Positions 1 to 64,000 of a stretch of 64,000 nt of DNA are shown one piece after another. Each line of letters begins with the position of its first letter. Position 1 is the stretch's first letter. The notes beneath the pieces were generated by a model that was given only the letters and a program-made list of their open reading frames with translations, made no database searches and was not told where the DNA came from. A program made the position numbers and the translations under genes. The stretch comes from Kutzneria viridogrisea (GTDB lineage: Bacteria; Actinomycetota; Actinomycetes; Mycobacteriales; Pseudonocardiaceae): positions 62,001-126,000 of the forward strand of contig JACJID010000006.1 in NCBI GenBank assembly GCA_014138725.1. The letters are read 5' to 3'.

Positions 1-14
1 AGAGGTGTCACGGT

Positions 15-968
15 ATGACCACAGCCCTGGACAAGCCAAGGGAAGCGGCGGGTGGGGGACCCAAGCCGATCATCGACGGCCGCCACGGAAACGTCGAGCA
101 GACCCTCATCTACATCTTCACGATCCTGCCGTTCGCGGCGCTGATCGCCGCCGTCCCGCTGGCCTGGGGCTGGGGTCTGAGCTGGGTGGACATCGCCATC
201 GGCGCGGTGTTCTTCTGCATCAGCGGCATGGGCGTGACGGTGGGCTACCACCGCTACTTCACGCACGGCTCGTTCAAGGCCAAGAAGGCGCTGCGGGTGG
301 CGCTGGCCATCGCGGGCAGCATGTCCCTGCAGGGCTCGGTGATCAAGTGGGTCGCCGACCACCGCCGCCACCACGCCTTCTCCGACCGCGAGGGCGACCC
401 GCACTCGCCGTGGCTGTTCGGCACCGGCCCGATCGCGCTGGCCAAGGGCTTCTGGCACGCGCACATGGGCTGGCTCTACGAGCGCGACGTGACCAACAAG
501 GACCGCTTCGCCCCCGACCTGACCGCCGACAAGGCCCTGGGCAAGGTGGACAAGCTGTTCCCGCTGTGGACCGCGGTCAGCCTGGTGCTGCCCGCCGTGC
601 TCGGCGGCCTGATCAGCTGGTCCTGGTGGGGCGTGCTGACCGGCTTCTTCTGGGCGGGCCTGGTCCGGGTGTCCTTCCTGCACCACGTGACCTGGTCGGT
701 CAACTCGATCTGCCACATGATCGGCGAGCGCCCCTTCGCCGCCCGCGACCGCTCGGCCAACTTCTGGCCGCTGGCGATCCTGTCCTTCGGTGAGTCCTGG
801 CACAACCTGCACCACGCCGACCCGACCTCGGCGCGGCACGGGGTCAAGCGCGGTCAGATCGACATCTCCGCACGCACCATCTGGCTGTTCGAGAAGCTCG
901 GCTGGGCGTGGAACGTGCGCTGGCCGAGCGCCCAGCGGCTGGCCAGGATCAGCACACCCAAGCAATGA
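15..968 (+). CDS. Membrane fatty-acid desaturase (acyl-CoA/acyl-lipid, delta-9 type)
   Basis: The 317-residue product would insert a cis double bond into saturated acyl chains at the membrane using a di-iron centre, adjusting membrane fluidity. The family's histidine boxes are all visible: HRYFTH at residues 79-84, DHRRHH at 115-120 and HNLHH at 263-267. Hydrophobic segments at about 31-52, 58-76 and 187-215 fit the usual membrane topology. Length is close to the usual 300-320. The ATG at 15 is preceded by AGAGGTG, but the promoter lies outside the window. A TetR gene follows 55 bp downstream on the same strand, so the regulator may act on this gene; that link is inference from position. Confidence 0.93.
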   Translation: MTTALDKPREAAGGGPKPIIDGRHGNVEQTLIYIFTILPFAALIAAVPLAWGWGLSWVDIAIGAVFFCISGMGVTVGYHRYFTHGSFKAKKALRVALAIAGSMSLQGSVIKWVADHRRHHAFSDREGDPHSPWLFGTGPIALAKGFWHAHMGWLYERDVTNKDRFAPDLTADKALGKVDKLFPLWTAVSLVLPAVLGGLISWSWWGVLTGFFWAGLVRVSFLHHVTWSVNSICHMIGERPFAARDRSANFWPLAILSFGESWHNLHHADPTSARHGVKRGQIDISARTIWLFEKLGWAWNVRWPSAQRLARISTPKQ

Positions 969-1023
969 CCTATCGTGACAGCCGATGGTTGTCAGGCGAA
1001 GGACTCGCGGCAGGGGTGGCACA

Positions 1024-1659
1024 GTGGACGGTGCCGCCCCTGTGACGCGTGTCCGGATGACCGGCAAGGAGCGCCGCCAGCAGTTGCTGGACGTGGCGCG
1101 GGAACTGTTCGCCGAGAAGGGCTTTGACGCCACCTCCATCGAGGAGATCGCGCACCGGGCCGGGGTCAGCAAGCCCGTGGTCTACGAGCACTTCGGCGGC
1201 AAGGAGGGCATCTACGCGGTCGTGGTCGACCGGGAGATGCAGCGCCTGCTGGACAACGTGGTGAGCGCGCTCGGCGCGGGCGGCGGCAACCCCCGCGACC
1301 TGCTGGAGGCGGCGGCCCGAGCCCTGCTCAACTACATAGAGGGTTCCAGCGACGGGTTCCGGATCATGGTCCGCGACTCCCCGGTGGCCAGCTCCACCGG
1401 CACCTTCTCCAGCCTGCTCAACGACATCGCCAGCCAGGTCGAGCACATCCTCGGCCTGCACTTCGACGCCCGCGGCTACGACGCCAAGCTGGCCGCCCTC
1501 TACGCCCAGGCCCTGGTCGGCATGGTCGCGCTCACCGGCCAGTGGTGGCTGGAGGTGCGCAAGCCCAAGAAGGACGAGGTGGCCGCACACCTGGTCAACC
1601 TCGCCTGGAACGGCCTGTCCGCCATGGAGAACAAGCCGCGGCTGCGCACCCGCCGCTGA
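1024..1659 (+). CDS. TetR/AcrR family transcriptional regulator
   Basis: A 211-residue TetR-type repressor with the N-terminal helix-turn-helix at about residues 13-55, including the segment TSIEEIAHRAGVSKPVVYEH and a following GGKEGIY, as is typical of the family. The C-terminal part is the variable ligand-binding and dimerisation domain; its ligand cannot be read from sequence. The frame is open from an ATG-like start at 985, but I chose the GTG at 1024 because the extra N-terminus is basic and disordered. It follows the desaturase gene closely and probably senses a lipid or stress signal; this is inference. Confidence 0.9.
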   Translation: MDGAAPVTRVRMTGKERRQQLLDVARELFAEKGFDATSIEEIAHRAGVSKPVVYEHFGGKEGIYAVVVDREMQRLLDNVVSALGAGGGNPRDLLEAAARALLNYIEGSSDGFRIMVRDSPVASSTGTFSSLLNDIASQVEHILGLHFDARGYDAKLAALYAQALVGMVALTGQWWLEVRKPKKDEVAAHLVNLAWNGLSAMENKPRLRTRR

Positions 1660-1675
1660 CGGGAGCGGCACGTGC

Positions 1676-1724
1676 CATGAAAGTGCCGTTCCTGGCGTCA
1701 GGTGCCAGGAACGGCACTTTCATG
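1676..1724. repeat. AAGGTGCC-family intergenic palindrome, copy 1
   Basis: Perfect 21-bp arms (1676-1696 and 1704-1724) beginning CATGAAAGTGCCGTTCC enclose a 7-base loop. It lies between the TetR gene and the oppositely oriented pxpC and would form a strong bidirectional terminator hairpin. The right arm supplies the pxpC stop codon (TGA, minus strand, 1722-1720). It belongs to the same family as the copies near 18.5, 25.5 and 26.6 kb. Confidence 0.9.
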
Positions 1725-2568
1725 GCTTGGCGACCCGGAACCGGACCTGCTGACCCGGCCGGACCTGCGCGGCGGCGGGCACCTCGTCCACCACCCCGAT
1801 GACCGGGTAGCCACCGGTCACCGGATGGTCGGCCAGGAACACGATCGGCTGGCCCGAGGGCGGCACCTGCACCGCGCCGGACACGACCGCCTCCGAGGGT
1901 AGTTGGCGCTCCACCAGCCGCGGCAGGGCGGCGCCGGTCAACCGCACACCGATCCGGTTGCTGTCCCCGCTCACCACGTACGGCCGCGCGCACAGCACCC
2001 GCAACGCGTCGGCCGCGAACCAGTCGAGCCGGGGGCCGGGTAGCACGGAAAGCGTTGGCACCTCGGGAAGTTCGGCCTGTGGCGCCAAGTCGGCGGCAGG
2101 CCAGTCGAGCCGGTCCTCGCCGATGGGCAGCACCATGCCGGGCGCCAGCGGCGGCGGGCCCAGACCGGACAGCAGGTCGGTGCTCCTGGACCGCAGGACC
2201 GGTTCCACCGCAACGCCGCCCCGCACCGCGAGGTAGCTCCGCAGACCGCGAACCGGTGCGCCGACACGGAGTTGCTCGCCCGCGTGCACCCAGAACGGGG
2301 CGTGCGAGCCGACCGCCCGCCCGGAAACCGTTACGGGACAAGGCGCCCCGGTCAGGGCGGCCAGCACGCCACGCTCCAGCCGCACGTGCAGCCCGCCGAG
2401 GGTCAGCTCCAGCACGGCCGCCGACCCGGGGTTGCCCACCAGGCGGTTCGCCAGCGCCGCCGCGGGCCGGTCGGCCGCCCCGGAACGTCCGACGCCCAGG
2501 TGCGCCAAGCCCTCACGGCCCAGGTCCTGCACCGTCCCCAGTGGACCGGCGGTCAGCACCTCGATCAT
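1720..2568 (-). CDS. pxpC: 5-oxoprolinase subunit C (biotin-dependent carboxyltransferase / KipA family)
   Basis: A 282-residue protein of the PxpC/KipA family, one subunit of the bacterial ATP-dependent 5-oxoprolinase that opens pyroglutamate to glutamate. The family opening MIEVLTAGPLGTVQDLGREG is present, which fixes the start at 2568 rather than the upstream in-frame codons. Later landmarks are the GVGRSGAADRPA segment and LPGPRLDWFA. The start overlaps the pxpB stop by 4 bp (ATGA), indicating translational coupling. The stop codon lies inside a palindromic repeat. The third subunit, pxpA (LamB/YcsF family), is not beside it, so it must be elsewhere or this pair does something else. Confidence 0.88.
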   Translation of the reverse strand: MIEVLTAGPLGTVQDLGREGLAHLGVGRSGAADRPAAALANRLVGNPGSAAVLELTLGGLHVRLERGVLAALTGAPCPVTVSGRAVGSHAPFWVHAGEQLRVGAPVRGLRSYLAVRGGVAVEPVLRSRSTDLLSGLGPPPLAPGMVLPIGEDRLDWPAADLAPQAELPEVPTLSVLPGPRLDWFAADALRVLCARPYVVSGDSNRIGVRLTGAALPRLVERQLPSEAVVSGAVQVPPSGQPIVFLADHPVTGGYPVIGVVDEVPAAAQVRPGQQVRFRVAKP

Positions 2569-3173
2569 GCGCGCACGAACCGGACGGCCGTACCCGGGGT
2601 CAACGCCGTCGGCGGGTAGTTCGCCAGGTCCCACAGCTCCAGTTCGGTACGGCCGATCAGCTGCCAGCCGCCGGGCGACTCACGCGGGTACACCGCCGTG
2701 TAGTCCCCGGCCAGTGCGACCGAACCCGCTGGGATGCGCACCCTCGGCGTGGACCGCCGCGGCACGTGCAGCGCCGGGTCGAGCCCGTCCAGGTAGCCGA
2801 AGCCCGGTGCGAACCCGCAGAACGCCACCCGGTAGCGCCCCGCGAGGTGCCGTGCCACCACCTCGTCCTCCGTCAGGCCCGTCAGCTCCGCGACCTCGGC
2901 CAGGTCCGCCCCGTCGTAGCTCACCGGGACCACCAGCTCCCGTTCGGCCGCCAGCACCTGGGTGCCCGCCTCGCGCCCGCGCAGCTCGGTCGCCAGCTGG
3001 TCGAAGCCGATCCGGCCGGGGTCGTACTCCACCAGCAGGGTCCGGCTGGCCGGGATGAGCTGGACCAGTCCGGGCGGCGGGTCCTCGCTCAGGCAGGCGT
3101 GCAGGCCGAGCACCTGTTCGAGGGCGTCCACCTCGACCAGGGCGGCACGCCTGCCGCAGCGCAGGATCCTCAT
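2565..3173 (-). CDS. pxpB: 5-oxoprolinase subunit B (KipI family carboxyltransferase)
   Basis: A 202-residue PxpB/KipI family protein. The C-terminal half carries the family signature FCGFAPGFGYLDGL followed by VPRRSTPRVRIPAGSVALAG and the ESPGGWQLIGRT segment. With PxpC it forms the carboxyltransferase-like part of 5-oxoprolinase, a cytoplasmic enzyme recycling 5-oxoproline. It is the first gene of a two-gene minus-strand operon, and pxpC overlaps its stop codon by 4 bp. The start is ATG at 3173. Bacillus KipI inhibits a sporulation kinase, but the pair with PxpC favours the oxoprolinase role. Confidence 0.87.
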   Translation of the reverse strand: MRILRCGRRAALVEVDALEQVLGLHACLSEDPPPGLVQLIPASRTLLVEYDPGRIGFDQLATELRGREAGTQVLAAERELVVPVSYDGADLAEVAELTGLTEDEVVARHLAGRYRVAFCGFAPGFGYLDGLDPALHVPRRSTPRVRIPAGSVALAGDYTAVYPRESPGGWQLIGRTELELWDLANYPPTALTPGTAVRFVRA

Positions 3174-3309
3174 GCGCGCAGCCTAAGGATTGTTCAACAA
3201 TCCTGCAATGCCTGAATCTGGTGGCGCGGCACACCGCACCTCGGGCACCATCGAAGGCGAGGGGGGAAGGGGGCGGGGGCCATGCGTAAGGACCGAGTCT
3301 GGTGAACGC

Positions 3310-3350
3310 GCGCGGGCGCGCGACGGCGTCCAACCGTCGCGCGCCCGCGC
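3310..3350. terminator. Long GC hairpin upstream of pxpB and downstream of the methyltransferase gene
   Basis: Perfect 17-bp arms (3310-3326 and 3334-3350, GCGCGGGCGCGCGACGG and its complement) with a 7-base loop. It lies just 3' of the methyltransferase stop at 3373 on the minus strand, so it most likely terminates that transcript before pxpB. It does not share the AAGGTGCC core of the dispersed palindromes. Confidence 0.75.
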
Positions 3351-3372
3351 CACCACATCCTCGGGGCTGGGG

Positions 3373-4275
3373 TCAGCTCGCCTTCCTGCGCAGCCAGATG
3401 CTGCCGGGCTGCTGGTCGGCCGCCTGCGGCAGGGTCTCACTCACGAACGCGTGCTCCGTGGTCCACAGCCAGGAGTTGAACAGCAGCACCTCGAACGCCG
3501 AGTTGTAGCTCAGGAAGGCCCGCAGCAGGTAGTTCTCGTTCCAGTTGCGGCCCTCGCGCAGCCAGTCCACCGGGTACTCGAACGGCCAGAAGATGTCGTG
3601 CACGTGCACCACGACCCCCTCGGCGAGCCGGGGCAGCACCTCGAAGAACAGGTAGTTGACGTCGCTGCCCGCCTTGCTCACGTGCGTGGAGTCGATGAAC
3701 AGCAGGTCCCCGGACCGCAACTGGTCGAAGGTGTCCAGCGGGAGGTCCTGGACCCCGGTGCGGATCAGCGTGCAGCGCTGCTGGTCATCGGGGCGCAGGA
3801 GGTCCAGCAGGCGCTCCGGGTAGGGCTCGACGAAGGTGAACCTGCTCTCCGGCGCGTAGCGGTCCGAGGCGTCCAGCGCGATCGCCGAGGAGAAGCCGGA
3901 GCCGACCTCGATCACCCTGCGCGGCTTGAGCTCGCTGAACACCGAGTAGTACACGGCCGCGTCGGCGAGGCCGAACATCACGTTGTCCGGGTGGTACCGC
4001 CAGTCCACCAGCTGCCGGGTCGGCACCTCGGACCAGCGCTTGGCCAGCTTCGCCACCAGTGCCCGCTGCTGCGGCGCACGCAGGTCCACACCCGGCACCT
4101 CGGTCCTGCCCCGTGCCGCGCTCGCCGCCCGCGCCAGGTCCTCCGGCGCCGGGATCGGTGAGTAGAAGTGGCCCGGCGGAACGTAGAGCGGGTTGCGCAG
4201 CGCCGCCGTCGCACCCCTGGCCGCCTTCACCATCGATCGCACGGTGTTCATCGCGTCCTGCTTCGGTGCAGACAT
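3373..4275 (-). CDS. Class I SAM-dependent methyltransferase
   Basis: A 300-residue methyltransferase-like protein. The Rossmann SAM-binding motif VIEVGSGFSSAIAL is central, followed by an acidic FVEP strand end and LLFIDSTHVS, which resembles motif III of sugar or peptide methyltransferases of the Methyltransf_24 type. An aromatic-rich C-terminus (VHVHDIFWPFEYP) may form the substrate pocket. The frame is open far upstream through DNA antisense to mfd; the start was set at the ATG at 4275 because everything upstream is antisense to mfd or its promoter. It is transcribed divergently from mfd with 180 bp between starts. The substrate is unknown. Confidence 0.82.
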   Translation of the reverse strand: MSAPKQDAMNTVRSMVKAARGATAALRNPLYVPPGHFYSPIPAPEDLARAASAARGRTEVPGVDLRAPQQRALVAKLAKRWSEVPTRQLVDWRYHPDNVMFGLADAAVYYSVFSELKPRRVIEVGSGFSSAIALDASDRYAPESRFTFVEPYPERLLDLLRPDDQQRCTLIRTGVQDLPLDTFDQLRSGDLLFIDSTHVSKAGSDVNYLFFEVLPRLAEGVVVHVHDIFWPFEYPVDWLREGRNWNENYLLRAFLSYNSAFEVLLFNSWLWTTEHAFVSETLPQAADQQPGSIWLRRKAS

Positions 4276-4392
4276 CAGGGCCCTTCCCGGTCGGTGGCCG
4301 GAAAGTAGCAGAGCCACCTGCCGCTGCCTGATCGGCGGATAGAGGTGCTTTCGTGGTCGTGCCCGGGCCGCGGACCTGACCGCGACGGGTCG

Positions 4393-4415
4393 TTGTCGGA
4401 CCTCCGGAATACCCT
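4393..4415 (+). promoter_or_regulatory. Putative PafBC-type (LexA-independent) DNA-damage promoter of mfd
   Basis: TTGTCGGAC (4393-4401), eight bases, then TACCCT (4410-4415) matches the RecA-NDp/PafBC promoter pattern known from mycobacteria (TTGTCRGTG-N8-TAnnnT) except for one base in the -35 part. It lies about 40 bp before the chosen mfd start, a plausible distance. A DNA-repair gene behind it fits. No transcription data are available here. Confidence 0.55.
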
Positions 4416-4455
4416 GGGCGAAGTGCTCAAGCCACGTCCGAGGGGGACTGCCGAA

Positions 4456-7400
4456 GTGACCCAGGGTCGACTGTCCGGTCTGCTCGCCTCCGTGCTCGCC
4501 GAGAAGTCGCTGCGCGAGGCGGTCGCCGCGGTGGGCACGCCACGCCTGGAACTGGAGGGACCGCCCGCGGGCCGCCCGCTGCTGGTGGCCGGGCTGGCCG
4601 CGGAGCAGGGCGGCGGCCGTCCGGTGCTGGCCATCACCGCCACCGGCCGGGAGGCCGACGAGCTCGGCGCGGTCGTGGCCGACCTGCTCGGCCCGGACGC
4701 CGTCACGACCTTCCCCTCCTGGGAGACGCTGCCGCACGAACGCCTGTCCCCGCGCGCGGACACCGTGGGCCGCAGGCTGGAGGTGCTGCGCAGGCTCGCG
4801 CACCCGGAGGAACACCCGGCGGGCGCGCTCAAGGTCGTGGTGGCCACGGTGCGCAGCCTGATCCAGCCGATGGCCCCCGGCCTGGGTGAGCTGGCCCCGG
4901 TGCACCTGGTCAAGGGCGCCGAGCACGAGTACGAGCCGCTGGTGCAGCGGTTGGTGGACCTGGCCTACACCCGCGTGGACATGGTCGAGAAGCGCGGCGA
5001 GTTCGCGGTGCGCGGCGGCATCCTGGACATCTTCGCGCCCACCGCGGAGCACCCCGTCCGGGTGGAGTTCTGGGGCGACGAGGTCAGCGAGATCCGGCCG
5101 TTCTCCGTGGCCGACCAGCGCTCCCTGCCCGGTGAGCTGGCCGGGTTCACCGCCCCGCCCTGCCGCGAACTGCTGCTGACCGAGTCGGTGCGCGAACGCG
5201 CCGCCGCGCTGGCCGCCGAGCACCAGGCCGACGCCCAGCTGGCCGAGATGCTGGACAAGCTGTCCAGCGGCATCCCCTGCGAGGGCATGGAGGCGCTGAT
5301 CCCCGCGCTGTGCCCCGGCGAGCTGCAACTGCTCACCGACGTGGCCCCCGCCGACACCCTCGTGCTGGTCGCCGACCCGGAGAAGATCCGCACCAGGGCC
5401 CAGGACCTGGTGCGCACCGGGCAGGAGTTCCTGGAGGCCTCCTGGATGGCCGCGGCCGGTGGCGGCGGCGCCCCGATCGACCTGGGCGCCTCGGCCTACC
5501 GCTCGCTGGCCGAGATCGCCACGCACGCCGTGGACACCGGCCGGTCCTGGTGGACGCTGAGCCAGCTCACCAGCGACGCCGAGGACGTGCAGCGGCTGGA
5601 GTTCACCCCGGTGGACGCCTACCACGGCGAGGTCGAGCGGGCCTTCGCCGACCTTCGGGCGCACACGGCCTCGGGCGGCACCGCCGTGCTCGTCGTGCCA
5701 GGGGCAGGCACCGCCCAGCGCGCGGTCGAGCAGCTCGCCGAGGCCGAGGTGCCCGCCCGGCTGGCTGAGAACGGGCTGACCAGTGCGCCGGACAGTGGCG
5801 TGGTCACCGTGGCCCGCGGGTCCATGGAGGACGGGTTCACCGCACCGGTACTCGCCCTGGTGGTGCTCACCGAGACCGACCTGACCGGCGGCCGGGGCGG
5901 CACCTCCACCAAGGACATGCGCAAGATGCCCTCGCGGCGGCGCAACGCGGTGGACCCGCTCGCACTGAAGCCGGGCGACTACGTGGTGCACGAGCAGCAC
6001 GGCATCGGGCGCTACGTGGAGATGGTGCAGCGCACGGTCGCGGGTGCCACCAGGGAGTACCTGGTGCTGGAGTACGCGGCCAGCAAGCGGGGGCAGCCCG
6101 GGGACCGGCTGTTCGTGCCGACCGACCAGCTCGACGAGGTCTCCCGCTACGTCGGCGGCGAGCTGCCCACGCTGAACAAGCTCGGTGGCTCGGACTGGAA
6201 GAACACCAAGGCCAAGGCGCGCAAGGCGGTCAAGCAGATCGCGGCCGAGCTGGTGCAGCTCTACGCGGCCAGGCAGTCCGCGCCGGGGCACGCCTTCGCG
6301 ACCGACACCCCGTGGCAGCGCGAGCTGGAGGACGCGTTCCCGTTCACCGAGACCGCGGACCAGCTGGCCGCGATCGACGAGGTGAAGGCCGACATGCAGC
6401 GCGCCGTGCCGATGGACCGGGTCATCTGCGGTGACGTGGGTTACGGCAAGACCGAGATCGCGGTGCGCGCCGCCTTCAAGGCGGTGCAGGACGGCAAGCA
6501 GGTCGCCGTGCTGGTGCCGACCACGCTGCTGGCCCAGCAGCACCTGAACACCTTCGCCGAGCGCATGCGCGCCTTCCCGGTCACCGTGAAGGGCCTGTCC
6601 CGGTTCACCGATCCCGCCGAGTCCGAGAAGGTGGTCGCCGGGCTGGCCGACGGTGAGGTGGACATCGTCATCGGCACGCACCGGCTGCTGCAGACCGGCT
6701 TGCGCTACAAGGACCTCGGCCTGGTCATCGTGGACGAGGAGCAGCGCTTCGGCGTGGAGCACAAGGAGCACATCAAGGCGCTGCGCACGCACGTGGACGT
6801 GCTCACCATGTCGGCGACCCCGATCCCGCGCACCCTGGAGATGAGCCTGGCGGGCATCCGCGAGATGTCCACCATCCTCACCCCGCCCGAGGAGCGGCAC
6901 CCGATCCTGACCTACGTCGGCGCCTACGACGACAAGCAGGTCGGCGCCGCGATCCGCCGCGAGCTGCTGCGCGACGGCCAGGTGTTCTACGTGCACAACC
7001 GGGTGTCCTCGATCGAGAAGGCCGCGCGGCGCATCCGCGAGCTGGTGCCCGAGGCCAGGATCGCCACCGCGCACGGCCAGATGAACGAGGACCGCCTGGA
7101 GAAGATCATCCAGGGCTTCTGGGAGCGCGAGTTCGACGTGCTGGTGTGCACCACGATCGTGGAGACCGGCCTGGACATCTCCAACGCCAACACGCTGATC
7201 GTGGAGCGCGGGGACCTGCTCGGCCTCGCCCAGCTGCACCAGCTGCGCGGGCGGGTCGGCCGGGCCAGGGAGCGCGGTTACGCCTACTTCCTGTACCCGC
7301 CGGACGGCTCGCTCACCGAGACCGCGCACGACCGGCTGGCCACCATCGCGCAGAACACCGAGCTGGGCGCGGGCATGGCGGTGGCCATGAAGGACCTGGA

Positions 7401-8040
7401 GATCCGCGGCGCGGGCAACATCCTAGGCGCCGAGCAGTCCGGGCACATCGCGGGCGTGGGCTTCGACCTGTACGTGCGGCTGGTCGGCGAGGCCGTGGAG
7501 GCGTTCCGCAAGCACGCGGGCGCTCCCACCGACGAGGAGGCCGAGGAGCTGGCGGAGGTCCGGGTGGACCTGCCCGTGGACGCGCACATCCCGCACGACT
7601 ACGTGCCCGGCGAGCGGCTGCGCCTGGAGGCCTACCGCAAGCTCGCCGCCGCGGTGGACGAGGCTGCGCTGGCCGCGGTGGCCGAGGAGCTCAAGGACCG
7701 CTACGGCACCCCGCCCGCCCCGGTGGAGCACCTGTTCGCGGTGGCCAGGTTCCGGCAGGCCTGCCGCGTGCACGGGGTCACCGAGGTGGCCACCCAGGGC
7801 AGCACGATCCGGTTCGCACCGCTGGAACTGCGCGACTCCCAGCTGGTGCGCATGCGCCGGCTGTTCCCCAAGGCGGTGCACAAGCCGGCCACTCGGCTCG
7901 TCTCGGTGCCCCGGCCCACCGAGGGACCGGCCGGTGGCCGCATGGGCGCCCCGCCGCTGCGCGACCTGGAGCTGCTCGACTGGTGCGCGAAGTTCCTGGA
8001 CTCCCTGCTCGGTGCACCCGCGCCGGTAGTAGGTGGTTGA
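4456..8040 (+). CDS. mfd: Transcription-repair coupling factor Mfd
   Basis: A 1194-residue Mfd, which pushes or removes RNA polymerase stalled at DNA lesions and recruits UvrA. Domain order is complete: UvrB-like N-terminal modules, the RNA-polymerase-interacting CarD-like domain around residues 505-570 ([15 protein letters not shown]), and a RecG-like translocase with Walker [10 protein letters not shown] near 659-667, DEEQRFG at 760-766, SATPIPRT and the RGRVGR motif. The C-terminal TRCF domain follows. I chose GTG at 4456, preceded by AGGGGGA; the frame is open upstream but that part overlaps the putative damage promoter. SurA-like lipoprotein and mazG genes follow. Confidence 0.97.
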
Positions 8041-8070
8041 GATCACCAGCGCTGTGAGAGGGTACGCACT

Positions 8071-9006
8071 GTGACGCTTGCCATTCGCCGTCCGGGGATC
8101 ATGCTCGTCGCCTGCGCCGCCGTCGGCGCGCTGTTGGCGGGCTGTGGCGCCGGACCCAGTCAGCTCGGTGCCGCCGCGATCATCGGCGACCACGTGGTCG
8201 GCATCGACCAGGTGCAGCAGCAGATCTCCGCTGAGCTGGCCAATGTGCCCCAGGCCCGCCAGCTCCAGCAGCAGGGCAAGTTCGACCAGGTGGCCAGGAC
8301 GATCGTCTCGTACGCGATCTTCCACGAGCTGGCCACCCAGCTCGCCACCGAGCAGGGCATCCACGTGGACCAGCAGCTGGTGGACCGGATCACCGAGCAG
8401 TCCCTGGCCGCGCAGTCCAGCGGGGCCCAGGACGGCAGCGTGGCCCCGGAGCGCGGGCTGCTGCGGCAGAGCGTGTGGGACAACCAGGTCTTCAGCGCCA
8501 TTGGTGGCAAGCTCGCCCCGCGCCTGTCGATCACCGTGGACACCGCGGTGGTGTCCGACAAGTCGGTCGCCGTGGCCAAGGCCAAGGAGATCGCGGACAA
8601 CCCGCAACGCGCCGACGAGATCATCAAGTCGCTGGGTGCCAACTCGAAGACCAACCTGGTGAACAAGACCCTGCAACTGGACACCGCGTCCCAGCTCGCC
8701 TCGCTGTTCGTGGTGCCGCAGGGCTCGGTGGTCGCCTACCAGTTCGACAACAGCGGTGCCTCCTGGCTGGTCGGCTACGTCAAGAAGCGCGACACCTCGG
8801 CCAGCCCGGTCGACATGGACTCGGTCGACCCGCAGCTGATCCCGGCGATCGGCAAGGGCGCCGCCGCGGTCACCGCCGTGCAGCGCGGCCTCAAGGTCAA
8901 CCCGCGCTACGGGGTGTGGGACCCGCTGGCGCTGAGCCTGGCCCCGAGCACCGGCGAGGCGGTCGGCGTGACCCTGACGGCGAAGACGCAGAACCCGAAC
9001 CAGTGA
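8071..9006 (+). CDS. Lipoprotein with SurA-like N-terminal chaperone domain
   Basis: A 311-residue exported lipoprotein. The N-terminus has a hydrophobic signal ending in the lipobox LLAGC with Cys25 as lipidation site, followed by a SurA-N-like helical region (AIIGDHVVGIDQVQQQISAEL and on to about residue 200). No clear parvulin PPIase domain is visible, so it is probably a chaperone-like or orphan SurA_N protein acting outside the membrane. Starts at GTG 8071, 30 bp after mfd. mazG overlaps its stop (GTGA), so the three genes may be co-transcribed. The mfd-SurA_N-mazG order recurs in actinobacteria; function is inferred from family. Confidence 0.82.
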   Translation: MTLAIRRPGIMLVACAAVGALLAGCGAGPSQLGAAAIIGDHVVGIDQVQQQISAELANVPQARQLQQQGKFDQVARTIVSYAIFHELATQLATEQGIHVDQQLVDRITEQSLAAQSSGAQDGSVAPERGLLRQSVWDNQVFSAIGGKLAPRLSITVDTAVVSDKSVAVAKAKEIADNPQRADEIIKSLGANSKTNLVNKTLQLDTASQLASLFVVPQGSVVAYQFDNSGASWLVGYVKKRDTSASPVDMDSVDPQLIPAIGKGAAAVTAVQRGLKVNPRYGVWDPLALSLAPSTGEAVGVTLTAKTQNPNQ

Positions 9007-9968
9007 CCGATCAGCACAACCTCGTTGTCCTGCTTGACCTCCGCCTGGGGGCCGTGCTGCCCGCGGCCGCGCTGCCCGCACTGCGCGGCGCGTCCGCGGT
9101 GTACGCGGGCAGCGACCTGCCCGAGCAGGTGCGGCTCGCGCTCGGCGCCGAGCCGGTCGGCGCCACCGAGCAGGTGCTCGCCGCACCGGGACCGGTGGCG
9201 TTGATCAGCGCCAGCCTGGCCGAGCCGACCGCCGCCGCACTGCACGCGGCGGGGGCCGTGGTGATCGGCACCGAGCCGCCCGCGGGCGCCGCGCTGCTGG
9301 ACGCCGTGTCGGTCATGGACCGGCTGCGCTCACCCGGCGGCTGCCCGTGGGACGCCAAGCAGACTCACGACTCACTGCGCCAGTACCTGGTCGAGGAGAC
9401 CTACGAGCTGCTGGACGCGATCGAGCAGGGTGACCGGCAGGCGCTGCGCGAGGAACTGGGCGACGTGCTGCTGCAGGTGCTGTTCCACGCCAGGGTGGCC
9501 GCCGAGGACCCGGCCCCGTTCGACATCGACGGGGTGGCTCAGGACCTGGTGGACAAGCTGGTCGGCAGGCACCCGCACGTGTTCGGCGACGAGGTGGCCG
9601 AGGACGACCACCACGACCGGCGCTGGGACGAGCTCAAGCAGGCCGAGAAGCGGCGTGAGTCCAGTGTGGACGGTGTGGCGCTCGGGCAGCCCGCGGTCTC
9701 GCTGGCGGGCAAGCTCGCGAGCCGGACGAGCAAGGCTGGGTTCCCGGTGGACCTGCTGCCCGACGGCGAGGGCGCCGGGGTGACGCTGTTCCTGGTGGCC
9801 GCGCTGGCCCGGTTGGCCGGTGAGGACCCGGAGGGCGAGCTGCGCGCGGTGGCCAAGCGGTTCGAACGCGAGGTGCGAGCCGCCGAACAGGCCGCCAAGC
9901 AGGCCGGACTGGACCAGACCAGGCTCAGCGCGGACGACTGGCGGCGGTACTGGCCCGCGAGCACGTAG
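9003..9968 (+). CDS. mazG: Nucleoside triphosphate pyrophosphohydrolase MazG
   Basis: A 321-residue MazG hydrolysing (d)NTPs to monophosphates plus pyrophosphate, a housekeeping or stress enzyme. The catalytic core begins around residue 102 with VMDRLRSPGGCPWDAKQTH and carries the metal-binding helix pair EETYELLDAIEQGD and EELGDVLLQVLFHARVA. A second MazG-like region (RRWDELKQAEKRRE, then GEGAGVTLFLVAAL) follows. The roughly 100 residues before the core are an actinobacterial N-terminal extension. GTG at 9003 overlaps the preceding TGA. Confidence 0.93.
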   Translation: MTDQHNLVVLLDLRLGAVLPAAALPALRGASAVYAGSDLPEQVRLALGAEPVGATEQVLAAPGPVALISASLAEPTAAALHAAGAVVIGTEPPAGAALLDAVSVMDRLRSPGGCPWDAKQTHDSLRQYLVEETYELLDAIEQGDRQALREELGDVLLQVLFHARVAAEDPAPFDIDGVAQDLVDKLVGRHPHVFGDEVAEDDHHDRRWDELKQAEKRRESSVDGVALGQPAVSLAGKLASRTSKAGFPVDLLPDGEGAGVTLFLVAALARLAGEDPEGELRAVAKRFEREVRAAEQAAKQAGLDQTRLSADDWRRYWPAST

Positions 9969-9978
9969 CCTGGGTCGC

Positions 9979-10938
9979 ATGCCTGATTCGTCCCCGCCAC
10001 CCTGGTCGCGCTCGCCCCGCAGCAGTCGTGGCCAGTCGACGGAGCCGTCGAACAGGCTCACCGACACCCTGCCCCGGCAGGGTTCGCCCGTACCCGGTCT
10101 CGACGCCGATCCGCCGCGCGGCAGACGTCGCCGCAAGGCCGGGGTCGGCGAGTGGATCGGCCGCCTGTTCCTGGTCGGCCTCGTGGTGGCGCTGGGCGCT
10201 GGCGCGATCTTCGCGATCTCCCTGCTGGGCAGCAGGAACAACGGTCCGACCAAGCCCGCGGGGCCGCCGCCGTTCTTCGTGCCGGAACTGGCTGTGGAAG
10301 CCAACGCCGCGATCCCGGGACCGGCCTCGGACATCCCCGATCCGGACAAGCCCGGTGCGCCGCCCGCGGAGACCTTCCAGGGCTGGGTGCGGCGCATGGC
10401 CTACGTCACCGACCTGCCCGAGCGCGTGCTCGTCGCCTACGCCAAGGCCACGCTGGCGATCCGCGCGAGCAACCCGTCCTGCCACCTGACCTGGTCCACG
10501 CTGGCCGCGGTGGGCCGCATCGAGTCCAAGCACGGCCGTTACGGCGGGTCCACCGTCACCGAGAGCGGCGAGGAGTCCAAGCCGATCATCGGGCCCGCGC
10601 TGGACGGCACGCAGGGATTCCTGGCCGTGCCCGACACCGACAAGGGTGAGCTGGACGGGGACACCAAGTGGGACCACGCGGTGGGACCGATGCAGTTCAC
10701 CCCGGAGACCTGGCGCATGCTCGGTGTGCGGGCCAGCGGGGACGGCAAGGCCCCCGACCCGCAGAACATCGACGACGCGAGCCGCACCGCGGGGCGCTAC
10801 CTGTGCCGCAGCGGTGATCTTTCGGTGCCCAAGACCTGGTGGAAGGCCGTGCTGGTCTACAACAACTCGGTGGACTACGCGCGTTCGGTGTTCAGCAGTG
10901 CCGATGCCTACGGCAAGGTGAGCCTGACCAGGGCTTGA
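9979..10938 (+). CDS. Membrane-anchored lytic murein transglycosylase
   Basis: A 319-residue protein with a basic cytoplasmic N-terminus (to about residue 58), one transmembrane segment (IGRLFLVGLVVALGAGAIFA), a proline-rich linker and an SLT-type lysozyme fold domain. Key parts are LAAVGRIESKHG with the expected catalytic Glu, and GPMQFTPETW. It would cleave peptidoglycan glycan strands in the cell wall. ATG at 9979 lies 10 bp after mazG. A secreted paralogue with the same domain is encoded at 17213-18448. Its 3' end is followed by a dispersed DnaA-box repeat. Confidence 0.88.
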   Translation: MPDSSPPPWSRSPRSSRGQSTEPSNRLTDTLPRQGSPVPGLDADPPRGRRRRKAGVGEWIGRLFLVGLVVALGAGAIFAISLLGSRNNGPTKPAGPPPFFVPELAVEANAAIPGPASDIPDPDKPGAPPAETFQGWVRRMAYVTDLPERVLVAYAKATLAIRASNPSCHLTWSTLAAVGRIESKHGRYGGSTVTESGEESKPIIGPALDGTQGFLAVPDTDKGELDGDTKWDHAVGPMQFTPETWRMLGVRASGDGKAPDPQNIDDASRTAGRYLCRSGDLSVPKTWWKAVLVYNNSVDYARSVFSSADAYGKVSLTRA

Positions 10939-10941
10939 GCC

Positions 10942-11051
10942 ACTTGTCCACAGCCGCCGAGTTGTGCACACCTGGATCTTGAGCAAGATCAACTGTCGGG
11001 GGTGGGCGGTAGACTGGTGCCGGGGACGCCCCCCAGGGAGTGGCGGGGGAC
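10942..11051 (+). repeat. DnaA-box/palindrome dispersed element, copy 1
   Basis: First of three near-identical elements of about 110 bp. It holds TTGTCCACA (10944-10952) and TTGTGCACA (10962-10970) with starts 18 bp apart, the palindrome GATCTTGAGCAAGATC (10975-10990), then a G-rich part with GGTAGACTGG and CCCCCCAGGGAGTGGCGGGG. It lies between convergent genes. Copies 2 and 3 are at 34729-34836 (minus) and 40627-40741 (plus). Confidence 0.9.
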
Positions 11052-11076
11052 GGTCAGTAGTAGGTGGGGACGATCT

Positions 11077-11460
11077 TCAGCCCGTGGTGCCGTCGCGCAG
11101 GGCGAGCCGGGCGCTGACCTCGCCGAGGGCCTCCTGGTACTCCGGGCGGGGGTTCATCGCCACGGCCAGCCGCAACTGGGTCTGGGCCTCGGCGTGGCGG
11201 CCGGTGCGTTGCAGGGTCTTGCCCAGCGCGAACAGGGCGTAGTGGTCGCTGGGGTCCAGTTCCAGCAGGCGGCGCAGGGCCTGCTCGGCGCGGTGGAACT
11301 GGGCTGAGTTCAGGTAGGCGCGACCGGCCAGTTGCAGGACGCTGGGCAGGTCCGGCTCGGCATCGAGCACGGGGCCCAGCTCGCGCAGGGCGTCCAGCGG
11401 ACGTCCGCCGGCGATCAGCGCCTCGGCCCGCCGAAACGCCTCGAAGGTGCCGTCACTCAT
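11077..11460 (-). CDS. Tetratricopeptide-repeat protein
   Basis: A 127-residue all-helical protein with about three TPR units (for example AYLNSAQFHRAEQALRRLLELDP and ALFALGKTLQRTGRHAEAQTQLRLA). Such proteins are cytoplasmic adaptors for protein-protein contacts; the partner is unknown. The start is placed at ATG 11460 (MSDGTFEAF). It ends 26 bp from the DnaA-box element and faces the transglycosylase gene convergently. Confidence 0.8.
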   Translation of the reverse strand: MSDGTFEAFRRAEALIAGGRPLDALRELGPVLDAEPDLPSVLQLAGRAYLNSAQFHRAEQALRRLLELDPSDHYALFALGKTLQRTGRHAEAQTQLRLAVAMNPRPEYQEALGEVSARLALRDGTTG

Positions 11461-11564
11461 GGTCAGGCCAACGCTACGCAAGATCGGCTTGTTCCGACAG
11501 GCCCAATAGTGGCGCGCGGAAGCCCGGGTTTGCTAGATTGCCCGGTCGGAGCGCACAAAAATAA

Positions 11565-11583
11565 AGACACCGAAAAGGTGTCT
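11565..11583 (+). promoter_or_regulatory. AT-rich leader with a small hairpin upstream of the HelD gene
   Basis: Seven-base arms AGACACC and GGTGTCT flank the loop GAAAA, inside an AT-rich stretch (about 11556-11600) that stands out from the GC-rich surroundings. A TAGATT -10-like hexamer lies at 11534-11539. The hairpin is 30 bp before the start codon and could affect mRNA stability or ribosome access. I looked for the rifamycin-associated inverted repeat known upstream of some helR genes and did not see it. Confidence 0.4.
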
Positions 11584-11613
11584 GGTGGCAATATTAAGGG
11601 TGTGTGAGGCGAG

Positions 11614-13854
11614 TTGTCAAGCCCTGCGGGTAATGCGGACAACCAGGAAATAGCGCGTGAGCAGGAGTACGTGACCATGCTCTACGGCCGCCTGGACGGC
11701 CTGCGCGAGCAGACCTCGCGCCGACTGGCCGCCGTGCTGCTGGAGACCGGCGGCACGCCTCAGGCCAGGTCCGAGCGGGACACCGCCACAGCCATGCACA
11801 CCGGGCACCTCGCCCAGTACAGCGCGGTGGAGAACGGCCTGTGCTTCGGGCGGCTGGACTTCACCGACGGCCAGCACCAGCACATCGGCCGGCTGGGCAT
11901 CTTCGACACCGAGGGCGACTACGAGCCGCTGCTGATGGACTGGCGGGCGCCCGCCGCCCGGCCGTTCTACCTGGCCACCGCCGCCAACCCCGACGGGGTG
12001 CTGCGGCGCAGGCACGTGCGCACCCGGCGGCGGGACGTGGTCGCGCTGGACGACGAGGTGCTGGACCTGGCCAGCGCGGCGCCCGGACGCAGTGAGGGCC
12101 TGGTCGGCGAGGCCACCCTGCTGGCGGCGGTCAGCGCCAGCCGGACCGGGCGCATGGCCGACATCGTGGCCACCATCCAGGCAGAGCAGGACAAGATCAT
12201 CCGCGCCGAGCTCAACGGGGTGCTGGTGGTGCAGGGCGGGCCGGGCACCGGCAAGACCGCCGTGGCGCTGCACCGCGCCGCGTACCTGCTCTACACGCAC
12301 CGCAGGCAGCTGGAGAAGCGCGGTGTGCTGGTGGTCGGGCCGAACGCCACCTTCCTCAACTACATCGGCCAGGTGCTGCCTTCGCTGGGCGAGACCGGGG
12401 TGCTGCTGTCCACCGTCGGCGAGCTGTACCCGGGGCTCAAGGCCGTGGGCACCGAGCCCGCCAAGGTCGCCGCGGTCAAGGGCAGGCTGGCGATGGCCGA
12501 CGCGCTGGCGGCGGCGGTGCGCGACCGGCAGTGGGTGCCGCGCGAGGGCCTGGACCTGGTGCACGAACAGCACGAACTGCACCTGGACCGGCAGACCTGC
12601 GCGGACGCGCGCGGCAGGGCGCGGCGTTCCCGGCGACCGCACAACCAGGCCCGCCCCGTGTTCGAACGGGAGATCATCGGCGCGCTGGGCAAGCAGGTGG
12701 CGCGCAAGCTGGGCGCGCAGTTCCTGGACGCCGACGACGTGGCCGACATCCGCCGCGAGCTGCGCGAGGACCCGAACGTCATCGCGGCCATCGACAAGCT
12801 CTGGCCCGTGCTGACCCCCGAGCAGCTGCTCACCGACCTGTTCGGCTCCGCCAAGCGGCTGGGCGCCACCTCGCGCGCACTGTCCAAACAGGACCGTGAC
12901 CTGCTGCTGCGCGAGCCGGGCGCGGAGTGGACCCCCGCGGACGCACCGCTGCTGGACGAGGCCGCCGAACTGCTCGGCGAGGACGACCGGGCGGCCAAGG
13001 CGGCGGCCGCGGCCAAGCGCCGCAGGGACCTGGCCTACGCCCAGGGCGTGCTGGACATCCTGGACCTGCAGGACGAGGCGGACCCGGACGTGCTGATGGC
13101 GGTGGACATGCTGGACGCCGACGCGCTCGTCGCGCGGGTGGCCTCCGGCGAGTACATGACCGCCGCCGAGCGCGCGGCCGACGACCGGACCTGGACCTTC
13201 GGCCACGTCATCGTGGACGAGGCGCAGGAGCTCTCGCCGATGGCCTGGCGGGTGCTCATGCGGCGCTGCCCGAGCCGGTCGATGACGGTGGTCGGGGACA
13301 TCGCGCAGACCGGGGACCTGGCGGGCACCACGTCCTGGCAGGAGGTGCTCGGGCCCTACGTGATGAACCGGTGGAAGCTCGCCGAGCTGACGGTCAACTA
13401 CCGCACGCCCAGCGAGATCATGGCGGTGGCGACCGAGGTGCTGGCCAACCTGGACCCGTCGGCGGTGCCGCCGAAGTCGGTGCGCGACGCGGGAACCAGC
13501 CCGTGGCACCGCCAGGTGGCCGACGGGGAACTGGAGGCCGCGGTCTCGGCGGCGATCGAGCGGGAGCTGGCCGAGATCGGTGAAGGCCGGCTCGCGGTGC
13601 TGGCGCCGCGCGCGCTGGTCGACCGGCTCTCTCGTGGCGAGGAGGACCTGGAGAGCCCGGTGGTCGTGCTGACCGTGGGGCAGTCCAAGGGCCTGGAGTT
13701 CGACGCCGTGCTGCTGGTCGACCCGCAGGGCGTGCTGGACGAGTCACCGCGCGGGCTCAACGACCTGTACGTGGCGTTGACCCGTGCCACCCAACGACTC
13801 GGCGTGCTGCACACCGGGCCGCTGCCCGAGGTGCTCACCGGTCTGGCCGACTAG
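11614..13854 (+). CDS. HelD-type RNA polymerase recycling motor ATPase (HelD/HelR family)
   Basis: A 746-residue UvrD/Rep-like superfamily 1 ATPase. The N-terminal coiled-coil (EQEYVTMLYGRLDGLREQ), which reaches into RNA polymerase channels in this family, precedes a 1A ATPase domain with Walker A GGPGTGKT at 208-215. VIVDEAQELSPMAWRVLMRR is the Walker B region, and VGQSKGLEFDAVLLVDP with VALTRATQRL are the later helicase motifs. HelD releases stalled polymerase; some members (HelR) protect against rifamycins. The TTG at 11614 is the best start before the coiled-coil; weak GAGG precedes it. Confidence 0.9.
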   Translation: MSSPAGNADNQEIAREQEYVTMLYGRLDGLREQTSRRLAAVLLETGGTPQARSERDTATAMHTGHLAQYSAVENGLCFGRLDFTDGQHQHIGRLGIFDTEGDYEPLLMDWRAPAARPFYLATAANPDGVLRRRHVRTRRRDVVALDDEVLDLASAAPGRSEGLVGEATLLAAVSASRTGRMADIVATIQAEQDKIIRAELNGVLVVQGGPGTGKTAVALHRAAYLLYTHRRQLEKRGVLVVGPNATFLNYIGQVLPSLGETGVLLSTVGELYPGLKAVGTEPAKVAAVKGRLAMADALAAAVRDRQWVPREGLDLVHEQHELHLDRQTCADARGRARRSRRPHNQARPVFEREIIGALGKQVARKLGAQFLDADDVADIRRELREDPNVIAAIDKLWPVLTPEQLLTDLFGSAKRLGATSRALSKQDRDLLLREPGAEWTPADAPLLDEAAELLGEDDRAAKAAAAAKRRRDLAYAQGVLDILDLQDEADPDVLMAVDMLDADALVARVASGEYMTAAERAADDRTWTFGHVIVDEAQELSPMAWRVLMRRCPSRSMTVVGDIAQTGDLAGTTSWQEVLGPYVMNRWKLAELTVNYRTPSEIMAVATEVLANLDPSAVPPKSVRDAGTSPWHRQVADGELEAAVSAAIERELAEIGEGRLAVLAPRALVDRLSRGEEDLESPVVVLTVGQSKGLEFDAVLLVDPQGVLDESPRGLNDLYVALTRATQRLGVLHTGPLPEVLTGLAD

Positions 13855-13858
13855 TCGC

Positions 13859-13901
13859 GTTGGTGGCCTTCGGGACAGCTCAGGTCCCGAAGGCGGCCAA
13901 C
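13859..13901. terminator. Bidirectional terminator between the HelD and DJ-1 family genes
   Basis: Arms 13859-13876 and 13884-13901 (GTTGGTGGCCTTCGGGAC and its complement with one wobble pair) enclose a 7-base loop between two convergent stop codons. It would end both transcripts. Confidence 0.85.
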
Positions 13902-13905
13902 CCCG

Positions 13906-14496
13906 TCAGATCGGCGGCAGGGGGTCGTACTGGATGCTGCGGCGCACCTCCCGGGCGCGGTCCGCTCCGGCCAGCCGCACCACCAGGTGCAGGGCCATGT
14001 CGATGCCCGCGGACACGCCCGCCGAGGTGATCACGTCCCCGTCGTCGGTGAACCGGTCCTCGGCGCGCACCTCGATGCTCGGGTCCAACTCGGCCAGCCG
14101 GTCCAGCGAGGCCCAGTGCGTGGTCGCCGGGCGGCCCTTGAGCAGTCCGGCCGCCGCGAACACCAGCGAGCCGGTGCACACGCTGGTCATCAGCGGCACG
14201 GCGGCCCGCTGCTCGCGGACCCAGTCCAGGTGCGCCTGGTCGGTGAGCATCGGGCGGGTGCCCCGGCCGCCGGGGTGCAGCAGCACGTCCCACGGCGGTG
14301 AGTCGGCGTAGGAGTGGTCGGGCAGGATCCGCAGGCCCTTGGCGCAGGTCACCGGCTGGCCCGTGGCCGAGAAGGTGGACACGGCGTAACCGTCCTGCGG
14401 CCAGGTCCTGGTCCAGTAGGCCAGCACCTCCCAGGGGCCGGTGGCGTCGAGGTCCTCCACCCCGTCGAACAGCAGGATCCCGAGCTGTTTGGTCAT
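13906..14496 (-). CDS. DJ-1/PfpI family protein (isonitrile-hydratase-like)
   Basis: A 196-residue class I glutamine amidotransferase-like protein. The nucleophile elbow is in LMTSVCTGSLVFAAAGLLKG with the expected Cys, followed by the paired motif RPATTHWASLDRLAEL. The N-terminus GILLFDGVEDLDATGPWEVL is diagnostic of the isonitrile hydratase/GlxA-type subgroup. The C-terminal AraC domain found in GlxA-type regulators is absent, so an enzymatic role on a small electrophile or isonitrile is more likely than transcription control. ATG 14496 was chosen over further upstream codons because the family start is conserved there. It is transcribed divergently from eno. Confidence 0.85.
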   Translation of the reverse strand: MTKQLGILLFDGVEDLDATGPWEVLAYWTRTWPQDGYAVSTFSATGQPVTCAKGLRILPDHSYADSPPWDVLLHPGGRGTRPMLTDQAHLDWVREQRAAVPLMTSVCTGSLVFAAAGLLKGRPATTHWASLDRLAELDPSIEVRAEDRFTDDGDVITSAGVSAGIDMALHLVVRLAGADRAREVRRSIQYDPLPPI

Positions 14497-14665
14497 GTCC
14501 CCAGCCTGCTGCCGCACCCGGTCGGACGCCAGGACGCGTCTCCCACGATTCAGGACGATCACCCAGCGTTTCCCTTGGCCCGGTAGCGTGCCGCCACCGG
14601 GGGACAGGGCCGCCCGGCTAGGCTGGTCGGCGGTGGAGTCGGCTGCGCAAGTTTTTTTGGGCTGA

Positions 14666-15964
<1,299 letters not shown>

Positions 15965-15967
15965 CCC

Positions 15968-16531
15968 GTGGCCGAACGCGAGCACGGTCGGGAGACCCGG
16001 CGCCGCGGGGACTCCGATCCCGCGGCGCGCCGGGCCGACCGTGCTCGTCGGCCCCGGCGCGAGCAGCGCGCCAAGCAGGAGCAGCCGCAGCCGCCCGCGC
16101 GCCGTCCGGCGGGCGGGCGGGCGCGGTCCGGCTCGGGAGCGGGCACCGGCGGCGCCTTCCGGCTGTCGGCGACCCGGCGGGCCGCGGTGCTGGCGATGGT
16201 GGTGTGCGCGCTGGCGCTGACCGTGGCGCTGCCGCTGCGGACCTACCTCACCCAGCACGCCCAGGTGCAGAGCGAGCTGGACAAGCAGACCCAGCTCAAG
16301 GCCCTGGAACAGCAGTTGGAGCAGCGCAAGTCGCAGCTGGCCGACCCGGCGCAGGTGGAGGCCGAGGCGCGGCGCAGGCTGCGCATGGTGATGCCGGGGG
16401 AGACCCCGTACACCGTGCAGCTCCCCGGCGACGGTCAGCAGTCCGACCAGCAGACCTCGCCGCAACAACAGACCTCGACGAAACCTTGGTACGCACAGTT
16501 GTGGGACTCGATCACCGGGAGCGGCTCGTGA
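15968..16531 (+). CDS. Septum formation initiator family protein (FtsB/DivIC-like)
   Basis: A 187-residue single-pass membrane protein of the FtsB/DivIC family, a structural part of the divisome. A long basic cytoplasmic region (residues 1-70) precedes a transmembrane helix (about 72-90), then an extracytoplasmic coiled-coil (about 95-130) with QSELDKQTQLKALEQQLEQR, then the family's short AEARRRLRMVMPGETPY. The Gln-rich C-terminal tail is poorly ordered. GTG at 15968 lies 3 bp after eno, and the DUF501 gene overlaps its stop, the common actinobacterial arrangement. Confidence 0.9.
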   Translation: MAEREHGRETRRRGDSDPAARRADRARRPRREQRAKQEQPQPPARRPAGGRARSGSGAGTGGAFRLSATRRAAVLAMVVCALALTVALPLRTYLTQHAQVQSELDKQTQLKALEQQLEQRKSQLADPAQVEAEARRRLRMVMPGETPYTVQLPGDGQQSDQQTSPQQQTSTKPWYAQLWDSITGSGS

Positions 16532-17031
16532 CGGCACGGGCCTACGAGCCGGTCTCCGAAGCAGACTTCGACACCATCGCCGCCCAGCTCGGGCGCAGGC
16601 CCAGGGCACTGCGGGCGGTCGCGGCGCGCTGCCCCAGCGGGCACCCCGCGGTGGTGCAGACCAGCCCTCGGCTGGAGGACGGCACGCCGTTCCCCACGCT
16701 GTACTACCTGACCTGCCCCCGGCTGACCTCCCTGGCCAGCACGCTGGAGGCCGCCGGACTGATGAAGGAGATGACCGCCCGCCTGGCCGAGGACGAGGAG
16801 CTCGCCGCGGCCTACCTGCGCGCGCACCAGACCTACCTGGCCGAGCGGGACGCCATCGACCCGCTCGGGCACGAGGTGAGCGCGGGCGGCATGCCGGGCC
16901 GGGTCAAGTGCCTGCACGTGCACATCGCGCACGCGCTGGCCGCGGGCCCTGGGGTGAACCCGTTCGGCGACGAGGCGCTGGCCGCTTTGTCCGGTTCCTG
17001 GCCTTCCGGCGACTGCGCGGCACAGGGCTGA
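16528..17031 (+). CDS. DUF501 domain protein
   Basis: A 167-residue DUF501 protein, an actinobacterial family of unknown function usually located between eno/DivIC-like and ppx genes, as here. Recognisable segments are LGRRPRALRAVAARCPSGHPAVVQT, PFPTLYYLTCPRL and the Cys/His-containing GRVKCLHVHIAHALAAG; two Cys plus the His cluster could bind metal (inference). GTG 16528 overlaps the preceding TGA. A hairpin follows 10 bp after the stop. Confidence 0.9.
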   Translation: MTARAYEPVSEADFDTIAAQLGRRPRALRAVAARCPSGHPAVVQTSPRLEDGTPFPTLYYLTCPRLTSLASTLEAAGLMKEMTARLAEDEELAAAYLRAHQTYLAERDAIDPLGHEVSAGGMPGRVKCLHVHIAHALAAGPGVNPFGDEALAALSGSWPSGDCAAQG

Positions 17032-17041
17032 AACCTGTCCG

Positions 17042-17140
17042 TCACCTGAGCCACCCTGCGGAAGTTGTGGCTCGGGTGATGAACACGGGACCCCCAAATG
17101 GCCTACGGGATGTTGTCATCCAGGCAAATCTCACCCGAGC
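17042..17140 (+). promoter_or_regulatory. Leader with two mutually exclusive hairpins (terminator/anti-terminator-like)
   Basis: Arm 1 TCACCTGAGCCAC (17042-17054) pairs with arm 2 GTGGCTCGGGTGA (17067-17079), forming the DUF501 terminator with one wobble pair. The last ten bases of arm 2 also pair perfectly with arm 3 TCACCCGAGC (17131-17140). The two pairings exclude each other, as in attenuators. The region leads into the secreted transglycosylase gene. It could equally be a terminator with a chance repeat. Confidence 0.4.
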
Positions 17141-17212
17141 AAGTGACACCTTCGTGGGTATGGGGCAGGCTGACTGTGACATAACAGGTCGTCAGCAACG
17201 ATCACTTCGGGT

Positions 17213-18448
17213 GTGAGTGGTCGAGACGAGGAGTGTGGGGCCGTCGTGGGTGTGCACAGCGTCCGAGCCGGGAAGCCGAAGCCAGCGCGTGTCGCACCCG
17301 ATCGACGGTTGCGCGCGGCGATGGCCGTGACAGCACTGCTGGCGCCGGTTGTGCTGGCCGGGGACGCGACCGCGTCCTGGCTCAACACGGCCAACCAGGC
17401 GCCGTTGAGCGGTCCGGTCAACGCGGCCGAGGTGCCGAGCAGCCCGCTGGGCGCCACCGGCAGATTGCCCGAATCCGCCCAGCTGGGCCCCGAGGTGCTG
17501 GACCCGAACGACTCGGGTCAGGCCAGCTCGCTGCCCAACGGGCCGATGGGCATCCCCTCCGCCGCGATGGCCGCCTACCGCAAGGCCGAGCAGATCCTCG
17601 CTCGCACCACGCCCAACTGCCACATGGACTGGTCCCTGCTGGCCGGTATCGGGCACGTCGAGTCGGGGCACGCCAGCGGGGGTGCCGTGGACGCGCAGGG
17701 CAACACCCTGCGGCCCATCCTGGGCCCGGTGCTCAGCGGCGGCTCCGGCTTCGCGGCGATCGCCGACACCGACGGCGGCAAGTGGGACGGCGACCCGGTG
17801 TGGGACCGCGCGGTGGGCCCGATGCAGTTCATCCCGTCCACCTGGCTCAGCTACGCGGCGATCTCCAACGCCAAGGGCTACGGGCAGGCCGACCCGAACA
17901 ACATCTACGACGCCGCGCTGGCCGCGGGCAACTACCTGTGCGCGAGCGGTGGGGACATGCGCAACCGCCAGCAGCGCGCCGCCGCGGTGTTCAACTACAA
18001 CCACTCCGACAGCTACGTGCAGACCGTGCTGGCCTGGGCTGACGCGTACGCCTCCGGGGCCAGCGAGGTCCCCAACGTCTCCGGTGTCGAGCCGGTGCTG
18101 CCGCTGTCCAAGCAGCAGCCCGTGCAGGGCCCGCCGGCCGACCCGGTGCACCCCGCCCAGCCGCAGACGCCGGCCACGACGGCCCCCACCACCACGACGG
18201 TGACCAGCACGCCCACGTCGACCACGACCGTGACCACCACGACGACGCCCACGTCGACCACCACGGTCACCACCACGACGACGCCCCCGTGCACCACGAC
18301 CACCACGACGGTCACCACCACGACCACGCCGACGACGACCACGACCCCCGCGTCGACCACCACCTCGTCGCCGACCTCGACCACGACCACCACGGCCCCC
18401 ACCACCACGACGACCACCACCAAGTCCTCCGGCGGCGGCTGCCACTGA
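17213..18448 (+). CDS. Secreted lytic transglycosylase with Thr-rich C-terminal tail
   Basis: A protein of up to 411 residues. A signal-like hydrophobic segment (MAVTALLAPVVLAGDATA, about residues 37-54) is followed by an SLT-type lysozyme fold. The expected catalytic Glu is in LLAGIGHVESGHASGG, with GPMQFIPSTW and NIYDAALAAGNYLCASGGD after it. It would cut cell-wall glycan strands. From about residue 320 to the end it is almost entirely Thr with Ser, Pro and Val, closing in SSGGGCH. Such tails are usually O-glycosylated wall spacers. The start is uncertain: GTG 17213 or a GTG near 17246. The paralogue at 9979-10938 lacks the tail. Confidence 0.85.
   Translation: MSGRDEECGAVVGVHSVRAGKPKPARVAPDRRLRAAMAVTALLAPVVLAGDATASWLNTANQAPLSGPVNAAEVPSSPLGATGRLPESAQLGPEVLDPNDSGQASSLPNGPMGIPSAAMAAYRKAEQILARTTPNCHMDWSLLAGIGHVESGHASGGAVDAQGNTLRPILGPVLSGGSGFAAIADTDGGKWDGDPVWDRAVGPMQFIPSTWLSYAAISNAKGYGQADPNNIYDAALAAGNYLCASGGDMRNRQQRAAAVFNYNHSDSYVQTVLAWADAYASGASEVPNVSGVEPVLPLSKQQPVQGPPADPVHPAQPQTPATTAPTTTTVTSTPTSTTTVTTTTTPTSTTTVTTTTTPPCTTTTTTVTTTTTPTTTTTPASTTTSSPTSTTTTTAPTTTTTTTKSSGGGCH
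18174..18426 (+). repeat. Low-complexity ACC/ACG triplet tract coding for poly-Thr
   Basis: About 250 bp of nearly pure ACC, ACG, TCG and CCC codons inside the transglycosylase gene, with repeated units such as STTTVTTTTTP. Tracts of this kind change length by slippage or recombination, so tail length may differ between strains. Confidence 0.85.
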
Positions 18449-18454
18449 CGTGAC

Positions 18455-18501
18455 GCGAAGGTGGCTTTCGCCGCGTCCAACGCGGCGAAAGCCACCTTCG
18501 C
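18455..18501. repeat. Intergenic palindrome, variant copy 2
   Basis: Perfect 21-bp arms (18455-18475 and 18481-18501, starting GCGAAGGTGGCTTTCGCC) with a 5-base loop, 6 bp after the transglycosylase stop, so a likely terminator. It shares the GAAGGTG edge with the other copies but has GGCTTT in place of GCCCTT. Confidence 0.85.
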
Positions 18502-18527
18502 TGCGTCTTGGCGCCGTCCAGCCGTGC

Positions 18528-18576
18528 CATGAAGGTGCCCTTTGAGACGTTGAGCGTCGCGAAGGGCACCTTCATG
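18528..18576. repeat. AAGGTGCC-family palindrome, copy 3
   Basis: Arms CATGAAGGTGCCCTT and its complement enclose an inner GACG/CGTC stem around TTGAG. It lies 26 bp after copy 2 and 42 bp before the exopolyphosphatase start. Confidence 0.88.
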
Positions 18577-18617
18577 TCGTGAGCGCCGTTGGCCGGTCCG
18601 GCGACTAGCGTGGGGCC

Positions 18618-19574
18618 ATGCCGCGTGTAGCCGCCATCGACTGCGGGACCAACTCGATCCGCTTGCTCATCGCCGACGTCACCCTGCGTGAGGACGGCAC
18701 CAGCTGGCTCAGGGACGTGCACCGGGAAATGCGCATCGTCCGCCTTGGTCAGGGGGTTGACGCGACCGGTGTGCTCGCCCCCGAGGCGCTGGCCCGCACC
18801 CGCGCCGCGCTCGCCGACTACACCGCGTTGCTGCGCCGCAAGGGTGCCGAGCGGGTCCGCATGGTGGCCACCTCGGCCACCAGGGACGCGGCCAACCGGG
18901 ACGAGTTCTTCGCGATGACCCGCGAGGTGCTGGGCGTGGCGGCCGAGGTCATCTCCGGGGACGAGGAGGCGCGGCTGTCGTTCACCGGGGCGGTCGGCGA
19001 CTGCGACCCGGCGGACGGCCCGTTCCTGGTGGTGGACATCGGCGGTGGGTCCACCGAGCTGGTGCTGGGCACCTGGGACGGCGGGACCGCCCAGGTGCGG
19101 GCCGCCAAGTCGGTGGACGTGGGCTGCGTGCGGATCACCGAGCGCTGCCTGCCCGAGGACCCGCCGAGCGCCGAACAGGTCGGCGCCGCGGAGGAGTTCG
19201 CGAACTCCGTGCTGGACAAGGCTTTTGAGGCCGTACCGGTGCAGCAGGCGCGGACCTGGATCGGGGTGGCGGGCACGGTGACCACCCTGTCCGCGATCGC
19301 ACAGGACCTTCCTGAGTACGACTCGGAAACGGTGCACCTGTCCCGGCTGAGCACCGATCAGATCCGGTCGCTGGCCAAGCGGTTGCTGACGATCGGGCGG
19401 GAGGAGCGGGCGGCCATCCCGACCATCCACCCGGGCCGGGTTGACGTGATCGGTGGCGGCGCGGTAGTGCTGCGCGCGCTGGCGGAGCGACTGTCCGAAC
19501 GGGCCGCGATCACAGAGTTGTTGGTGAGTGAACACGACATTCTGGACGGCATCGCGCTGTCCCTCGCGCGCTGA
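18618..19574 (+). CDS. Exopolyphosphatase / guanosine pentaphosphate phosphohydrolase (Ppx/GppA family)
   Basis: A 318-residue member of the ASKHA-fold Ppx/GppA family, which trims inorganic polyphosphate or converts pppGpp to ppGpp. The phosphate-1 loop AAIDCGTNSIRLLIAD is at the N-terminus, the phosphate-2 loop VVDIGGGSTELVLG is central and GVAGTVTTLSAIA follows. Length matches the short actinobacterial form lacking the C-terminal HD domain. ATG 18618 fits. Its place after eno, DivIC-like and DUF501 is common in actinobacteria. Two palindromes separate it from the upstream gene, so it probably has its own promoter. Confidence 0.92.
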   Translation: MPRVAAIDCGTNSIRLLIADVTLREDGTSWLRDVHREMRIVRLGQGVDATGVLAPEALARTRAALADYTALLRRKGAERVRMVATSATRDAANRDEFFAMTREVLGVAAEVISGDEEARLSFTGAVGDCDPADGPFLVVDIGGGSTELVLGTWDGGTAQVRAAKSVDVGCVRITERCLPEDPPSAEQVGAAEEFANSVLDKAFEAVPVQQARTWIGVAGTVTTLSAIAQDLPEYDSETVHLSRLSTDQIRSLAKRLLTIGREERAAIPTIHPGRVDVIGGGAVVLRALAERLSERAAITELLVSEHDILDGIALSLAR

Positions 19575-19680
19575 GCCGGTGTGCGCAGCGTGAGCGTGCT
19601 CTGTCGGTGAGTGGTGCTCAGGCCACCGCCAGCACCCGGTTGGCTACTTTCTGCCATTCGAGTGGCCGATGCACACGCAT

Positions 19681-19772
19681 TGTGATTGCTTTGTGATCTA
19701 CCCCTCTGTGACGGGGGCTGCAGTGCTGACTACGTTCGCTGGGTTAGCAGCACCACGGAGTGGTGGTGCTGC
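19681..19772 (+). promoter_or_regulatory. Leader of the ABC transporter operon: TGTGA repeats and a hairpin
   Basis: The 259 bp before the substrate-binding protein gene hold three direct TGTGA motifs (19681, 19692 and 19707) and a perfect hairpin GCAGCACCAC / GTGGTGCTGC (19747-19756 and 19763-19772) before the ribosome-binding site. TGTGA is half of a CRP-type site, but no inverted TCACA partner is present. The hairpin could be an attenuator or mRNA stabiliser. Confidence 0.35.
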
Positions 19773-19833
19773 CATCGTCGGCGCCCGTCCTGACCGGTCG
19801 GCGCCCGGCGTGGGGATCTCTGGGAGGGTCTTG

Positions 19834-21444
19834 ATGGGCAAGCGGAAGATGGCGGCGTTTGTCGCCGTGCCCGCGGCCGTCGCGCTGCTGGCGACCGGCT
19901 GTGGTGGCGGCGGCAGCACCGCCGGGGCGGACAACAGCGACGGGGCGGTGTCGATCTACGGCACCGAGCCGCAGCACCCGCTGACTCCGGGTAACACCAA
20001 CGAGCAGGGCGGCATCCGGGTCATCGACGAGCTCTACGCGGGCCTCGTCGGCTTCGACCCGGACAACGCCAAGCCGTACAACCTGATGGCCGAGTCGATC
20101 ACCAGCTCGGACGCCAAGGTGTACGACATCAAGATCAAGAAGGGCTGGAAGTTCCACGACGGGACCGAGGTCAAGTCGCACAACTTCGTCGACGCCTGGA
20201 ACTACGCGGCGCTGGCCACCAACGCCCAGATCAACGCGGACTTCTTCTCGCAGATCCAGGGCTTCGACGAGGTCCACCCGGACAGCAAGGACGCCAAGCC
20301 CACCGCCCAGACCATGTCCGGGCTCAAGGTCGTCGGCGACTACGAGTTCCAGGTGACCCTCAAGGCACCGTTCTCGGTGTTCCCGGTCAAGGTCGGCTAC
20401 GAGGGCTTCGACCCGCTGCCCGACGTGTTCTTCAAGGACCCCAAGAAGTTCGAGCAGAACCCCATCGGCAACGGCCCGATGAAGTTCGTGTCCTACACGC
20501 CCAACCAGGACATCAAGCTCACCCGCTTCGACGGCTACCAGGGGCAGGACGCGGTCCACTTCAAGGACCTCGACATCAAGACCTACTCCGACCTGAACAC
20601 CGCCTACAGCGACCTCCAGGGCGGTCAGCTGGACTTCCTGGACCTGATGCCGCCCGCCGCGCTGGTCGGTGACAAGTACAAGGCGGACCTCCAGGGCCGC
20701 GCGCTGAACACCACGCTGATCGACATCGACACGATCGCCGTGCCGTACTACGTGCCGGGCTACAACAACCCGGACCTGCGCAAGGCCATCTCGCTGTCCA
20801 TCGACCGCGACGGCATCATCAAGCAGGTCCTGAACAACGCCTACACCACGGCGAACAGCTACTTCGCCTCCAGCCTCGACGGCAACGTGCCGAACTCCTG
20901 CGAGTTCTGCAAGTACGACCCCGAGGCCGCCAAGGCCGCGTTCACCAAGTCCGGCTTCACCGGCAAGCTGACCATCGCCTCCAACTCCGACGGTGGCCAC
21001 AAGGAGGCGCTGACCGCGGTCTGCAACTCCATCACCAAGGTGCTCGGCGTGTCCTGCGACTTCGTGCCGCAGACCAGCCTTGGCCAGTTCCGCTCGATGA
21101 TCACCTCGCACCAGGCCACCGGTATGGTCCGCTCCGACTGGTCGGCCGACTACCCGTCGATCGAGAACTTCCTCAACCCGCTGTACAAGACCGGCGCCTC
21201 CTCCAACGACTCGACCTACAGCAACCCGGCGGTCGACAAGCTGCTGGAGCAGGCCGACTCCACCGCGGACAAGGACGGCGCGATCAAGCTGTACCAGCAG
21301 GCCGAGGCCCTGATCGCCAAGGACCTGCCGAGCATCCCGCTGTGGAGCGAGAAGGGCACCGGCGGCTACTCCAGCAAGCTCAGCGCGGCCAAGCTGAGCT
21401 GGAAGCGCCAGCCCGACCTGTCGTCCTTCCGACTCGCCAGCTAA
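19834..21444 (+). CDS. ABC transporter substrate-binding lipoprotein (family 5, peptide/oligopeptide)
   Basis: A 536-residue extracytoplasmic solute receptor of the DppA/OppA family. The signal ends in the lipobox-like LLATGC with Cys23 lipidated. YGTEPQHPLTPGNTNEQGG, GWKFHDGTEVKSHNFVDAWNY and LRKAISLSIDRDGI are family landmarks; the last contains the conserved helix of SBP_bac_5. The ATG at 19834 is preceded by GGGAGGG; the upstream in-frame extension carries the leader hairpin and is not coding. It is the first gene of a five-gene operon and binds peptides or a related ligand outside the cell. Confidence 0.93.
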   Translation: MGKRKMAAFVAVPAAVALLATGCGGGGSTAGADNSDGAVSIYGTEPQHPLTPGNTNEQGGIRVIDELYAGLVGFDPDNAKPYNLMAESITSSDAKVYDIKIKKGWKFHDGTEVKSHNFVDAWNYAALATNAQINADFFSQIQGFDEVHPDSKDAKPTAQTMSGLKVVGDYEFQVTLKAPFSVFPVKVGYEGFDPLPDVFFKDPKKFEQNPIGNGPMKFVSYTPNQDIKLTRFDGYQGQDAVHFKDLDIKTYSDLNTAYSDLQGGQLDFLDLMPPAALVGDKYKADLQGRALNTTLIDIDTIAVPYYVPGYNNPDLRKAISLSIDRDGIIKQVLNNAYTTANSYFASSLDGNVPNSCEFCKYDPEAAKAAFTKSGFTGKLTIASNSDGGHKEALTAVCNSITKVLGVSCDFVPQTSLGQFRSMITSHQATGMVRSDWSADYPSIENFLNPLYKTGASSNDSTYSNPAVDKLLEQADSTADKDGAIKLYQQAEALIAKDLPSIPLWSEKGTGGYSSKLSAAKLSWKRQPDLSSFRLAS

Positions 21445-21541
21445 GCCGGTCCAGGACATTCCCGTGGGCCGCCGGATCCCCAAGTGGGACGGCGGCCCAC
21501 GGGCTTCCTGCTGACCAGCTCCCACCACAAGGAGCGGACGT

Positions 21542-22447
21542 ATGGGTCGCTACGTTCTGCGACGCCTGCTGCAACTGATACCAGTTTTCTTCGGTACCAC
21601 GTTCATCATCTACGCGTTGGTCTGGGCCATCCCGGTCGATCCGTTCGCGGGCAAGTGCGGCCAGCGGCCGTGCCCGCCGGAGTACGTGGCCAAGATGCGC
21701 GCGGACTTCAACCTCGACGACAACCTGCTCGTCCAGTACATCAAGTACCTGGGCAAGCTGTTCACCGGCAACTTCGGGCAGACCTTCAGCGGGGTCGACG
21801 TCAGCACGCTGATCGCCAACGCCTACCCGATCACCATCCGGCTCGCCATCATCGCGCTGATCATCGAAGCCGTCATCGGCATCATCGCCGGCGTGCTGAC
21901 CGGTCTGCGCAAGAACGGCTTCCTGGACAACCTGGTGCTCATCTCCACGTTGTTCCTGATCTCGCTGCCGGTGTTCGTCACCGGTTTCGTGCTCAAGCTG
22001 CTCTTCAACGTCTCGGTGCCCAACAGCGCGCCGTTCTTCGACCTGATCGTGCCCGGCTTCGTGCTCGGCAGCCTGTCGATGGCCTACGTCGCCCGGTTGA
22101 CCAGGACCTCCATCGCCGAGAACCGCCGCGCCGACTTCGTGCGCACCGCGATCGCCAAGGGCCTGCCCGGCAAGCGCGTGGTGGGGGTGCACCTGCTGCG
22201 CAACTCGGTGATCCCCGTGGTCACCTTCCTCGGCACCGACCTCGGTGCCCTGATGGGCGGTGCGATCGTCACCGAGGGCGTGTTCAACATCCACGGCATC
22301 GGTGGCCTGGTGTTCATCAACATCCAGCAGCAGCAGGGCGTGGTCGTCACCGGCGTGGTAACCCTGCTCGTGCTCGTCTACCTGGTGATGAGCCTGGTCG
22401 TCGACCTGCTCTACGCCGTACTCGACCCGAGGATCCGCTATGAGTGA
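21542..22447 (+). CDS. ABC transporter permease (DppB/OppB type)
   Basis: A 301-residue inner-membrane permease with six predicted transmembrane helices. It has the N-terminal IPVFFGTTFIIYALVWAIP and LLQYIKYLG-type segment of DppB proteins, and the EAA loop in RRADFVRTAIAKGLPGKRVVGVH, which contacts the ATPases. It forms the translocation path with the next gene's product. ATG 21542 follows AAGGAG. The next gene starts 8 bp before its stop, indicating coupled translation. Confidence 0.94.
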   Translation: MGRYVLRRLLQLIPVFFGTTFIIYALVWAIPVDPFAGKCGQRPCPPEYVAKMRADFNLDDNLLVQYIKYLGKLFTGNFGQTFSGVDVSTLIANAYPITIRLAIIALIIEAVIGIIAGVLTGLRKNGFLDNLVLISTLFLISLPVFVTGFVLKLLFNVSVPNSAPFFDLIVPGFVLGSLSMAYVARLTRTSIAENRRADFVRTAIAKGLPGKRVVGVHLLRNSVIPVVTFLGTDLGALMGGAIVTEGVFNIHGIGGLVFINIQQQQGVVVTGVVTLLVLVYLVMSLVVDLLYAVLDPRIRYE

Positions 22448-23393
22448 CCCCACCGCAGCGAGCAGCGGTCCGGCCCTGGACCAGGGCGCGGAGACCCGGC
22501 TGGACGACTCCCGCAAGCAGGACAAGCCGCGCAGCCTGGGCAGCGACGCCTGGCGCGAACTGCGCCGCAAGCCCGCGTTCACGATCTCGCTGGCCATCAT
22601 CCTGCTGGTCGTGCTCATCGCGCTGTTCCCGGGCCTGTTCAGTCACGTCGACCCCAACGCGGCCGACATCAACCACGCCAGGCAGGGCCCGTCCGGCCAG
22701 GCCTGGTTCGGCTACGACGTGCAGGGCTCGGACATGTTCTCCCGGGTCATCTACGGCGCGCGCGCCTCACTGCTGGTCGGTGTGCTGTCCACGATCGGCA
22801 CGGTGGTCATCGGCGCGCTGGTCGGCATCATCGCCGGCTACTACGGCCGCTGGGCGGACAGCGTGCTGTCCCGGTTCGCCGACATCTTCGCCGGACTGCC
22901 CTTCGTGCTCGGCGCCATCGTCATCCTGATGACCTTCAACGCCCCCGGCAGCAACCCCGGCGAGGTGCGGATCATCACCCAGGTGGTGCTGTCCATCGCG
23001 GTGCTGTCCTGGCCGGTGGCCATGCGCATCATGCGCGCCGCCACGCTGGTCGCCAAGCAGCAGGACTACGTCAAGGCTGCGCGGGGACTGGGCGCGGGCC
23101 CGATGCGGATCATCTTCCGGCACCTGATGCCCAACACCGTCGCCCCGGTCATGGTGTACGCGACCATCGCGCTGGGCGCCAACATCGGCGCCGAGGCCAC
23201 CCTGGCCTACCTGGGCATCGGCCTGCACGCCCCGGTCGTGTCCTGGGGCGTGATGATCAGCGACGCGCGGGACTACTTCACCGTGGCCCCGCACATGGTG
23301 CTGTTCCCGGCCGCCTTCGTCAGCGTCACCGTGCTGGCGTTCGTGATGCTGGGCGACGCCGTGCGCGACGCCCTCGACCCCAAGTCCCGATAG
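22440..23393 (+). CDS. ABC transporter permease (DppC/OppC type)
   Basis: A 317-residue second permease. The cytoplasmic N-terminus (about 45 residues) contains the OppC_N segment SLGSDAWRELRRKPAF before the first membrane helix. The EAA loop is QQDYVKAARGLGAGPMRIIFRH, and the C-terminal LGDAVRDALDPKSR is a classic DppC ending. It overlaps the upstream permease by 8 bp and is 12 bp from the first ATPase gene. Confidence 0.94.
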   Translation: MSDPTAASSGPALDQGAETRLDDSRKQDKPRSLGSDAWRELRRKPAFTISLAIILLVVLIALFPGLFSHVDPNAADINHARQGPSGQAWFGYDVQGSDMFSRVIYGARASLLVGVLSTIGTVVIGALVGIIAGYYGRWADSVLSRFADIFAGLPFVLGAIVILMTFNAPGSNPGEVRIITQVVLSIAVLSWPVAMRIMRAATLVAKQQDYVKAARGLGAGPMRIIFRHLMPNTVAPVMVYATIALGANIGAEATLAYLGIGLHAPVVSWGVMISDARDYFTVAPHMVLFPAAFVSVTVLAFVMLGDAVRDALDPKSR

Positions 23394-23405
23394 GAGGAAA
23401 AGTCC

Positions 23406-24458
23406 GTGGCAGAGACCGTGTACGACGGCTCCTCCGGGGAGTTCGTGCCGCCCGAGGAAGTGACGGCGGCAGGTGGCGAGCCCTTGCTCCAGGTGCTCGG
23501 CCTGCAGGTCGAGTTCCGCACCCGCGACGGCGTGGCCAAGGTCCTCAACGGCGTGAGCTACCACGTCAACGCCGGGGAAACCGTTGCCGTGCTGGGGGAA
23601 TCCGGTTCCGGCAAGAGCGTCACCGCGCAGACCATCATGGGCATCCTGGACACCCCGCCCGCGTTCGTCACCGGCGGTTCGGTGAAGTTCAAGGGCGAGG
23701 AACTGCTCACCGCGACCCCCGAGCGCCGCCGCAAGGTGCGCGGCGAGGGCATCGCGATGATCTTCCAGGACGCGCTGTCCGCACTGAACCCCGTGTTCAC
23801 CGTGGGCTTCCAGATCGCCGAGCAGTTGCGCGGCCGGCGCGGCATGAGCAAGGCCGAGGCCAAGAAGGCAGCGATCGAGCTGCTGGAACAGGTCAAGATC
23901 CCCAACGCCAAGGGCCGGTTCGGGGAGTACCCGCACCAGTTCTCCGGCGGCATGCGGCAGCGCGCGATGATCGCGATGTCGCTGGCGCTGGACCCCGAGG
24001 TGCTCATCGCCGACGAGCCCACCACGGCGCTGGACGTCACCGTGCAGGCCCAGATCATGGACCTGCTCTCGGAGATCCAGCGCGAGCGCAACATGGGCAT
24101 GGTGCTGATCACCCACGACCTGGGCGTGGTCGCCGAGGTCGCGGACCGGATCGCGGTGATGTACGCGGGCCGGATCGTGGAGTCCGGGGACGCCCGCTCC
24201 ATCTACGCCAAGCCCGGCCACCCCTACACGATCGCGCTGCTGGAGTCGCTGCCGCGACTGGACCTCAAGGGCCAGCAGCTCAACACGATCAAGGGGCTGC
24301 CGCCGAGCCTGACCAACATCCCGCCGGGGTGTCCGTTCAACCCGCGGTGCCGGATGGCGCAGGACATCTGCCGCACCGAGGTGCCCGAGTCGGTGGCACT
24401 GGGCGATGGCCGTTCCAGCGCCTGCCACTTCACCGGGGAGCTGATGCAGCGTGTCTGA
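23406..24458 (+). CDS. ABC transporter ATP-binding protein (DppD/OppD type)
   Basis: A 350-residue ATPase. Walker A is GESGSGKSV, the signature is [12 protein letters not shown], Walker B is [12 protein letters not shown], and the H-loop is LITHDLGVV. The C-terminal oligopeptide/dipeptide extension has the cysteine cluster [14 protein letters not shown] and a final Cys, which in related proteins binds an iron-sulphur cluster. It powers uptake with the DppF-like partner. GTG 23406 follows AGGAGG closely. Confidence 0.94.
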
Positions 24459-25452
24459 GACCATCCTCGAGGTCCGCGACCTCGTGAAGCACTTCCCGGT
24501 GCAGGTCGGCGTGCTGTTCAAGCGCACCATCGGGCACGTCAAGGCCGTGGACGGGGTGTCCTTCGACCTGCGCAAGGGCGAGACCCTCGGCGTGGTCGGC
24601 GAGTCCGGCTGCGGGAAGTCCACGCTGGCCCAGGTGCTGATGCGCCTGGAGAAGGCCACCTCGGGCACCGTGAAGTTCGAGGGCCGCGACATCTTCGGGC
24701 TCAAGGGCCAGGAGCTGCGCAGGCTGCGTCGGGACATCCAGATCGTGTTGCAGGACCCGTACACCTCGCTCAACCCGAGGATGACGGTCGGCGACCTGGT
24801 CGGCGAGCCCTTCGAGATCCACACCGAGGTCGCGCCCAAGGGTGACCGGCAGCGCAAGGTGCAGGAGCTGCTGGAGGTGGTCGGGCTCAACCCCGAGCAC
24901 ATCAACCGCTACCCGCACCAGTTCTCCGGCGGTCAGCGCCAGCGCATCGGCATCGCGCGGGCACTCGCCCTGCGGCCCAAGGTGATCATCTGTGACGAGC
25001 CGGTGTCCGCGCTGGACGTCTCGGTGCAGGCACAGGTGATGAACCTGCTCGACGAGCTGCAGACCGAGTTCGACCTGTCCTACGTGTTCATCGCGCACGA
25101 CCTGTCCGTGGTGCGGCACCTGTCCGACCGGGTCGCCGTCATGTACCTCGGCAAGGTCGTCGAGCTGGGCACCGACGAGCAGATCTACGAGCACCCCACG
25201 CACCCGTACACGCAGGCCCTGCTGTCCGCGGTGCCGGTGCCCGACCCCGAGCTGCGGGGTCGGCGGGAGGTCATCCGGCTCACCGGTGACGTGCCCAGCC
25301 CGGTCAACCCGCCCTCGGGCTGCCGGTTCCGCACCCGGTGCTGGAAGGCCCAGGACATCTGCGCCACCGAGGAGCCCCCGCTGACCGAGCGGCTCGGCCA
25401 CCTCAGCGCCTGCCACTTCGCCGAGGAACACCCCCACGTCGCAGTGGTCTAG
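24451..25452 (+). CDS. ABC transporter ATP-binding protein (DppF/OppF type)
   Basis: A 333-residue second ATPase of the importer. Walker A is [10 protein letters not shown]-loop [14 protein letters not shown], signature [12 protein letters not shown], Walker [14 protein letters not shown]-loop [11 protein letters not shown]. The C-terminal extension again has [11 protein letters not shown] and a late Cys. It overlaps the previous gene by 8 bp and ends the operon; a perfect palindrome (25474-25518) follows and would terminate transcription. Confidence 0.94.
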
Positions 25453-25473
25453 CGCCCGCCAGTAGTAGTGCCG

Positions 25474-25518
25474 TGAAGGTGCCGTTTGAGACGTTGAACG
25501 TCTCAAACGGCACCTTCA
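25474..25518. repeat. AAGGTGCC-family palindrome, copy 4
   Basis: Perfect 21-bp arms (25474-25494, 25498-25518; TGAAGGTGCCGTTTGAGACGT and complement) with the 3-base loop TGA. It lies 22 bp after the transporter operon and serves as its likely terminator. Its core is nearly identical to copies 3 and 6. Confidence 0.9.
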
Positions 25519-25566
25519 TGTCTTGGGGGCGGCGGAGTTGTCAGAGGTCCGGCGCAGGATGTCGGC

Positions 25567-26532
25567 ATGAGGCGAGGGAACTGGGCGCTCGACGTCGACC
25601 GGTTGTGGCGGGCGAGCCGCAAAGGAGTCATCCAGGTCGCTGCACTGGACAGACTTGGTGTGCCACAACGAACTTCGTATCGGCGCTGTCTGCCGGGCGG
25701 CCCATGGCGCTGGCTGTTGCCAGGCATCGTGTTGCTCGCCGCGAGCCCGCCGACCACCGCCCAACGGGTCGAGGCCGCGCTGCTGCACTGCGGTGACGGC
25801 GCGATGCTCACCGGCGTGGCGGCCGCTCGCCGCCACGGCATGCGCAACCTTCCCGACGAGGATGAGCTACACCTGTTGGTGCGCAAGGAAAGACGTGTGC
25901 AGAGCACCGGTTTCGTGCACGTGGAGAGAACGAGCAACCTGCCGCGCCCGGAGATCCGTGACGGGGTACCGTTGGCCCCGTTGGGCAGGGCCGCGCTAGA
26001 TGCCGCGCGGCGGATGCGGGCCACCGACCCGATCCGAGCCCTGCTCGCAGAAGTCGTACAACGCGGCCGGTGCGGACCTGTCGAGCTGATCACCGAACTG
26101 GATGCCGGTAGCCAACGAGGATCGGCCTTGCCCCGGCAGGTCCTCGGTGAGGTGCTCGGGGGTGCCAGATCTGTCGCCGAGTCCCAGGCACTCGCGTTGT
26201 GGCGCAGGTCGAAACTCCCACCCGCGCAGTGGAACACGCCGGTGTTCGACAGCGCTGGTGATCTCGTCGCGATCCCGGACGCCTGGTTCGAGGAGGTGGC
26301 CTTGGCATGGGAGATCGACTCCGTTGAGTTCCACCTCGGACCTGAGGGCTACGCCCGCACGCTGGCGCGCAACACCAGGTACGCCGCGGCCGGGGTGCTC
26401 GTGGTGCAGACCCTGCCCTCGCGGTTGCGCGATGATCCGCGCGGAGTCCTCGACGAACTGCGTGCCGCCTACGCAGCGGCCGCGTCTCGTCCCCGGCCAC
26501 CCGTGCACACACGCCCACTGGTCCCGTCATGA
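25567..26532 (+). CDS. AbiEi antitoxin-like / DUF559-like (PD-(D/E)XK-fold) protein
   Basis: A 321-residue protein resembling the large actinobacterial group annotated as type IV antitoxin AbiEi-like. The N-terminal part has a winged-helix-like region (VIQVAALDRLGVPQRTSYRRCLPGG) and the conserved ALLHCGDGAMLTGVAAARRHG. The C-terminal part (residues about 230-300) has IPDAWFEEVALAWEIDSVEFH, which looks like the D...ExD core of a Vsr/DUF559 nuclease fold; whether it cuts DNA is unknown. No toxin partner gene is adjacent. The stop codon TGA is the first part of a palindromic repeat. Confidence 0.65.
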   Translation: MRRGNWALDVDRLWRASRKGVIQVAALDRLGVPQRTSYRRCLPGGPWRWLLPGIVLLAASPPTTAQRVEAALLHCGDGAMLTGVAAARRHGMRNLPDEDELHLLVRKERRVQSTGFVHVERTSNLPRPEIRDGVPLAPLGRAALDAARRMRATDPIRALLAEVVQRGRCGPVELITELDAGSQRGSALPRQVLGEVLGGARSVAESQALALWRRSKLPPAQWNTPVFDSAGDLVAIPDAWFEEVALAWEIDSVEFHLGPEGYARTLARNTRYAAAGVLVVQTLPSRLRDDPRGVLDELRAAYAAAASRPRPPVHTRPLVPS

Positions 26533-26577
26533 AGGTGCCCTTCACGACGTTGGGTGTCTGCAACGGCACCTTCATGA
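26527..26577. repeat. AAGGTGCC-family palindrome, copy 5
   Basis: Imperfect arms beginning TCATGAAGGTGCCCTT with inner GACGTTGGGTGTC. The TGA inside TCATGA is the stop codon of the AbiEi-like gene, just as copy 1 supplies the pxpC stop. Confidence 0.85.
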
Positions 26578-26612
26578 CGGTGGCTGAGGGCTCACCGCCC
26601 CGCACCCGATGT

Positions 26613-26661
26613 CCCGAAGGTGCCCTTCGTGACGTTGAACGTCGCAAAGGGCACCTTCGGG
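26613..26661. repeat. AAGGTGCC-family palindrome, copy 6
   Basis: Arms CCGAAGGTGCCCTT and complement with the inner self-complementary GACGTTGAACGTC. It lies 12 bp beyond the S10 peptidase stop on the minus strand and is tandem with copy 5, so both convergent genes have a terminator-like hairpin. Confidence 0.88.
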
Positions 26662-26672
26662 GCGCAGCGGAG

Positions 26673-28130
26673 TCAGCTCGTGCAGGCCGAACGCAGGAAG
26701 GCGGCGAGGTCGGCGGACTGCTGGACGCGGCTGGGCTCGTGCACGTACATCATGTGCCCGGCCTCGTAGTAGGCGATGTCGATGTTGGCGTGCAGCTCGC
26801 GCGGGATCGCCAGGTGGGCCAGGACGTGCTCGGTGGCGGCGAAGGGCGTGGCGCCGTCGTGGTAGCCGAGCGCGAAGTGCACCTTGAGGTGCGGGTTGGC
26901 GCGCATGGCGGCGGCGAGCTTGTCGGTGACGGTGACGTGCGAGTTCTCGAACTCCTTGTACGACCAGGGGTGCACCTTGTCGGAGAGCACCTCGTAGGGC
27001 AGGTCGCTGAGGTAGTCGAGTTCGGCGCGCAGGTAGTGGTTCAGGGTGGTGGCGTAGGGGCCGATGATGGCGGTCATCGACGGGTCCTCGCTCATCCACT
27101 CACGGCCGTAGTCGCTGTCCCAGCCGGTGAACCGGCCGTCGAGGCGCCCAACGGTCAACCGCTTGCCGCGCAACAGTTCGGTGAAGAACCTCAGGTGCTC
27201 GATGCGCAGGTCCACCCGGTCCACGTAATCCGGCGACAGGCCGGTGATCCGGGCGAGCCGGTCCACAACGGACTGGCGTTCCTGCTCGGTGAGGCGGCTG
27301 CCGCGGGCCAGCGCCCAGGGGTAGTCGCGCTCGACGAACTCGTTGGCCTCGGCCACGACCTCGGCGAGCGGGCGGTCCCCGTGCAGGCCGTGGTAGTGCG
27401 CGATGGCGGCGTAGGTGGGCACGAACAGCACGTAGGGCAGGTCGTTGCCGGTGGAGAAGTCGAGAGTGGTGAAGTCCAGTGCGGTGGAGATGAGCATCAG
27501 TCCGTTGAAGTACATGCCGTACTTCTGTTGAAGGTGCGCGGCCACCCCGGCGGCCCGGGTGGTGCCATAGGACTCGCCGGCGAGGAACTTCGGGGAGATC
27601 CAGCGGCCGTTGCGCGAGGTCCACAGGCGGATCACCTCGGCCACGGACTCGATGTCGGCCTTGAACCCGTGGTACTCGTCGGACTTGCCGCCCTTGACCG
27701 AGCGGGAGTACCCGGTGGACACCGGGTCGATGAACACCAGGTCGCTGTGCGCCAGCAGGGTCTCGGCGTTGTCGACCAGCGCGTACGGCGGGGCGGCGGG
27801 CGCACCGGCGTCCCCGCTGACCACCCGGCGCGGCCCGAGCAGGCCCAGGTGCAGCCACACGCTGGCCGAGCCGGGGCCGCCGTTGAAGGCGAAGGTCACC
27901 GGCCGGTCGGCGGCCTGGACCCCGTCCAGGGTGTACGCGGTGAGGAACACCTCGGCCTTGGCCTGGTTGCCGTCGAACTTGCCCTCGCTGACGACCTCCT
28001 GGCGCAGCACCACGCGCCCGGTCGTCGCCGTGTAGGACAGCTCCCGGCCGTCCGCGGTGATGCTGTGGCTGGTCGCCACCAACTCGTCGACGGGGTTCGG
28101 GGTCTCGCTGTCCTCGGTGGTGTCTGCCAT
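26673..28130 (-). CDS. Serine carboxypeptidase family protein (peptidase S10-like)
   Basis: A 485-residue alpha/beta hydrolase of the S10 carboxypeptidase family. FAFNGGPGSASVWLHLGLLGP forms the oxyanion region, the nucleophile is Ser187 in FLAGESYG, and the catalytic His is in YYEAGHMMY near the C-terminus. It would release C-terminal residues from peptides. No signal peptide is apparent, so it is probably cytoplasmic, unlike eukaryotic relatives. The ATG at 28130 is only 12 bp from the divergent UDG start; a later start is possible because the family's conserved part begins near TSHSITADGRELSY. Confidence 0.87.
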   Translation of the reverse strand: MADTTEDSETPNPVDELVATSHSITADGRELSYTATTGRVVLRQEVVSEGKFDGNQAKAEVFLTAYTLDGVQAADRPVTFAFNGGPGSASVWLHLGLLGPRRVVSGDAGAPAAPPYALVDNAETLLAHSDLVFIDPVSTGYSRSVKGGKSDEYHGFKADIESVAEVIRLWTSRNGRWISPKFLAGESYGTTRAAGVAAHLQQKYGMYFNGLMLISTALDFTTLDFSTGNDLPYVLFVPTYAAIAHYHGLHGDRPLAEVVAEANEFVERDYPWALARGSRLTEQERQSVVDRLARITGLSPDYVDRVDLRIEHLRFFTELLRGKRLTVGRLDGRFTGWDSDYGREWMSEDPSMTAIIGPYATTLNHYLRAELDYLSDLPYEVLSDKVHPWSYKEFENSHVTVTDKLAAAMRANPHLKVHFALGYHDGATPFAATEHVLAHLAIPRELHANIDIAYYEAGHMMYVHEPSRVQQSADLAAFLRSACTS

Positions 28131-28142
28131 GGTTGAACCCTA

Positions 28143-28841
28143 ATGAACCAGGACCTAGTCGAACTCGGTGATTCGATCACGCGGTGCCGTGCCTGTCCCC
28201 GGTTGGTGGCGTGGCGGGAGCAGGCCGCCAGGGAGAAGCGGCCCGCCTACCGGGACGAGCAGTACTGGGCCCGGCCGGTGCCCGGCTTCGGCCCCGACGA
28301 CGCCTCGATCGCGATCGTCGGACTGGCGCCCGCAGCGCACGGGTCCAACCGCACCGGGCGCATGTTCACCGGGGACCGCTCCGGTGACTTCCTGTTCGAG
28401 GCGCTGCACGCGGTCGGGCTCGCCTCGCAGGCCGAGGCAACGCACCTCGGTGACGGCCTGGAGCTGTACCGCACCAGGATGGCGGCCCCGGTGCGCTGTG
28501 CCCCGCCGGAGAACAAGCCGACCCCGCAGGAGCGGGACAACTGCCGTCACTGGCTGGCGCGCGAATTCGAGCTGCTGCGGCCGACCCTGCGGGCGGTCGT
28601 GGTGCTGGGTGCGTTCGGCTGGCAGGCGCTGTTGCCGGTGCTGGCGGAGGCGGGCTGGCAGGCGCCCAGGCCGCGCCCACGGTTCGGGCACGGCGCCGAG
28701 GTGGTGCTGCCCGCCACCGACGAGGGCGCGGACCTGGTGCTGCTGGGGTGCTTCCACCCGAGCCCGCACAACACGCAGACCCGGCGGCTGACGCAGGAGA
28801 TGGTCCGCGAGGTGCTGCGCCGCGCGATCAGCCGAGCGTGA
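28143..28841 (+). CDS. Family 5 uracil-DNA glycosylase (UDGb-type, iron-sulphur)
   Basis: A 232-residue base-excision repair enzyme that removes uracil and related deaminated bases. Four cysteines placed as in iron-sulphur UDGs are Cys15, Cys18, Cys119 and Cys134. The active-site motif GLAPAAHGSNRTGR and the late GCFHPSPHNTQT match family 5 rather than family 4. The start is ATG 28143. Its 3' end overlaps the convergent secreted-protein gene by 14 bp. High-GC genomes commonly keep this enzyme against cytosine deamination. Confidence 0.92.
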   Translation: MNQDLVELGDSITRCRACPRLVAWREQAAREKRPAYRDEQYWARPVPGFGPDDASIAIVGLAPAAHGSNRTGRMFTGDRSGDFLFEALHAVGLASQAEATHLGDGLELYRTRMAAPVRCAPPENKPTPQERDNCRHWLAREFELLRPTLRAVVVLGAFGWQALLPVLAEAGWQAPRPRPRFGHGAEVVLPATDEGADLVLLGCFHPSPHNTQTRRLTQEMVREVLRRAISRA

Positions 28842-29967
28842 GCGCGACGCCGAGCACCGTGCGCGAGCCGGGGTGCTCGGTGAGCGTCCAGACCCGCTTG
28901 GCCGCCGGGTCGTAGGACAGGTCCTCCGGGCCGGGCGGCAGGCTGCTCGACGTGGCGGCGGCGCCGACGCGCTCGTCGTAGAGCACCCCGTCCTTGCTGG
29001 CGCTCTGGCTGCGCGAGGAGGCGAACTCGCCCTTGTACGAGACCGCGCCCTGAAGGTTCTGGTGCGGGCTCTGGTAGGCCGCCGCGGCCTTGCCGGTGGC
29101 CAGCTTGCCGTCGGCGGCCAGGGACCAGCGGACCAGCCGGGCGCCCGCCTTGCCGTTGTAGTACTCGCCGGTCAGCAGTGAGGGCGGGCTGGTGCTGCGG
29201 TCGACCCCGATGTAGGAGAAGCACAGCGGGGCGGTCAGCGAGCTGGGCGGCGGGTCGCAGTCCCCGGATCCGCTCTGCCGGTACGAGCCCACCTGTGCGA
29301 CCACGTAGCGGTAGTCGTAGGCGTAGTACTTGCCGTCCGACTGCTTGCCGATCTTGCTCTTGCCCGGGTCGGCCGCGGTGCGCCAGATGTGCCGAAGGTC
29401 GAACACCCGCAGGCCGTGTGCGGTGTCCACCACGTACAGGTAGTCGCCGACCAGCGCGATGCCGCCGGCGTGCACCTTGACCGGGCCGAAGTTGTCCGCC
29501 GCGGTGGGCTCGACCAGCAGCGCGTGCCGGTACTTCACGTGCGCGGGGTCGTGGTAGTCGGCGAAGGTCAGCCGCACGCCCTTGTCCCCGGTCTTGTTGT
29601 ACCAACTGGTCAGGACCATCTTGGGCTGGCCGCCGGTCGCGTCCCAGCTGCCCGACAGGCCCTGCGGGTACCAGTCGGCGGTGGAGTTGTCCCCGCTGTC
29701 CCAGCAGAAGCTGGCGGCCCCGTGGCAGCCCGCGGTGGCCGTCCGGTTGGCGTCCGCGAGCACGTCGGCGACCTTGGCGTTGGCGAGCTTGGCGTCCAGC
29801 GCGGTGACGCGGGGCGCGTACTTGGCGAAGCTGCCGCCCTCAGCCAGCGCGTACGGCGTGGCGTTGATCTGCGTCAGCGTGCTCGGCGCGGCTCCGGCGG
29901 CGGGGGCGGCGGCCGTGGCGGCCAGCACCGCCGAGGCCAGCAGGGTGGCTGCAACTGTTCGGCGCAT
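28828..29967 (-). CDS. Secreted hypothetical protein with beta-propeller-like repeats
   Basis: A 379-residue exported protein of unknown function. A Sec signal (MRRTVAATLLASAVLAATAAAPAAGA) is followed by a mature chain rich in Trp, Tyr, Gly and Asp with repeated blade-like segments, for example HAGGIALVGDYLYVVDTAHGLRVFDLRHIW and LPPGPEDLSYDPAAKRVWTLTEHPG. These suggest a beta-propeller, possibly sensing or binding surface molecules; this is inference. The start at 29967 is favoured by the signal peptide. It overlaps the end of the UDG gene by 14 bp on the other strand. Confidence 0.75.
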   Translation of the reverse strand: MRRTVAATLLASAVLAATAAAPAAGAAPSTLTQINATPYALAEGGSFAKYAPRVTALDAKLANAKVADVLADANRTATAGCHGAASFCWDSGDNSTADWYPQGLSGSWDATGGQPKMVLTSWYNKTGDKGVRLTFADYHDPAHVKYRHALLVEPTAADNFGPVKVHAGGIALVGDYLYVVDTAHGLRVFDLRHIWRTAADPGKSKIGKQSDGKYYAYDYRYVVAQVGSYRQSGSGDCDPPPSSLTAPLCFSYIGVDRSTSPPSLLTGEYYNGKAGARLVRWSLAADGKLATGKAAAAYQSPHQNLQGAVSYKGEFASSRSQSASKDGVLYDERVGAAATSSSLPPGPEDLSYDPAAKRVWTLTEHPGSRTVLGVALTLG

Positions 29968-30129
29968 GCCTGAAGCCCTAACAGATGACCGATCGGCGCG
30001 GTGCCCTCCTGGGCAGGCTTTCCCGCGGTTTGCGCCGAACGCAGCAGTGTGGGTCACGTTCCGGGGATGTCACTCAGAGTGTGCGAACTACCCTCGCGTA
30101 GTGGTCCATTCGGGGATATGAACCGATTC

Positions 30130-30155
30130 GGATGTCCGAACGAACTCGGACATCC
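30130..30155. promoter_or_regulatory. Inverted repeat GGATGTCCGA-N6-TCGGACATCC upstream of ndh
   Basis: Perfect 10-bp arms with a 6-base spacer, 104 bp before the ndh start. Length and spacing suit a dimeric regulator site or a small hairpin. The cognate protein is unknown. Confidence 0.5.
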
Positions 30156-30175
30156 TGCCGCAACACGCCACTATC

Positions 30176-30191
30176 CGTGATCGTCATCACG
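30176..30191. promoter_or_regulatory. CRP/FNR-like operator CGTGAT-CGTC-ATCACG
   Basis: A 16-bp perfect palindrome with the GTGA-N6-TCAC core of CRP/FNR-family sites, 67 bp before the ndh start. It fits control of NADH dehydrogenase by a cAMP receptor or oxygen/redox sensor. The regulator gene is not in this window. Confidence 0.5.
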
Positions 30192-30258
30192 AGCGATTGG
30201 CGTCACATCGGGCCGTTTGAGGTCAGCGGCCACTGGCCCTCGGTGCGACCATGAGCGT

Positions 30259-31599
30259 ATGGCGGCAGTGAAGTCGGAACCATCGAGGAACCTACCCAAA
30301 AGGATTCTCATTGTCGGCGGCGGTTACGTGGGCATGTACACCGCGCTCGGCCTGCAGAAGAAGCTGCGTTCCCGTGAGGCGTCGGTGACGGTGGTCGACC
30401 CGCAGCCGCACATGACCTACCAGCCCTTCCTGCCCGAGGCGGCGGCCGGCTCCATCGAGCCCAGGCACGTCGTGGTGCCGCTGCGCCGCGTGCTCAAGCG
30501 CTGCCACGTGCTGACCGGCCGGGTCACCAAGATCGACCACGCGGCGAAGACCGCCACCGTGGAGGCGCTGGACGGCCACATCGAGGAGGTCGGCTACGAC
30601 ACGCTCGTGGTCGCACTGGGCTCGGTGGCCCGCACGCTGCCCATCCCCGGCCTGCCCGAGCGGGGCATCGCGTTCAAGACCATCGGCGAGGCCATCTACC
30701 TGCGCAACCACGTGCTCTCCCGGCTGGACCTGGCCTCGACCACCGACGACCCGGAGCTGCGCCGCAGGCTGCTGACCTTCGTGGTCATCGGCGGCGGCTA
30801 CGCGGGCATCGAGGCGCTGGCCGAGCTGGAGGACATGGCCCGCTACGCCACGCGGTACTACGACACGCTGGACCAGAAGGACATGCGCTGGGTGCTGGTC
30901 GAGGCCGCCGGCCGGGTGATGCCCGAGGTGCGGCCGAGCCTGGGCGTGTACACGGTCAAGCAGCTCGAGGAGCGCGGCATCGAGTGCTTCCTGGACACCC
31001 GGGTCAAGTCCATGGAGGACGGGCACGTGGTGCTGGACGACGGCACCGAGTTCGACGCCGAGACGATCATCTGGACGGCCGGGGTCAAGGCCAACCCGGT
31101 GCTGGCCAACACCGACCTGCCGCTGGACCAGCGCGGCCGGGTGCTGTGCACCGCCGCCATGCAGGTGCAGGGCGTGGACAATGCCTGGGCCGCCGGGGAC
31201 AACGCCGCGGTGCCGGACCTGTCCAAGACCGACGAGGACCCCGCGGCCACATGCAGCCCCTCGGCGCAGCACGCCGTACGCCAGGCCAAGCAGCTGTCCA
31301 AGAACATCGTGCGCGTGCTGCGCGGGGGCAAGCCGCGGGTCTACACGCACAAGTACGCCGGTTCGGTGGCCAGCCTGGGGCTCTACAAGGGCGTCGCGGA
31401 CGTCTACGGGGTCAAGGCCAGGGGCTTCGTGGCCTGGGGCATGCACCGCGCGTACCACGTCAGCCGGATGCCCACCTTCAACCGCAAGGTGCGGGTGGCC
31501 TTCGACTGGCTGGGTGCCTGGCTGTTCAAGCGCGAGGTCGTGTCCCTGGGACAGATCAACAACCCGAAGGCGGAGTTCGACAGGGTCACGCGTGGCTGA
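30259..31599 (+). CDS. ndh: Type II NADH dehydrogenase (NDH-2)
   Basis: A 446-residue FAD-dependent, non-proton-pumping NADH:quinone oxidoreductase at the inner face of the membrane. The FAD-binding ILIVGGGYVGMYTALGL is at the N-terminus, and the NADH-binding FVVIGGGYAGIEALAEL is central. IIWTAGVKANPVL and the FAD ribityl-binding WAAGDNAAVPD follow. The C-terminal amphipathic region attaches to membrane lipid in the family. ATG 30259 was chosen because it directly precedes the conserved fold. Two operator-like palindromes lie upstream. Confidence 0.93.
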   Translation: MAAVKSEPSRNLPKRILIVGGGYVGMYTALGLQKKLRSREASVTVVDPQPHMTYQPFLPEAAAGSIEPRHVVVPLRRVLKRCHVLTGRVTKIDHAAKTATVEALDGHIEEVGYDTLVVALGSVARTLPIPGLPERGIAFKTIGEAIYLRNHVLSRLDLASTTDDPELRRRLLTFVVIGGGYAGIEALAELEDMARYATRYYDTLDQKDMRWVLVEAAGRVMPEVRPSLGVYTVKQLEERGIECFLDTRVKSMEDGHVVLDDGTEFDAETIIWTAGVKANPVLANTDLPLDQRGRVLCTAAMQVQGVDNAWAAGDNAAVPDLSKTDEDPAATCSPSAQHAVRQAKQLSKNIVRVLRGGKPRVYTHKYAGSVASLGLYKGVADVYGVKARGFVAWGMHRAYHVSRMPTFNRKVRVAFDWLGAWLFKREVVSLGQINNPKAEFDRVTRG

Positions 31600-31672
31600 G
31601 AGGTTCCTGTGTATCGGCCCTGAGGGCTTCGTTCTTGATCCTCCAAATGGGCTATGATCCGAATCTGTCTCC

Positions 31673-31703
31673 TTGACATTGCGTTAGGCGGGTCCGGAAA
31701 CTA
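31673..31703 (+). promoter_or_regulatory. Possible promoter of the peptide/ATP-grasp pair
   Basis: A consensus -35 TTGACA lies at 31673-31678. The best -10 candidate, AAACTA (31698-31703), is weak and 19 bp away. A separate TATGAT lies just upstream (31653-31658). Either could drive the peptide gene at 31758. Confidence 0.35.
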
Positions 31704-31757
31704 CCCCTCGTGGATCGCCTGAACGTGTGATGCGCCACTGGGAAAGAGGTGACCGCG

Positions 31758-31880
31758 ATGTCGATGCAGGAACTGGCCGCCCAGCTCCGCAGCGGCGAGA
31801 TCCAGGACCAGGCGCTCGCTGACTTCGCCGTCGAGTACGCCAGGGCCGAGCGGATTTCGCGCAGCAAGAAGGACGACTGA
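31758..31880 (+). CDS. 40-residue peptide gene, possible substrate of the adjacent ATP-grasp ligase
   Basis: A small open frame with an excellent ribosome-binding site (GGAAAGAGG, 31741-31749) and a 2-bp gap to the ATP-grasp gene. It encodes 40 residues starting MSMQELAAQLRSGEIQDQAL, with a helical, acidic leader-like part and a polar C-terminus (ERISRSKKDD) holding Ser, Lys and Asp/Glu side chains. ATP-grasp ligases of graspetides join such side chains as esters or amides, so it may be a RiPP precursor. It has no known motif that I recognise, so this is inference from size, coupling and composition. Confidence 0.6.
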   Translation: MSMQELAAQLRSGEIQDQALADFAVEYARAERISRSKKDD

Positions 31881-31882
31881 GC

Positions 31883-33049
31883 ATGATCGGTGCTGGGCGG
31901 GCCCAGTCGGACGGCCCGTTCCAGCCGGTCGTCGGTGGTCCACCCACCGCGCCGACCATTCCGGCACCGGCCGCCCCGGTGCCCACCGGCCGACCCACCC
32001 CGCTGCTGTTACAGGGCCAGGACTACGTCTTCCGCGCACCCGCGGGCTGTTTCGACTTCCAGGAGCAGATCCACCGCCTCGGCATGGTCGCCGAGGAGGG
32101 CGGGGACCCCACGCCCTGCGTGCTGGTGCTGGCCCGCTCAGCGGACATGGAGATGAACGAGCTGTCCATCGCGCTGGCCGAGCGCGGCATCCGGATGGCC
32201 CGCATCGACGCCGACCGCTGCCTGGACCTGGCGCTGACGATCTACACCGACACCCCGCTGCTGGAGTTGGACCGCTGGCTGCTGCGGCCGTTACTGGTGT
32301 GGCGCAGGCACTTCGAGCTGTCCGCCATGCCGGTGGACCCGCGCACCATCGCCGGGTCCTACGCGCTGGACCAGTGGCGCACCGTCTCCGGCTGGCTGAC
32401 CGAGCGCACCGACTGGGCGCACGTCAACCCGACCAGGACCACCGGCCACCTCAACCGGCTCACCCAGCTCAGCGACGCCACCGCCTTCGGGCTGCGCACG
32501 CCGCGCACCGCGGTGAGCACCCAGCCCGGCCGCAGTCGTCCCGGCGGGGGCGCGTGCATCGTCAAGACCACCGGGCGGCACCTGCTGGAGCCGCGCCCCG
32601 GGGTGCAGCACGGGCTGTTCCCGCGCCCGCTGGACACCGCGCGGGCCGGTGACGTGCCCGAGCCCGCACCGGTGATCGTGCAGCAGTACCTCAACGCCGA
32701 CACCGAGCTGCGCGTGTTCGTGGTCGGCGAGCAGTTGATCGGCTACCAGGTCGACAAGTTCGACCCCGCGCAGCTGTGGGTGGATCCGGACGCGGTGACC
32801 GTGCGGCGCACCGAGGTGCCGCCCGCGCTAGCCGACCGGCTGCTGGCGCTGGCCAGGCACTGGAAGCTCCAGGTCGCCGCGTTCGACCTGCTCGTGGTCG
32901 ACGGGGACCACGTGTTCCTCGAGGTCAACGTCAACTGCGACTGGCGTTGGTTCGAGCACCGCGCGGAGACCACGGAGGTCTCCGACGCCGTGCACCGGTG
33001 GGTCGCGGACCGGTTCGGGGAGTTGCTCGGTGGACACCAGTCGCGCTGA
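31883..33049 (+). CDS. RimK/MvdD-like ATP-grasp ligase
   Basis: A 388-residue ATP-grasp protein. The disordered Pro-rich N-terminus (to about 40) is followed by the pre-ATP-grasp domain and a central linker whose NPTRTTGHLNRLTQLSDATAFGL pattern matches graspetide ligases. The nucleotide-binding core has ACIVKTTGRHLLEP and VIVQQYLNADTELRVFVVG. The metal-binding end VFLEVNVNCDWRWFEHR resembles the VFLEVNPNGQW of MvdD-type enzymes. It would activate a carboxylate by phosphorylation and join it to an amine or alcohol. Codons 43 and 137 are TTA, very rare here. It is coupled to the 40-residue peptide gene. Confidence 0.82.
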   Translation: MIGAGRAQSDGPFQPVVGGPPTAPTIPAPAAPVPTGRPTPLLLQGQDYVFRAPAGCFDFQEQIHRLGMVAEEGGDPTPCVLVLARSADMEMNELSIALAERGIRMARIDADRCLDLALTIYTDTPLLELDRWLLRPLLVWRRHFELSAMPVDPRTIAGSYALDQWRTVSGWLTERTDWAHVNPTRTTGHLNRLTQLSDATAFGLRTPRTAVSTQPGRSRPGGGACIVKTTGRHLLEPRPGVQHGLFPRPLDTARAGDVPEPAPVIVQQYLNADTELRVFVVGEQLIGYQVDKFDPAQLWVDPDAVTVRRTEVPPALADRLLALARHWKLQVAAFDLLVVDGDHVFLEVNVNCDWRWFEHRAETTEVSDAVHRWVADRFGELLGGHQSR

Positions 33050-33163
33050 CCGGGGCGGATTAGGTCGATAGGTGGCGCATTCGCTGGGCCGGGTGGGCGA
33101 ACACCACACCGGATTGGCCTCAACCATCTCCCGGTGCGGGGCGTGACGCTTTAGGCTCCCCTC

Positions 33164-33238
33164 GCCCCCGTAGCCCAATCAGGCAGAGGCAGGCCCCTTA
33201 AAAGGGTCAGAGTGTCGGTTCGAGTCCGATCGGGGGCA
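33164..33238 (+). tRNA. Type I tRNA with UAA anticodon (amino acid uncertain; annotated class would be Leu)
   Basis: A 75-nt cloverleaf folds completely: acceptor GCCCCCG / CGGGGGC with discriminator A, a D-arm with weak stem, anticodon stem GGCCC / GGGTC with loop CTTAAAA, a 5-nt variable loop AGAGT, and T-arm GTCGG-TTCGAGT-CCGAT. Loop position 34-36 reads TAA, which pairs with the Leu codon UUA. Bacterial tRNA-Leu is normally type II with a long variable arm; this one is type I, so its charging is uncertain. CCA is not encoded. TAGGCT (33152-33157) ends 6 bp upstream as a -10. Confidence 0.85.
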
Positions 33239-33440
33239 CTCAGAGTGATCTTGGAAATATCCGCGCTGACCTGGGTTAACGCGGTCAGGCGATGATCTTG
33301 TGATGAGTCACCACGGCCGGGCTGGCCGAAAGTGTGGTCCAGGGCACAGCGGGCGGGGCTTTCTCTTGCTGCCACAAGCAGTCGGTACTCGGGGGTAGCC
33401 GCGCGGTACCCCGTGCCCCGCGTCTGGAACCATCTCTGCA

Positions 33441-34700
33441 ATGACGCTCCCGACCGAACAACTGGCTGGTCGGCTGGAGGGTCTCCGCGAGGAGCACCGC
33501 CAGCTGATCGCGCAGGGCCTGTCGCTGGACCTCACCCGGGGCAAGCCGTCCTCGGCGCAGTTGGACCTGTCAGCCCCGCTGCTGTCCCTGCCGGGCGAGG
33601 GGGACTACCGGGCCGCCGACGGCACCGACTGCCGCAACTACGGCGTGCTGCAGGGCCTTCCCGAACTGCGTGAGCTGTGGGGCGGCCTGCTCAACGTGCC
33701 CGCCGCGCAGCTGATCTCCGGTGGCAACTCCAGCCTCGCGCTGATGCACGACAGCGTGGTCGCCGCGTTGCTGCTGGGCACCACCGACGGCCCCCGCTGG
33801 GTGGACACCCCCGGTGTGGCCTTCCTGTGCCCGGTCCCCGGTTACGACCGGCACTTCGGGCTGTGCGAGAAGCTGGGCATCGAGCTGATCCCGGTGCCGC
33901 TCACCGAGGAGGGGCCCGACCTGGACGTGGTCAAGCGCCTGGTCGCCGAGGACGCGCGGATCAAGGGCATGTGGTGCGTGCCCACGTACAGCAACCCCAC
34001 CGGGGCCACCTACTCCGAGCGCACCATCCGCGAGCTGGCCGCGATGCCGACCGCCGCGCCGGACTTCCGGCTGTTCTGGGACAACGCGTACGCCATCCAC
34101 CACCTCACCGAGGACGAGGTCACCATCCCCGACGTGCTGGGGCTGTGCGCCGAGGCGGGCAACCCGGACCGGGCCTTCCTGTTCGCCTCCACCTCGAAGA
34201 TCACCAACGCGGGCAGCGGCGTGAGCTTCTTCGGCTCCTCGCCCGCGAACGTGAAGTGGCTGCTGGGGCACCTGAGCAAGCGCACCATCGGACCCGACAA
34301 GATCAACGAGCTGCGGCACATGCGGTTCCTGCCCGATGCCGAGGCCGTGCGTGCGCACATGCGCCGCCATCGCGACATCCTGGCGCCCAAGTTCGAGCTC
34401 GTGCGGCAGATCCTGGCCGAGGAACTGGGCGGCCTGGGCATCGCCAGCTGGACCGAGCCCGCGGGCGGCTACTTCATCAGCCTGGACGTGCCCGAGGGCA
34501 CCGCGAGCCGGGTCGTGGAGTTGGCCAAGCAGGCCGGTGTCGCGCTCACCCCCGCCGGGGCGACCTACCCGTACGGCAAGGAGGAGCGGGACAGCAACAT
34601 CCGAATCGCCCCCAGCTACCCCCCGCTGGACGAGCTGGCCGCCGCCACCCGCGTGCTGGCCACCTGCGTCAAGCTGGCCGCCGCCGAGCGCACGGCATAG
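33441..34700 (+). CDS. Class I/II PLP-dependent aminotransferase (aspartate aminotransferase subgroup Ic-like)
   Basis: A 419-residue fold-type I aminotransferase transferring amino groups between amino and 2-oxo acids; substrate is probably aspartate or another acidic/aromatic amino acid. The Schiff-base lysine is Lys253 in FLFASTSKITNAGSG; the PLP-ring Asp is in LFWDNAYAIHH; substrate-Arg lies in DSNIRIAPSYPP. N-terminal LSLDLTRGKPSSAQLDL is typical of subgroup Ic. ATG 33441 is preceded by a region with no strong ribosome-binding site. It is followed by copy 2 of the DnaA-box element. Confidence 0.88.
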   Translation: MTLPTEQLAGRLEGLREEHRQLIAQGLSLDLTRGKPSSAQLDLSAPLLSLPGEGDYRAADGTDCRNYGVLQGLPELRELWGGLLNVPAAQLISGGNSSLALMHDSVVAALLLGTTDGPRWVDTPGVAFLCPVPGYDRHFGLCEKLGIELIPVPLTEEGPDLDVVKRLVAEDARIKGMWCVPTYSNPTGATYSERTIRELAAMPTAAPDFRLFWDNAYAIHHLTEDEVTIPDVLGLCAEAGNPDRAFLFASTSKITNAGSGVSFFGSSPANVKWLLGHLSKRTIGPDKINELRHMRFLPDAEAVRAHMRRHRDILAPKFELVRQILAEELGGLGIASWTEPAGGYFISLDVPEGTASRVVELAKQAGVALTPAGATYPYGKEERDSNIRIAPSYPPLDELAAATRVLATCVKLAAAERTA

Positions 34701-34728
34701 GAAGATCGCCGGCTCTACCCATGAACAT

Positions 34729-34836
34729 CCCCCGCCACTCCCTGGGGGGCGACCCCGGCTCCAGTCTACCGCCCCGCCCCGACAGTTGATCTTGCTCAAG
34801 ATCCACATGTGGGTAACTCGGCGGCTGTGGACAACT
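34729..34836 (-). repeat. DnaA-box/palindrome dispersed element, copy 2
   Basis: Minus-strand copy. Read on the minus strand it has TTGTCCACA (34834-34826), TTACCCACA (34816-34808) with the same 18-bp offset, and the palindrome at 34788-34803. The G-rich part is nearly identical to copy 3. It lies between convergent genes. Confidence 0.9.
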
Positions 34837-35288
34837 CACAGGTAGCGCGTGCGCCGGGCCGGTCTGGCCAGTGACCGGGCCCGGCGCACCAGCTCGTCGA
34901 TGACGGCGTCCTCCGCGGTGGGCGCGCGGCCGGTGACCGGCTCGCAGCAGCTCGGCTTCGTCCGGCGGGTGCGGTCGGTGGGCACGATGCCCACGAGCTT
35001 GTACAGGGCCTGGTAGACGTCAACCCCCGGATCGGTGTCGTGCGCGCCCACTAGCACGATCCAGGCGCGGTCGGCCCGTTCGAAGGCCACCACCACGCGG
35101 TCGTTGCCGCGCAGGTGCCGCACGCACAGCCTGGGCAGCGGCTCCGGGCCGGTGACCCGGTAGCCCAGCGCGGCGCAGCCCCGGTGCGCCAGTTCGTCCA
35201 GGAAGCCCTCGTAGGCCTTGCGCGCAGGCCCACGCAGTCCGGCGGCCTGGGCCTCGGCGATCCTGGTCTCGACTACCTCGATGGTCAC
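34836..35288 (-). CDS. Hypothetical protein, possible toxin-like partner of the upstream HTH protein
   Basis: A 150-residue protein starting at GTG 35288 and overlapping the HTH gene's stop by 4 bp. The N-terminal helix (VVETRIAEAQAAGLRG) precedes a mixed alpha/beta core with RLCVRHLRGNDRVVVAFERADRAWIVLVGAHD, which resembles the compact RelE/ParE toxin fold (basic residues, beta-strand hairpin). A basic tail follows. I do not recognise the family with certainty. Two coupled small genes with DNA-binding first suggest a toxin-antitoxin unit; this is inference. Confidence 0.55.
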   Translation of the reverse strand: MTIEVVETRIAEAQAAGLRGPARKAYEGFLDELAHRGCAALGYRVTGPEPLPRLCVRHLRGNDRVVVAFERADRAWIVLVGAHDTDPGVDVYQALYKLVGIVPTDRTRRTKPSCCEPVTGRAPTAEDAVIDELVRRARSLARPARRTRYL

Positions 35289-35731
35289 TTGGTGCGGACC
35301 ACGCGTCCGTTCCCCTCGGCCATCTGGTTCAGGCTCTCGGACAGGTCGGCCCGGTCGAGCAGGGCCTGGTCGGACAGCCTGCGGTGCACCTCGTCGAGCA
35401 GGCCCCTGGTGCGGCCCAGTCCGCGCAGCTCGCGGACCAGCCGCAGCACCTCGTGTACCCGCTGGGGTTCCAGCCGCATCGTCGGCTCGGCCTCGCTGAT
35501 CACCAGCACGCCCTCGTTCGCCCAGGCCCGCACGGTCTTCTCGGTCAGCTCCAGCAGGTCGGCGGCGACCACGGGGCGGATCGGTCTGGCGGAGGCCAGC
35601 AGGTCGGCGGCGACGCCGTAGAGCTTGGAGCGACCGGGCGCCCCGGAGGGCAGCGAACCGGCGACCTCCTCGATGGCGTCCACGTTCTCCATCAGCCGCT
35701 GGGTCTGTTCCTTCTCGATGCCGACGGACAT
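35285..35731 (-). CDS. HTH DNA-binding protein (MerR/excisionase-like), possible antitoxin
   Basis: A 148-residue protein with a MerR/excisionase-like helix-turn-helix around residues 50-75 (VVAADLLELTEKTVRAWANEG). It is followed by a helical dimerisation region with RVHEVLRLVRELRGLG. ATG 35731 is preceded by GGAGGAGG, choosing it over the longer frame. It is the first gene of a two-gene unit and could repress its own operon from the palindromes in the 435-bp upstream region. Its partner may be the toxin. Confidence 0.65.
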   Translation of the reverse strand: MSVGIEKEQTQRLMENVDAIEEVAGSLPSGAPGRSKLYGVAADLLASARPIRPVVAADLLELTEKTVRAWANEGVLVISEAEPTMRLEPQRVHEVLRLVRELRGLGRTRGLLDEVHRRLSDQALLDRADLSESLNQMAEGNGRVVRTK

Positions 35732-36166
35732 AGCCGCCTCCTCCCAGTCACTACCGATTATCGGGCATGAATTCGATACCTGCAAGTGATCCGGTTGGTC
35801 CTGCTCGGCACCCGGTTGGCCGCCGAGGGCCTGGTCGGCTTGCCGCAGCCGCTCACTCGCTCCGAAGGCGGCGCCGGGTCCACTGCCCGCGAGGGCCAGA
35901 CCTGTTGTCGGGAAAAAAAGTCCACTGTGGACTGTGCTGTGGAGGTGGTGGAAGTCGCTGGCGGTGTGTGGACAACGCCGAGGTGGGGGCTACGTCAACA
36001 CGTCCGTGGAGGCTGCGTGTGGGTGGGTCACCCCGTGCGGGTGGTCCTCGCTCAAGATCGCTCCACGTGAAACCGAGGTTAAGTGGTCACTACCCGTCGG
36101 TAGTGGGTAGCGGTACCTCGCACGCTCGGGTGAGGCTGTGGACCCCTGATTCCTGAGTGAGATCGG
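35732..36166. other. 435-bp non-coding region with palindrome, DnaA box and parS-like site
   Basis: Between divergent genes. It holds a 15-bp palindrome AGTCCACTGTGGACT (35919-35933), a minus-strand TTGTCCACA box (35967-35975) and GCTCCACGTGAAACC (36060-36074), whose complement contains GTTTCACGTGGA, the core of the actinobacterial parS site. No gene is supported; open frames here lack codon bias. parB and dnaA are not in the window. Confidence 0.4.
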
Positions 36167-37006
36167 ATGGTCACCGTGGGTAGTGAACTTCGGCGGCTTG
36201 GCAGTGCGACCCTGCTCGCGGGCGTCCTGACCGCGATGGCGGCCCCCGGGGCGCAGGCCGCCCCCATGGCGGCACTGGTGACAGCCCAGGCCACGTTGGA
36301 CGCGGTCACCGGCGTGCCCAACACCGCCTGGGGCGTGGACGAGTCCAGCCACCAACTCGTGGTCACCATCTCCGACCAGGCGAAGGGCCCCGGCATGGGG
36401 CGCCTGCTGGACCTGGTCCGCGGCATGGGCCCGCTCGCCCGCGTGCGGCACACGGCGCGGCCGCTGAGCCCGCAACTGCTCGGCGGCCAGGAGATCCGCA
36501 CCGACACGAGCATCTGCTCGGCGGGGTTCAACGTCACCAAGGGCGGCCAGCTCTACGTGCTCACCGCGGGCCACTGCACCCAGGGCGGCGGGGACTGGCA
36601 GGGCCTTGGCCCCACGGCGGGCTCGGTCTTCCCTGGCAGCGACCACGGGCTCATCCGCAACGACACGGGGGACGGGCCCGGCGAGGTGGACCGCTACGAC
36701 GGCGGCACGCAGCGGATCAGCACGGTGGGCAACGCCCGGGTCGGTGAGCAGGCCTGCAAGAGCGGGCGGACCACCGGCCTGACCTGCGGGCAGGTCACCG
36801 GCCTGAACCGGACCGTGAACTACGGCAACGGCCAGGTGGTGCGCGGGCTGATCGAGGCACGGGTGCACTGCGAGGGCGGGGACAGCGGCGGCGCCCTGTT
36901 CGACGGCGGCACCGCGCTGGGCACCGTGTCCGGTGGGGACAGCAGCACCACGTACTTCCAGCCGGTCGGGCCCGCCCTCAGCGCCTACGGGGTGACCCTC
37001 GCCTGA
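36167..37006 (+). CDS. Secreted S1 family serine protease (streptogrisin/alpha-lytic type)
   Basis: A 279-residue secreted chymotrypsin-like protease. Signal sequence to about residue 32 (PGAQAAPMA), a short pro-region to about 105, then the catalytic domain. The triad residues are His136 in LTAGHC, Asp159 in SDHGLI and Ser240 in GDSGGA. Cys117, 137, 197, 207 and 235 make disulphides likely. ATG 36167 is one option; GTG 36176 another. The pro-region is shorter than in classical alpha-lytic proteases, perhaps a reduced form. Confidence 0.9.
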   Translation: MVTVGSELRRLGSATLLAGVLTAMAAPGAQAAPMAALVTAQATLDAVTGVPNTAWGVDESSHQLVVTISDQAKGPGMGRLLDLVRGMGPLARVRHTARPLSPQLLGGQEIRTDTSICSAGFNVTKGGQLYVLTAGHCTQGGGDWQGLGPTAGSVFPGSDHGLIRNDTGDGPGEVDRYDGGTQRISTVGNARVGEQACKSGRTTGLTCGQVTGLNRTVNYGNGQVVRGLIEARVHCEGGDSGGALFDGGTALGTVSGGDSSTTYFQPVGPALSAYGVTLA

Positions 37007-37088
37007 GGTACGGCGCGTCGTGACTCGGGTCACGGGCCAGGCCGGGTGCTGGGGTACCGTCGGGGCCCGACCCGGCAGAAGAGAAGGC

Positions 37089-37991
37089 ATGCCCAGTCCC
37101 GAGTTCGAGGCCCTGTTGGCCGCGATCACGGCCAGTCCGCGCCCGGAACCGGCCGCGGGTGCGGAGGGGCTGCGTGCGGCACGGGCGGCGATGGACCTGG
37201 CGCTGGGCGCCATCCCGCTGGCCGAGGGCGTGGTCGTCGGCGAGACCAACGCGCAGGGCACGCCCTCGGTGTGGGTGCGCCCGACCGGGGCCGCCATGGA
37301 CCGGGTGGTGCTGTACTTCCACGGTGGCGGTTTCCGCGCCGGGTCGGCGGCGGCGTTCAGCGGGTTCGCCTCGCAGATCGCGGTGACCCTGGGCGTGCCG
37401 CTGCTGGTGCTGGACTACCGGCTGGCCCCCGAGCACCCGTTCCCGGCTGCCGTCGAGGACTGCCGGCTCGCCTACGAGTGGGTACTGGACGAGGGCTACG
37501 CGCCGCACCGGGTCGCGTTCCTCGGCGACACCAGCGGCGGCGGGCTGGCTCTGTCCACGCTGCTCGCCGCCAGGGACGCGGGTGTGCCGCAACCGGCGGC
37601 GGCGGCCTGCCTGTCCCCGATCCTGGACCTGACCGCCAGCGCGGACTCCTACCGGCGGTTCGCCGAGCACGACCCGATCGGCGGCCGTGCCCAGGTGCTG
37701 TCCTCGGCCGCCGACTACCTCAACGGCACCGACCCGCGGGACCCGCTCGCCTCCCCGCTGTACAGCGACCTGTCCGGACTGGCCCCGGTGCTCGTGCAGG
37801 CCGGTGACCGCGAGGTGCTCGTGGACGACGCCGCGGAACTGGTGGACCGGATCACCAAGGCGGGCGGTCGTGCCGTGCTGGACCTGTGGCCGGACCTGAT
37901 CCAGTTCTGGCACCTGTTCGCGCCCGACGTGCCCGAGTCCACCGCCGCCCTGCTCGCCGTGGCCGACTTCCTCTACACGCACCTGTCCTAG
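37089..37991 (+). CDS. Alpha/beta hydrolase, hormone-sensitive-lipase family esterase
   Basis: A 300-residue carboxylesterase of the HSL family (bacterial family IV). The oxyanion motif is LYFHGGGFRAGS (about 76-87); the nucleophile Ser149 sits in FLGDTSGGGLALS, where Thr replaces the usual Ser or Ala of GDSAGG; the His is likely in FWHLFAPD. DYRLAPEHPFPAAVEDC is a family hallmark. The start at ATG 37089 follows GAAGAGAAGG. Acts on short acyl esters in the cytoplasm. Its end overlaps the antiporter gene on the opposite strand by 4 bp. Confidence 0.88.
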   Translation: MPSPEFEALLAAITASPRPEPAAGAEGLRAARAAMDLALGAIPLAEGVVVGETNAQGTPSVWVRPTGAAMDRVVLYFHGGGFRAGSAAAFSGFASQIAVTLGVPLLVLDYRLAPEHPFPAAVEDCRLAYEWVLDEGYAPHRVAFLGDTSGGGLALSTLLAARDAGVPQPAAAACLSPILDLTASADSYRRFAEHDPIGGRAQVLSSAADYLNGTDPRDPLASPLYSDLSGLAPVLVQAGDREVLVDDAAELVDRITKAGGRAVLDLWPDLIQFWHLFAPDVPESTAALLAVADFLYTHLS

Positions 37992-39550
37992 AGGTCGTCC
38001 AGCCGAGCCGATTCCAGGTCGATGGTGCGTTGCAGGCGGCGGCGCGTGCCGTCGTCGATCGTGCCCGCCTCGTACAACCGGGTCAGCTCGGCGGTCTCCA
38101 CCGACAGCAGTTCCCTGCGCAGCGAGCGGTAGACCGCTGCGGCCGAAGGGCTCTGCGGTGCCTCGCCGTGCTCGTGGTTGGTGTGCTCGATGCGCGCCCG
38201 CAGGTTCTGCCGCAACCGTTCCAGTACGGCGTCCGGCGCCGCCTCGAGATCGGCCAGGTGCTCCAGATGAGCAAGGCTCGCTTCCGCCAGGTGCAACTCG
38301 GCCACGGTCCGCTCGCGCCGGGACTCGGCAGGTGTCCTGGCCACGCCCGCGCGGCGTACCAGTGGCGCCAGGGTGAAGCCCTGCACCACCAGGGTGATCA
38401 CGATGACGGTGGTCGCCAGCGCCAGCACCAGGTTGCGTTGCGGCACAGGGGTTCCGTCGTCAGCGGCGATCGGGATGGACAGCACGGCGGCCAGCGGCAC
38501 CACCCCGCGTGCCCCGGCCCAGGACACCACGGTGGACATGCGCCAGTTGACCTTCCGTGAGCCCTGCCGCAGCTGCATGACCCAGCCCAGCGGGAACACC
38601 CACAGGAACCGCACGGCGATCAGCGCCAGGGTGATCAGCAGCGCCTGCCAGGGCCAGTCCGGGTCGGTGCCCGCCAGCGCCCGGATCAGCTCGGGCAGTT
38701 GCAGCCCGATCAGGCTGAACACCACGCTCTCCAAGATGAAGATCACCGTGCTGTACACGGCATCCACCTGGAGCCGGATGTGCGCGGTGGTCATCCGGTG
38801 CGCCTGCGTGCCCAGCACCACGCTGGCCACCACCACGGCGGTCACCCCGGAGCTGTGCAGGCTCTCCGCGAGCACGTACGCGGCGTACGGGCTGACCAGC
38901 GCGATCACCGTCTCCAGCACCGGGTCCACCGTGCGCCGCCGGATCAGCACGATGCCCAGGGCCACCAGCAGCCCGACGCCGACCCCGCCCCCGGCCAGCA
39001 GCAGGAACTGCCCTCCGGTGCTCGCGAAGGACACCGCGCCGCCCGCCACCGCCGCCGACACCGCCAGCCGGAACAGCACCAGGCTCGTCGCGTCGTTGAA
39101 CAGGCTCTCCGCCTGCACCAGCACCTGCACCCTGGGCGGCAGCGACAGCCGCCTGCCCAGCGCGGTCACCGCGACCGGGTCGGTGCTGGCCAGTACCGCG
39201 CCCAGTACGAAGGCCATGCTCGCGGGCAGTGGGGCCACCAGCGCGGCGACCAGTCCCACGGCCGCCGCCGAGGCCAGCACCAGGCCGACCGCAAGCACGG
39301 TGACCGGCCGCCACACCGCCCGCAGGTCCCGCCAGGAGGTCTCCTCACCGGCGGCGTAGAGCAGGGGCGGCAGCACCACGAGGCTGACCAGTTCGGGTGT
39401 CACGGTGATCGGCGGTACGCCCGGCAGCACGCCGACCACGAGTCCGGCGACCACGAGCAGCGAGGGGGCGGGGATGCGCAACCGCCTCGCCGAGGTGGCG
39501 ACCACGGTGGCCAGCACCACGAGGAAGAGAACGGTCTCCACACTGCGCAT
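37988..39550 (-). CDS. Sodium/proton antiporter of the CPA1 (NhaP-like) family
   Basis: A 520-residue membrane protein with about 12 transmembrane helices. The ion-binding region ASTDPVAVTALGRRLSLP and the acidic FNDATSLVLFRLAV are the CPA1 signatures. A soluble C-terminal tail (from about 425) with RERTVAELHLAEASLAHLEHLADLE is probably a regulatory helix bundle. It exchanges Na+ or K+ for protons to control pH and salt. Starts at ATG 39550 and ends convergent with the esterase gene, overlapping it by 4 bp. Confidence 0.9.
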   Translation of the reverse strand: MRSVETVLFLVVLATVVATSARRLRIPAPSLLVVAGLVVGVLPGVPPITVTPELVSLVVLPPLLYAAGEETSWRDLRAVWRPVTVLAVGLVLASAAAVGLVAALVAPLPASMAFVLGAVLASTDPVAVTALGRRLSLPPRVQVLVQAESLFNDATSLVLFRLAVSAAVAGGAVSFASTGGQFLLLAGGGVGVGLLVALGIVLIRRRTVDPVLETVIALVSPYAAYVLAESLHSSGVTAVVVASVVLGTQAHRMTTAHIRLQVDAVYSTVIFILESVVFSLIGLQLPELIRALAGTDPDWPWQALLITLALIAVRFLWVFPLGWVMQLRQGSRKVNWRMSTVVSWAGARGVVPLAAVLSIPIAADDGTPVPQRNLVLALATTVIVITLVVQGFTLAPLVRRAGVARTPAESRRERTVAELHLAEASLAHLEHLADLEAAPDAVLERLRQNLRARIEHTNHEHGEAPQSPSAAAVYRSLRRELLSVETAELTRLYEAGTIDDGTRRRLQRTIDLESARLDDL

Positions 39551-39644
39551 GCCCCGAAGCCCTTCGCCGTCGACAGTTGCCCGCCGACCAGACTTCCCGG
39601 CACACCAGCGCGGACCCTATCAACCACGCCACCCGATCAGGTGG

Positions 39645-40292
39645 TTATCCGTTGAGGTAGGTGAGCACGGCGAGCACCCGCCGGTTGTCGTCCTCGGACT
39701 GGGTCAGGTTCAGCTTGGTGAAGATGTTGTTGGTGTGCTTGCCGATCGCCTTCTCGGTGACGAACAGCCGTGAGGCGATCGCCGCGTTCGACCGGCCCTC
39801 GGCCATCAGCCCGAGGACCTCCCGCTCGCGGGGAGTGAGACTGCCCAGCGGCTCGTCCCGCGCCCGGCTGGTGAGCAGCTGGGCGACCACCTCCGGGTCC
39901 AGTGCGGTGCCGCCCGCCGCCACCCGGCGGACCGAGTCGATGAACTGCGCGACGTCGGCGACCCGGTCCTTGAGCAGGTAGCCCACCGCGCCCCGGCGGT
40001 CGGACATCAGCTCGCGGGCGTAGAGCTGCTCCACGTACTGGGACAGCACCAGGATCGGCAGGCCGGGCACCTGCTCCCTGGCCTTGATCGACATGCGCAG
40101 GCCCTCGTCGGTGAACGTCGGTGGCAGCCGCACGTCGACCACGGCCACGTCCGGGCGGTGCGTGAGCAGGGCCTGCAACAGGGACGGGCCGTTGTCCACG
40201 GCCTCGACGACCTCGCAGTCGTGTGCGGACAACAGCCTGATCAGACCGTCGCGCAGCAGTACGAGATCCTCGGCGATGACGACACGCAGCAC
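39645..40292 (-). CDS. NarL/LuxR-type two-component response regulator
   Basis: A 215-residue response regulator. The receiver domain has the acidic pocket AED near residue 8 and phospho-acceptor Asp53 in VAVVDVRLPP. The C-terminal LuxR-type HTH is LTPREREVLGLMAEGRSNAAIASRLFVTEKAIGKHTNNIFTKL. It binds DNA as a dimer when phosphorylated. No histidine kinase gene is beside it, so it is an orphan within this window. Gene starts at ATG 40292 with no close upstream partner. Confidence 0.9.
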   Translation of the reverse strand: MLRVVIAEDLVLLRDGLIRLLSAHDCEVVEAVDNGPSLLQALLTHRPDVAVVDVRLPPTFTDEGLRMSIKAREQVPGLPILVLSQYVEQLYARELMSDRRGAVGYLLKDRVADVAQFIDSVRRVAAGGTALDPEVVAQLLTSRARDEPLGSLTPREREVLGLMAEGRSNAAIASRLFVTEKAIGKHTNNIFTKLNLTQSEDDNRRVLAVLTYLNG

Positions 40293-40390
40293 CGCGTGAG
40301 CTAACCACGTCCGGCCCTGCGGCGTCCCGTGGGTGACCGGTGCGCCACAATGATCATCGTTCGCGCCCGCACCACGGAGATGAGGTCGAC

Positions 40391-40606
40391 ATGTCGTTGC
40401 GCGCTGTGCGGCGGGTCGTGCTCGCCGTGTCCGTGGCGCTGGTGGTGGCCACCTGCGTGATCTTCGCCGCGGTCGGCGGCAGGCACGCGCACAGCCCCGG
40501 GCACCACGCCGACCCGAACCGGAGCGCGGTGGAGCGCCTGGTCAACCGGGTCGGCGACCGGATGGGCATCGTGCGCGTCTACGAGCGACCCGCGCACGAG
40601 CGCTAG
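40391..40606 (+). CDS. Small single-pass membrane protein, unknown function
   Basis: A 71-residue protein with one hydrophobic segment (VVLAVSVALVVATCVIFAAVGG) and a His-rich extracytoplasmic tail (GRHAHSPGHHADPN). ATG 40391 follows GAGATGAGG. I do not recognise a family. The His content could bind metal. It is followed by DnaA-box copy 3. Confidence 0.6.
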   Translation: MSLRAVRRVVLAVSVALVVATCVIFAAVGGRHAHSPGHHADPNRSAVERLVNRVGDRMGIVRVYERPAHER

Positions 40607-40626
40607 CCGGGCGTAGCGCCGCTACG

Positions 40627-40741
40627 GCTTGTCCACAGGCGGCGTCCTGTCCACATGTGGATCTTGAGCAAGATCAACTGTCGGGGTGGGGCGGTAGACT
40701 GGAGCCGGGGTCGCCCCCCAGGGAGTGGCGGGGGACGTTCA
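40627..40741 (+). repeat. DnaA-box/palindrome dispersed element, copy 3
   Basis: TTGTCCACA (40629-40637) and CTGTCCACA (40647-40655) start 18 bp apart, followed by GATCTTGAGCAAGATC (40660-40675) and a G-rich end. Between convergent genes again. The core is nearly identical to copy 2. Confidence 0.92.
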
Positions 40742-40749
40742 CAGGTAGG

Positions 40750-41634
40750 TCAGCAGTTGAGCACCGTTCCGTCGGGCACGATCTCCACTCCGGCGGCGGT
40801 CAGTTGGGCGCGTTCGGCGGAGTCGGGGTCCAGCGCCGGGTTGGTGTTGTTGAGGTGCGTGTAGATCCGCCGCACCCCGGGGTGGCGGCGCAGCGCCTCG
40901 AGACTGCCGCCGGGGCCGAGCATCGGTAGGTGGCCCATGGCGGACTGGCCCTTGGAACTGCCCGTAGCGGCGCCCATCTCGTCGGGGCGGGCGAAGGTGC
41001 CGTCCACGAACGCGATGCTGGCGCCGATGAGCAGGCCCTCGGGCCAGGAAGCCAGGCACGGGGCGTAGACGAGCACGCCTCCGGTGGCGGGGTCCTCGAC
41101 GCGGTAGGCGAGCACCCAGGTGTCGTCCACAGTGGACTGACCGGCGTACTTGGGGCGCTTGCTGCCGACCGGAACGGGTGTGGCGCGCAGCCCGCCAGCG
41201 AGGTCGAAGGTCTTGCCGGGCAAGGACTCCGTCCAGGTCCAGCCCGCGTAGCGGTCGAGCACGGCGCGCAGTCCGAGATCGGCGCGCAGCGCGTCGAGCG
41301 CGTTGCGCGGGGCGAAGGCCTGCTGGCCGCCACCCTCGCGCAGTACGAACAGGCCCAGCGTGTGGTCGAGTTCGGCGTCGGTGAGCAGCACGCCGCGCAG
41401 CGGGGTGTCGCGGCGGCCGGGACCGGGCGTGAACTCGGGCGCGGAGACGAGTTGGCCGCGGATGTCGGGGGAGGCGTTGAGCAGCCACCAGTCCTGGCCG
41501 TTCCCGCTGACGGCCAGGCAGTCCTGGGTCCGTGCGGGCAGTGCACCCGCACGGACCTTGGCGCACTGCGCGCAGGCGCAGTTCCACTGCGGGAAGCCGC
41601 CACCGGCGGCAGTGCCCAGCACGAGGACCTTCAC
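40750..41634 (-). CDS. pqqB: Pyrroloquinoline quinone biosynthesis protein PqqB
   Basis: A 294-residue metallo-beta-lactamase-fold protein that hydroxylates the PQQ precursor late in the pathway. The N-terminal MKVLVLGTAAGGGFPQWNC and the following zinc-binding CACAQC match PqqB; NASPDIRGQL and TDAELDHTLGLF carry the fold's metal-site region. Starts at ATG 41634, overlapping the pqqE stop by 4 bp (ATGA), so translation is coupled. It is the last gene of the minus-strand pqqA-C-D-E-B cluster. Confidence 0.93.
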   Translation of the reverse strand: MKVLVLGTAAGGGFPQWNCACAQCAKVRAGALPARTQDCLAVSGNGQDWWLLNASPDIRGQLVSAPEFTPGPGRRDTPLRGVLLTDAELDHTLGLFVLREGGGQQAFAPRNALDALRADLGLRAVLDRYAGWTWTESLPGKTFDLAGGLRATPVPVGSKRPKYAGQSTVDDTWVLAYRVEDPATGGVLVYAPCLASWPEGLLIGASIAFVDGTFARPDEMGAATGSSKGQSAMGHLPMLGPGGSLEALRRHPGVRRIYTHLNNTNPALDPDSAERAQLTAAGVEIVPDGTVLNC

Positions 41635-42704
41635 GTGGTCACCTGCCTCATGACGAACTCGGGGCGCTGCGGGGTGATCTCCTCGGTGAGGATGGTTTGT
41701 ATCAGGTGGTGGTGGGGGGACAGGGTGCAGACGGGGTCGGTGTTGGTGGCGTCGCCGGTGAGTTGGAAGGCTTGGCAGCGGCAGCCGCCGTGGTCGATGG
41801 TGTTGCGGGGGCAGCTGCGGCAGGGGTCGCGCATCCAGTCGGTGCCGCGGTAGGCGGTGAAGGACCGGGACTGGTACCAGATCTGGGCTAGTGGGGTGTG
41901 GGTGGCGTTCTCGACCGGGAGGTCGGTGAGTGCGGTGGCGGCGGGGCAGGGTAGGACGTCGCCGTTGGGGGTGACGGTCAGTTGGCGGGCGGCCCAGCCG
42001 TGCATGCAGGGTTTGGGGGTGGCCTGGTGGTAGTCGGCCAGGACGTAGACGATGTCCATCCGGCTGCGGGCCTGGGCGGCGGCCACGACGGGTGCGGCCG
42101 CGGCCAGTTGCGCGGGGGTGGGCAGCAGGGCGGCGCGGTTGCGTAGGGCCCAGCCGTAGTACTGGGTGTTGGCCAGTTCCAGGCGGTCGGCGCCCAGTTG
42201 TTCGGCCAGGTCGATGATGGCGGGGAGGTGGTCGAGGTTGGCGCGGTGCAGCACGACGTTGACCGTTAAGGGGAGTCCGGCGGTGGTGATCAGGTCGGCG
42301 GCGCGGCGTTTGTGCTCGACGGCTTTGGTGCCGGCGATGCGGGTGGCGGTGGCGGGGTCGGCGTCCTGGATGGAGAGTTGGACGTGGTCCAGGCCGCGGT
42401 CGACCAGGTCGGCCAGCCGGTGCGGGGTCAGGCCCAGGCCGCTGGTGACCAGGTTGGTGTAGCAGCCCAGGTGGTGGGCGTGGCCGAGGATCTCGGGTAG
42501 GTCGGGGCGGGCCAGGGGTTCCCCGCCGGACAGGTGGACTTGCAGGACGCCGAGGTCGCGGGCCTGGTCGAGGATGTGCCGCCAGGTGGGGGTGTCCAGT
42601 TCGTTCTCGCGGCGGACCAGCTCCAGGGGGTTGGCGCAGTAGGGGCAGTGCAGGGGGCAGCGGTGGGTCAGTTCGGCCAGCAGGCCCAGGGGAGGTTCAG
42701 TCAA
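41631..42704 (-). CDS. pqqE: PQQ biosynthesis radical SAM enzyme PqqE
   Basis: A 357-residue radical SAM protein that makes the Glu-Tyr carbon-carbon bond within the PqqA peptide. The SAM cluster motif is at Cys16-Cys20-Cys23 (TEL..HRCPLHCPYC). The C-terminal SPASM-type cysteines follow, including CRSCPRNTIDHGGCRCQAF. The start at 42704 overlaps pqqD by 8 bp. One Leu codon (minus strand 42269-42267) is TTA, almost unique in this window. It acts with PqqD as the peptide chaperone. Confidence 0.94.
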   Translation of the reverse strand: MTEPPLGLLAELTHRCPLHCPYCANPLELVRRENELDTPTWRHILDQARDLGVLQVHLSGGEPLARPDLPEILGHAHHLGCYTNLVTSGLGLTPHRLADLVDRGLDHVQLSIQDADPATATRIAGTKAVEHKRRAADLITTAGLPLTVNVVLHRANLDHLPAIIDLAEQLGADRLELANTQYYGWALRNRAALLPTPAQLAAAAPVVAAAQARSRMDIVYVLADYHQATPKPCMHGWAARQLTVTPNGDVLPCPAATALTDLPVENATHTPLAQIWYQSRSFTAYRGTDWMRDPCRSCPRNTIDHGGCRCQAFQLTGDATNTDPVCTLSPHHHLIQTILTEEITPQRPEFVMRQVTT

Positions 42705-42975
42705 GGTCCACCACCCTGCGGGCGGCCAGCCGGGTCAGCAGGTCGAGGATGTCGGTGGCCTGGACGCCGTGGAACTCGGTGGCCAGGGTGTGGGTGATGG
42801 CCGCGATGCTGGTGGCCCCGTCGCAGGCGTCCAGGACCGCGGAGGCGGTGGGGTTGAGCAGCAGCACGCCCTCGGGGAACAGGACGACGTCGGTGTCGCG
42901 GGTGCGGTCGTAGGCGCAGCGGACGCCGCGGCGCAGTCGGGGGATGGCCTGGGGGGTGGCGTGGGGGGTGGTCAT
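42697..42975 (-). CDS. pqqD: PQQ biosynthesis peptide chaperone PqqD
   Basis: A 92-residue PqqD/RRE-domain protein that binds the PqqA precursor and presents it to PqqE. The typical pattern is seen in RRGVRCAYDRTRDTDVVLFPEGVLLLNPTASAVLDACDG followed by an alpha/beta region with ILDLLTRLAARRVVDLD. The start is ATG 42975, overlapping the pqqC stop by 4 bp. Confidence 0.92.
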   Translation of the reverse strand: MTTPHATPQAIPRLRRGVRCAYDRTRDTDVVLFPEGVLLLNPTASAVLDACDGATSIAAITHTLATEFHGVQATDILDLLTRLAARRVVDLD

Positions 42976-43664
42976 GAGTAGTAGTCCACGGTGTCCAGGA
43001 TCGCGCGCAGGACGTCGCATTTGAAGGTCAGGGCGGCGATGGCGGCGTGTTGTTGGGCGCGGGTGGTGGCGTGTTCGACGACGAGGTCGAGGGTGGTGGT
43101 GCCCTCGTCGGCGATGACGGTGAGGCGGGAGGTGAAGTAGGCGAAGCCGTCCTCGGCGATCCAGGGGTACTGTTCGCGCATGTCGGCCAGGCGGCGGCGC
43201 ATCAGGCCGGGGGAGAACATTTCGGTGAGGCCGGAGGCGACCGATTCCAGCCAGGGTTTGGTGCGGGCGAAGGTGAGGTAGGCGTCCACGGCGAAGCGGA
43301 CTCCGGGTAGGACGTGGCGTTCGTCGAGGACTTCGGTGCGGTCCAGGCCGAGGGCTTCGGCCATGCGGAGCCAGTTCTCGGTGCCGCCGGTGTCGGGGCG
43401 GTCGCCGTCGTGGTAGGTGATGCGGTCCAGCCAGTGTCGGCGGATGTGGGGGAGTGGGCAGTTGGCCAGGATCGCGGCGTCTTTCTGGGGCAGGCTGCGT
43501 TGGTAGTACCAGCGGTTGGCGGCCCAGGACTGGAGTTCGTGTTTGCTCAGCAGGCCCTGGTGCAGCCGCTGATGAAACGGATGATCATGCCAGTAGCGCG
43601 GTGCGAGCGCGCGGAGTTCGCCGACGAACTGCTCGGCGGGCAACGGTTCGTGAGTGGTCGTCAC
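42972..43664 (-). CDS. pqqC: Pyrroloquinoline-quinone synthase PqqC
   Basis: A 230-residue helical oxidase that closes the ring and oxidises the intermediate to PQQ in the last step. YWHDHPFHQRLHQGLLSK, ANRWYYQRSLPQKDAAILANC and the later GVRFAVDAYLTF are characteristic. I chose GTG at 43664, preceded by GGGAGC; upstream in-frame codons lie in the pqqA-pqqC spacer. It follows a hairpin after pqqA. Confidence 0.93.
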   Translation of the reverse strand: MTTTHEPLPAEQFVGELRALAPRYWHDHPFHQRLHQGLLSKHELQSWAANRWYYQRSLPQKDAAILANCPLPHIRRHWLDRITYHDGDRPDTGGTENWLRMAEALGLDRTEVLDERHVLPGVRFAVDAYLTFARTKPWLESVASGLTEMFSPGLMRRRLADMREQYPWIAEDGFAYFTSRLTVIADEGTTTLDLVVEHATTRAQQHAAIAALTFKCDVLRAILDTVDYYS

Positions 43665-43698
43665 GGGAGCTCCCTGCGGGTGTGGGCAGCACCCGGGA

Positions 43699-43720
43699 CG
43701 GGACCGCGCAGGCGGTCCCG
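43699..43720 (-). terminator. Hairpin between pqqA and pqqC
   Basis: Nine-base arms CGGGACCGC and GCGGTCCCG flank GCAG. As in other pqq operons, a hairpin after pqqA would let the small precursor mRNA build up above the enzyme genes by partial termination or protection. Confidence 0.7.
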
Positions 43721-43742
43721 CCACGAGTGCTCACTGGTCGAC

Positions 43743-43871
43743 TCAGGCGCGGCCGGAGTACGCCGTGACTTCCATCGGCGTGTCGTACTCGCTGAAGTCG
43801 GGCCTGACCCACACGGGAAGGGACTTGTCCTCGGTCTGCTCGGTGCGGACCTGCAACTCGCTCGCGGACAT
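43743..43871 (-). CDS. pqqA: PQQ precursor peptide PqqA
   Basis: A 42-residue peptide whose conserved Glu and Tyr supply all carbon and nitrogen of PQQ. The core motif EVTAY (Glu34-x3-Tyr38) is present near the C-terminus, after SEYDTPM. GAGGAG precedes ATG 43871. It is longer than the 20-30 residue precursors of proteobacteria. It leads the pqqA-C-D-E-B group. The 91 bp upstream end at the deacetylase gene and hold TAGTGT as a possible -10. Confidence 0.9.
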   Translation of the reverse strand: MSASELQVRTEQTEDKSLPVWVRPDFSEYDTPMEVTAYSGRA

Positions 43872-43962
43872 CGCTCACTCCTCAGATCACATCGGTCATC
43901 GAGAGGCGCGGCGGAGTCCTCACACTAGGGGAAAACCCTTTCTGGGCGCTACGGGTCGAGCA

Positions 43963-45153
43963 CTAGTTGTGCGCGGCGGGCAGCTTGCGGAAGGCGTCCA
44001 GCACGGCGGGGTCCTGCAACTGCATCCACTGGATCACCTGGCTGTAGGTGGCGCAGACGGTCTCCGGCTTGGTGCAGGTCTCGGACATGAAGTCCTGCAC
44101 GGCGGTGGAGAAGGCGCCGCCGGCCCACTCGTTGAAGTGGTTGGCCACCACCAGCGGGGCCCGGTTCCCGTTGTAGGCGGCCAGGTACGTCGAGCGGTAG
44201 GTGTCCAGCACGATCGGGCTGAACTCCGGGCCGCGGGCGTCGTCGCCCTCCTTGGCCCCGTCCAGCACGTACCAGAAGTTGAAGTCCATCATGACGACCT
44301 TGCGGTCCAGTGCGGGGATGCGCACCTCGGGCAGCGGGAACTCCCACATGCCCCGGTCCACCGTGGGCCAGGTGACGCCGAAGGACACGTGACTGGTGTC
44401 GTAGACGTAGTTGTGCGCGTGGGCGGCCGGGAACAGCTGGTCCCAGTTGCCCTCCAGGCAGGGCGTGCGCCCACCCTTGATCATCTCGGGGGTGATCCGC
44501 AGCCCGCGGGCGTCCAGTGCGCGCAGGTACCGGTCGAACTGGTCGATCTCGGAGTTCCAGCCCGCCGTGGACCAGGAGCCGACCGGGGCGCCCTCGCCCT
44601 CGCAGAAGTGGCCGTTGTAGTGCGTGCCGAACTCGTGGCCCGCGTCCAGCGCGTCGTTGAGGTACTTGATCCGGGCGGTGATGTCGGCGGGCGAGCCGCC
44701 GAAGCCGATGGCGCTCTCCCCGGGCTTGTGCCCCGGCCCGGTGTACTGGTTCGCCTGGTCCTCGGAGAGCAGGTACACCCCGGACAGCATCGCGGTGACC
44801 CGCGCCCCGGTGCGCTTGGCGATCGGGGTGATGGCCTCCCAGTGCTTGGCCGACACCCCGCCGTCGAAGGAGAACAGCACGAACTGCGGGGGCTTCTCCC
44901 CGGGCTTGAGCTTGCGCATCCAGGCTGGCTGTTGACCGCTGGGGGCGGGCAGGGTCGGCGTGGGACCGGCCGGTGCGGGCTGTCCCAGCGGGGTGATCGG
45001 CCCCGGGGTGGTGGTCGTCGTCGGTGTGGCGCTGGTCTGCGCGGCGGCGTTCTGCGCCGTCCCGTCGTCCTTGCCCATCACGATCACCATGACCACCGCG
45101 AGCACCAGTGCCGTCGCGGTCGTCAGCCAGCCCAGCCGCTTCCCCGTCCCCAT
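43963..45153 (-). CDS. Exported polysaccharide-deacetylase-like protein
   Basis: A 396-residue protein with an N-terminal membrane anchor (residues 7-26), a Thr/Pro-rich linker and a NodB-like domain. QFVLFSFDGGVSAKHW and HEFGTHYNGHF are the metal-site motifs of carbohydrate esterase family 4, though FSFDGG and GTHYNGH differ from the common TFDDG and HTxxH, so activity is uncertain. It may modify or bind cell-wall polysaccharide. ATG 45153. Downstream of the sortase gene on the same strand. Confidence 0.82.
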   Translation of the reverse strand: MGTGKRLGWLTTATALVLAVVMVIVMGKDDGTAQNAAAQTSATPTTTTTPGPITPLGQPAPAGPTPTLPAPSGQQPAWMRKLKPGEKPPQFVLFSFDGGVSAKHWEAITPIAKRTGARVTAMLSGVYLLSEDQANQYTGPGHKPGESAIGFGGSPADITARIKYLNDALDAGHEFGTHYNGHFCEGEGAPVGSWSTAGWNSEIDQFDRYLRALDARGLRITPEMIKGGRTPCLEGNWDQLFPAAHAHNYVYDTSHVSFGVTWPTVDRGMWEFPLPEVRIPALDRKVVMMDFNFWYVLDGAKEGDDARGPEFSPIVLDTYRSTYLAAYNGNRAPLVVANHFNEWAGGAFSTAVQDFMSETCTKPETVCATYSQVIQWMQLQDPAVLDAFRKLPAAHN

Positions 45154-45193
45154 ACCTGGTCTGACGACCGGGCACGGGGACGGGTTGCTCGGT

Positions 45194-45964
45194 TCAGCTC
45201 GCCGGTGTGGCGATCACAACGCGGTTCTGGTCGTAGCCCAGCGCGCCGCCGACCCACTGGCCGCCGCAGGTGACCAGCACCAGCCGGTGCGGGCCGTCCT
45301 GCCCGAACAGTTGCTGGGCGTGCTGCGGCAGGTTGTCCTTGTTCACCGTCAGCACCTCGCTGACGGTGAACCGCAGCGGCTTGCCCGATGCGTCCAGCAC
45401 GGTGACGGTCTGGCCCTGGTTGGCGCCCCACAGCTCGGCGAACGGGCCGACCGTGCCCTCCCAGTTGATGTGCCCGGCGATCAGCGTGGCCCCGGACTTG
45501 GCGGCCAGGTCCGCGCCCCACAGCGCCGCCTTGCTCACCCCGTTGGGGACCTGGAGCGTGCCGTCACCGCCCACCGAGCTGCGGACCAGCTCGGCGAGCC
45601 CGCCCTTGGGCAGCAGCACGGAGTTGGCGCGCGGCTGCACCGGCTGGGTGGGCTGCTGGGGTTGCTGCGGCGGGCCGGTGATCGGCGGTGGTGTCGCCGA
45701 GCCGGGCGGGGCCTGTGCGGGCGCGTTCTGCGGCTGCGGGGTGGCGGTCGAGGCCGCGCTCGCCGCCATCGCCGTGCCGCGCACCTGCTGGCCCTGGGCG
45801 ATCAGCGTGGCGCCCGCCGCTGCCACGATCATGGTCAGCCCGAGCGCGCCGCTGATCGCGGTACCGGCCGCCGCGGCCGGGGTCCGGTACCGGGAGCGTG
45901 GTGCGAGCGGGAACCCGCCGGCCGATTCCGGCCAGCGGGTCCTCCGTGCGCTGTGGCGTCCCAC
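45194..45964 (-). CDS. Class E/F-type sortase
   Basis: A 256-residue transpeptidase that would attach surface proteins to the wall. The signal/anchor is at about 33-57, followed by a long Pro/Gln-rich spacer. The catalytic triad appears as His165 (LIAGHINW), Cys233 (LVLVTCGG) and Arg248 (YDQNRVV). Its gene lies 4 bp after the thioester adhesin gene on the same strand, so the adhesin is a natural candidate substrate. The deacetylase-like gene follows after 40 bp. Confidence 0.9.
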   Translation of the reverse strand: MGRHSARRTRWPESAGGFPLAPRSRYRTPAAAAGTAISGALGLTMIVAAAGATLIAQGQQVRGTAMAASAASTATPQPQNAPAQAPPGSATPPPITGPPQQPQQPTQPVQPRANSVLLPKGGLAELVRSSVGGDGTLQVPNGVSKAALWGADLAAKSGATLIAGHINWEGTVGPFAELWGANQGQTVTVLDASGKPLRFTVSEVLTVNKDNLPQHAQQLFGQDGPHRLVLVTCGGQWVGGALGYDQNRVVIATPAS

Positions 45965-45968
45965 CGGG

Positions 45969-47369
45969 TCAGCGGCCGCTGGCCACGTGACGGCGCCAGA
46001 GCAGGCCGATCGCGCTCAGCCCGGCCAGCACCAGCACGCCGAAGCCGACCAGCGCACCGGGCTGGATCTGGGTGACCACGGCCGCGTTGGCGACCACGGG
46101 ACCGTCACCGGCCGGGATGTGCACCGGAACGGTCGGCGTGTTCGGCTTGTTGGTCAGGCTCAGCGCGAGCACCTCACCGGGCTTGACGCTGCCGCACACC
46201 GAGGGCGGCGACTTGGGGTCGAAGCCCTGCTCGTACCCGGCGGGAGCGGACACCTCGATGATGCAGACGTCCTGCGGCGTACGCAGGTCGGGCACAGTGG
46301 CCGTGCCGTCGGCACCGGTGGTCAGCACCAGCGGCTTGCCGTCCTGGCCGGTCAGGTTCGACCCGTCCTGCTTGACCGCGGGCGCGGTCTTGTCCGCCGC
46401 GGTGACGCGCAGCGAGACCCCGGCGATGCCCTTGTTGGTCGTGGCGTCGGTCTTGGTGACCTTCACCTGGCCGGGGGCGGTGGTCGCGGGCACCTTGGCC
46501 GAGCCGGTCAGCTTCTTCTCCCCGCCCGTGGAGACCACGTGCTGGGTGTTGACGTCCACCGGCTTCTGCACCACGGGCCGGTCGGCCGGGCTGTCCACGC
46601 TGAACGACACCGAGGGGTTCGCCCCGGTCGGGGTCACGTCCAGCACCAGCGGCCCGCCGTCGGCCGGGGTGCTGACCTGGGTGGCGCCCACCTTGGCGTC
46701 GGCCAGGGTCAGCGCGACGGGCACGTTGCCCATGCCCTTGCCCTTGGCGTTGGTGACCTGCACGGTCCACTTGCCCGGCGTGCCGATGACCTGCGGGCCG
46801 GTGGGCGGGGTGATCTTGGCCGTCCACGGGCCCCGGTTGGCCTCGGCGTCGGACCGGAGCTTGTCCACCGCCGCCTTGGCGTCGGCGGGCAGCGAGTTCA
46901 GGTGACCGGTGATGTCGTACCCGATCTCCTTGAAGGTCTTGTTCGGGTCCAGGCGCGGGTCGCCCTTGGGCACCCCGGAGGTCCAGGTGTGCAGCAGGTG
47001 CGCCAGCGCCGCGGAGTCCCCGTTGGCCTGCGTGCCGCCGTAGCGCAGCAGCAGGTAGGAGATGTTCGCGGCGACGTCATCGGGCAGTGCGTTGCCCCAC
47101 TTGTCCTTCAGCACGTCGCCCGGCTGGTACTTCTCGTCGCTGTTGGGCGCCTTGTAGGCGAACTCCACGCACCAGACCTGTTTGCCGTCGACGAGGTAGG
47201 ACCCCATCCAGTCGGTCTTGTCCGGGTTGCCCTTGTACGGCTGCGCGGGCACGTCGTAGCCGTGCCCGTTGACCGGTTTGGCAAGCGCGACACCCGGTGC
47301 CGCCACCAGGGTCACCCCGGTCAGCAGCGCCGCTCCGGTCACCCCAGCGACCAGTTTGCTCAGTCCCAT
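45969..47369 (-). CDS. Thioester-domain (TQXA) surface protein with SpaA-like repeats
   Basis: A 466-residue surface adhesin. Signal peptide to about residue 30, then a thioester domain: Cys67 in KQVWCVEF and Gln114 in GGTQANGD are the likely internal Cys-Gln bond partners that can react with host or surface nucleophiles. Two or more beta-sandwich domains follow, including a SpaA-type domain (GIAGVSLRVTAADKTAPA). A membrane helix and a short basic tail (LLWRRHVASGR) end it. A canonical LPXTG is not visible; VHIPAGDGP precedes the helix. Start ATG 47369. Confidence 0.85.
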   Translation of the reverse strand: MGLSKLVAGVTGAALLTGVTLVAAPGVALAKPVNGHGYDVPAQPYKGNPDKTDWMGSYLVDGKQVWCVEFAYKAPNSDEKYQPGDVLKDKWGNALPDDVAANISYLLLRYGGTQANGDSAALAHLLHTWTSGVPKGDPRLDPNKTFKEIGYDITGHLNSLPADAKAAVDKLRSDAEANRGPWTAKITPPTGPQVIGTPGKWTVQVTNAKGKGMGNVPVALTLADAKVGATQVSTPADGGPLVLDVTPTGANPSVSFSVDSPADRPVVQKPVDVNTQHVVSTGGEKKLTGSAKVPATTAPGQVKVTKTDATTNKGIAGVSLRVTAADKTAPAVKQDGSNLTGQDGKPLVLTTGADGTATVPDLRTPQDVCIIEVSAPAGYEQGFDPKSPPSVCGSVKPGEVLALSLTNKPNTPTVPVHIPAGDGPVVANAAVVTQIQPGALVGFGVLVLAGLSAIGLLWRRHVASGR

Positions 47370-47769
47370 GTCGGTCCTGTGCTCCTTATGGAATGGGCGC
47401 CGTGCTGCTTCCCCGCGGCACGCCGCCCCACGTGTGGTCGGAACTCTCCCAGATGGCGACCGACCCCGTCCCCCGACGACGAGGAGTACGCACCACCACG
47501 CCTGCGAGCCTGGCTGGCGCGCGGGTGGTCGGACAAGCCGCCAGCGGGAGGATGTCCGAGCACACTCTGTGTGTCAAGGATGTGTGAAGTTGGCGATCAT
47601 CCGAACGCCGTTGGGCCATTCGGTGCACAAGATCGACTCCAAACGGGTCTGCGGGGCGCTCGGGAGGGGTGGTGCGGGCCGAGTAAAGTGAGCTTTGCCC
47701 GTCGGGGAACCCTTCGGCCCCCGCGGCCGTTGACCCAGATGTAGGCGCCACACGTTCCAGGAGGACCAG
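47370..47769. other. 400-bp divergent promoter region
   Basis: Between the adhesin start (minus) and the BI-1 family gene start (plus). I see a partial palindrome CACACTCTGTGTGTC near 47563-47577 and a TTGACC (47730-47735) as a possible -35 for the BI-1 gene. No gene is supported; the short open frames lack codon bias or ribosome-binding sites. Confidence 0.45.
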
Positions 47770-48540
47770 GTGCGCACAACCAGCAACCCCGCGTTCCGCA
47801 ACCTGCCCGGAGGCGGTCAGGGCGGCTACGCGGGCTTCGGCCAGCAGCAGACCGCGCCCGGGTACCCGGCCCCGCCGACCGCCGCCGACCGACCGATGAC
47901 CATCGACGACGTGGTCACCAAGACCGCCGTGACGCTGATCACCGCCGTGGTGACCGGTGGGCTCGCGGTGGTGCTGAACTTCCCGATGTGGACCGCCTTC
48001 GCGGCGATGCTCGTCGGCTTCGTGCTCTCGCTGGTGATCATCTTCAAGCAGGTGGTCAACCCCGCGCTGGTGCTGGCCTACTCCGCCGCCGAGGGCGTGT
48101 TCCTGGGCGCGATCACCCAGCTGTTCAACCGGTGGGTGCCCGGCGTGGCACTCCAGGCGATCATCGGCACGGCGATCGTGTTCGCCACCATGCTGGTGGT
48201 CTACCGGGTCGGCGCGGTGAAGGTGACGCCCCGCCTGACCAAGTGGATCATCGGCGCGACCGCCGGTGCCGCCGGTCTGATGCTGCTCAACCTGATCGTC
48301 TCGATGTTCACCGGTGGTGCCGGTCCGCTGCGCACCGGCGCCCTGGGCATCGTCATCAGCCTGGTGTTCATCGGCATCGCGGCCTTCAACTTCCTGCTCG
48401 ACTTCGACCAGGCCGACCGGGCGCTGCGCTCGGGCGCCCCGGCCCGCTTCGCCTGGTACATCGCCTTCGGCCTGATGACCACCCTGGTCTGGCTGTACCT
48501 GGAGATGCTGCGCCTGCTCGCCTCCCTCCAGCGCAACTAG
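47770..48540 (+). CDS. Bax inhibitor-1/YccA family membrane protein
   Basis: A 256-residue integral membrane protein of the TMBIM/BI-1 family with about seven transmembrane helices after a Gly/Gln-rich cytoplasmic N-terminus (to about 35). Conserved parts include SAAEGVFLGAITQLFNRW and ending AFGLMTTLVWLYLEMLRLLASL. The conserved paired Asp of the pH-sensing calcium leak family may be in FLLDFDQAD. Starts at GTG 47770 after AGGAGG. A strong hairpin terminator follows 14 bp after the stop. Confidence 0.9.
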   Translation: MRTTSNPAFRNLPGGGQGGYAGFGQQQTAPGYPAPPTAADRPMTIDDVVTKTAVTLITAVVTGGLAVVLNFPMWTAFAAMLVGFVLSLVIIFKQVVNPALVLAYSAAEGVFLGAITQLFNRWVPGVALQAIIGTAIVFATMLVVYRVGAVKVTPRLTKWIIGATAGAAGLMLLNLIVSMFTGGAGPLRTGALGIVISLVFIGIAAFNFLLDFDQADRALRSGAPARFAWYIAFGLMTTLVWLYLEMLRLLASLQRN

Positions 48541-48554
48541 TCCCCACCACGCCA

Positions 48555-48584
48555 AAGGGGCCGCCCCAAATGGGACGGCCCCTT
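48555..48584 (+). terminator. Terminator of the BI-1 family gene
   Basis: Arms AAGGGGCCG / CGGCCCCTT (48555-48563 and 48576-48584) with a smaller CCCA/TGGG stem inside. It ends 2 bp before the composite structured element. Confidence 0.85.
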
Positions 48585-48586
48585 CG

Positions 48587-49046
48587 CGCGTCTTCGCCAG
48601 CCGACAACCGCGTCTTCGCGCCGGTCTCTGGACCGCGGGCCCACGATGATCACATCTGTCCAGTGATCATCGTGGGACAAGGGAAGAGACCGGACCCAAG
48701 CGAAGACGCCGCGCTCCGGAGGAGCGCAGAGAGCGCAGCGGGCACAGCCGTCAGTACCGACACCCACGCCCGCTCGGGAGAGCCCGCATCAGTCCAGCGG
48801 GCGACCCGAGTAACCCCGCAAGCGCCGACACACCGTCCCGCAAGCGCCGACACACCGTCCCGGAACGCCGAACACACGCGCCGCGAAGCGCCGACACGCG
48901 CGTCCGCAACGTCCGACACGCGGGGCATGAACCGCCGACACGCGCACCCAGCCCGGGACTCACGCCCCCCAGACCGGGACTCGCGCTCCCCATGGCGGGA
49001 CTCGCGGGGAATGCGGCGAGTCCCGCCCACTGGCGGGCGAGTCCCG
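48587..49046 (+). repeat. Composite structured element, copy A (nested hairpins plus 22-bp and 21-bp tandem arrays)
   Basis: A non-coding element between convergent genes. Nested stems: CGTCTTCGC (48611-48619) with 48700-48708; CCGGTCTCT (48621-48629) with 48685-48693; CCCACGATGATCAC (48640-48653) with 48663-48676 around loop ATCTGTCCA. Then a hairpin GCGCTCC-GGA-GGAGCGC (48711-48727) and a two-part hairpin at 48773-48810 with loop ATCAGTCCA. Then six CCGACAC-type units at about 22-bp spacing (48825-48943), then three GGGACTC units exactly 21 bp apart (48955, 48976, 48997) and reverse copies near the thiolase stop. Copy B is at 56401-56851. Confidence 0.9.
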
Positions 49047-49048
49047 CG

Positions 49049-50269
49049 CTAGCTCAGGCGCTCCAGCACCATCGCCATGCCCTGGCCGCCGCCCACGCAC
49101 ATCGTCTCCAGGCCGAACTGCTTGTCGTGGAACTGCAACGAGTTGATCAGCGTGGTGGCGATGCGCGCGCCGGTCATGCCGAACGGGTGGCCCACGGCGA
49201 TGGCGCCGCCGTTGACGTTCAGCTTCTCCAGCGGGATGCCCAGGTCCTTGTAGGAGGGGATGACCTGCGCGGCGAAGGCCTCGTTGATCTCGACCAGGTC
49301 GATGTCGCCGATGGACAGACCGGCCTTGGCCAGCGCCCGCTTGGAGGCCTCGACCGGGCCCAGCCCCATGATCTCCGGGGACAGGCCGGACACGCCGGTG
49401 GACACGATGCGGGCCAGCGGGGTCAGGCCCAGCTCCTTGGCCTTGGTGTCGCTCATCACGACCAGGGCCGCGGCGCCGTCGTTGAGCGGGCAGCAGTTGC
49501 CCGCGGTGACCCGGCCGTCGGGGCGGAACACCGGCTTGAGGGTGGCGGTCTTCTCCAGGGTGACCCCGGCGCGCGGGCCGTCGTCGGTGGCGACCACGGT
49601 GCCGTCGGGCAGGGTCACCGGGGTGATCTCGCGGGCCCAGAACCCGTCGGCGATGGCCTTCTCGGCCAGGTTCTGCGAGCGGACGCCGAACTCGTCCATC
49701 TCCGCGCGGCTGACGTCCTTGAGCAGGGCCAGGTTCTCCGCGGTCTGGCCCATGGCGATGTAGACGTCGGGGACCTGGTTGTCCTCGCGGGGGTCGTGCC
49801 ACTCGTCGGCCCCGTGCTCGGCGACCGCCGCGGTGCGGGCGGCGGCGTCGGCGAACAGCGGGTTCTGCGTGTCGGGCAGGCCGTCGGAGCTGCCCTTGGC
49901 GAACCGGGACACGGTCTCCACACCGGCGGAGATGAACACCTCACCCTCACCGGCCTTGATGGCGTGGAAGGCCATCCGGGTGGACTGCAGGCTGGACGCG
50001 CAGTACCGGGTGACGGTGCAGCCGGGCAGGTGGTCCATGCCGGACAGCACCGAGACGACCCGGCCGATGTTGTAGCCCTGCTCCCCGCCGGGCAGGCCGC
50101 AGCCCATGATCAGGTCGTCGATGAGGGTCGGGTCCAGCGAGGGCACCTTGTCCAGGGCCGCGCGCACGATCTGCACTGCCAGGTCGTCGGGCCGGATGGA
50201 CACCAGCGATCCCTTGCCCGCCCGGCCGATCGGGGATCGGGCTGCGGAGACGATGACGGCTTCGGGCAT
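49049..50269 (-). CDS. Acetyl-CoA C-acyltransferase (thiolase)
   Basis: A 406-residue thiolase of fatty-acid degradation or acetoacetyl-CoA chemistry. The acyl-accepting Cys90 lies in VTRYCASSLQS, the His in GGAIAVGHPFGMTGAR and the second Cys in ETMCVGGGQGMAM. N-terminal VIVSAARSPIGRAGKGSL is standard. Broad-chain FadA-type is more likely than a biosynthetic one, but partner hydratase genes are not adjacent. It is a single gene; starts at ATG 50269 and ends at the edge of element A. Confidence 0.93.
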   Translation of the reverse strand: MPEAVIVSAARSPIGRAGKGSLVSIRPDDLAVQIVRAALDKVPSLDPTLIDDLIMGCGLPGGEQGYNIGRVVSVLSGMDHLPGCTVTRYCASSLQSTRMAFHAIKAGEGEVFISAGVETVSRFAKGSSDGLPDTQNPLFADAAARTAAVAEHGADEWHDPREDNQVPDVYIAMGQTAENLALLKDVSRAEMDEFGVRSQNLAEKAIADGFWAREITPVTLPDGTVVATDDGPRAGVTLEKTATLKPVFRPDGRVTAGNCCPLNDGAAALVVMSDTKAKELGLTPLARIVSTGVSGLSPEIMGLGPVEASKRALAKAGLSIGDIDLVEINEAFAAQVIPSYKDLGIPLEKLNVNGGAIAVGHPFGMTGARIATTLINSLQFHDKQFGLETMCVGGGQGMAMVLERLS

Positions 50270-50346
50270 CGCGAAACTCCTTCGGTTCGCCTACTGACTG
50301 GTAACTCCCAGCAGCGTAGAACCTCAGCAGTCCCGTCAGGGTGTGG

Positions 50347-51258
50347 TCAAGCTCTCCCGAGCCCGCGGTTCACCCGTGCGATCAGCCGGGCGGTCGGCCG
50401 CCGCGACTCGGCCAGCTGGGAGCGGGTGGGCAGGCTGGGCAGCGGGCCGCCGGTCCACACCCCGGCCACCGAGCACAGCGCGGGCAGCAGCACCGAGGCG
50501 GCCTGCTCGTACCCGGCGGCGCTGGGGTGGAACTGGTCGGAGCTGAACAGCTCGGCGGGCCGGGTGAGGAAGTCCGGGGCGAGCAGGTCGGCCAGCGGCA
50601 CGGCCAGGGCGCCCGCCTTGGCCACGGCCCGGCACTGGGCGCGGGACAGCAGCAGGCTCCAGGTCCGCGCGTAGGAGCGCAGCGGCTGCGCCAGCGGGCG
50701 GACCGTGCCCAGGTCGGGGCAGGTGCCCACGACCACGCCGGTACCGGCCTGGCGCAGGCGGCCCAGCTCGCGGACCAGTTTGGCCACCGACTGCGGGATG
50801 GGTAGCTGCACGGTCACGTCGTTGGCGCCGATGATGATCAGCGCCACGTCCGGGGGCCGGCCCGCCAGCGCCCGGTCCACCTGCGCGGCCAGGTCCCGGG
50901 TGGTCGCGCCGACCACGGCGTGGGTGTCCAGCCACACCGGGCGCCCGGACTCCTCGGCCAGCTCCCTGGCGAGCAGCACACCGGGCAGCTGCTCCGGCCC
51001 GTCCACGCCAAGGCCCGCGGCCATCGAGTCGCCGAACACCGCGAAGCGCAGCGGGGCCCGGTCCACCTCCAGCACCGGCAGCGGGCCGCGCCCGTCCGGC
51101 AGGTACATGCCGTCGCCAAGGAACGGCGGGTCCACCGGTATGCCGATGACCTGTTCGGCCTTTTTCGCCTGGACCAGCATCAACTGGTACAGCGCACCGG
51201 ACAGCCCGCCGAGGGCGCCCAGCGCCACCGCCGCCCTGCGAAACCCGTGCACAGCCAT
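50347..51258 (-). CDS. Membrane-anchored SGNH/GDSL-type hydrolase
   Basis: A 303-residue hydrolase with an N-terminal hydrophobic anchor or signal (AAVALGALGGLSGALYQLM) and the SGNH blocks: block I FAVFGDSMAAGLG with Ser, block III IIIGANDVTVQLP and the late block V DQFHPSAAGYEQAA with Asp and His. It probably acts as an esterase outside the membrane on a lipid or polysaccharide acyl group. ATG 51258 follows GGGGGAGGG. It lies divergently from the cystathionine beta-synthase gene and 78 bp upstream of the thiolase start. Confidence 0.88.
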   Translation of the reverse strand: MAVHGFRRAAVALGALGGLSGALYQLMLVQAKKAEQVIGIPVDPPFLGDGMYLPDGRGPLPVLEVDRAPLRFAVFGDSMAAGLGVDGPEQLPGVLLARELAEESGRPVWLDTHAVVGATTRDLAAQVDRALAGRPPDVALIIIGANDVTVQLPIPQSVAKLVRELGRLRQAGTGVVVGTCPDLGTVRPLAQPLRSYARTWSLLLSRAQCRAVAKAGALAVPLADLLAPDFLTRPAELFSSDQFHPSAAGYEQAASVLLPALCSVAGVWTGGPLPSLPTRSQLAESRRPTARLIARVNRGLGRA

Positions 51259-51393
51259 AGTCACCCTCCCCCGGTGCCGCACCAGTTCCATCGTCGGCTA
51301 GGCCGTTGGGGTTAACACGGCGAACCGGCTGGCTGTTCCCGGATCGGGTTAGGCTGCGGTCGTCCAACAGACGAATGACATAAGGGGAATCCG

Positions 51394-52764
51394 GTGGAGT
51401 ACGTCGAACACGTCGTCGACCTGGTCGGCAACACCCCGCTGGTGCGGCTGAACTCGTTGACCCGGGACCTCAAGCCGCTCGTGCTGGCGAAGGTGGAGTA
51501 CCTCAACCCCGGCGGCAGCGTGAAGGACCGCATCGCGCTGCGCATGGTGGAGGCGGCCGAGCGCTCCGGCGAGCTCAAGCCGGGCGGCACCATCGTCGAG
51601 CCCACCTCGGGCAACACCGGGGTCGGCCTCGCGCTGGTCGCCCAGCGCAAGGGCTACAAGTGCGTTTTCGTCTGCCCGGACAAGGTCAGCGAGGACAAGC
51701 GCAACGTGCTCAAGGCCTACGGCGCCGAGGTGGTGGTCTGCCCGACCGCGGTGGCCCCCGAACACCCCGACTCGTACTACAACGTCTCCGACCGGCTGGT
51801 CAGCGAGATCCCCGGCGCCTGGAAGCCCAACCAGTACGCCAACCCGGAGAACCCGGCCAGCCACTACCACTCGACCGGCCCCGAGCTGTGGCGGCAGACC
51901 GAGGGGCGGATCACCCACTTCGTGGCGGGTGTCGGCACCGGCGGCACCATCTCCGGCACCGGCCGGTACCTCAAGGAGATCTCCGAGGGCCGGGTCAAGG
52001 TCATCGGCGCCGACCCGGAGGGCTCGGTCTACTCCGGCGGCACCGGGCGCCCGTACCTGGTGGAGGGCGTTGGCGAGGACTTCTGGCCGACCACCTACGA
52101 CCGCGGCGTCTGCGACGAGATCATCCCGATCTCCGACGCCGACTCCTTCGAGGTCACCCGCAAACTGGCCCGCGAGGAGGGCCTGCTGGTCGGCGGCTCC
52201 TGCGGCATGGCCGCCGCGGCTGCCCTCAAGCTGGCCGAGCGCTGCGGCCCCGATGACGTGATCGTGGTGCTGCTGCCCGACGGCGGCCGCGGCTACCTGT
52301 CCAAGGTCTTCAACGACAGCTGGATGTCCTCCTACGGCTTCCTCTCGCCCGACCACTCCGGGGCCAGCGTGGGTGACGTGCTGCGCCGCAAGGACGGCAC
52401 CATGCCCGAACTGGTGCACGTGCACCCGAACGAGACGGTGGCCGAGGCGGTGGCCATCCTGCGCGAGTTCGAGGTCTCGCAGATGCCGGTGGTCAACGCC
52501 GAGCCCCCGGTCATGGCGGCCGAGGTGGCCGGTGCGGTCAACGAGCGTGACCTGCTGGACGCCCTGTTCACCGGCAAGGCCCAGCTGGCCGACCGGGTGG
52601 AGAACCACATGTCCCCGCCGCTGCCGACCATCGGCGCTGGTGAGCCGGTGGGTTCGGCCATGCAAGCGCTGTCCAACGCCGACGGCGCGATGGTGCTGGT
52701 GGACGGCAAGCCCGCGGGCGTGGTGACCAGGCACGACATCCTGGGCTTCCTCGCGGGCAGGTGA
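51394..52764 (+). CDS. Cystathionine beta-synthase
   Basis: A 456-residue PLP enzyme condensing serine (or acetylserine) with homocysteine to give cystathionine. The PLP lysine is Lys44 in NPGGSVKDRIALRM; PTSGNTGVG is the phosphate-binding loop; the GVGTGGTISGTGRYLKE block follows. Two C-terminal CBS domains (about residues 338-456) with MPVVNAEPPVMA and AMVLVDGKPAGVVTRHDIL suggest allosteric control. Starts at GTG 51394 after AAGGGG. Together with the gamma-synthase gene at 55200 it gives transsulphuration. Confidence 0.92.
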   Translation: MEYVEHVVDLVGNTPLVRLNSLTRDLKPLVLAKVEYLNPGGSVKDRIALRMVEAAERSGELKPGGTIVEPTSGNTGVGLALVAQRKGYKCVFVCPDKVSEDKRNVLKAYGAEVVVCPTAVAPEHPDSYYNVSDRLVSEIPGAWKPNQYANPENPASHYHSTGPELWRQTEGRITHFVAGVGTGGTISGTGRYLKEISEGRVKVIGADPEGSVYSGGTGRPYLVEGVGEDFWPTTYDRGVCDEIIPISDADSFEVTRKLAREEGLLVGGSCGMAAAAALKLAERCGPDDVIVVLLPDGGRGYLSKVFNDSWMSSYGFLSPDHSGASVGDVLRRKDGTMPELVHVHPNETVAEAVAILREFEVSQMPVVNAEPPVMAAEVAGAVNERDLLDALFTGKAQLADRVENHMSPPLPTIGAGEPVGSAMQALSNADGAMVLVDGKPAGVVTRHDILGFLAGR

Positions 52765-52815
52765 TCGCGGGGGGCGGGGGCGGCGGTCGGGCGTATCCGC
52801 TAGCGTTACGCCCGA

Positions 52816-52827
52816 CTTGACGTCAAG
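52816..52827. promoter_or_regulatory. Palindrome CTTGACGTCAAG upstream of the Pro/Gln-rich protein
   Basis: A perfect 12-bp palindrome in the 163-bp intergenic region after the cystathionine beta-synthase gene. It could be an operator for the next gene; the regulator is unknown. Confidence 0.35.
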
Positions 52828-52927
52828 GGCCCAAGGGGGTTGGAAACCCAGTGAGCGAGCTTGCGAGCGAACCAATGGGCACAGGGCCGGCGCGAAGCGC
52901 TGCGCCGAGCGCCAGCGAGGTGCGGCG

Positions 52928-54136
52928 ATGAGCGACTCACAGCCGCCTCAGAACGGTGAGTCCGCAGGGGTGAACCCGGACGCCACGCAGGTGGTGAACT
53001 CCGGGGCCCAGCCCCCGGCCGCCGAGTCCCCGGACGCGAACAAGACGCAGGTGGTGCAGCCGGGTGCGATCACCCCGCCGCCGATGCCCGCGACGACCCC
53101 GCCCCCGGCCGACTCCACCCAGATGGTGCCGCCCGGCACCATGCCGCCGCCCGGGCCCACCTACAGCCCGCCCGGCTACTCGACCCCGGCCAGCAGCCCA
53201 CAGCCGGTGCAGCCCGCCTTCGGGCAGCCGCCCGCGGACCCCTCGGCACAGCAGCCCCAGGCGTTCGGCCAGCAGCCCCCCTCGGGTGGCTTCCCCGGTC
53301 AGCCCGGGGCCGTGCCGGGGGCCCAGCCGTGGGGTGCCCCGCAGCAGCCCCAGGCGTTCGGCCAGCAGCCCGGGGCCAGCCCGTTCGGCGGCCAGCAGCC
53401 CGGCAGCCCGTACGGCCAGCCGCAGCAGCCCTCCTGGGCCACCCAGCAGCCCGGCGCCATCGGCCAGGCCCCGTACTCGGTGGGCGGGGGCGGCAGCAAC
53501 ACGCTGGCCGTGGCGATGTGGGTCACGATCGGGTACTGCGCCCTGAGCGCGATCCTTGGCATCTTCGGTCTGATCGGCACGCTCTCGCTGCTGGGCGCCG
53601 CCTCCCGCTACGGGGTCGGCGGCCTGGGCGTGGTGGCCGTCGTGATCGTGGCGGTGAGCCTGATCGTCTCGATCGGTGCCGGTGTGTGCGCGTGGTTCGG
53701 CGGCCAGGGCAAGAGCTGGGGCCGCATCGCCGTCACGGCGCTGCTCGGCCTCGGCATCCTGAGTTCGCTGTACTCCCTGGTCAACGGCTCCGGGTTCAGC
53801 GTACTGGGCATCCTGATCTCCGGCGGCATCATCGCCCTGTGGTGGATCCCGTCCACCACGCAGGCGATGCTCGCCAAGGAGGGCGGCGCCCCCGCCGGTG
53901 GCGGTTTCGGCCAGCCCGGCTACGGCCAGCCCGCCAACCCGTACGGCCAGCAGCAGCCCTTCGGCGCCCAGCCGCAGACCTACGGCCAGCCGCAGGCCAA
54001 CCCGTACGGTCAGCCGCAGGCCAACCCGTATGGCCAGCAGCCGAGCACCGGTGGCTTCCCGCAGCAGCAGCCGCCGCCCGCCAACCCCTACGGCCAGCCC
54101 CCGCAGGGCGGCCAGCAGGGCCCGTACGGCTACTGA
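52928..54136 (+). CDS. Pro/Gln-rich membrane protein with DUF4190-like domain
   Basis: A 402-residue protein. The N-terminal ~190 residues are low-complexity Pro/Gln/Gly. Three hydrophobic helices (about residues 196-275) resemble a DUF4190 membrane domain (ALSAILGIFGLIGTL, VVAVVIVAVSLIVSIGAGVC, ALLGLGILSSLYSLV). The C-terminal tail has NPYGQPQ repeats. Family members are of unknown function and frequently sit near RDD proteins, as here. I chose ATG 52928 because upstream residues are basic and without family support. Confidence 0.8.
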   Translation: MSDSQPPQNGESAGVNPDATQVVNSGAQPPAAESPDANKTQVVQPGAITPPPMPATTPPPADSTQMVPPGTMPPPGPTYSPPGYSTPASSPQPVQPAFGQPPADPSAQQPQAFGQQPPSGGFPGQPGAVPGAQPWGAPQQPQAFGQQPGASPFGGQQPGSPYGQPQQPSWATQQPGAIGQAPYSVGGGGSNTLAVAMWVTIGYCALSAILGIFGLIGTLSLLGAASRYGVGGLGVVAVVIVAVSLIVSIGAGVCAWFGGQGKSWGRIAVTALLGLGILSSLYSLVNGSGFSVLGILISGGIIALWWIPSTTQAMLAKEGGAPAGGGFGQPGYGQPANPYGQQQPFGAQPQTYGQPQANPYGQPQANPYGQQPSTGGFPQQQPPPANPYGQPPQGGQQGPYGY

Positions 54137-54149
54137 TCCGCAGCGTTGA

Positions 54150-54181
54150 GGCCGCCGCCCTCCTCCGTGGGGGCGGCGGCC
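54150..54181 (+). terminator. Hairpin terminator after the Pro/Gln-rich gene
   Basis: Perfect 11-bp arms GGCCGCCGCCC / GGGCGGCGGCC with a 10-base loop, then TTATCGTTG. Confidence 0.8.
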
Positions 54182-54194
54182 TTATCGTTGTCCG

Positions 54195-54686
54195 GTGAGC
54201 TTCGCGCAGCCCTCCTGGGGCACCCAGCTCTGGTACGGGCCGCCCACCCCACGCCCGGTCGCCAGCTGGGGCCGACGCCTGGGCGGCACCCTGGTCGACG
54301 CCCTGTGCTGCACCATCATCGGCGGGCTGGCCTGGCTGTTCGCCGTTGCCCTGCCCAGCGGGGTCGGCGCGGTCTGCGCCCTGGTGACCCTGGGCTGGCT
54401 CGTGGCCTTCGCGGTGTGGAACTTCGTGCACCGGCAGGGCGTCACCGGGCAGACCGTGGGCAAGTCGGTGGTCGGCGTGCAACTGGTCGGCCAGGGCACG
54501 GGCGCCCCGATCGGGCCGTTCGCCTGCGCCGTGCGGCAGGCACTGCACCTGGTGGACCTGCTGCCGCTGGGCGCGGGCTTCCTCGCCGCCGCCTGGGACC
54601 CGCGCGGTCGCACCTGGGCGGATCGCCTGGTCAACACGCTGGTGGTCCCCGCACCCCCGGACCTCGCTCGTATCTTGGGATCATGA
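54195..54686 (+). CDS. RDD family membrane protein
   Basis: A 163-residue RDD domain protein with about three to four membrane helices. The conserved Arg-Asp pair appears as GRRLGGTLVDALCC near residues 26-39, and WDPRGRTWADRLVNTLVV is the conserved C-terminal segment (about 135-152). Family function is unclear, possibly transport. GTG 54195. It overlaps the following membrane-protein gene by 4 bp. Confidence 0.87.
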   Translation: MSFAQPSWGTQLWYGPPTPRPVASWGRRLGGTLVDALCCTIIGGLAWLFAVALPSGVGAVCALVTLGWLVAFAVWNFVHRQGVTGQTVGKSVVGVQLVGQGTGAPIGPFACAVRQALHLVDLLPLGAGFLAAAWDPRGRTWADRLVNTLVVPAPPDLARILGS

Positions 54687-55150
54687 GCCCGCGTCGGCCC
54701 TCTGCCGTCACCACCGTCATCACCGGGCTGCTCGCCCTGGCGGCGGGCCTCTACCAGCTGTACCTGTTCTGGCCGTACCTGGAGTACCCCGGTTACCTGG
54801 ACTACCAGCTGGACCGGCCCAGGGCGTTCACCATGCAGGTCGCCCTGCTGGTGGCGGGCGTCGCCCTGGTGGCCGGGCCCGCACTGCTGCTGATGCGCCG
54901 GCGCGCGGGCCGCGCCCTGCTCGTGTCCGGCGGGGTCCTGCTCGTGGTGACCAGGTTGCTCGCGGGCTTCTTCGACGGCGGCCCGTTCATCTGGCAGCAG
55001 ATCGACTACTACGGCGCCTATCCCGCGCTGGTGGGCTGGGCGGCCATGCTGGTGGCCTCTGCCGCCGCGATCCTCGGCGTGGTACCCGCCACCAGCGACT
55101 ACCTGCGCCACGACCGGGCTGAGCAGGGCGAGTTGTCCAGCCAGTGGTAG
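54683..55150 (+). CDS. Four-helix membrane protein of unknown function
   Basis: A 155-residue protein with about four predicted membrane helices (TVITGLLALAAGLYQLYLF, VALLVAGVALVAGPALLLM, ALLVSGGVLLVVTRLLAG, LVGWAAMLVASAAAILGVV). ATG 54683 overlaps the RDD stop (ATGA), so the two form one unit. I do not recognise a family. The longer upstream reading of this frame is out-of-frame shadow of the RDD gene. Confidence 0.75.
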   Translation: MSPRRPSAVTTVITGLLALAAGLYQLYLFWPYLEYPGYLDYQLDRPRAFTMQVALLVAGVALVAGPALLLMRRRAGRALLVSGGVLLVVTRLLAGFFDGGPFIWQQIDYYGAYPALVGWAAMLVASAAAILGVVPATSDYLRHDRAEQGELSSQW

Positions 55151-55199
55151 CCGTCACCGACCTTTCGGCCCAGCGCCGTTCGCGCCGTAAGCTCTTGCC

Positions 55200-56354
55200 A
55201 TGACGGACCACACCGACCGATTCGGCTTCGAGACCCGGGCGATCCACGCCGGCCAGGAGCCGGACCCGCGCACCGGCTCGGTCATCGTGCCCATCTACCA
55301 GACCTCCACCTTCGCCCAGGACGGCGTCGGCGGACTGCGGGCAGGTGGCTACGAGTACTCGCGCACCGCCAACCCCACGCGGACCGCGCTGGAGGAGTGC
55401 CTGGCCTCGCTGGAGGGCGGCCGCCACGCGCTGGCCTTCTCCTCGGGCATGGCCGCCTCGGACATCACCCTGCGCGCGCTGGTGCGGCCCGGGGACCACC
55501 TGGTGATCCCGGACGACGCCTACGGCGGCACCTTCCGCCTGGTGGACAAGGTCTTCAGCCAGTGGGGCGTGGAGCACACCCCGGTGCACCTGTCCGACGT
55601 GGACGCCGTGCGCGCCGCGATCCGGCCCAACACCAAGGCGATCTGGGTGGAGACGCCCACCAACCCGCTGCTGGGCATCGCCGACATCTCCGCGCTGGCC
55701 GACGTGGCCCGCCAGGCACAGGCCCGGCTGGTCGTGGACAACACCTTCGCCACCCCGTACCTGCAGTCCCCGCTGGGCCTGGGCGCCGACGTGGTGCTGC
55801 ACTCCACCACCAAGTACCTGGGCGGCCACTCCGACGTGGTCGGCGGCGCGGCGATCACCTCCGACGACGAACTCGCCGAGAAGTTCGCCTTCCTGCGCAA
55901 CGCCGCGGGCTCGGTGCCCGGCCCGTTCGACTCTTGGCTGACCCTGCGCGGGCTGAAGACCCTCGGCGTGCGCATGGACCGGCACAGCGACAACGCCGAG
56001 CGCGTGGTCCAGGCGCTGGTCAAGCACCCGAAGGTCACCAAGGTGTACTACCCGGGTCTGCCCGAGCACCCCGGCCACGAGGTCGCCGCCAAGCAGATGC
56101 GCCGCTTCGGCGGCATGGTCTCGTTCACCGTGGCCGGTGGCGAGCAGGCCGCGCTGGACCTGTGCTCGCGCACGAAGCTGTTCACCCTCGCCGAGTCGCT
56201 GGGCGGCATCGAGTCGCTGATCGAGCACCCCGGCAAGATGACCCACGCCAGCACCGCGGGCTCCGCGCTCCAGGTGCCCGACGACCTGGTGCGCCTGTCG
56301 GTGGGCATCGAGGACGTGGAGGACCTGATCGAGGACCTGCTCGGCGCGTTCTGA
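55200..56354 (+). CDS. metB: Cystathionine gamma-synthase (or gamma-lyase)
   Basis: A 384-residue Cys/Met-metabolism PLP enzyme. The PLP lysine is Lys205 in VVLHSTTKYLGGHSDVVGG; ETPTNPLLGI and YEYSRTANPTR are conserved. MetB makes cystathionine from acyl-homoserine and cysteine; gamma-lyases are very similar, so the direction is uncertain. In this neighbourhood with cystathionine beta-synthase (51394), reverse transsulphuration to cysteine is possible. ATG 55200; a 13-bp-arm terminator follows. Confidence 0.88.
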   Translation: MTDHTDRFGFETRAIHAGQEPDPRTGSVIVPIYQTSTFAQDGVGGLRAGGYEYSRTANPTRTALEECLASLEGGRHALAFSSGMAASDITLRALVRPGDHLVIPDDAYGGTFRLVDKVFSQWGVEHTPVHLSDVDAVRAAIRPNTKAIWVETPTNPLLGIADISALADVARQAQARLVVDNTFATPYLQSPLGLGADVVLHSTTKYLGGHSDVVGGAAITSDDELAEKFAFLRNAAGSVPGPFDSWLTLRGLKTLGVRMDRHSDNAERVVQALVKHPKVTKVYYPGLPEHPGHEVAAKQMRRFGGMVSFTVAGGEQAALDLCSRTKLFTLAESLGGIESLIEHPGKMTHASTAGSALQVPDDLVRLSVGIEDVEDLIEDLLGAF

Positions 56355-56359
56355 TCCAA

Positions 56360-56399
56360 CCCCCTGAGCGGGCCGCCCCGGCGAGTCCCGCTCAGGGGG
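56360..56399 (+). terminator. Terminator of the cystathionine gamma-synthase gene
   Basis: Perfect 13-bp arms CCCCCTGAGCGGG / CCCGCTCAGGGGG with a 14-base loop, immediately before element B. Confidence 0.8.
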
Positions 56400-56400
56400 T

Positions 56401-56851
56401 GTGAGTCCCGGGCTCCTGTGTGTGAGTCCCACTCTCTTGCGCGTGAGTCCCGGTCTGGCGCACGTGAGTCCCGGTCTGGGGGGCGTGAGTCCCGCGCTGG
56501 GGGGCGCGGGTCGGCGCTTCTTGGCCTGCGTGTCAGACGTTGCGGACGTGCGTGTCGGCGCTTCGCGGTGTGCGTGTTTGGCGTTGCGGGGTGGTGTGTC
56601 GGCGCTTGGTGTCGGCGTTTGCGGGGTTGCTCGGGTTCGCCCGCTGGAAAGACGCGGGCTCTCCCCGAGCGGGCTTGGGCGTTCGCTGGGGACGGCTGTG
56701 CCCGCTTCGCTCTCTGCGATCCTCCGGATCGCGGCGTCTTCGCTTGGGTCCGGTCTCTTCCCTTGTCCCAAGATGATCACTGGAAAGATGTGATCATCTT
56801 GGGCCTGCGGTCCAGAGACCGGCGCGAAGACGCGGGACCGGCGCGAAGACG
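56401..56851 (-). repeat. Composite structured element, copy B (inverted relative to A)
   Basis: Inverted copy of the element at 48587-49046. On the plus strand five GTGAGTCCC units lie at exactly 21-bp spacing (56401, 56422, 56443, 56464, 56485), followed by about five TCGGCG-type units at 22 bp (56511 to 56599) and one at 56612. The hairpins follow: GCTCGGG/CCCGAGC (56629-56670), GCGATCC-TCC-GGATCGC (56716-56732), and the nested stems 56735-56743 with 56824-56832, 56750-56758 with 56814-56822, 56767-56780 with 56790-56803. Also between convergent genes. Confidence 0.9.
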
Positions 56852-56907
56852 CGGGGCGCGGGGTGTGAGACAGGGCCCGGCGTGAGGCGCGGACCTGCGG
56901 GAAAGCG

Positions 56908-57165
56908 CTAGGGGCGCAGGGCGCGAGCGGAGTTGCCCTGGTCGCCGGAGCCCGCGGCCTCGTGCGCGGGGGCGCCGGGGAAGTCCTGTTTGCCCACGCA
57001 GCTGCCGACCAGTTCCACCACGCCGTTGGCGTGCTGGACGTAGCGGCCGGCGTCGGCGCAGCCGGTCTCGGAGACGGTGAACACGGCGGCGCCGGTCAGC
57101 GCCGCGGCGGTGGCCACCGCTCCCACCAGCGGCAGCACCCCGGCAAGACGTGCCAAGCGTGCCAT
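56908..57165 (-). CDS. Small exported protein with two cysteines
   Basis: An 85-residue protein with a signal-like hydrophobic N-terminus (LAGVLPLVGAVATAAALTGAAVF) and an extracytoplasmic part holding Cys36 and Cys56, with CADAGRYVQHANGVVELVGSCVG suggesting a disulphide loop. It resembles small chaplin-like or secreted proteins only loosely. No family is assigned. It is divergent from ilvA. Starts at ATG 57165. Confidence 0.6.
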   Translation of the reverse strand: MARLARLAGVLPLVGAVATAAALTGAAVFTVSETGCADAGRYVQHANGVVELVGSCVGKQDFPGAPAHEAAGSGDQGNSARALRP

Positions 57166-57312
57166 GCCACCTCCAAGATGTGTGTCGCGATCTACTACGT
57201 GCCGAGCACCGTGAGCGGTTCACTGCCCGGTCTGCCGCGAAGACGTGCCCAAGCCTACTCGCACCGGGCGGTGCGTGCGGGCGACCGGTCCGTCACTGGC
57301 AGTATCTACCCC

Positions 57313-58521
57313 ATGGAGCTGGTCACGGTGGATCACGTCCTGGCCGCTCAGAAGGTGCTGCGGGGCGTGGTGCGGCAGACGCCGGTGGAGTCCTCGCGGG
57401 TGCTCGCCGACTGGCACGGTGGCGAGGTCTACCTCAAGTGCGAGAACCTCCAGCGCACCGGTTCGTTCAAGCTCAGGGGCGCCTACACGCGGATCCACGG
57501 GCTCACTGCGCAGGAGCGCGCACGCGGGGTGGTCGCCGCCAGCGCGGGCAACCATGCCCAGGGTGTGGCGCTGGCCGCCTCGCTGCTGGACACCGAGGCC
57601 ACCGTGTTCATGCCGGAGCGGGTGCCGCTGCCCAAGCTGGACGCCACCCGCGGTTACGGGGCGGACGTGCACCTGACCGGTGAGGTGTTCGACGACACCC
57701 TGGCCGCGGCCGTGGAGTTCGCCGAGCGCACCGGTGCGGTCTTCATCCACCCGTTCGACCACCCCGACGTGATCGCCGGTCAGGGCACCCTGGGCCTGGA
57801 GGTGCTCGACCAGGTGCCGACCGCGGGCACCGTGCTGGTCGCCGCTGGCGGCGGCGGGCTGGTCGGCGGGGTCGCCGCCGCCGTGCGCGGGCTGCGACCC
57901 GAGGTGCGGGTGGTCGGGGTGCAGGCCGAGCAGGCCGCCGCGCTGCCGCCCTCGCTGGCCGCGGGCGAGCCCGTGCGGCTGCCGCAGGTGCACACCATGG
58001 CCGACGGCATCGCGGTGGGCCAGCCCGGTGCGGGCACGTTCCGGCACGTGGCCGAGTTGGTGGACGAGGTGGTCACGGTCACCGAGGGCTCGCTGTCGCG
58101 GGCGGTGCTGCTGTGCATGGAGCGGGCCAAGCAGGTCGTGGAACCGGCCGGTGCCGCCGCGGTGGCCGCGCTGCTCCAGCACCCGGGCCGGTTCCCCTCG
58201 CCGGTGGTGGCGGTGCTGTCCGGGGGCAACGTGGACCCGATCCTGCTGCTGAAGATCATCCGTCACGGCATGACCGCCGCTGGCCGCTACCTGGCGCTGC
58301 GGCTGCGCATCCCCGACCGGCCCGGCAGCCTGGCCGGGCTGCTCTCGCTGCTGGGTGAGCGCGGGGTCAACGTGCTGGACGTGGAGCACACGCGTATCTC
58401 CGGCGCGCTCGAGTTGGGCGAGGCCGAGGTGGGGCTGAACCTGGAGACGCGGGGGATCGGGCACTGTGCGGAACTGGTATCCGTACTGCGCAACGCCGGA
58501 TACACGGTGCTGGCCTCCTGA
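57313..58521 (+). CDS. ilvA: Threonine ammonia-lyase (threonine dehydratase)
   Basis: A 402-residue PLP enzyme deaminating threonine to 2-oxobutyrate, which feeds isoleucine synthesis or degradation. The PLP Lys53 is in LQRTGSFKLRGAY; SAGNHAQGVALAASLL and the AAGGGGLVGGVAAAV phosphate loop are clear. A single C-terminal ACT-type domain (about 330-402) with LRLRIPDRPGSLAGLLSLL points to the catabolic or short biosynthetic form. ATG 57313 was selected; the frame's upstream part is antisense to the small exported protein gene. Confidence 0.9.
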   Translation: MELVTVDHVLAAQKVLRGVVRQTPVESSRVLADWHGGEVYLKCENLQRTGSFKLRGAYTRIHGLTAQERARGVVAASAGNHAQGVALAASLLDTEATVFMPERVPLPKLDATRGYGADVHLTGEVFDDTLAAAVEFAERTGAVFIHPFDHPDVIAGQGTLGLEVLDQVPTAGTVLVAAGGGGLVGGVAAAVRGLRPEVRVVGVQAEQAAALPPSLAAGEPVRLPQVHTMADGIAVGQPGAGTFRHVAELVDEVVTVTEGSLSRAVLLCMERAKQVVEPAGAAAVAALLQHPGRFPSPVVAVLSGGNVDPILLLKIIRHGMTAAGRYLALRLRIPDRPGSLAGLLSLLGERGVNVLDVEHTRISGALELGEAEVGLNLETRGIGHCAELVSVLRNAGYTVLAS

Positions 58522-58555
58522 CGTACGGCCGGAAGGTGTAATCCGTAGAACGAGG

Positions 58556-58586
58556 TTGACACCCGCGACTCGGTTCGTCCTATTAT
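58556..58586 (+). promoter_or_regulatory. Near-consensus promoter before the phage-tail genes
   Basis: TTGACA (58556-58561) and TATTAT (58581-58586) with a 19-bp spacer, about 80 bp before the first tail gene. The AT-rich -10 contrasts with the surrounding GC-rich DNA. The spacer is longer than the optimum 17 bp, so it may be activated. It lies just after ilvA. Confidence 0.6.
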
Positions 58587-58664
58587 TGGGGAAGAACGTC
58601 TGATTTCTGCGGTAACGGCTCGGGGGAGCGGGCGGCATTTCTGCCGTTCGCGCTGGAGGCTGCG

Positions 58665-59084
58665 ATGACGCTGCTCGAGGAATTCGCGAGACTGTTGCAG
58701 GAGTTCGGGCTGGGTTCCTACCAGCCCGCAGGAGGCGGCACGATCGTCCTGGCGGTGCCGCCCGCCATGCCCGACGCGGTGCTCGTGCTGACCAGGGCCG
58801 CCGGGCTCGACGCCGACTCGACCCTGCCATACGACACGCCAACTGTGCAGGTCAGGGTGCGTGGCGCGGTCAAGGACGCGGTGGGGGCCGAGGGCACGGC
58901 GCAGGCGGTGTACGACGCGTTGCACGGGCTGGGCAGCCGCGCGCTGCCCGGCGGCACCTGGCTGGTACTGGGCCTGGCCACCGGCGGCGGACCGGTTTAC
59001 GCCGGACGTGATTCAGCCGATCGCGATCAGTGGGATGTGTCCTTCCGTATGGAGTTGCACCGCCCGGTCGGTAATCGGCGGTGA
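58665..59084 (+). CDS. Phage minor capsid / tail-terminator-like protein
   Basis: A 139-residue protein similar to the minor-capsid/tail-completion proteins of actinophages (Minor_capsid type), which cap the tail tube at the head end. Segments GTIVLAVPPAMPDAVLVLTRAAG, VQVRVRG and AQAVYDALHGLGSRALPGGTW and the antiparallel C-terminal VSFRMELHR support it. It stands at the position of a tail terminator, directly before the tube gene. ATG 58665. No head gene precedes it. Confidence 0.75.
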   Translation: MTLLEEFARLLQEFGLGSYQPAGGGTIVLAVPPAMPDAVLVLTRAAGLDADSTLPYDTPTVQVRVRGAVKDAVGAEGTAQAVYDALHGLGSRALPGGTWLVLGLATGGGPVYAGRDSADRDQWDVSFRMELHRPVGNRR

Positions 59085-59133
59085 CGATGTCTGTCCACTT
59101 GGGTGTGCTTCTGGAGTGGGGGAACAATCAATC

Positions 59134-59595
59134 ATGCCAACCGTCAAGATCAATGCTCGTGATCTCGTGATCCAGGTCGCCGAGGCCGACGGAAAGACGT
59201 GGAGCCAGATTGGCGGCCTCAATTCCGCGGTGCCCAACGCCGGGGACAACGAGGAGGTCGTGGACACCACGACATTCGATTCCGGGGGTTACTACGAGCA
59301 GGAGGTCGTGCAGCGCGGGGCCACCCTGGGCCTGGAGGGCTACCTGTTGCAGGACCCGAGCACCACAGCGCAGGACCCCGGCCAGGCCAGGGTGGAGTTC
59401 CTGGCCACCCAGGTGGGCCCGGCCAGCCTGGGCAAGGTGCGCTTCCGGCACACCCTGGACAAGGCGTGGCGGGTCTGGACGGCCACCTTCAGCATGGGCG
59501 AGCAGGGCGGCGGCAACAACGACAAGGCGGCGTGGAAGGCCACCATCGCTCGCTCGGGCCAGCCCACCACCGAGCCCGTGGCGGCCACCCAGTGA
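59134..59595 (+). CDS. Phage major tail tube protein
   Basis: A 153-residue tail tube protein. The fold is suggested by the beta-rich sequence with GGLNSAVPNAGDNEEVVDTTTFDSGGYYEQEVVQRG and the family-like polymer-forming N-terminus. No tail sheath gene is near, so the tail is of the flexible non-contractile (siphovirus) kind. ATG 59134, preceded by TGGGGGAAC. The chaperone gene overlaps its end by 4 bp (GTGA). Confidence 0.82.
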   Translation: MPTVKINARDLVIQVAEADGKTWSQIGGLNSAVPNAGDNEEVVDTTTFDSGGYYEQEVVQRGATLGLEGYLLQDPSTTAQDPGQARVEFLATQVGPASLGKVRFRHTLDKAWRVWTATFSMGEQGGGNNDKAAWKATIARSGQPTTEPVAATQ

Positions 59596-59984
59596 CCGCC
59601 GCCGAGCAGGACGAGGTCGTCGACTACGACTTCGACGAGGCGTGGCGCGAGCGCAAGGCCGCGCGGGTGGCGCCGAGGATCCGGTTGCTGGGCAAGGTCT
59701 ACACCCTGCCGAACTCGTTGCCCGCCAAGCTGATCCTGTTCGCGGTCTCGGCGCGGCGCGCGGGCCGCGTGGCCAGCGAGGAGGTCAACGCCGAGGAGGC
59801 GTTCGACATGCTGGCCGCCCTGCTGGGTGAGTCGAACCTGCGCGACCTGCTGGACCGGGGCCTGGAGATCGACGACCTGCCCGACCTGTTGGGCACCTGC
59901 CAGCGGGTCTACCAGGAGCGCCAGTCGGGAAACGGGTCGGCCCCCGCGACGACGGGGGCGAACGGGAGCACGCCGTCCGCATGA
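59592..59984 (+). CDS. Phage tail assembly chaperone (gpG-like)
   Basis: A 130-residue protein, acidic, with helical segments (LPAKLILFAVSARRAGRV, NAEEAFDMLAALLGESNLRDLLDRGLEI). It sits between tube and tape measure as gpG analogues do and would hold the tape measure in solution during assembly. GTG 59592 overlaps the tube stop. The following small gene starts in the -1 frame, 4 bp before this stop. Confidence 0.75.
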   Translation: MTAAEQDEVVDYDFDEAWRERKAARVAPRIRLLGKVYTLPNSLPAKLILFAVSARRAGRVASEEVNAEEAFDMLAALLGESNLRDLLDRGLEIDDLPDLLGTCQRVYQERQSGNGSAPATTGANGSTPSA

Positions 59985-60193
59985 TCCTGCGGCACTGGCG
60001 CCTGGTCTACGCGGACTGGCGGCGCGAGTACGGCAGAGACCTGATGGCCGACCTGGACGCGGGCCTGTCCTGGTGGGAGTTCGCCGCACTGCTGACCGGG
60101 CTCTCGGCGGACAGCGTGTGGCGGCAGGTCACCGCGAACGAGCCGGTGGAGCTGAGCAGCGAGACGGCCCGCTCGGTCATCGCCAACCTGTAG
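59981..60193 (+). CDS. Second tail assembly chaperone-like protein (gpT position)
   Basis: A 70-residue protein, mostly helical and Trp-rich (LRHWRLVYADWRREYG, LSWWEFAALLTGL). It lies in the -1 frame relative to the upstream chaperone and overlaps its stop (ATGA), the position of gpT in siphophages, which is usually made by frameshift. I see no classical slippery heptamer, so coupled initiation is the simpler reading. Tape measure follows after GGAGGAGGGGG. Confidence 0.7.
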   Translation: MILRHWRLVYADWRREYGRDLMADLDAGLSWWEFAALLTGLSADSVWRQVTANEPVELSSETARSVIANL

Positions 60194-60209
60194 GAGGAGG
60201 GGGACAGGC

Positions 60210-61991
60210 GTGGCACTCACCGTCGGTGAGCTGACGGTCGGCCTTCGGCTGGACAGCGGTGCCTTCGGGCAGAGCCTGGCCGTGTTGCGGCGTGAACTGG
60301 AGGCGACCTTCGTCAAGACGGTGGCCACCCGCGCCGCGCCCGCCCTGGCCCAGCTGCGCAAGCTGCTGATGTCGGCGGTGCGCGGGGCGGTGCTCACCGT
60401 GGCGCGGGCGATCTCCACGCGGCTGGGCAGGGCGATGATCGGGCTCCGGCAGTCGGTCAAGCAGGCCAGCGCCCCGCTGCAGTTCCTGGCCAAGCTGCTG
60501 CGGGCGGTGCTGTTGCCCGCGCTGCTGGCGCTCTCGCACGACGGGGCAAGGTCCTTCGCCCGGCTGGCCTCGGCCTCGGTCGCCGCGGCGGGCACGGCCT
60601 CGACCGCGATCAGCACCGTGGTCTTCGGCCTGGACTGGCTGGCGGGTCGTGCGCTGGGCACCGCCACGACGATGATCACCGCTTGGGCCCTGGCGATCTC
60701 CCCGGTACCGCTGGTGCAGGCCGCCGTGCTGGGACTGGCGGCGGCGATCACCGCGGCCTGGCAGGCACTGGTGCTGGAGACGGCCACCGACTTCACCGCG
60801 ATCTGGACCTTCGTCACCGGCACCTGGCTGCTGATCACCCAGGCCGTGCAGGCCGGGCTGGACCTGGTGGTGCAGGCCGCCGCGCTGGCCTGGCAGCTGG
60901 TGCTGGACAACACCGTGGTCATGTGGACGGCCATCGGGCTCGCCATCCAGACCTCGCTGGCCGCCGTGGTGCTCGGCGTGGCGCTGGCCTGGCAGCAGGT
61001 GCTCGACGGCACGACCGTGTTCTTCACCGCGCTGTGGACCTACGTGCAGACGATCTGGGCCACCATCCTGCTGACCGTGCAGCTGGCCACCTCGGCGATC
61101 TTGCAGGACGTGCTGGCCGCCTGGCAGCTGGTGCTGGACGCGACGACCCTCGCGTTCGGTGCGCTGGCACTGGTCACCCTGGCCGCGTGGACGCTCGTCC
61201 TGCAGGCCGTGCAGCAGGTCAGTTCGCTCGTGGTGAGCACCGTCGTGCAGGCGTGGCAGGCGGTTCTGGACTGGACCAGCGCGGCCTTCAACCAGCTCTA
61301 CGGCAACCTCACCGCGAACCTCAACGCGCTGCTGAACTTCGTGATCAACTGGACCTCCGCCATGCTGGGCGCGTTCGAGGGCCTGCGGCCACTGCCCGGC
61401 ATCGTCACCGGGATCTTCCAGTCCATGGCCGACTCGGTGAACGCTGTGCTCAACGGCCTGGAATCCATGGTGCGAGGCCGGTCCGCGCAGATCGCGGGCG
61501 CGCTCAACGAGATCGCCGGCGCCTTGCGGTCCATCGGCGACGAGGCCGCGGGTGCGTGGTGGAAGATGCTGCTGATCGGCGCCGCGGCCGGACTGACCGG
61601 CTTCATCCTCACGCTGTGCTCCGAGGCCATCCTCACCGGCTCGTTCGTGCTCGACCGGATGGCCGCCGCTATCCAGCACCTGGCCGACTCGATCAGGTCC
61701 CTGGTGGACGCGGTACGCGCGGCGGGCAACCTGATCGGTGACTTCTTCAAGTGGGTCGGCGGCCTGTTCGGCGCCAGGAGCTTCAGCCTCGGGGTGTCCG
61801 GAGTGGACAACCTCGGTGCGCTGTCCTCGCCGCGCCCGCTCGACTTCGGCACTCCGGCGCCTGCCTACGGCGGCCTGCTCACCGCCGCGGGGGCGGGCGG
61901 CATGTACATCGAGAACTTCTACGCCACCCCGAGCCAGAGCCCGGTGGAGATCGCCGCGGAACTGGACTGGCTGGCGAAAGGAGGCGGCTGA
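60210..61991 (+). CDS. Phage tail tape measure protein
   Basis: A 593-residue tape measure. Its long hydrophobic, helical middle (about 130-360) has a quasi-repeated unit with AWQ.VLD-type core (AWQLVLDNT, AWQQVLDGT, AWQLVLDAT, AWQAVLDWT) at roughly 36-50 residue spacing. A C-terminal part with membrane-like helices and MYIENFYATPS follows. At the usual ~0.15 nm per residue the tail would be about 90 nm. GTG 60210. It is the length standard for the tail in the tube-chaperone-tape measure order. Confidence 0.85.
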   Translation: MALTVGELTVGLRLDSGAFGQSLAVLRRELEATFVKTVATRAAPALAQLRKLLMSAVRGAVLTVARAISTRLGRAMIGLRQSVKQASAPLQFLAKLLRAVLLPALLALSHDGARSFARLASASVAAAGTASTAISTVVFGLDWLAGRALGTATTMITAWALAISPVPLVQAAVLGLAAAITAAWQALVLETATDFTAIWTFVTGTWLLITQAVQAGLDLVVQAAALAWQLVLDNTVVMWTAIGLAIQTSLAAVVLGVALAWQQVLDGTTVFFTALWTYVQTIWATILLTVQLATSAILQDVLAAWQLVLDATTLAFGALALVTLAAWTLVLQAVQQVSSLVVSTVVQAWQAVLDWTSAAFNQLYGNLTANLNALLNFVINWTSAMLGAFEGLRPLPGIVTGIFQSMADSVNAVLNGLESMVRGRSAQIAGALNEIAGALRSIGDEAAGAWWKMLLIGAAAGLTGFILTLCSEAILTGSFVLDRMAAAIQHLADSIRSLVDAVRAAGNLIGDFFKWVGGLFGARSFSLGVSGVDNLGALSSPRPLDFGTPAPAYGGLLTAAGAGGMYIENFYATPSQSPVEIAAELDWLAKGGG

Positions 61992-62860
61992 TGACCCCCG
62001 GCGAGCTGATCACCACCGACGGGCAGCTGGAGTGGCGCGGGGTGCTGCTCGGCACGGCCAGCCCGTACCGGATGACCAAGCTGGAGGGCTGGCTGGACCT
62101 GGCCGAGGTGCGGGGCCAGGACACGCCAAGACCCACGCACGGGCTGTTGCAGGGCTCCCAGCTGATGGGCAAACGGGTCGTCACGCTGACCTACCTGATC
62201 AAAGGCGTGCCGGTGGAGTCCTTCGGTGCCGCCGTGGCCACCCTGCGGGCGATCACCGCACCGGCCGAGCGCCCGCTGGAGGAGCCGCTGGTGATTCGGC
62301 TGGACGGCCAGTCCTGGCAGGTGAACGCGCGCTGCGTGCGGCGCTCGATCAACGTGGCGAAGTACTACTCGCTGGGCTACACCACCGGCTCGATCCAGTG
62401 GCAGGCAACCGATCCCCGGCTGTACTCCACTGTGGAGTCCACCTCGGCGACCGGTCTGGCGGCCCCGCAGACCGACGGCCTGCCCTTCCCGCTGGTGTTC
62501 CCGCTGGTGATGGGCACCGGACGGCAGGGCGGGGTGCTGCTCGCGCGCAACGCCGGGGACGTGGCGACCTGGCCGGTGCTGGTGGTCACCGGCCCGGTGC
62601 TCGGCCCGGTGGTCACCAACCGGGACACCGGGCAGCGGCTGGTGTTCGACCCCGCCTTCCCCGTGGCGGCCGGGCAGCGGCTGGTGCTCGACACCGACAC
62701 CAGGACCGTGCTGCTCAACGGGGCCAACCGCAACGACAGGCTGCTGACCCGCCAGTGGTTCCCGATCCCGGCGCACGGCTCGGTGCACATCGGGTTCGAG
62801 GCGGGCGGCTTCGACCCGGCGGCCCGGCTCACCGCCCGCTGGCGGCACGCCACCATCTGA
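61991..62860 (+). CDS. Phage distal tail (Dit-like) protein
   Basis: A 289-residue protein with the order of Dit proteins: N-terminal ring domain (GVLLGTASPYRMTKLEGW through VVTLTYLIKG) and a C-terminal galectin-like domain (WPVLVVTGPVLGPVVTNRDTGQRLVF). It forms the hub between tail tube and tip. Starts at ATG 61991, sharing one base with the preceding TGA. No baseplate lysin gene is seen yet in the window. Confidence 0.8.
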   Translation: MTPGELITTDGQLEWRGVLLGTASPYRMTKLEGWLDLAEVRGQDTPRPTHGLLQGSQLMGKRVVTLTYLIKGVPVESFGAAVATLRAITAPAERPLEEPLVIRLDGQSWQVNARCVRRSINVAKYYSLGYTTGSIQWQATDPRLYSTVESTSATGLAAPQTDGLPFPLVFPLVMGTGRQGGVLLARNAGDVATWPVLVVTGPVLGPVVTNRDTGQRLVFDPAFPVAAGQRLVLDTDTRTVLLNGANRNDRLLTRQWFPIPAHGSVHIGFEAGGFDPAARLTARWRHATI

Positions 62861-62880
62861 GAAGCACAGGGGGAGAGATC

Positions 62881-64000
62881 ATGGCTGAGCGCAACTCGTG
62901 GGCTGTGTCGGACGCACCGAACGGGGTGATCACCACCGAGGACGCGCGGCTGGCGCTGTCCGCGCTGGCGCAGCCTGGCGCGGACCCGGTGAGCGCGCGG
63001 CAGGGCCTGCGCGCGGCGCCGGGCGACCCCGGCCGGGTCTCGGCCGCCGCCAAGCCGGACGCCACGGTGACCGTGCAGCCCTTCCAGATGTTCATGCAGT
63101 CCAAGCGGGGGCTCGGCAACTACGTGCAGACCCTGGACCGGGCCAAGACCCTGGACCTGATCACCGACCACCCGGCGGACTCGAAGAACCCGCGCATCGA
63201 CCTGATCATCGCCCAGCAGACCGACAAGTTCTACGGGGACACCGTCAACGGCTTCCTGGTGACCCAGGTGGTCGGCACCGCCTCGGGTACCCCGAACCCG
63301 CCGACGGTGCCCGGTCCCGGGGACTACCTGGAACTGGCCCGCGTGCGGATCCCGGCCAGTGCCAAGGAGATCACCGCGGACATGATCGAGGACCGCAGGC
63401 AGGGTTCGGTGGTGGGACTGGGCGGGGTGGTGCCGCTGCGCGGGGTCGCCGAGCGCGCCCAGCTGACCGCCTACCCCGGACTGACCGCGTACCGGGCCGA
63501 CCGCGGCTGGCTGGAGGTCAGCGACGGCACGGCGTGGCGGGTGCCCGGTGTGCCGGTCTGCGCCTCCCCGAACGAGCTGTCCACGATCAGCAGTCCGTAC
63601 CAGGGCCAACTGGTGGCCAGCATCCAGGACGGCCTGCTCTACCAATGGGACGGCGCGAAGTGGGTGGGTGTCGCCGGGGGCGTGGGCGGCATGCGGCACG
63701 AGGCCCGCTACGAGGTACGCGCGGGCCAGGAGCAGAACTTCCCGCAGAACCTGGACACCAGGATCAAGTTCCCCACCGCGACCTACACCAGCCCGGACGT
63801 GAGCCCGTCCAGCGACAACAGCGTGTTCACCCTGAACCGGGCCGGGCTGTGGAGCATCTCGGTGAGCCTGCGCATCAACGCCCCCGGCGGGGACGGCTTC
63901 TACGAGGTCTACGTGGCCATCACCGACGGTGCCAACCTCGGGATGCGCTACGCCAACCAGCACGATGACCGCAGGGCGGTCGTGCCCGGCTCGATCAGTT
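62881..64000 (+). CDS. Phage tail tip/fibre-like protein with C1q-like C-terminus (cut by window end)
   Basis: An open frame from ATG 62881 (AGGGGGAGAG ribosome-binding site) to the window end, at least 373 residues with no stop. The N-terminal 210 residues (FQMFMQSKRGLGNYVQTLDRA, DLIIAQQTDKFYGD, YLELARVRIPASAKEITADMI) resemble tail-associated structural proteins. From about residue 275 the sequence (ARYEVRAGQEQNFPQNLDTRIKF, NRAGLWSISVSLRINAP, FYEVYVAITDG) has the jelly-roll pattern of C1q/TNF-like receptor-binding tips. It probably recognises a bacterial surface. Confidence 0.75.
   Translation, partial: MAERNSWAVSDAPNGVITTEDARLALSALAQPGADPVSARQGLRAAPGDPGRVSAAAKPDATVTVQPFQMFMQSKRGLGNYVQTLDRAKTLDLITDHPADSKNPRIDLIIAQQTDKFYGDTVNGFLVTQVVGTASGTPNPPTVPGPGDYLELARVRIPASAKEITADMIEDRRQGSVVGLGGVVPLRGVAERAQLTAYPGLTAYRADRGWLEVSDGTAWRVPGVPVCASPNELSTISSPYQGQLVASIQDGLLYQWDGAKWVGVAGGVGGMRHEARYEVRAGQEQNFPQNLDTRIKFPTATYTSPDVSPSSDNSVFTLNRAGLWSISVSLRINAPGGDGFYEVYVAITDGANLGMRYANQHDDRRAVVPGSIS

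Follow-up and report, generated by a model that had tools for sequence, protein, structure and literature searches.

MITEs are short, non-autonomous and dispersed, and they show presence and absence differences. Integron attC sites are recognised as folded single strands, with sequence that is free where pairing alone matters, and covariation is the standard proof of functional RNA. Mitochondrial double-hairpin elements and Repetitive Hairpin-forming Elements are short, non-coding and present in many copies, as described in the available text of PMC2800124 and the fungal work cited there. The element described here, found in a 64,000-nucleotide window of Kutzneria viridogrisea, shares with the mitochondrial elements its two hairpins, many copies and complementary stem substitutions; related species likewise differ in copy number, and the available text reports no flanking duplications for the fungal elements (PMC2800124), much as no general target duplication is found in Kutzneria. 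With adjacent hairpins, complementary changes and many copies it resembles this class, an analogy that carries no claim of common ancestry. Unlike the mitochondrial elements, it lies in high-G+C bacterial chromosomes and has a longer stem with conserved internal loops and a conserved 3′ tail. REP and BIME sequences with RAYT are also intergenic palindromic repeats that occur in many copies and keep stem complementarity (PMC2817692, in the text available), whereas the Kutzneria element is a larger two-hairpin unit with no GT(A/G)G head and no RAYT in its own genome. It is MITE-like in being short, non-autonomous, dispersed and different in presence and absence, but its ends are not paired by terminal inverted repeats and there is no general target duplication. 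A likeness to attC sites would lie in recognition as a folded single strand, which we propose for the element, and in the free sequence of its paired parts.

Copies A and B are members of a DNA element of ~131 bp that folds into two hairpins (Table 1). The core begins with a stem of 10+9+2+14 bp, interrupted by fixed internal loops, and continues with a 7-bp second hairpin and the tail. Both copies lie where an earlier note on this DNA had placed them, and the stem sequences it quoted are exact: the inner stem reads CCCACGATG../..CATCGTGGG in copy A and CCCAAGATG../..CATCTTGGG in copy B, the second hairpin is GCGCTCC/GGAGCGC in copy A and GCGATCC/GGATCGC in copy B, and the CGTCTTCGC/GCGAAGACG and CCGGTCTCT/AGAGACCGG stems are identical in the two. 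The predicted fold of copy A is the comparative fold, with z of -7.6 as RNA and -8.6 as DNA, and copy B reaches -8.4 as DNA; the structure of both is far beyond chance. A coding function is rejected, as the same note had held, since the open reading frames that run through the copies are mechanical.

Table 1. Features of copies A and B and of their surroundings (positions in the window)
Feature	Position	Strand	Remark
Partial 5′ iteration CGCGTCTTCGC upstream of copy A	48587-48597	+	
Copy A, core element	48608-48738	+	model match 48608-48727, then 11-nt tail 48728-48738
Copy A, P1 5′ arm GCGTCTTCGC	48610-48619	+	partner 48700-48709
Copy A, P2 5′ arm CCGGTCTCT	48621-48629	+	partner 48685-48693
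Copy A, internal loop 5′ side: GGA, CC, GCG, GG	48630-48639	+	CC pairs with GG 48681-48682
Copy A, P3 5′ arm CCCACGATGATCAC	48640-48653	+	partner 48663-48676; hypervariable block is the proximal half
Copy A, terminal loop ATCTGTCCA	48654-48662	+	consensus RTCTKTYCA
Copy A, internal loop 3′ side ACAAGGGA	48677-48684	+	
Copy A, P1 3′ arm GCGAAGACGC	48700-48709	+	
Copy A, second hairpin GCGCTCC-GGA-GGAGCGC	48711-48727	+	
Copy A, 3′ tail AGAGAGCGCAG	48728-48738	+	other Kutzneria: CANRRRCAC(W)G
Extra hairpin 3′ of copy A, same loop type (ATCAGTCCA)	48770-48811, approximate	+	
Other dispersed-repeat arrays (GCCGACAC-type, GGGACTC-type), outside the element	48820-49046, approximate	+	
Other dispersed-repeat arrays downstream of copy B	56381-56640, approximate	-	
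Copy B, core element	56705-56835	-	model match 56716-56835, then tail

The repeat unit is shorter than the 450 bp first proposed. The copies match only over query positions 22 to ~157, and the rest is a composite of other dispersed repeats; hits to the query past ~230 are to different short arrays, dispersed over many unrelated loci. Partial 5′ iterations comparable to the one upstream of copy A precede copies L003, L006, L009 and L010, and the extra downstream hairpin, found in long copies of the K. viridogrisea genome, lies outside the minimal element. Some copies also stand head-to-tail at 136-bp spacing.

Dispersed copies are found well beyond the window. At E <= 0.001, the covariance model gives 23 matches in the K. 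viridogrisea genome, 103, 54, 41, 16 and 58 in five other Kutzneria genomes (longer variants included), and 0 in the small Kutzneria genome G004. A broader model matches 76 of 390 genomes of the family Pseudonocardiaceae, and a third matches a few genomes in other families. One distant genome has tandem copies in which the tail CAACACAG abuts the 5′ end of the next copy (L331), and the loop pair TGGACTGAG / CGAGGGAAGA recurs in another family. Within the window the sole Rfam match at threshold is a tRNA, and 7 and 10 further loci gave sub-threshold matches only, a few of which overlap an element (miRNA-type hairpins, gyrA); a structured RNA family from Rfam is rejected, as none reaches its gathering threshold. 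Neither the window copy used as query nor L318 matched a plasmid, and L318, the sole phage query, had no match among phages. In the literature text available we found no description of a Kutzneria double-hairpin repeat. The accessible portion of the Kutzneria albida genome paper does not mention palindromes or hairpins and uses "repeat" for islands and citations, and that of the Saccharothrix espanaensis paper does not mention repeats, repetitive sequence, palindromes or hairpins.

An alignment of many copies, the check set by the earlier note, shows very strong covariation in stems that stay paired. Across 44 pairs in 94 distinct copies, 97.8% of cells are paired compared to 77.6% in shuffles, and double-change cells number 717 compared to 187. 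For four of five measures 0 of 500 shuffles was as high (192 of 500 for the fifth, the number of pair types), and sliding the partners left 31.7-38.0% of cells paired. Once 12 identical rows and the pair at columns 34/76, where G.A is frequent, are set aside, the 4036 cells of the remaining 43 pairs comprise 3947 Watson-Crick, 29 G-T, 12 A-C and 48 other combinations. G-U pairs amount to 0.7% in the element and to 4.7% (25/528) in 25 tRNA structures of its own genome, a control that drew on 30 of 47 tRNA loci and on 25 of 31 structures, and in which ARAGORN disfavours mismatches; RNase P RNA has 4/102. Double changes in the 43 pairs are transversions in 444 of 700 cells and transitions in 256. 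The scarcity of G-U may be due in part to high G+C. This scarcity and the preponderance of transversions among double changes together suggest that perfect stems are maintained in the DNA itself, and a DNA-level process fits both better than stepwise RNA compensation.

Beside the variable helix middles, the internal and terminal loops are nearly invariant: each base of the internal loop GGA is present in 93 of 94 distinct copies, and the terminal loop is inverted in 0 of 94. Changes on both sides of a stem had been taken to mean that pairing is under selection. This does not follow by itself, because template switching can rewrite both arms. Multi-base compensatory changes have been traced to it in published work, whose available text calls the evidence for maintenance of short stems circumstantial (PMC8794818). 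Selection on the element is still indicated by the nearly invariant loops and the terminal loop that is never inverted. The hypervariable stem block showed no link to the flanks (p 0.17 and 0.52).

Site polymorphism is found between species at 13 Kutzneria sites outside those of copies A and B, picked as filled in one genome and compared with 60 orthologous regions (site S5 had no usable ortholog). The type-1 element is in place in 4 of the 60 (L172, L173, L191, L195), any model hit occurs in 14, and none in 46, a count that includes L219 (S14 in G006), which looks decayed by eye. Part of these absences may be losses because the empty sites are compared between species, and left element boundaries are blurred by divergence. 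At site S11 the element is absent from the five other genomes, and the filled copy has a -10-like box on one side and the Shine-Dalgarno region on the other. Stop codons and positions immediately upstream of Shine-Dalgarno sequences are among the insertion points. Partial loss is seen at S3 in G003 and S7 in G001, where hairpin 2 and the tail are kept and most of the main hairpin is gone. Some elements occupy orthologous places in several species, and movement is therefore slow. Between orthologous filled pairs, 15 comparisons (three of which share site S3) hold 34 double Watson-Crick changes, 16 one-sided changes (13 mismatch, 3 G-U) and 4 others; the orthology of pairs L051/L235, L068/L250, L233/L236 and L234/L241 was judged by eye on the basis of their flanks, and the count leaves out L078/L086 (opposite orientation, one site) and L004/L077. 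Several adjacent pairs change together between orthologs, and the inner hairpins of orthologs L058 and L195 are wholly different.

We consider it probable (roughly 0.6) that the copies are a short, non-autonomous mobile DNA element, recognised by its structure and moved by a putative mobiliser. The earlier note offered a non-coding RNA, a cruciform DNA landmark or a non-autonomous mobile element, and it is the last that gains most, from the covariation and the between-species site polymorphism. The element has a fixed direction, from the long interrupted hairpin through the short second hairpin to a 3′ tail that closes with CAC(W)G. A strand exposed as single-stranded DNA, at a replication fork or in a cruciform, for example, would fold, and the internal loop (TGGAC..RAGGGAAG), the P1/P2 junction, the terminal loop and the tail may be what a putative host enzyme recognises before it inserts a copy between genes elsewhere. 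Helix middles would need only to pair, so their letters could drift. The arms may change together when one templates the other through template switching or hairpin repair, the presumed source of the double changes, and copies exchanging inner hairpins could be a second cause of joint arm change. A wider proposal, which we hold tentatively and regard as doubtful, is an undescribed superfamily of structure-recognised mobile elements across several actinobacterial families, moved by a kind of enzyme new to hairpin repeats and evolving by rewriting whole stems with the arms matching. With covariation this strong and G-U pairs this scarce, the element is a natural test case for how DNA-level compensatory change arises and persists. 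It would add a mobile element family to Pseudonocardiaceae genomes, and knowing what mobilises it would explain the spread of a two-hairpin element that has neither matching ends nor general target duplications.

It is unlikely that the copies are instead a structured non-coding or cis-acting RNA family, with transcripts whose fold is preserved by compensatory changes and whose loops are binding sites for a protein or ligand. The strong z of the RNA fold, the nearly invariant loops beside variable stems and the direction-specific structure would suit such a family, as would copies in apparent 5′ UTRs (S2, S11, and yajC in S12), but G-U pairs are far fewer than in the genome's own tRNAs, most double changes are unable to pass through G-U, most of the tested orthologous borders are without any hit, and Rfam offers no family at threshold. 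The neighbouring genes bear on both sides. Copy A is flanked by convergent reading frames at 47770-48540 (+) and 49049-50269 (-); copy B comes after a frame at 55200-56354 (+), and on its far side is a minus-strand protein-like frame ending in TAG at 56910-56908, missing from the 100-aa ORF list. The convergent setting claimed for both copies is thus direct for copy A, indirect for copy B, and not general. By a codon-composition heuristic, the 93 of 106 model matches with usable flanks have 28 convergent, 46 tandem and 19 divergent neighbours, with unreliable counts in the own genome because its flanks are full of other repeats; 60 confident calls outside it give 22, 29 and 9. The excess of convergent over divergent neighbours is modest and could suit a role at 3′ ends, whereas the occurrence of all four orientations argues against the RNA family. 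A strong preference for convergent genes is rejected by these heuristic counts.

Equally, we find it improbable that the copies are functionless inverted repeats that correct themselves and lack a mobiliser of their own, their arms kept perfect and copies occasionally spread by template switching and ectopic recombination. The published precedent for template switching (PMC8794818, in the text available), the joint change of adjacent pairs between orthologs, the wholesale difference between the inner hairpins of L058 and L195, and the head-to-tail arrays with partial 5′ iterations are all consistent with this process. It fits poorly with asymmetric loops that stay nearly invariant while helix middles vary, with a terminal loop that is never inverted, with recurrence of the loop pair in another family, and with the dispersed matches in Kutzneria, which number from tens to a hundred in each genome.

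An ordinary REP moved by RAYT, or a classical cut-and-paste MITE dependent on a DDE transposase, is disfavoured as highly improbable: the element is intergenic, palindromic and present in many copies per genome, and REP palindromes likewise keep complementary changes (PMC2817692, available text), but its own genome has no RAYT/IS200 transposase, its 5′ foot has no GT(A/G)G consensus, there is no general target duplication, and its two ends are unlike each other. PF01797 (IS200/RAYT type) has no match in the own genome and matches one of seven Kutzneria genomes, G003 (23.8 bits compared to a cut-off of 23, E 3.1e-4). A retroelement or reverse transcriptase mobiliser is rejected, since PF00078, though found in G000, G001 and G002, the own genome among them, is missing from three carrying genomes, G003, G005 and G006, with 41, 16 and 58 element matches. 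Six stretches between neighbouring copies held no transposase among ORFs listed by script and judged by eye. The GT(A/G)G head was sought in 76 upstream flanks, which have no consensus of this kind at the palindrome 5′ foot, and terminal inverted repeats are absent, the 5′ end being P1 and the 3′ end hairpin 2 plus tail, which are not inverted copies. Words shared between the two flanks were not above those of permuted pairs (p 0.08 to 0.58; four window sizes, two measures, n = 76). Single cases, L036 and L080 among them, look like target duplications.

The two inverted structures reported in the earlier note at copies A and B, with the stem bases quoted for each, are correct on reading the sequence, and the predicted fold of the copies, as RNA or DNA, is the structure described there, with z-scores against shuffles of -7.6 (A as RNA), -8.6 (A as DNA) and -8.4 (B as DNA). 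The 450-bp unit proposed at the same time is too long. When the 460-bp copy A was searched against its own genome (Kutzneria viridogrisea; 10.25 Mb, 11 contigs), the repeated core spanned only query positions 22 to ∼157, and beyond position ∼230 the query matched different short arrays that are dispersed over many unrelated sites. Some core copies stand head-to-tail in this genome with 136-bp spacing (e.g., C2:1335063, 1335199, 1335335), and in other Kutzneria genomes conservation ends at the 3′ tail. Copy B appears to lie between convergent genes, and among the neighbors of the copies convergent pairs are modestly commoner than divergent ones.

Positions of the two copies and parts of the element, in 5′ to 3′ order
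Feature	Position (strand)	Size	Sequence or remark
Copy A, core	48608-48738 (+)	∼131 bp	
Copy B, core	56705-56835 (-)	∼131 bp	
Short-repeat arrays after the copies	48820-49046 and 56381-56640		GCCGACAC-type and GGGACTC-type; also at many other genome places
P1 (main hairpin stem)		10 bp	
P2 (main hairpin stem)		9 bp	
First internal loop			GGA / GA
Short helix after first internal loop		2 bp	CC/GG; GCC/GGC in a subtype
Second internal loop			between the 2-bp helix and P3
P3 (main hairpin stem)		14-16 bp	
Terminal loop			RTCTKTYCA
Linker			asymmetric; before hairpin 2
Hairpin 2		7 bp	loop mostly G-N-A
3′ tail			CANRRRCAC(W)G in 76 copies of other Kutzneria genomes

Stretches of GGGACTCGCG, similar to the arrays beside the copies, occur in intergenic regions of other Kutzneria. 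Partial iterations of the 5′ end alone precede the core at four Kutzneria loci (L003, L006, L009, L010) and are also found in a distant genome, G732 (L331:1429-1532); these could be traces of interrupted copying.

The compensatory changes from which the earlier note argued for selection on pairing hold in alignments of many copies, with strong covariation in sets of 32 sequences, 106 model matches and 36 cross-genus sequences. The 32-sequence set was aligned with MAFFT and its structure named afterwards from that alignment, and is less biased than the larger alignment (106 matches, 94 distinct), since the latter was fitted to a covariance model; it is 97.1% paired, with 228 double changes against 64.6 after shuffling. 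Among the 94 distinct copies, standard pairs fill 97.8% of 4130 cells (one base pair in one sequence) and both sides have changed in 717 cells against 187 after shuffling, while displacing the partner column by one to three positions leaves only 31.7-38.0% paired. The number of pair types, one of five measures, is unexceptional in this larger set (192 of 500 shuffles as high); in the 32-sequence set, 5 of 500 shuffles were as high. The cross-genus set, also model-fitted, is 96.5% paired, with 422 double changes against 116. Fifteen orthologous filled pairs, three sharing one gene border (S3) and four called by eye, differ by 34 changes on both sides that keep Watson-Crick pairing, 16 on one side only and 4 of other kinds. 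Between two copies at one site (L058 and L195), 10 pairs of P2 and P3 are different, and therefore the inner hairpins may be exchanged between copies.

The exceptions to Watson-Crick pairing are few: 29 G-T, 12 A-C and 48 other combinations in 4036 cells (43 pairs). G-U pairs make up 4 of 102 in the RNase P RNA of the same genome and 25 of 528 in its tRNAs (25 of 31 structures used; 30 of 47 loci fetched), a control in which ARAGORN seldom reports mismatches; the Fisher p of 1.5e-10 for element against tRNA overstates certainty because cells are not independent. Transversions, for which no G-U intermediate is possible, account for 444 of 700 double-change cells. Scarce G-U and many transversions are the pattern expected if one arm serves as the template for its partner, and a published account describes template switching as a route to such copying (PMC8794818). 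A structured RNA, a reading that the covariation and predicted RNA fold would suit, is improbable beside these counts. A neutral repeat that merely corrects itself would suit arm copying and is just as unlikely: template switching does not imply a functionless element, because the internal-loop GGA, like five terminal-loop positions, is identical in 93 or 94 of 94 copies, variation is found in the central parts of P1, P2 and P3, and none of these copies has its terminal loop inverted.

Comparison of orthologous sites bears on mobility. Fourteen gene borders filled in one Kutzneria genome were chosen and the neighboring gene sought in six; 13 yielded 60 orthologous regions in other genomes, scored with two covariance models (R1 and the broader R2). 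The same kind of element was in place in 4 of these, 14 had a model match of any kind (among them longer type-2 elements, remnants and elements at a greater distance), and the remaining 46 had no match. At S11 the element of G003 is flanked by a -10-like box and the Shine-Dalgarno region; of five other genomes without it, four share a compact sequence and the fifth, K. viridogrisea, differs. TCAGT, which comes after ..AC of the element in the filled genome, is also kept in five other genomes at S6 and S10, and in three empty genomes at S13, where a remnant in G006 reads TCAAT. Hairpin 2 and the tail are kept at S3 (G003) and S7 (G001), with most of the main hairpin alone missing, and L051 in G006 is filled while its G002 counterpart, L124, is empty.

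Seven loci (L175, L177, L178, L196, L197, L198, L214) carry the longer type-2 element, with a ∼150 bp model match and a different interior; such elements sit at or near some type-1 sites, in opposite orientation at S4. Apparently the same gene border holds different interiors in K. viridogrisea (L016/L022) and Saccharothrix (L122), and another holds opposite orientations in two Kutzneria genomes (L078, L086). Upstream of yajC, K. buriramensis has the element and four other Kutzneria (L209-L212) an unrelated small hairpin.

We favor, at a probability of roughly 0.6, a DNA element recognized by its structure and moved by a putative host-supplied enzyme. A profile search found no RAYT/IS200 enzyme in K. 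viridogrisea, of the Kutzneria genomes with copies three have a reverse transcriptase and three lack one, duplications at the flanks do not exceed the chance level, and stretches between neighboring copies enclose ordinary genes. We do not file the element under REP/RAYT or classical MITEs, since the defining features tested for each were not found. In its workings it most resembles mitochondrial double-hairpin elements; one account relates that, because these lack flanking duplications, others proposed an RNA intermediate for them (PMC2800124). No published description of the repeat was found among open-licence PMC papers.

R1 matches number 23 in K. viridogrisea and 103, 54, 41, 16 and 58 in five congeners, with none in a 4.7-Mb congener, and R1 is positive in 13 of 150 family genomes. 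A frame pattern matched 29 stretches, which come from Kutzneria, Saccharothrix, Lentzea, Amycolatopsis and Actinokineospora, in a set that may lack records close to K. viridogrisea. R2 is positive in 76 of 390 family genomes and 7 of 46 genera, counts that are lower bounds because no more than nine candidates were scored in each genome. In a class sample R2 is positive in 2 of 394 genomes, K. viridogrisea among them. A third model, R3, is positive in 6 of the 394, again including K. viridogrisea; the other five belong to two other families, and one rests on a single match. E-values of these models are rough, as calibration was short. One to four matches occur in each of the seven genomes searched from the genus of G684, and the loop pair TGGACTGAG / CGAGGGAAGA recurs in its family. 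In G732, three copies of 115 bp stand head to tail, with the tail CAACACAG abutting the next 5′ end. At L017:1092-1635, one K. viridogrisea copy directly adjoins the RNase P RNA gene at its 3′ end.
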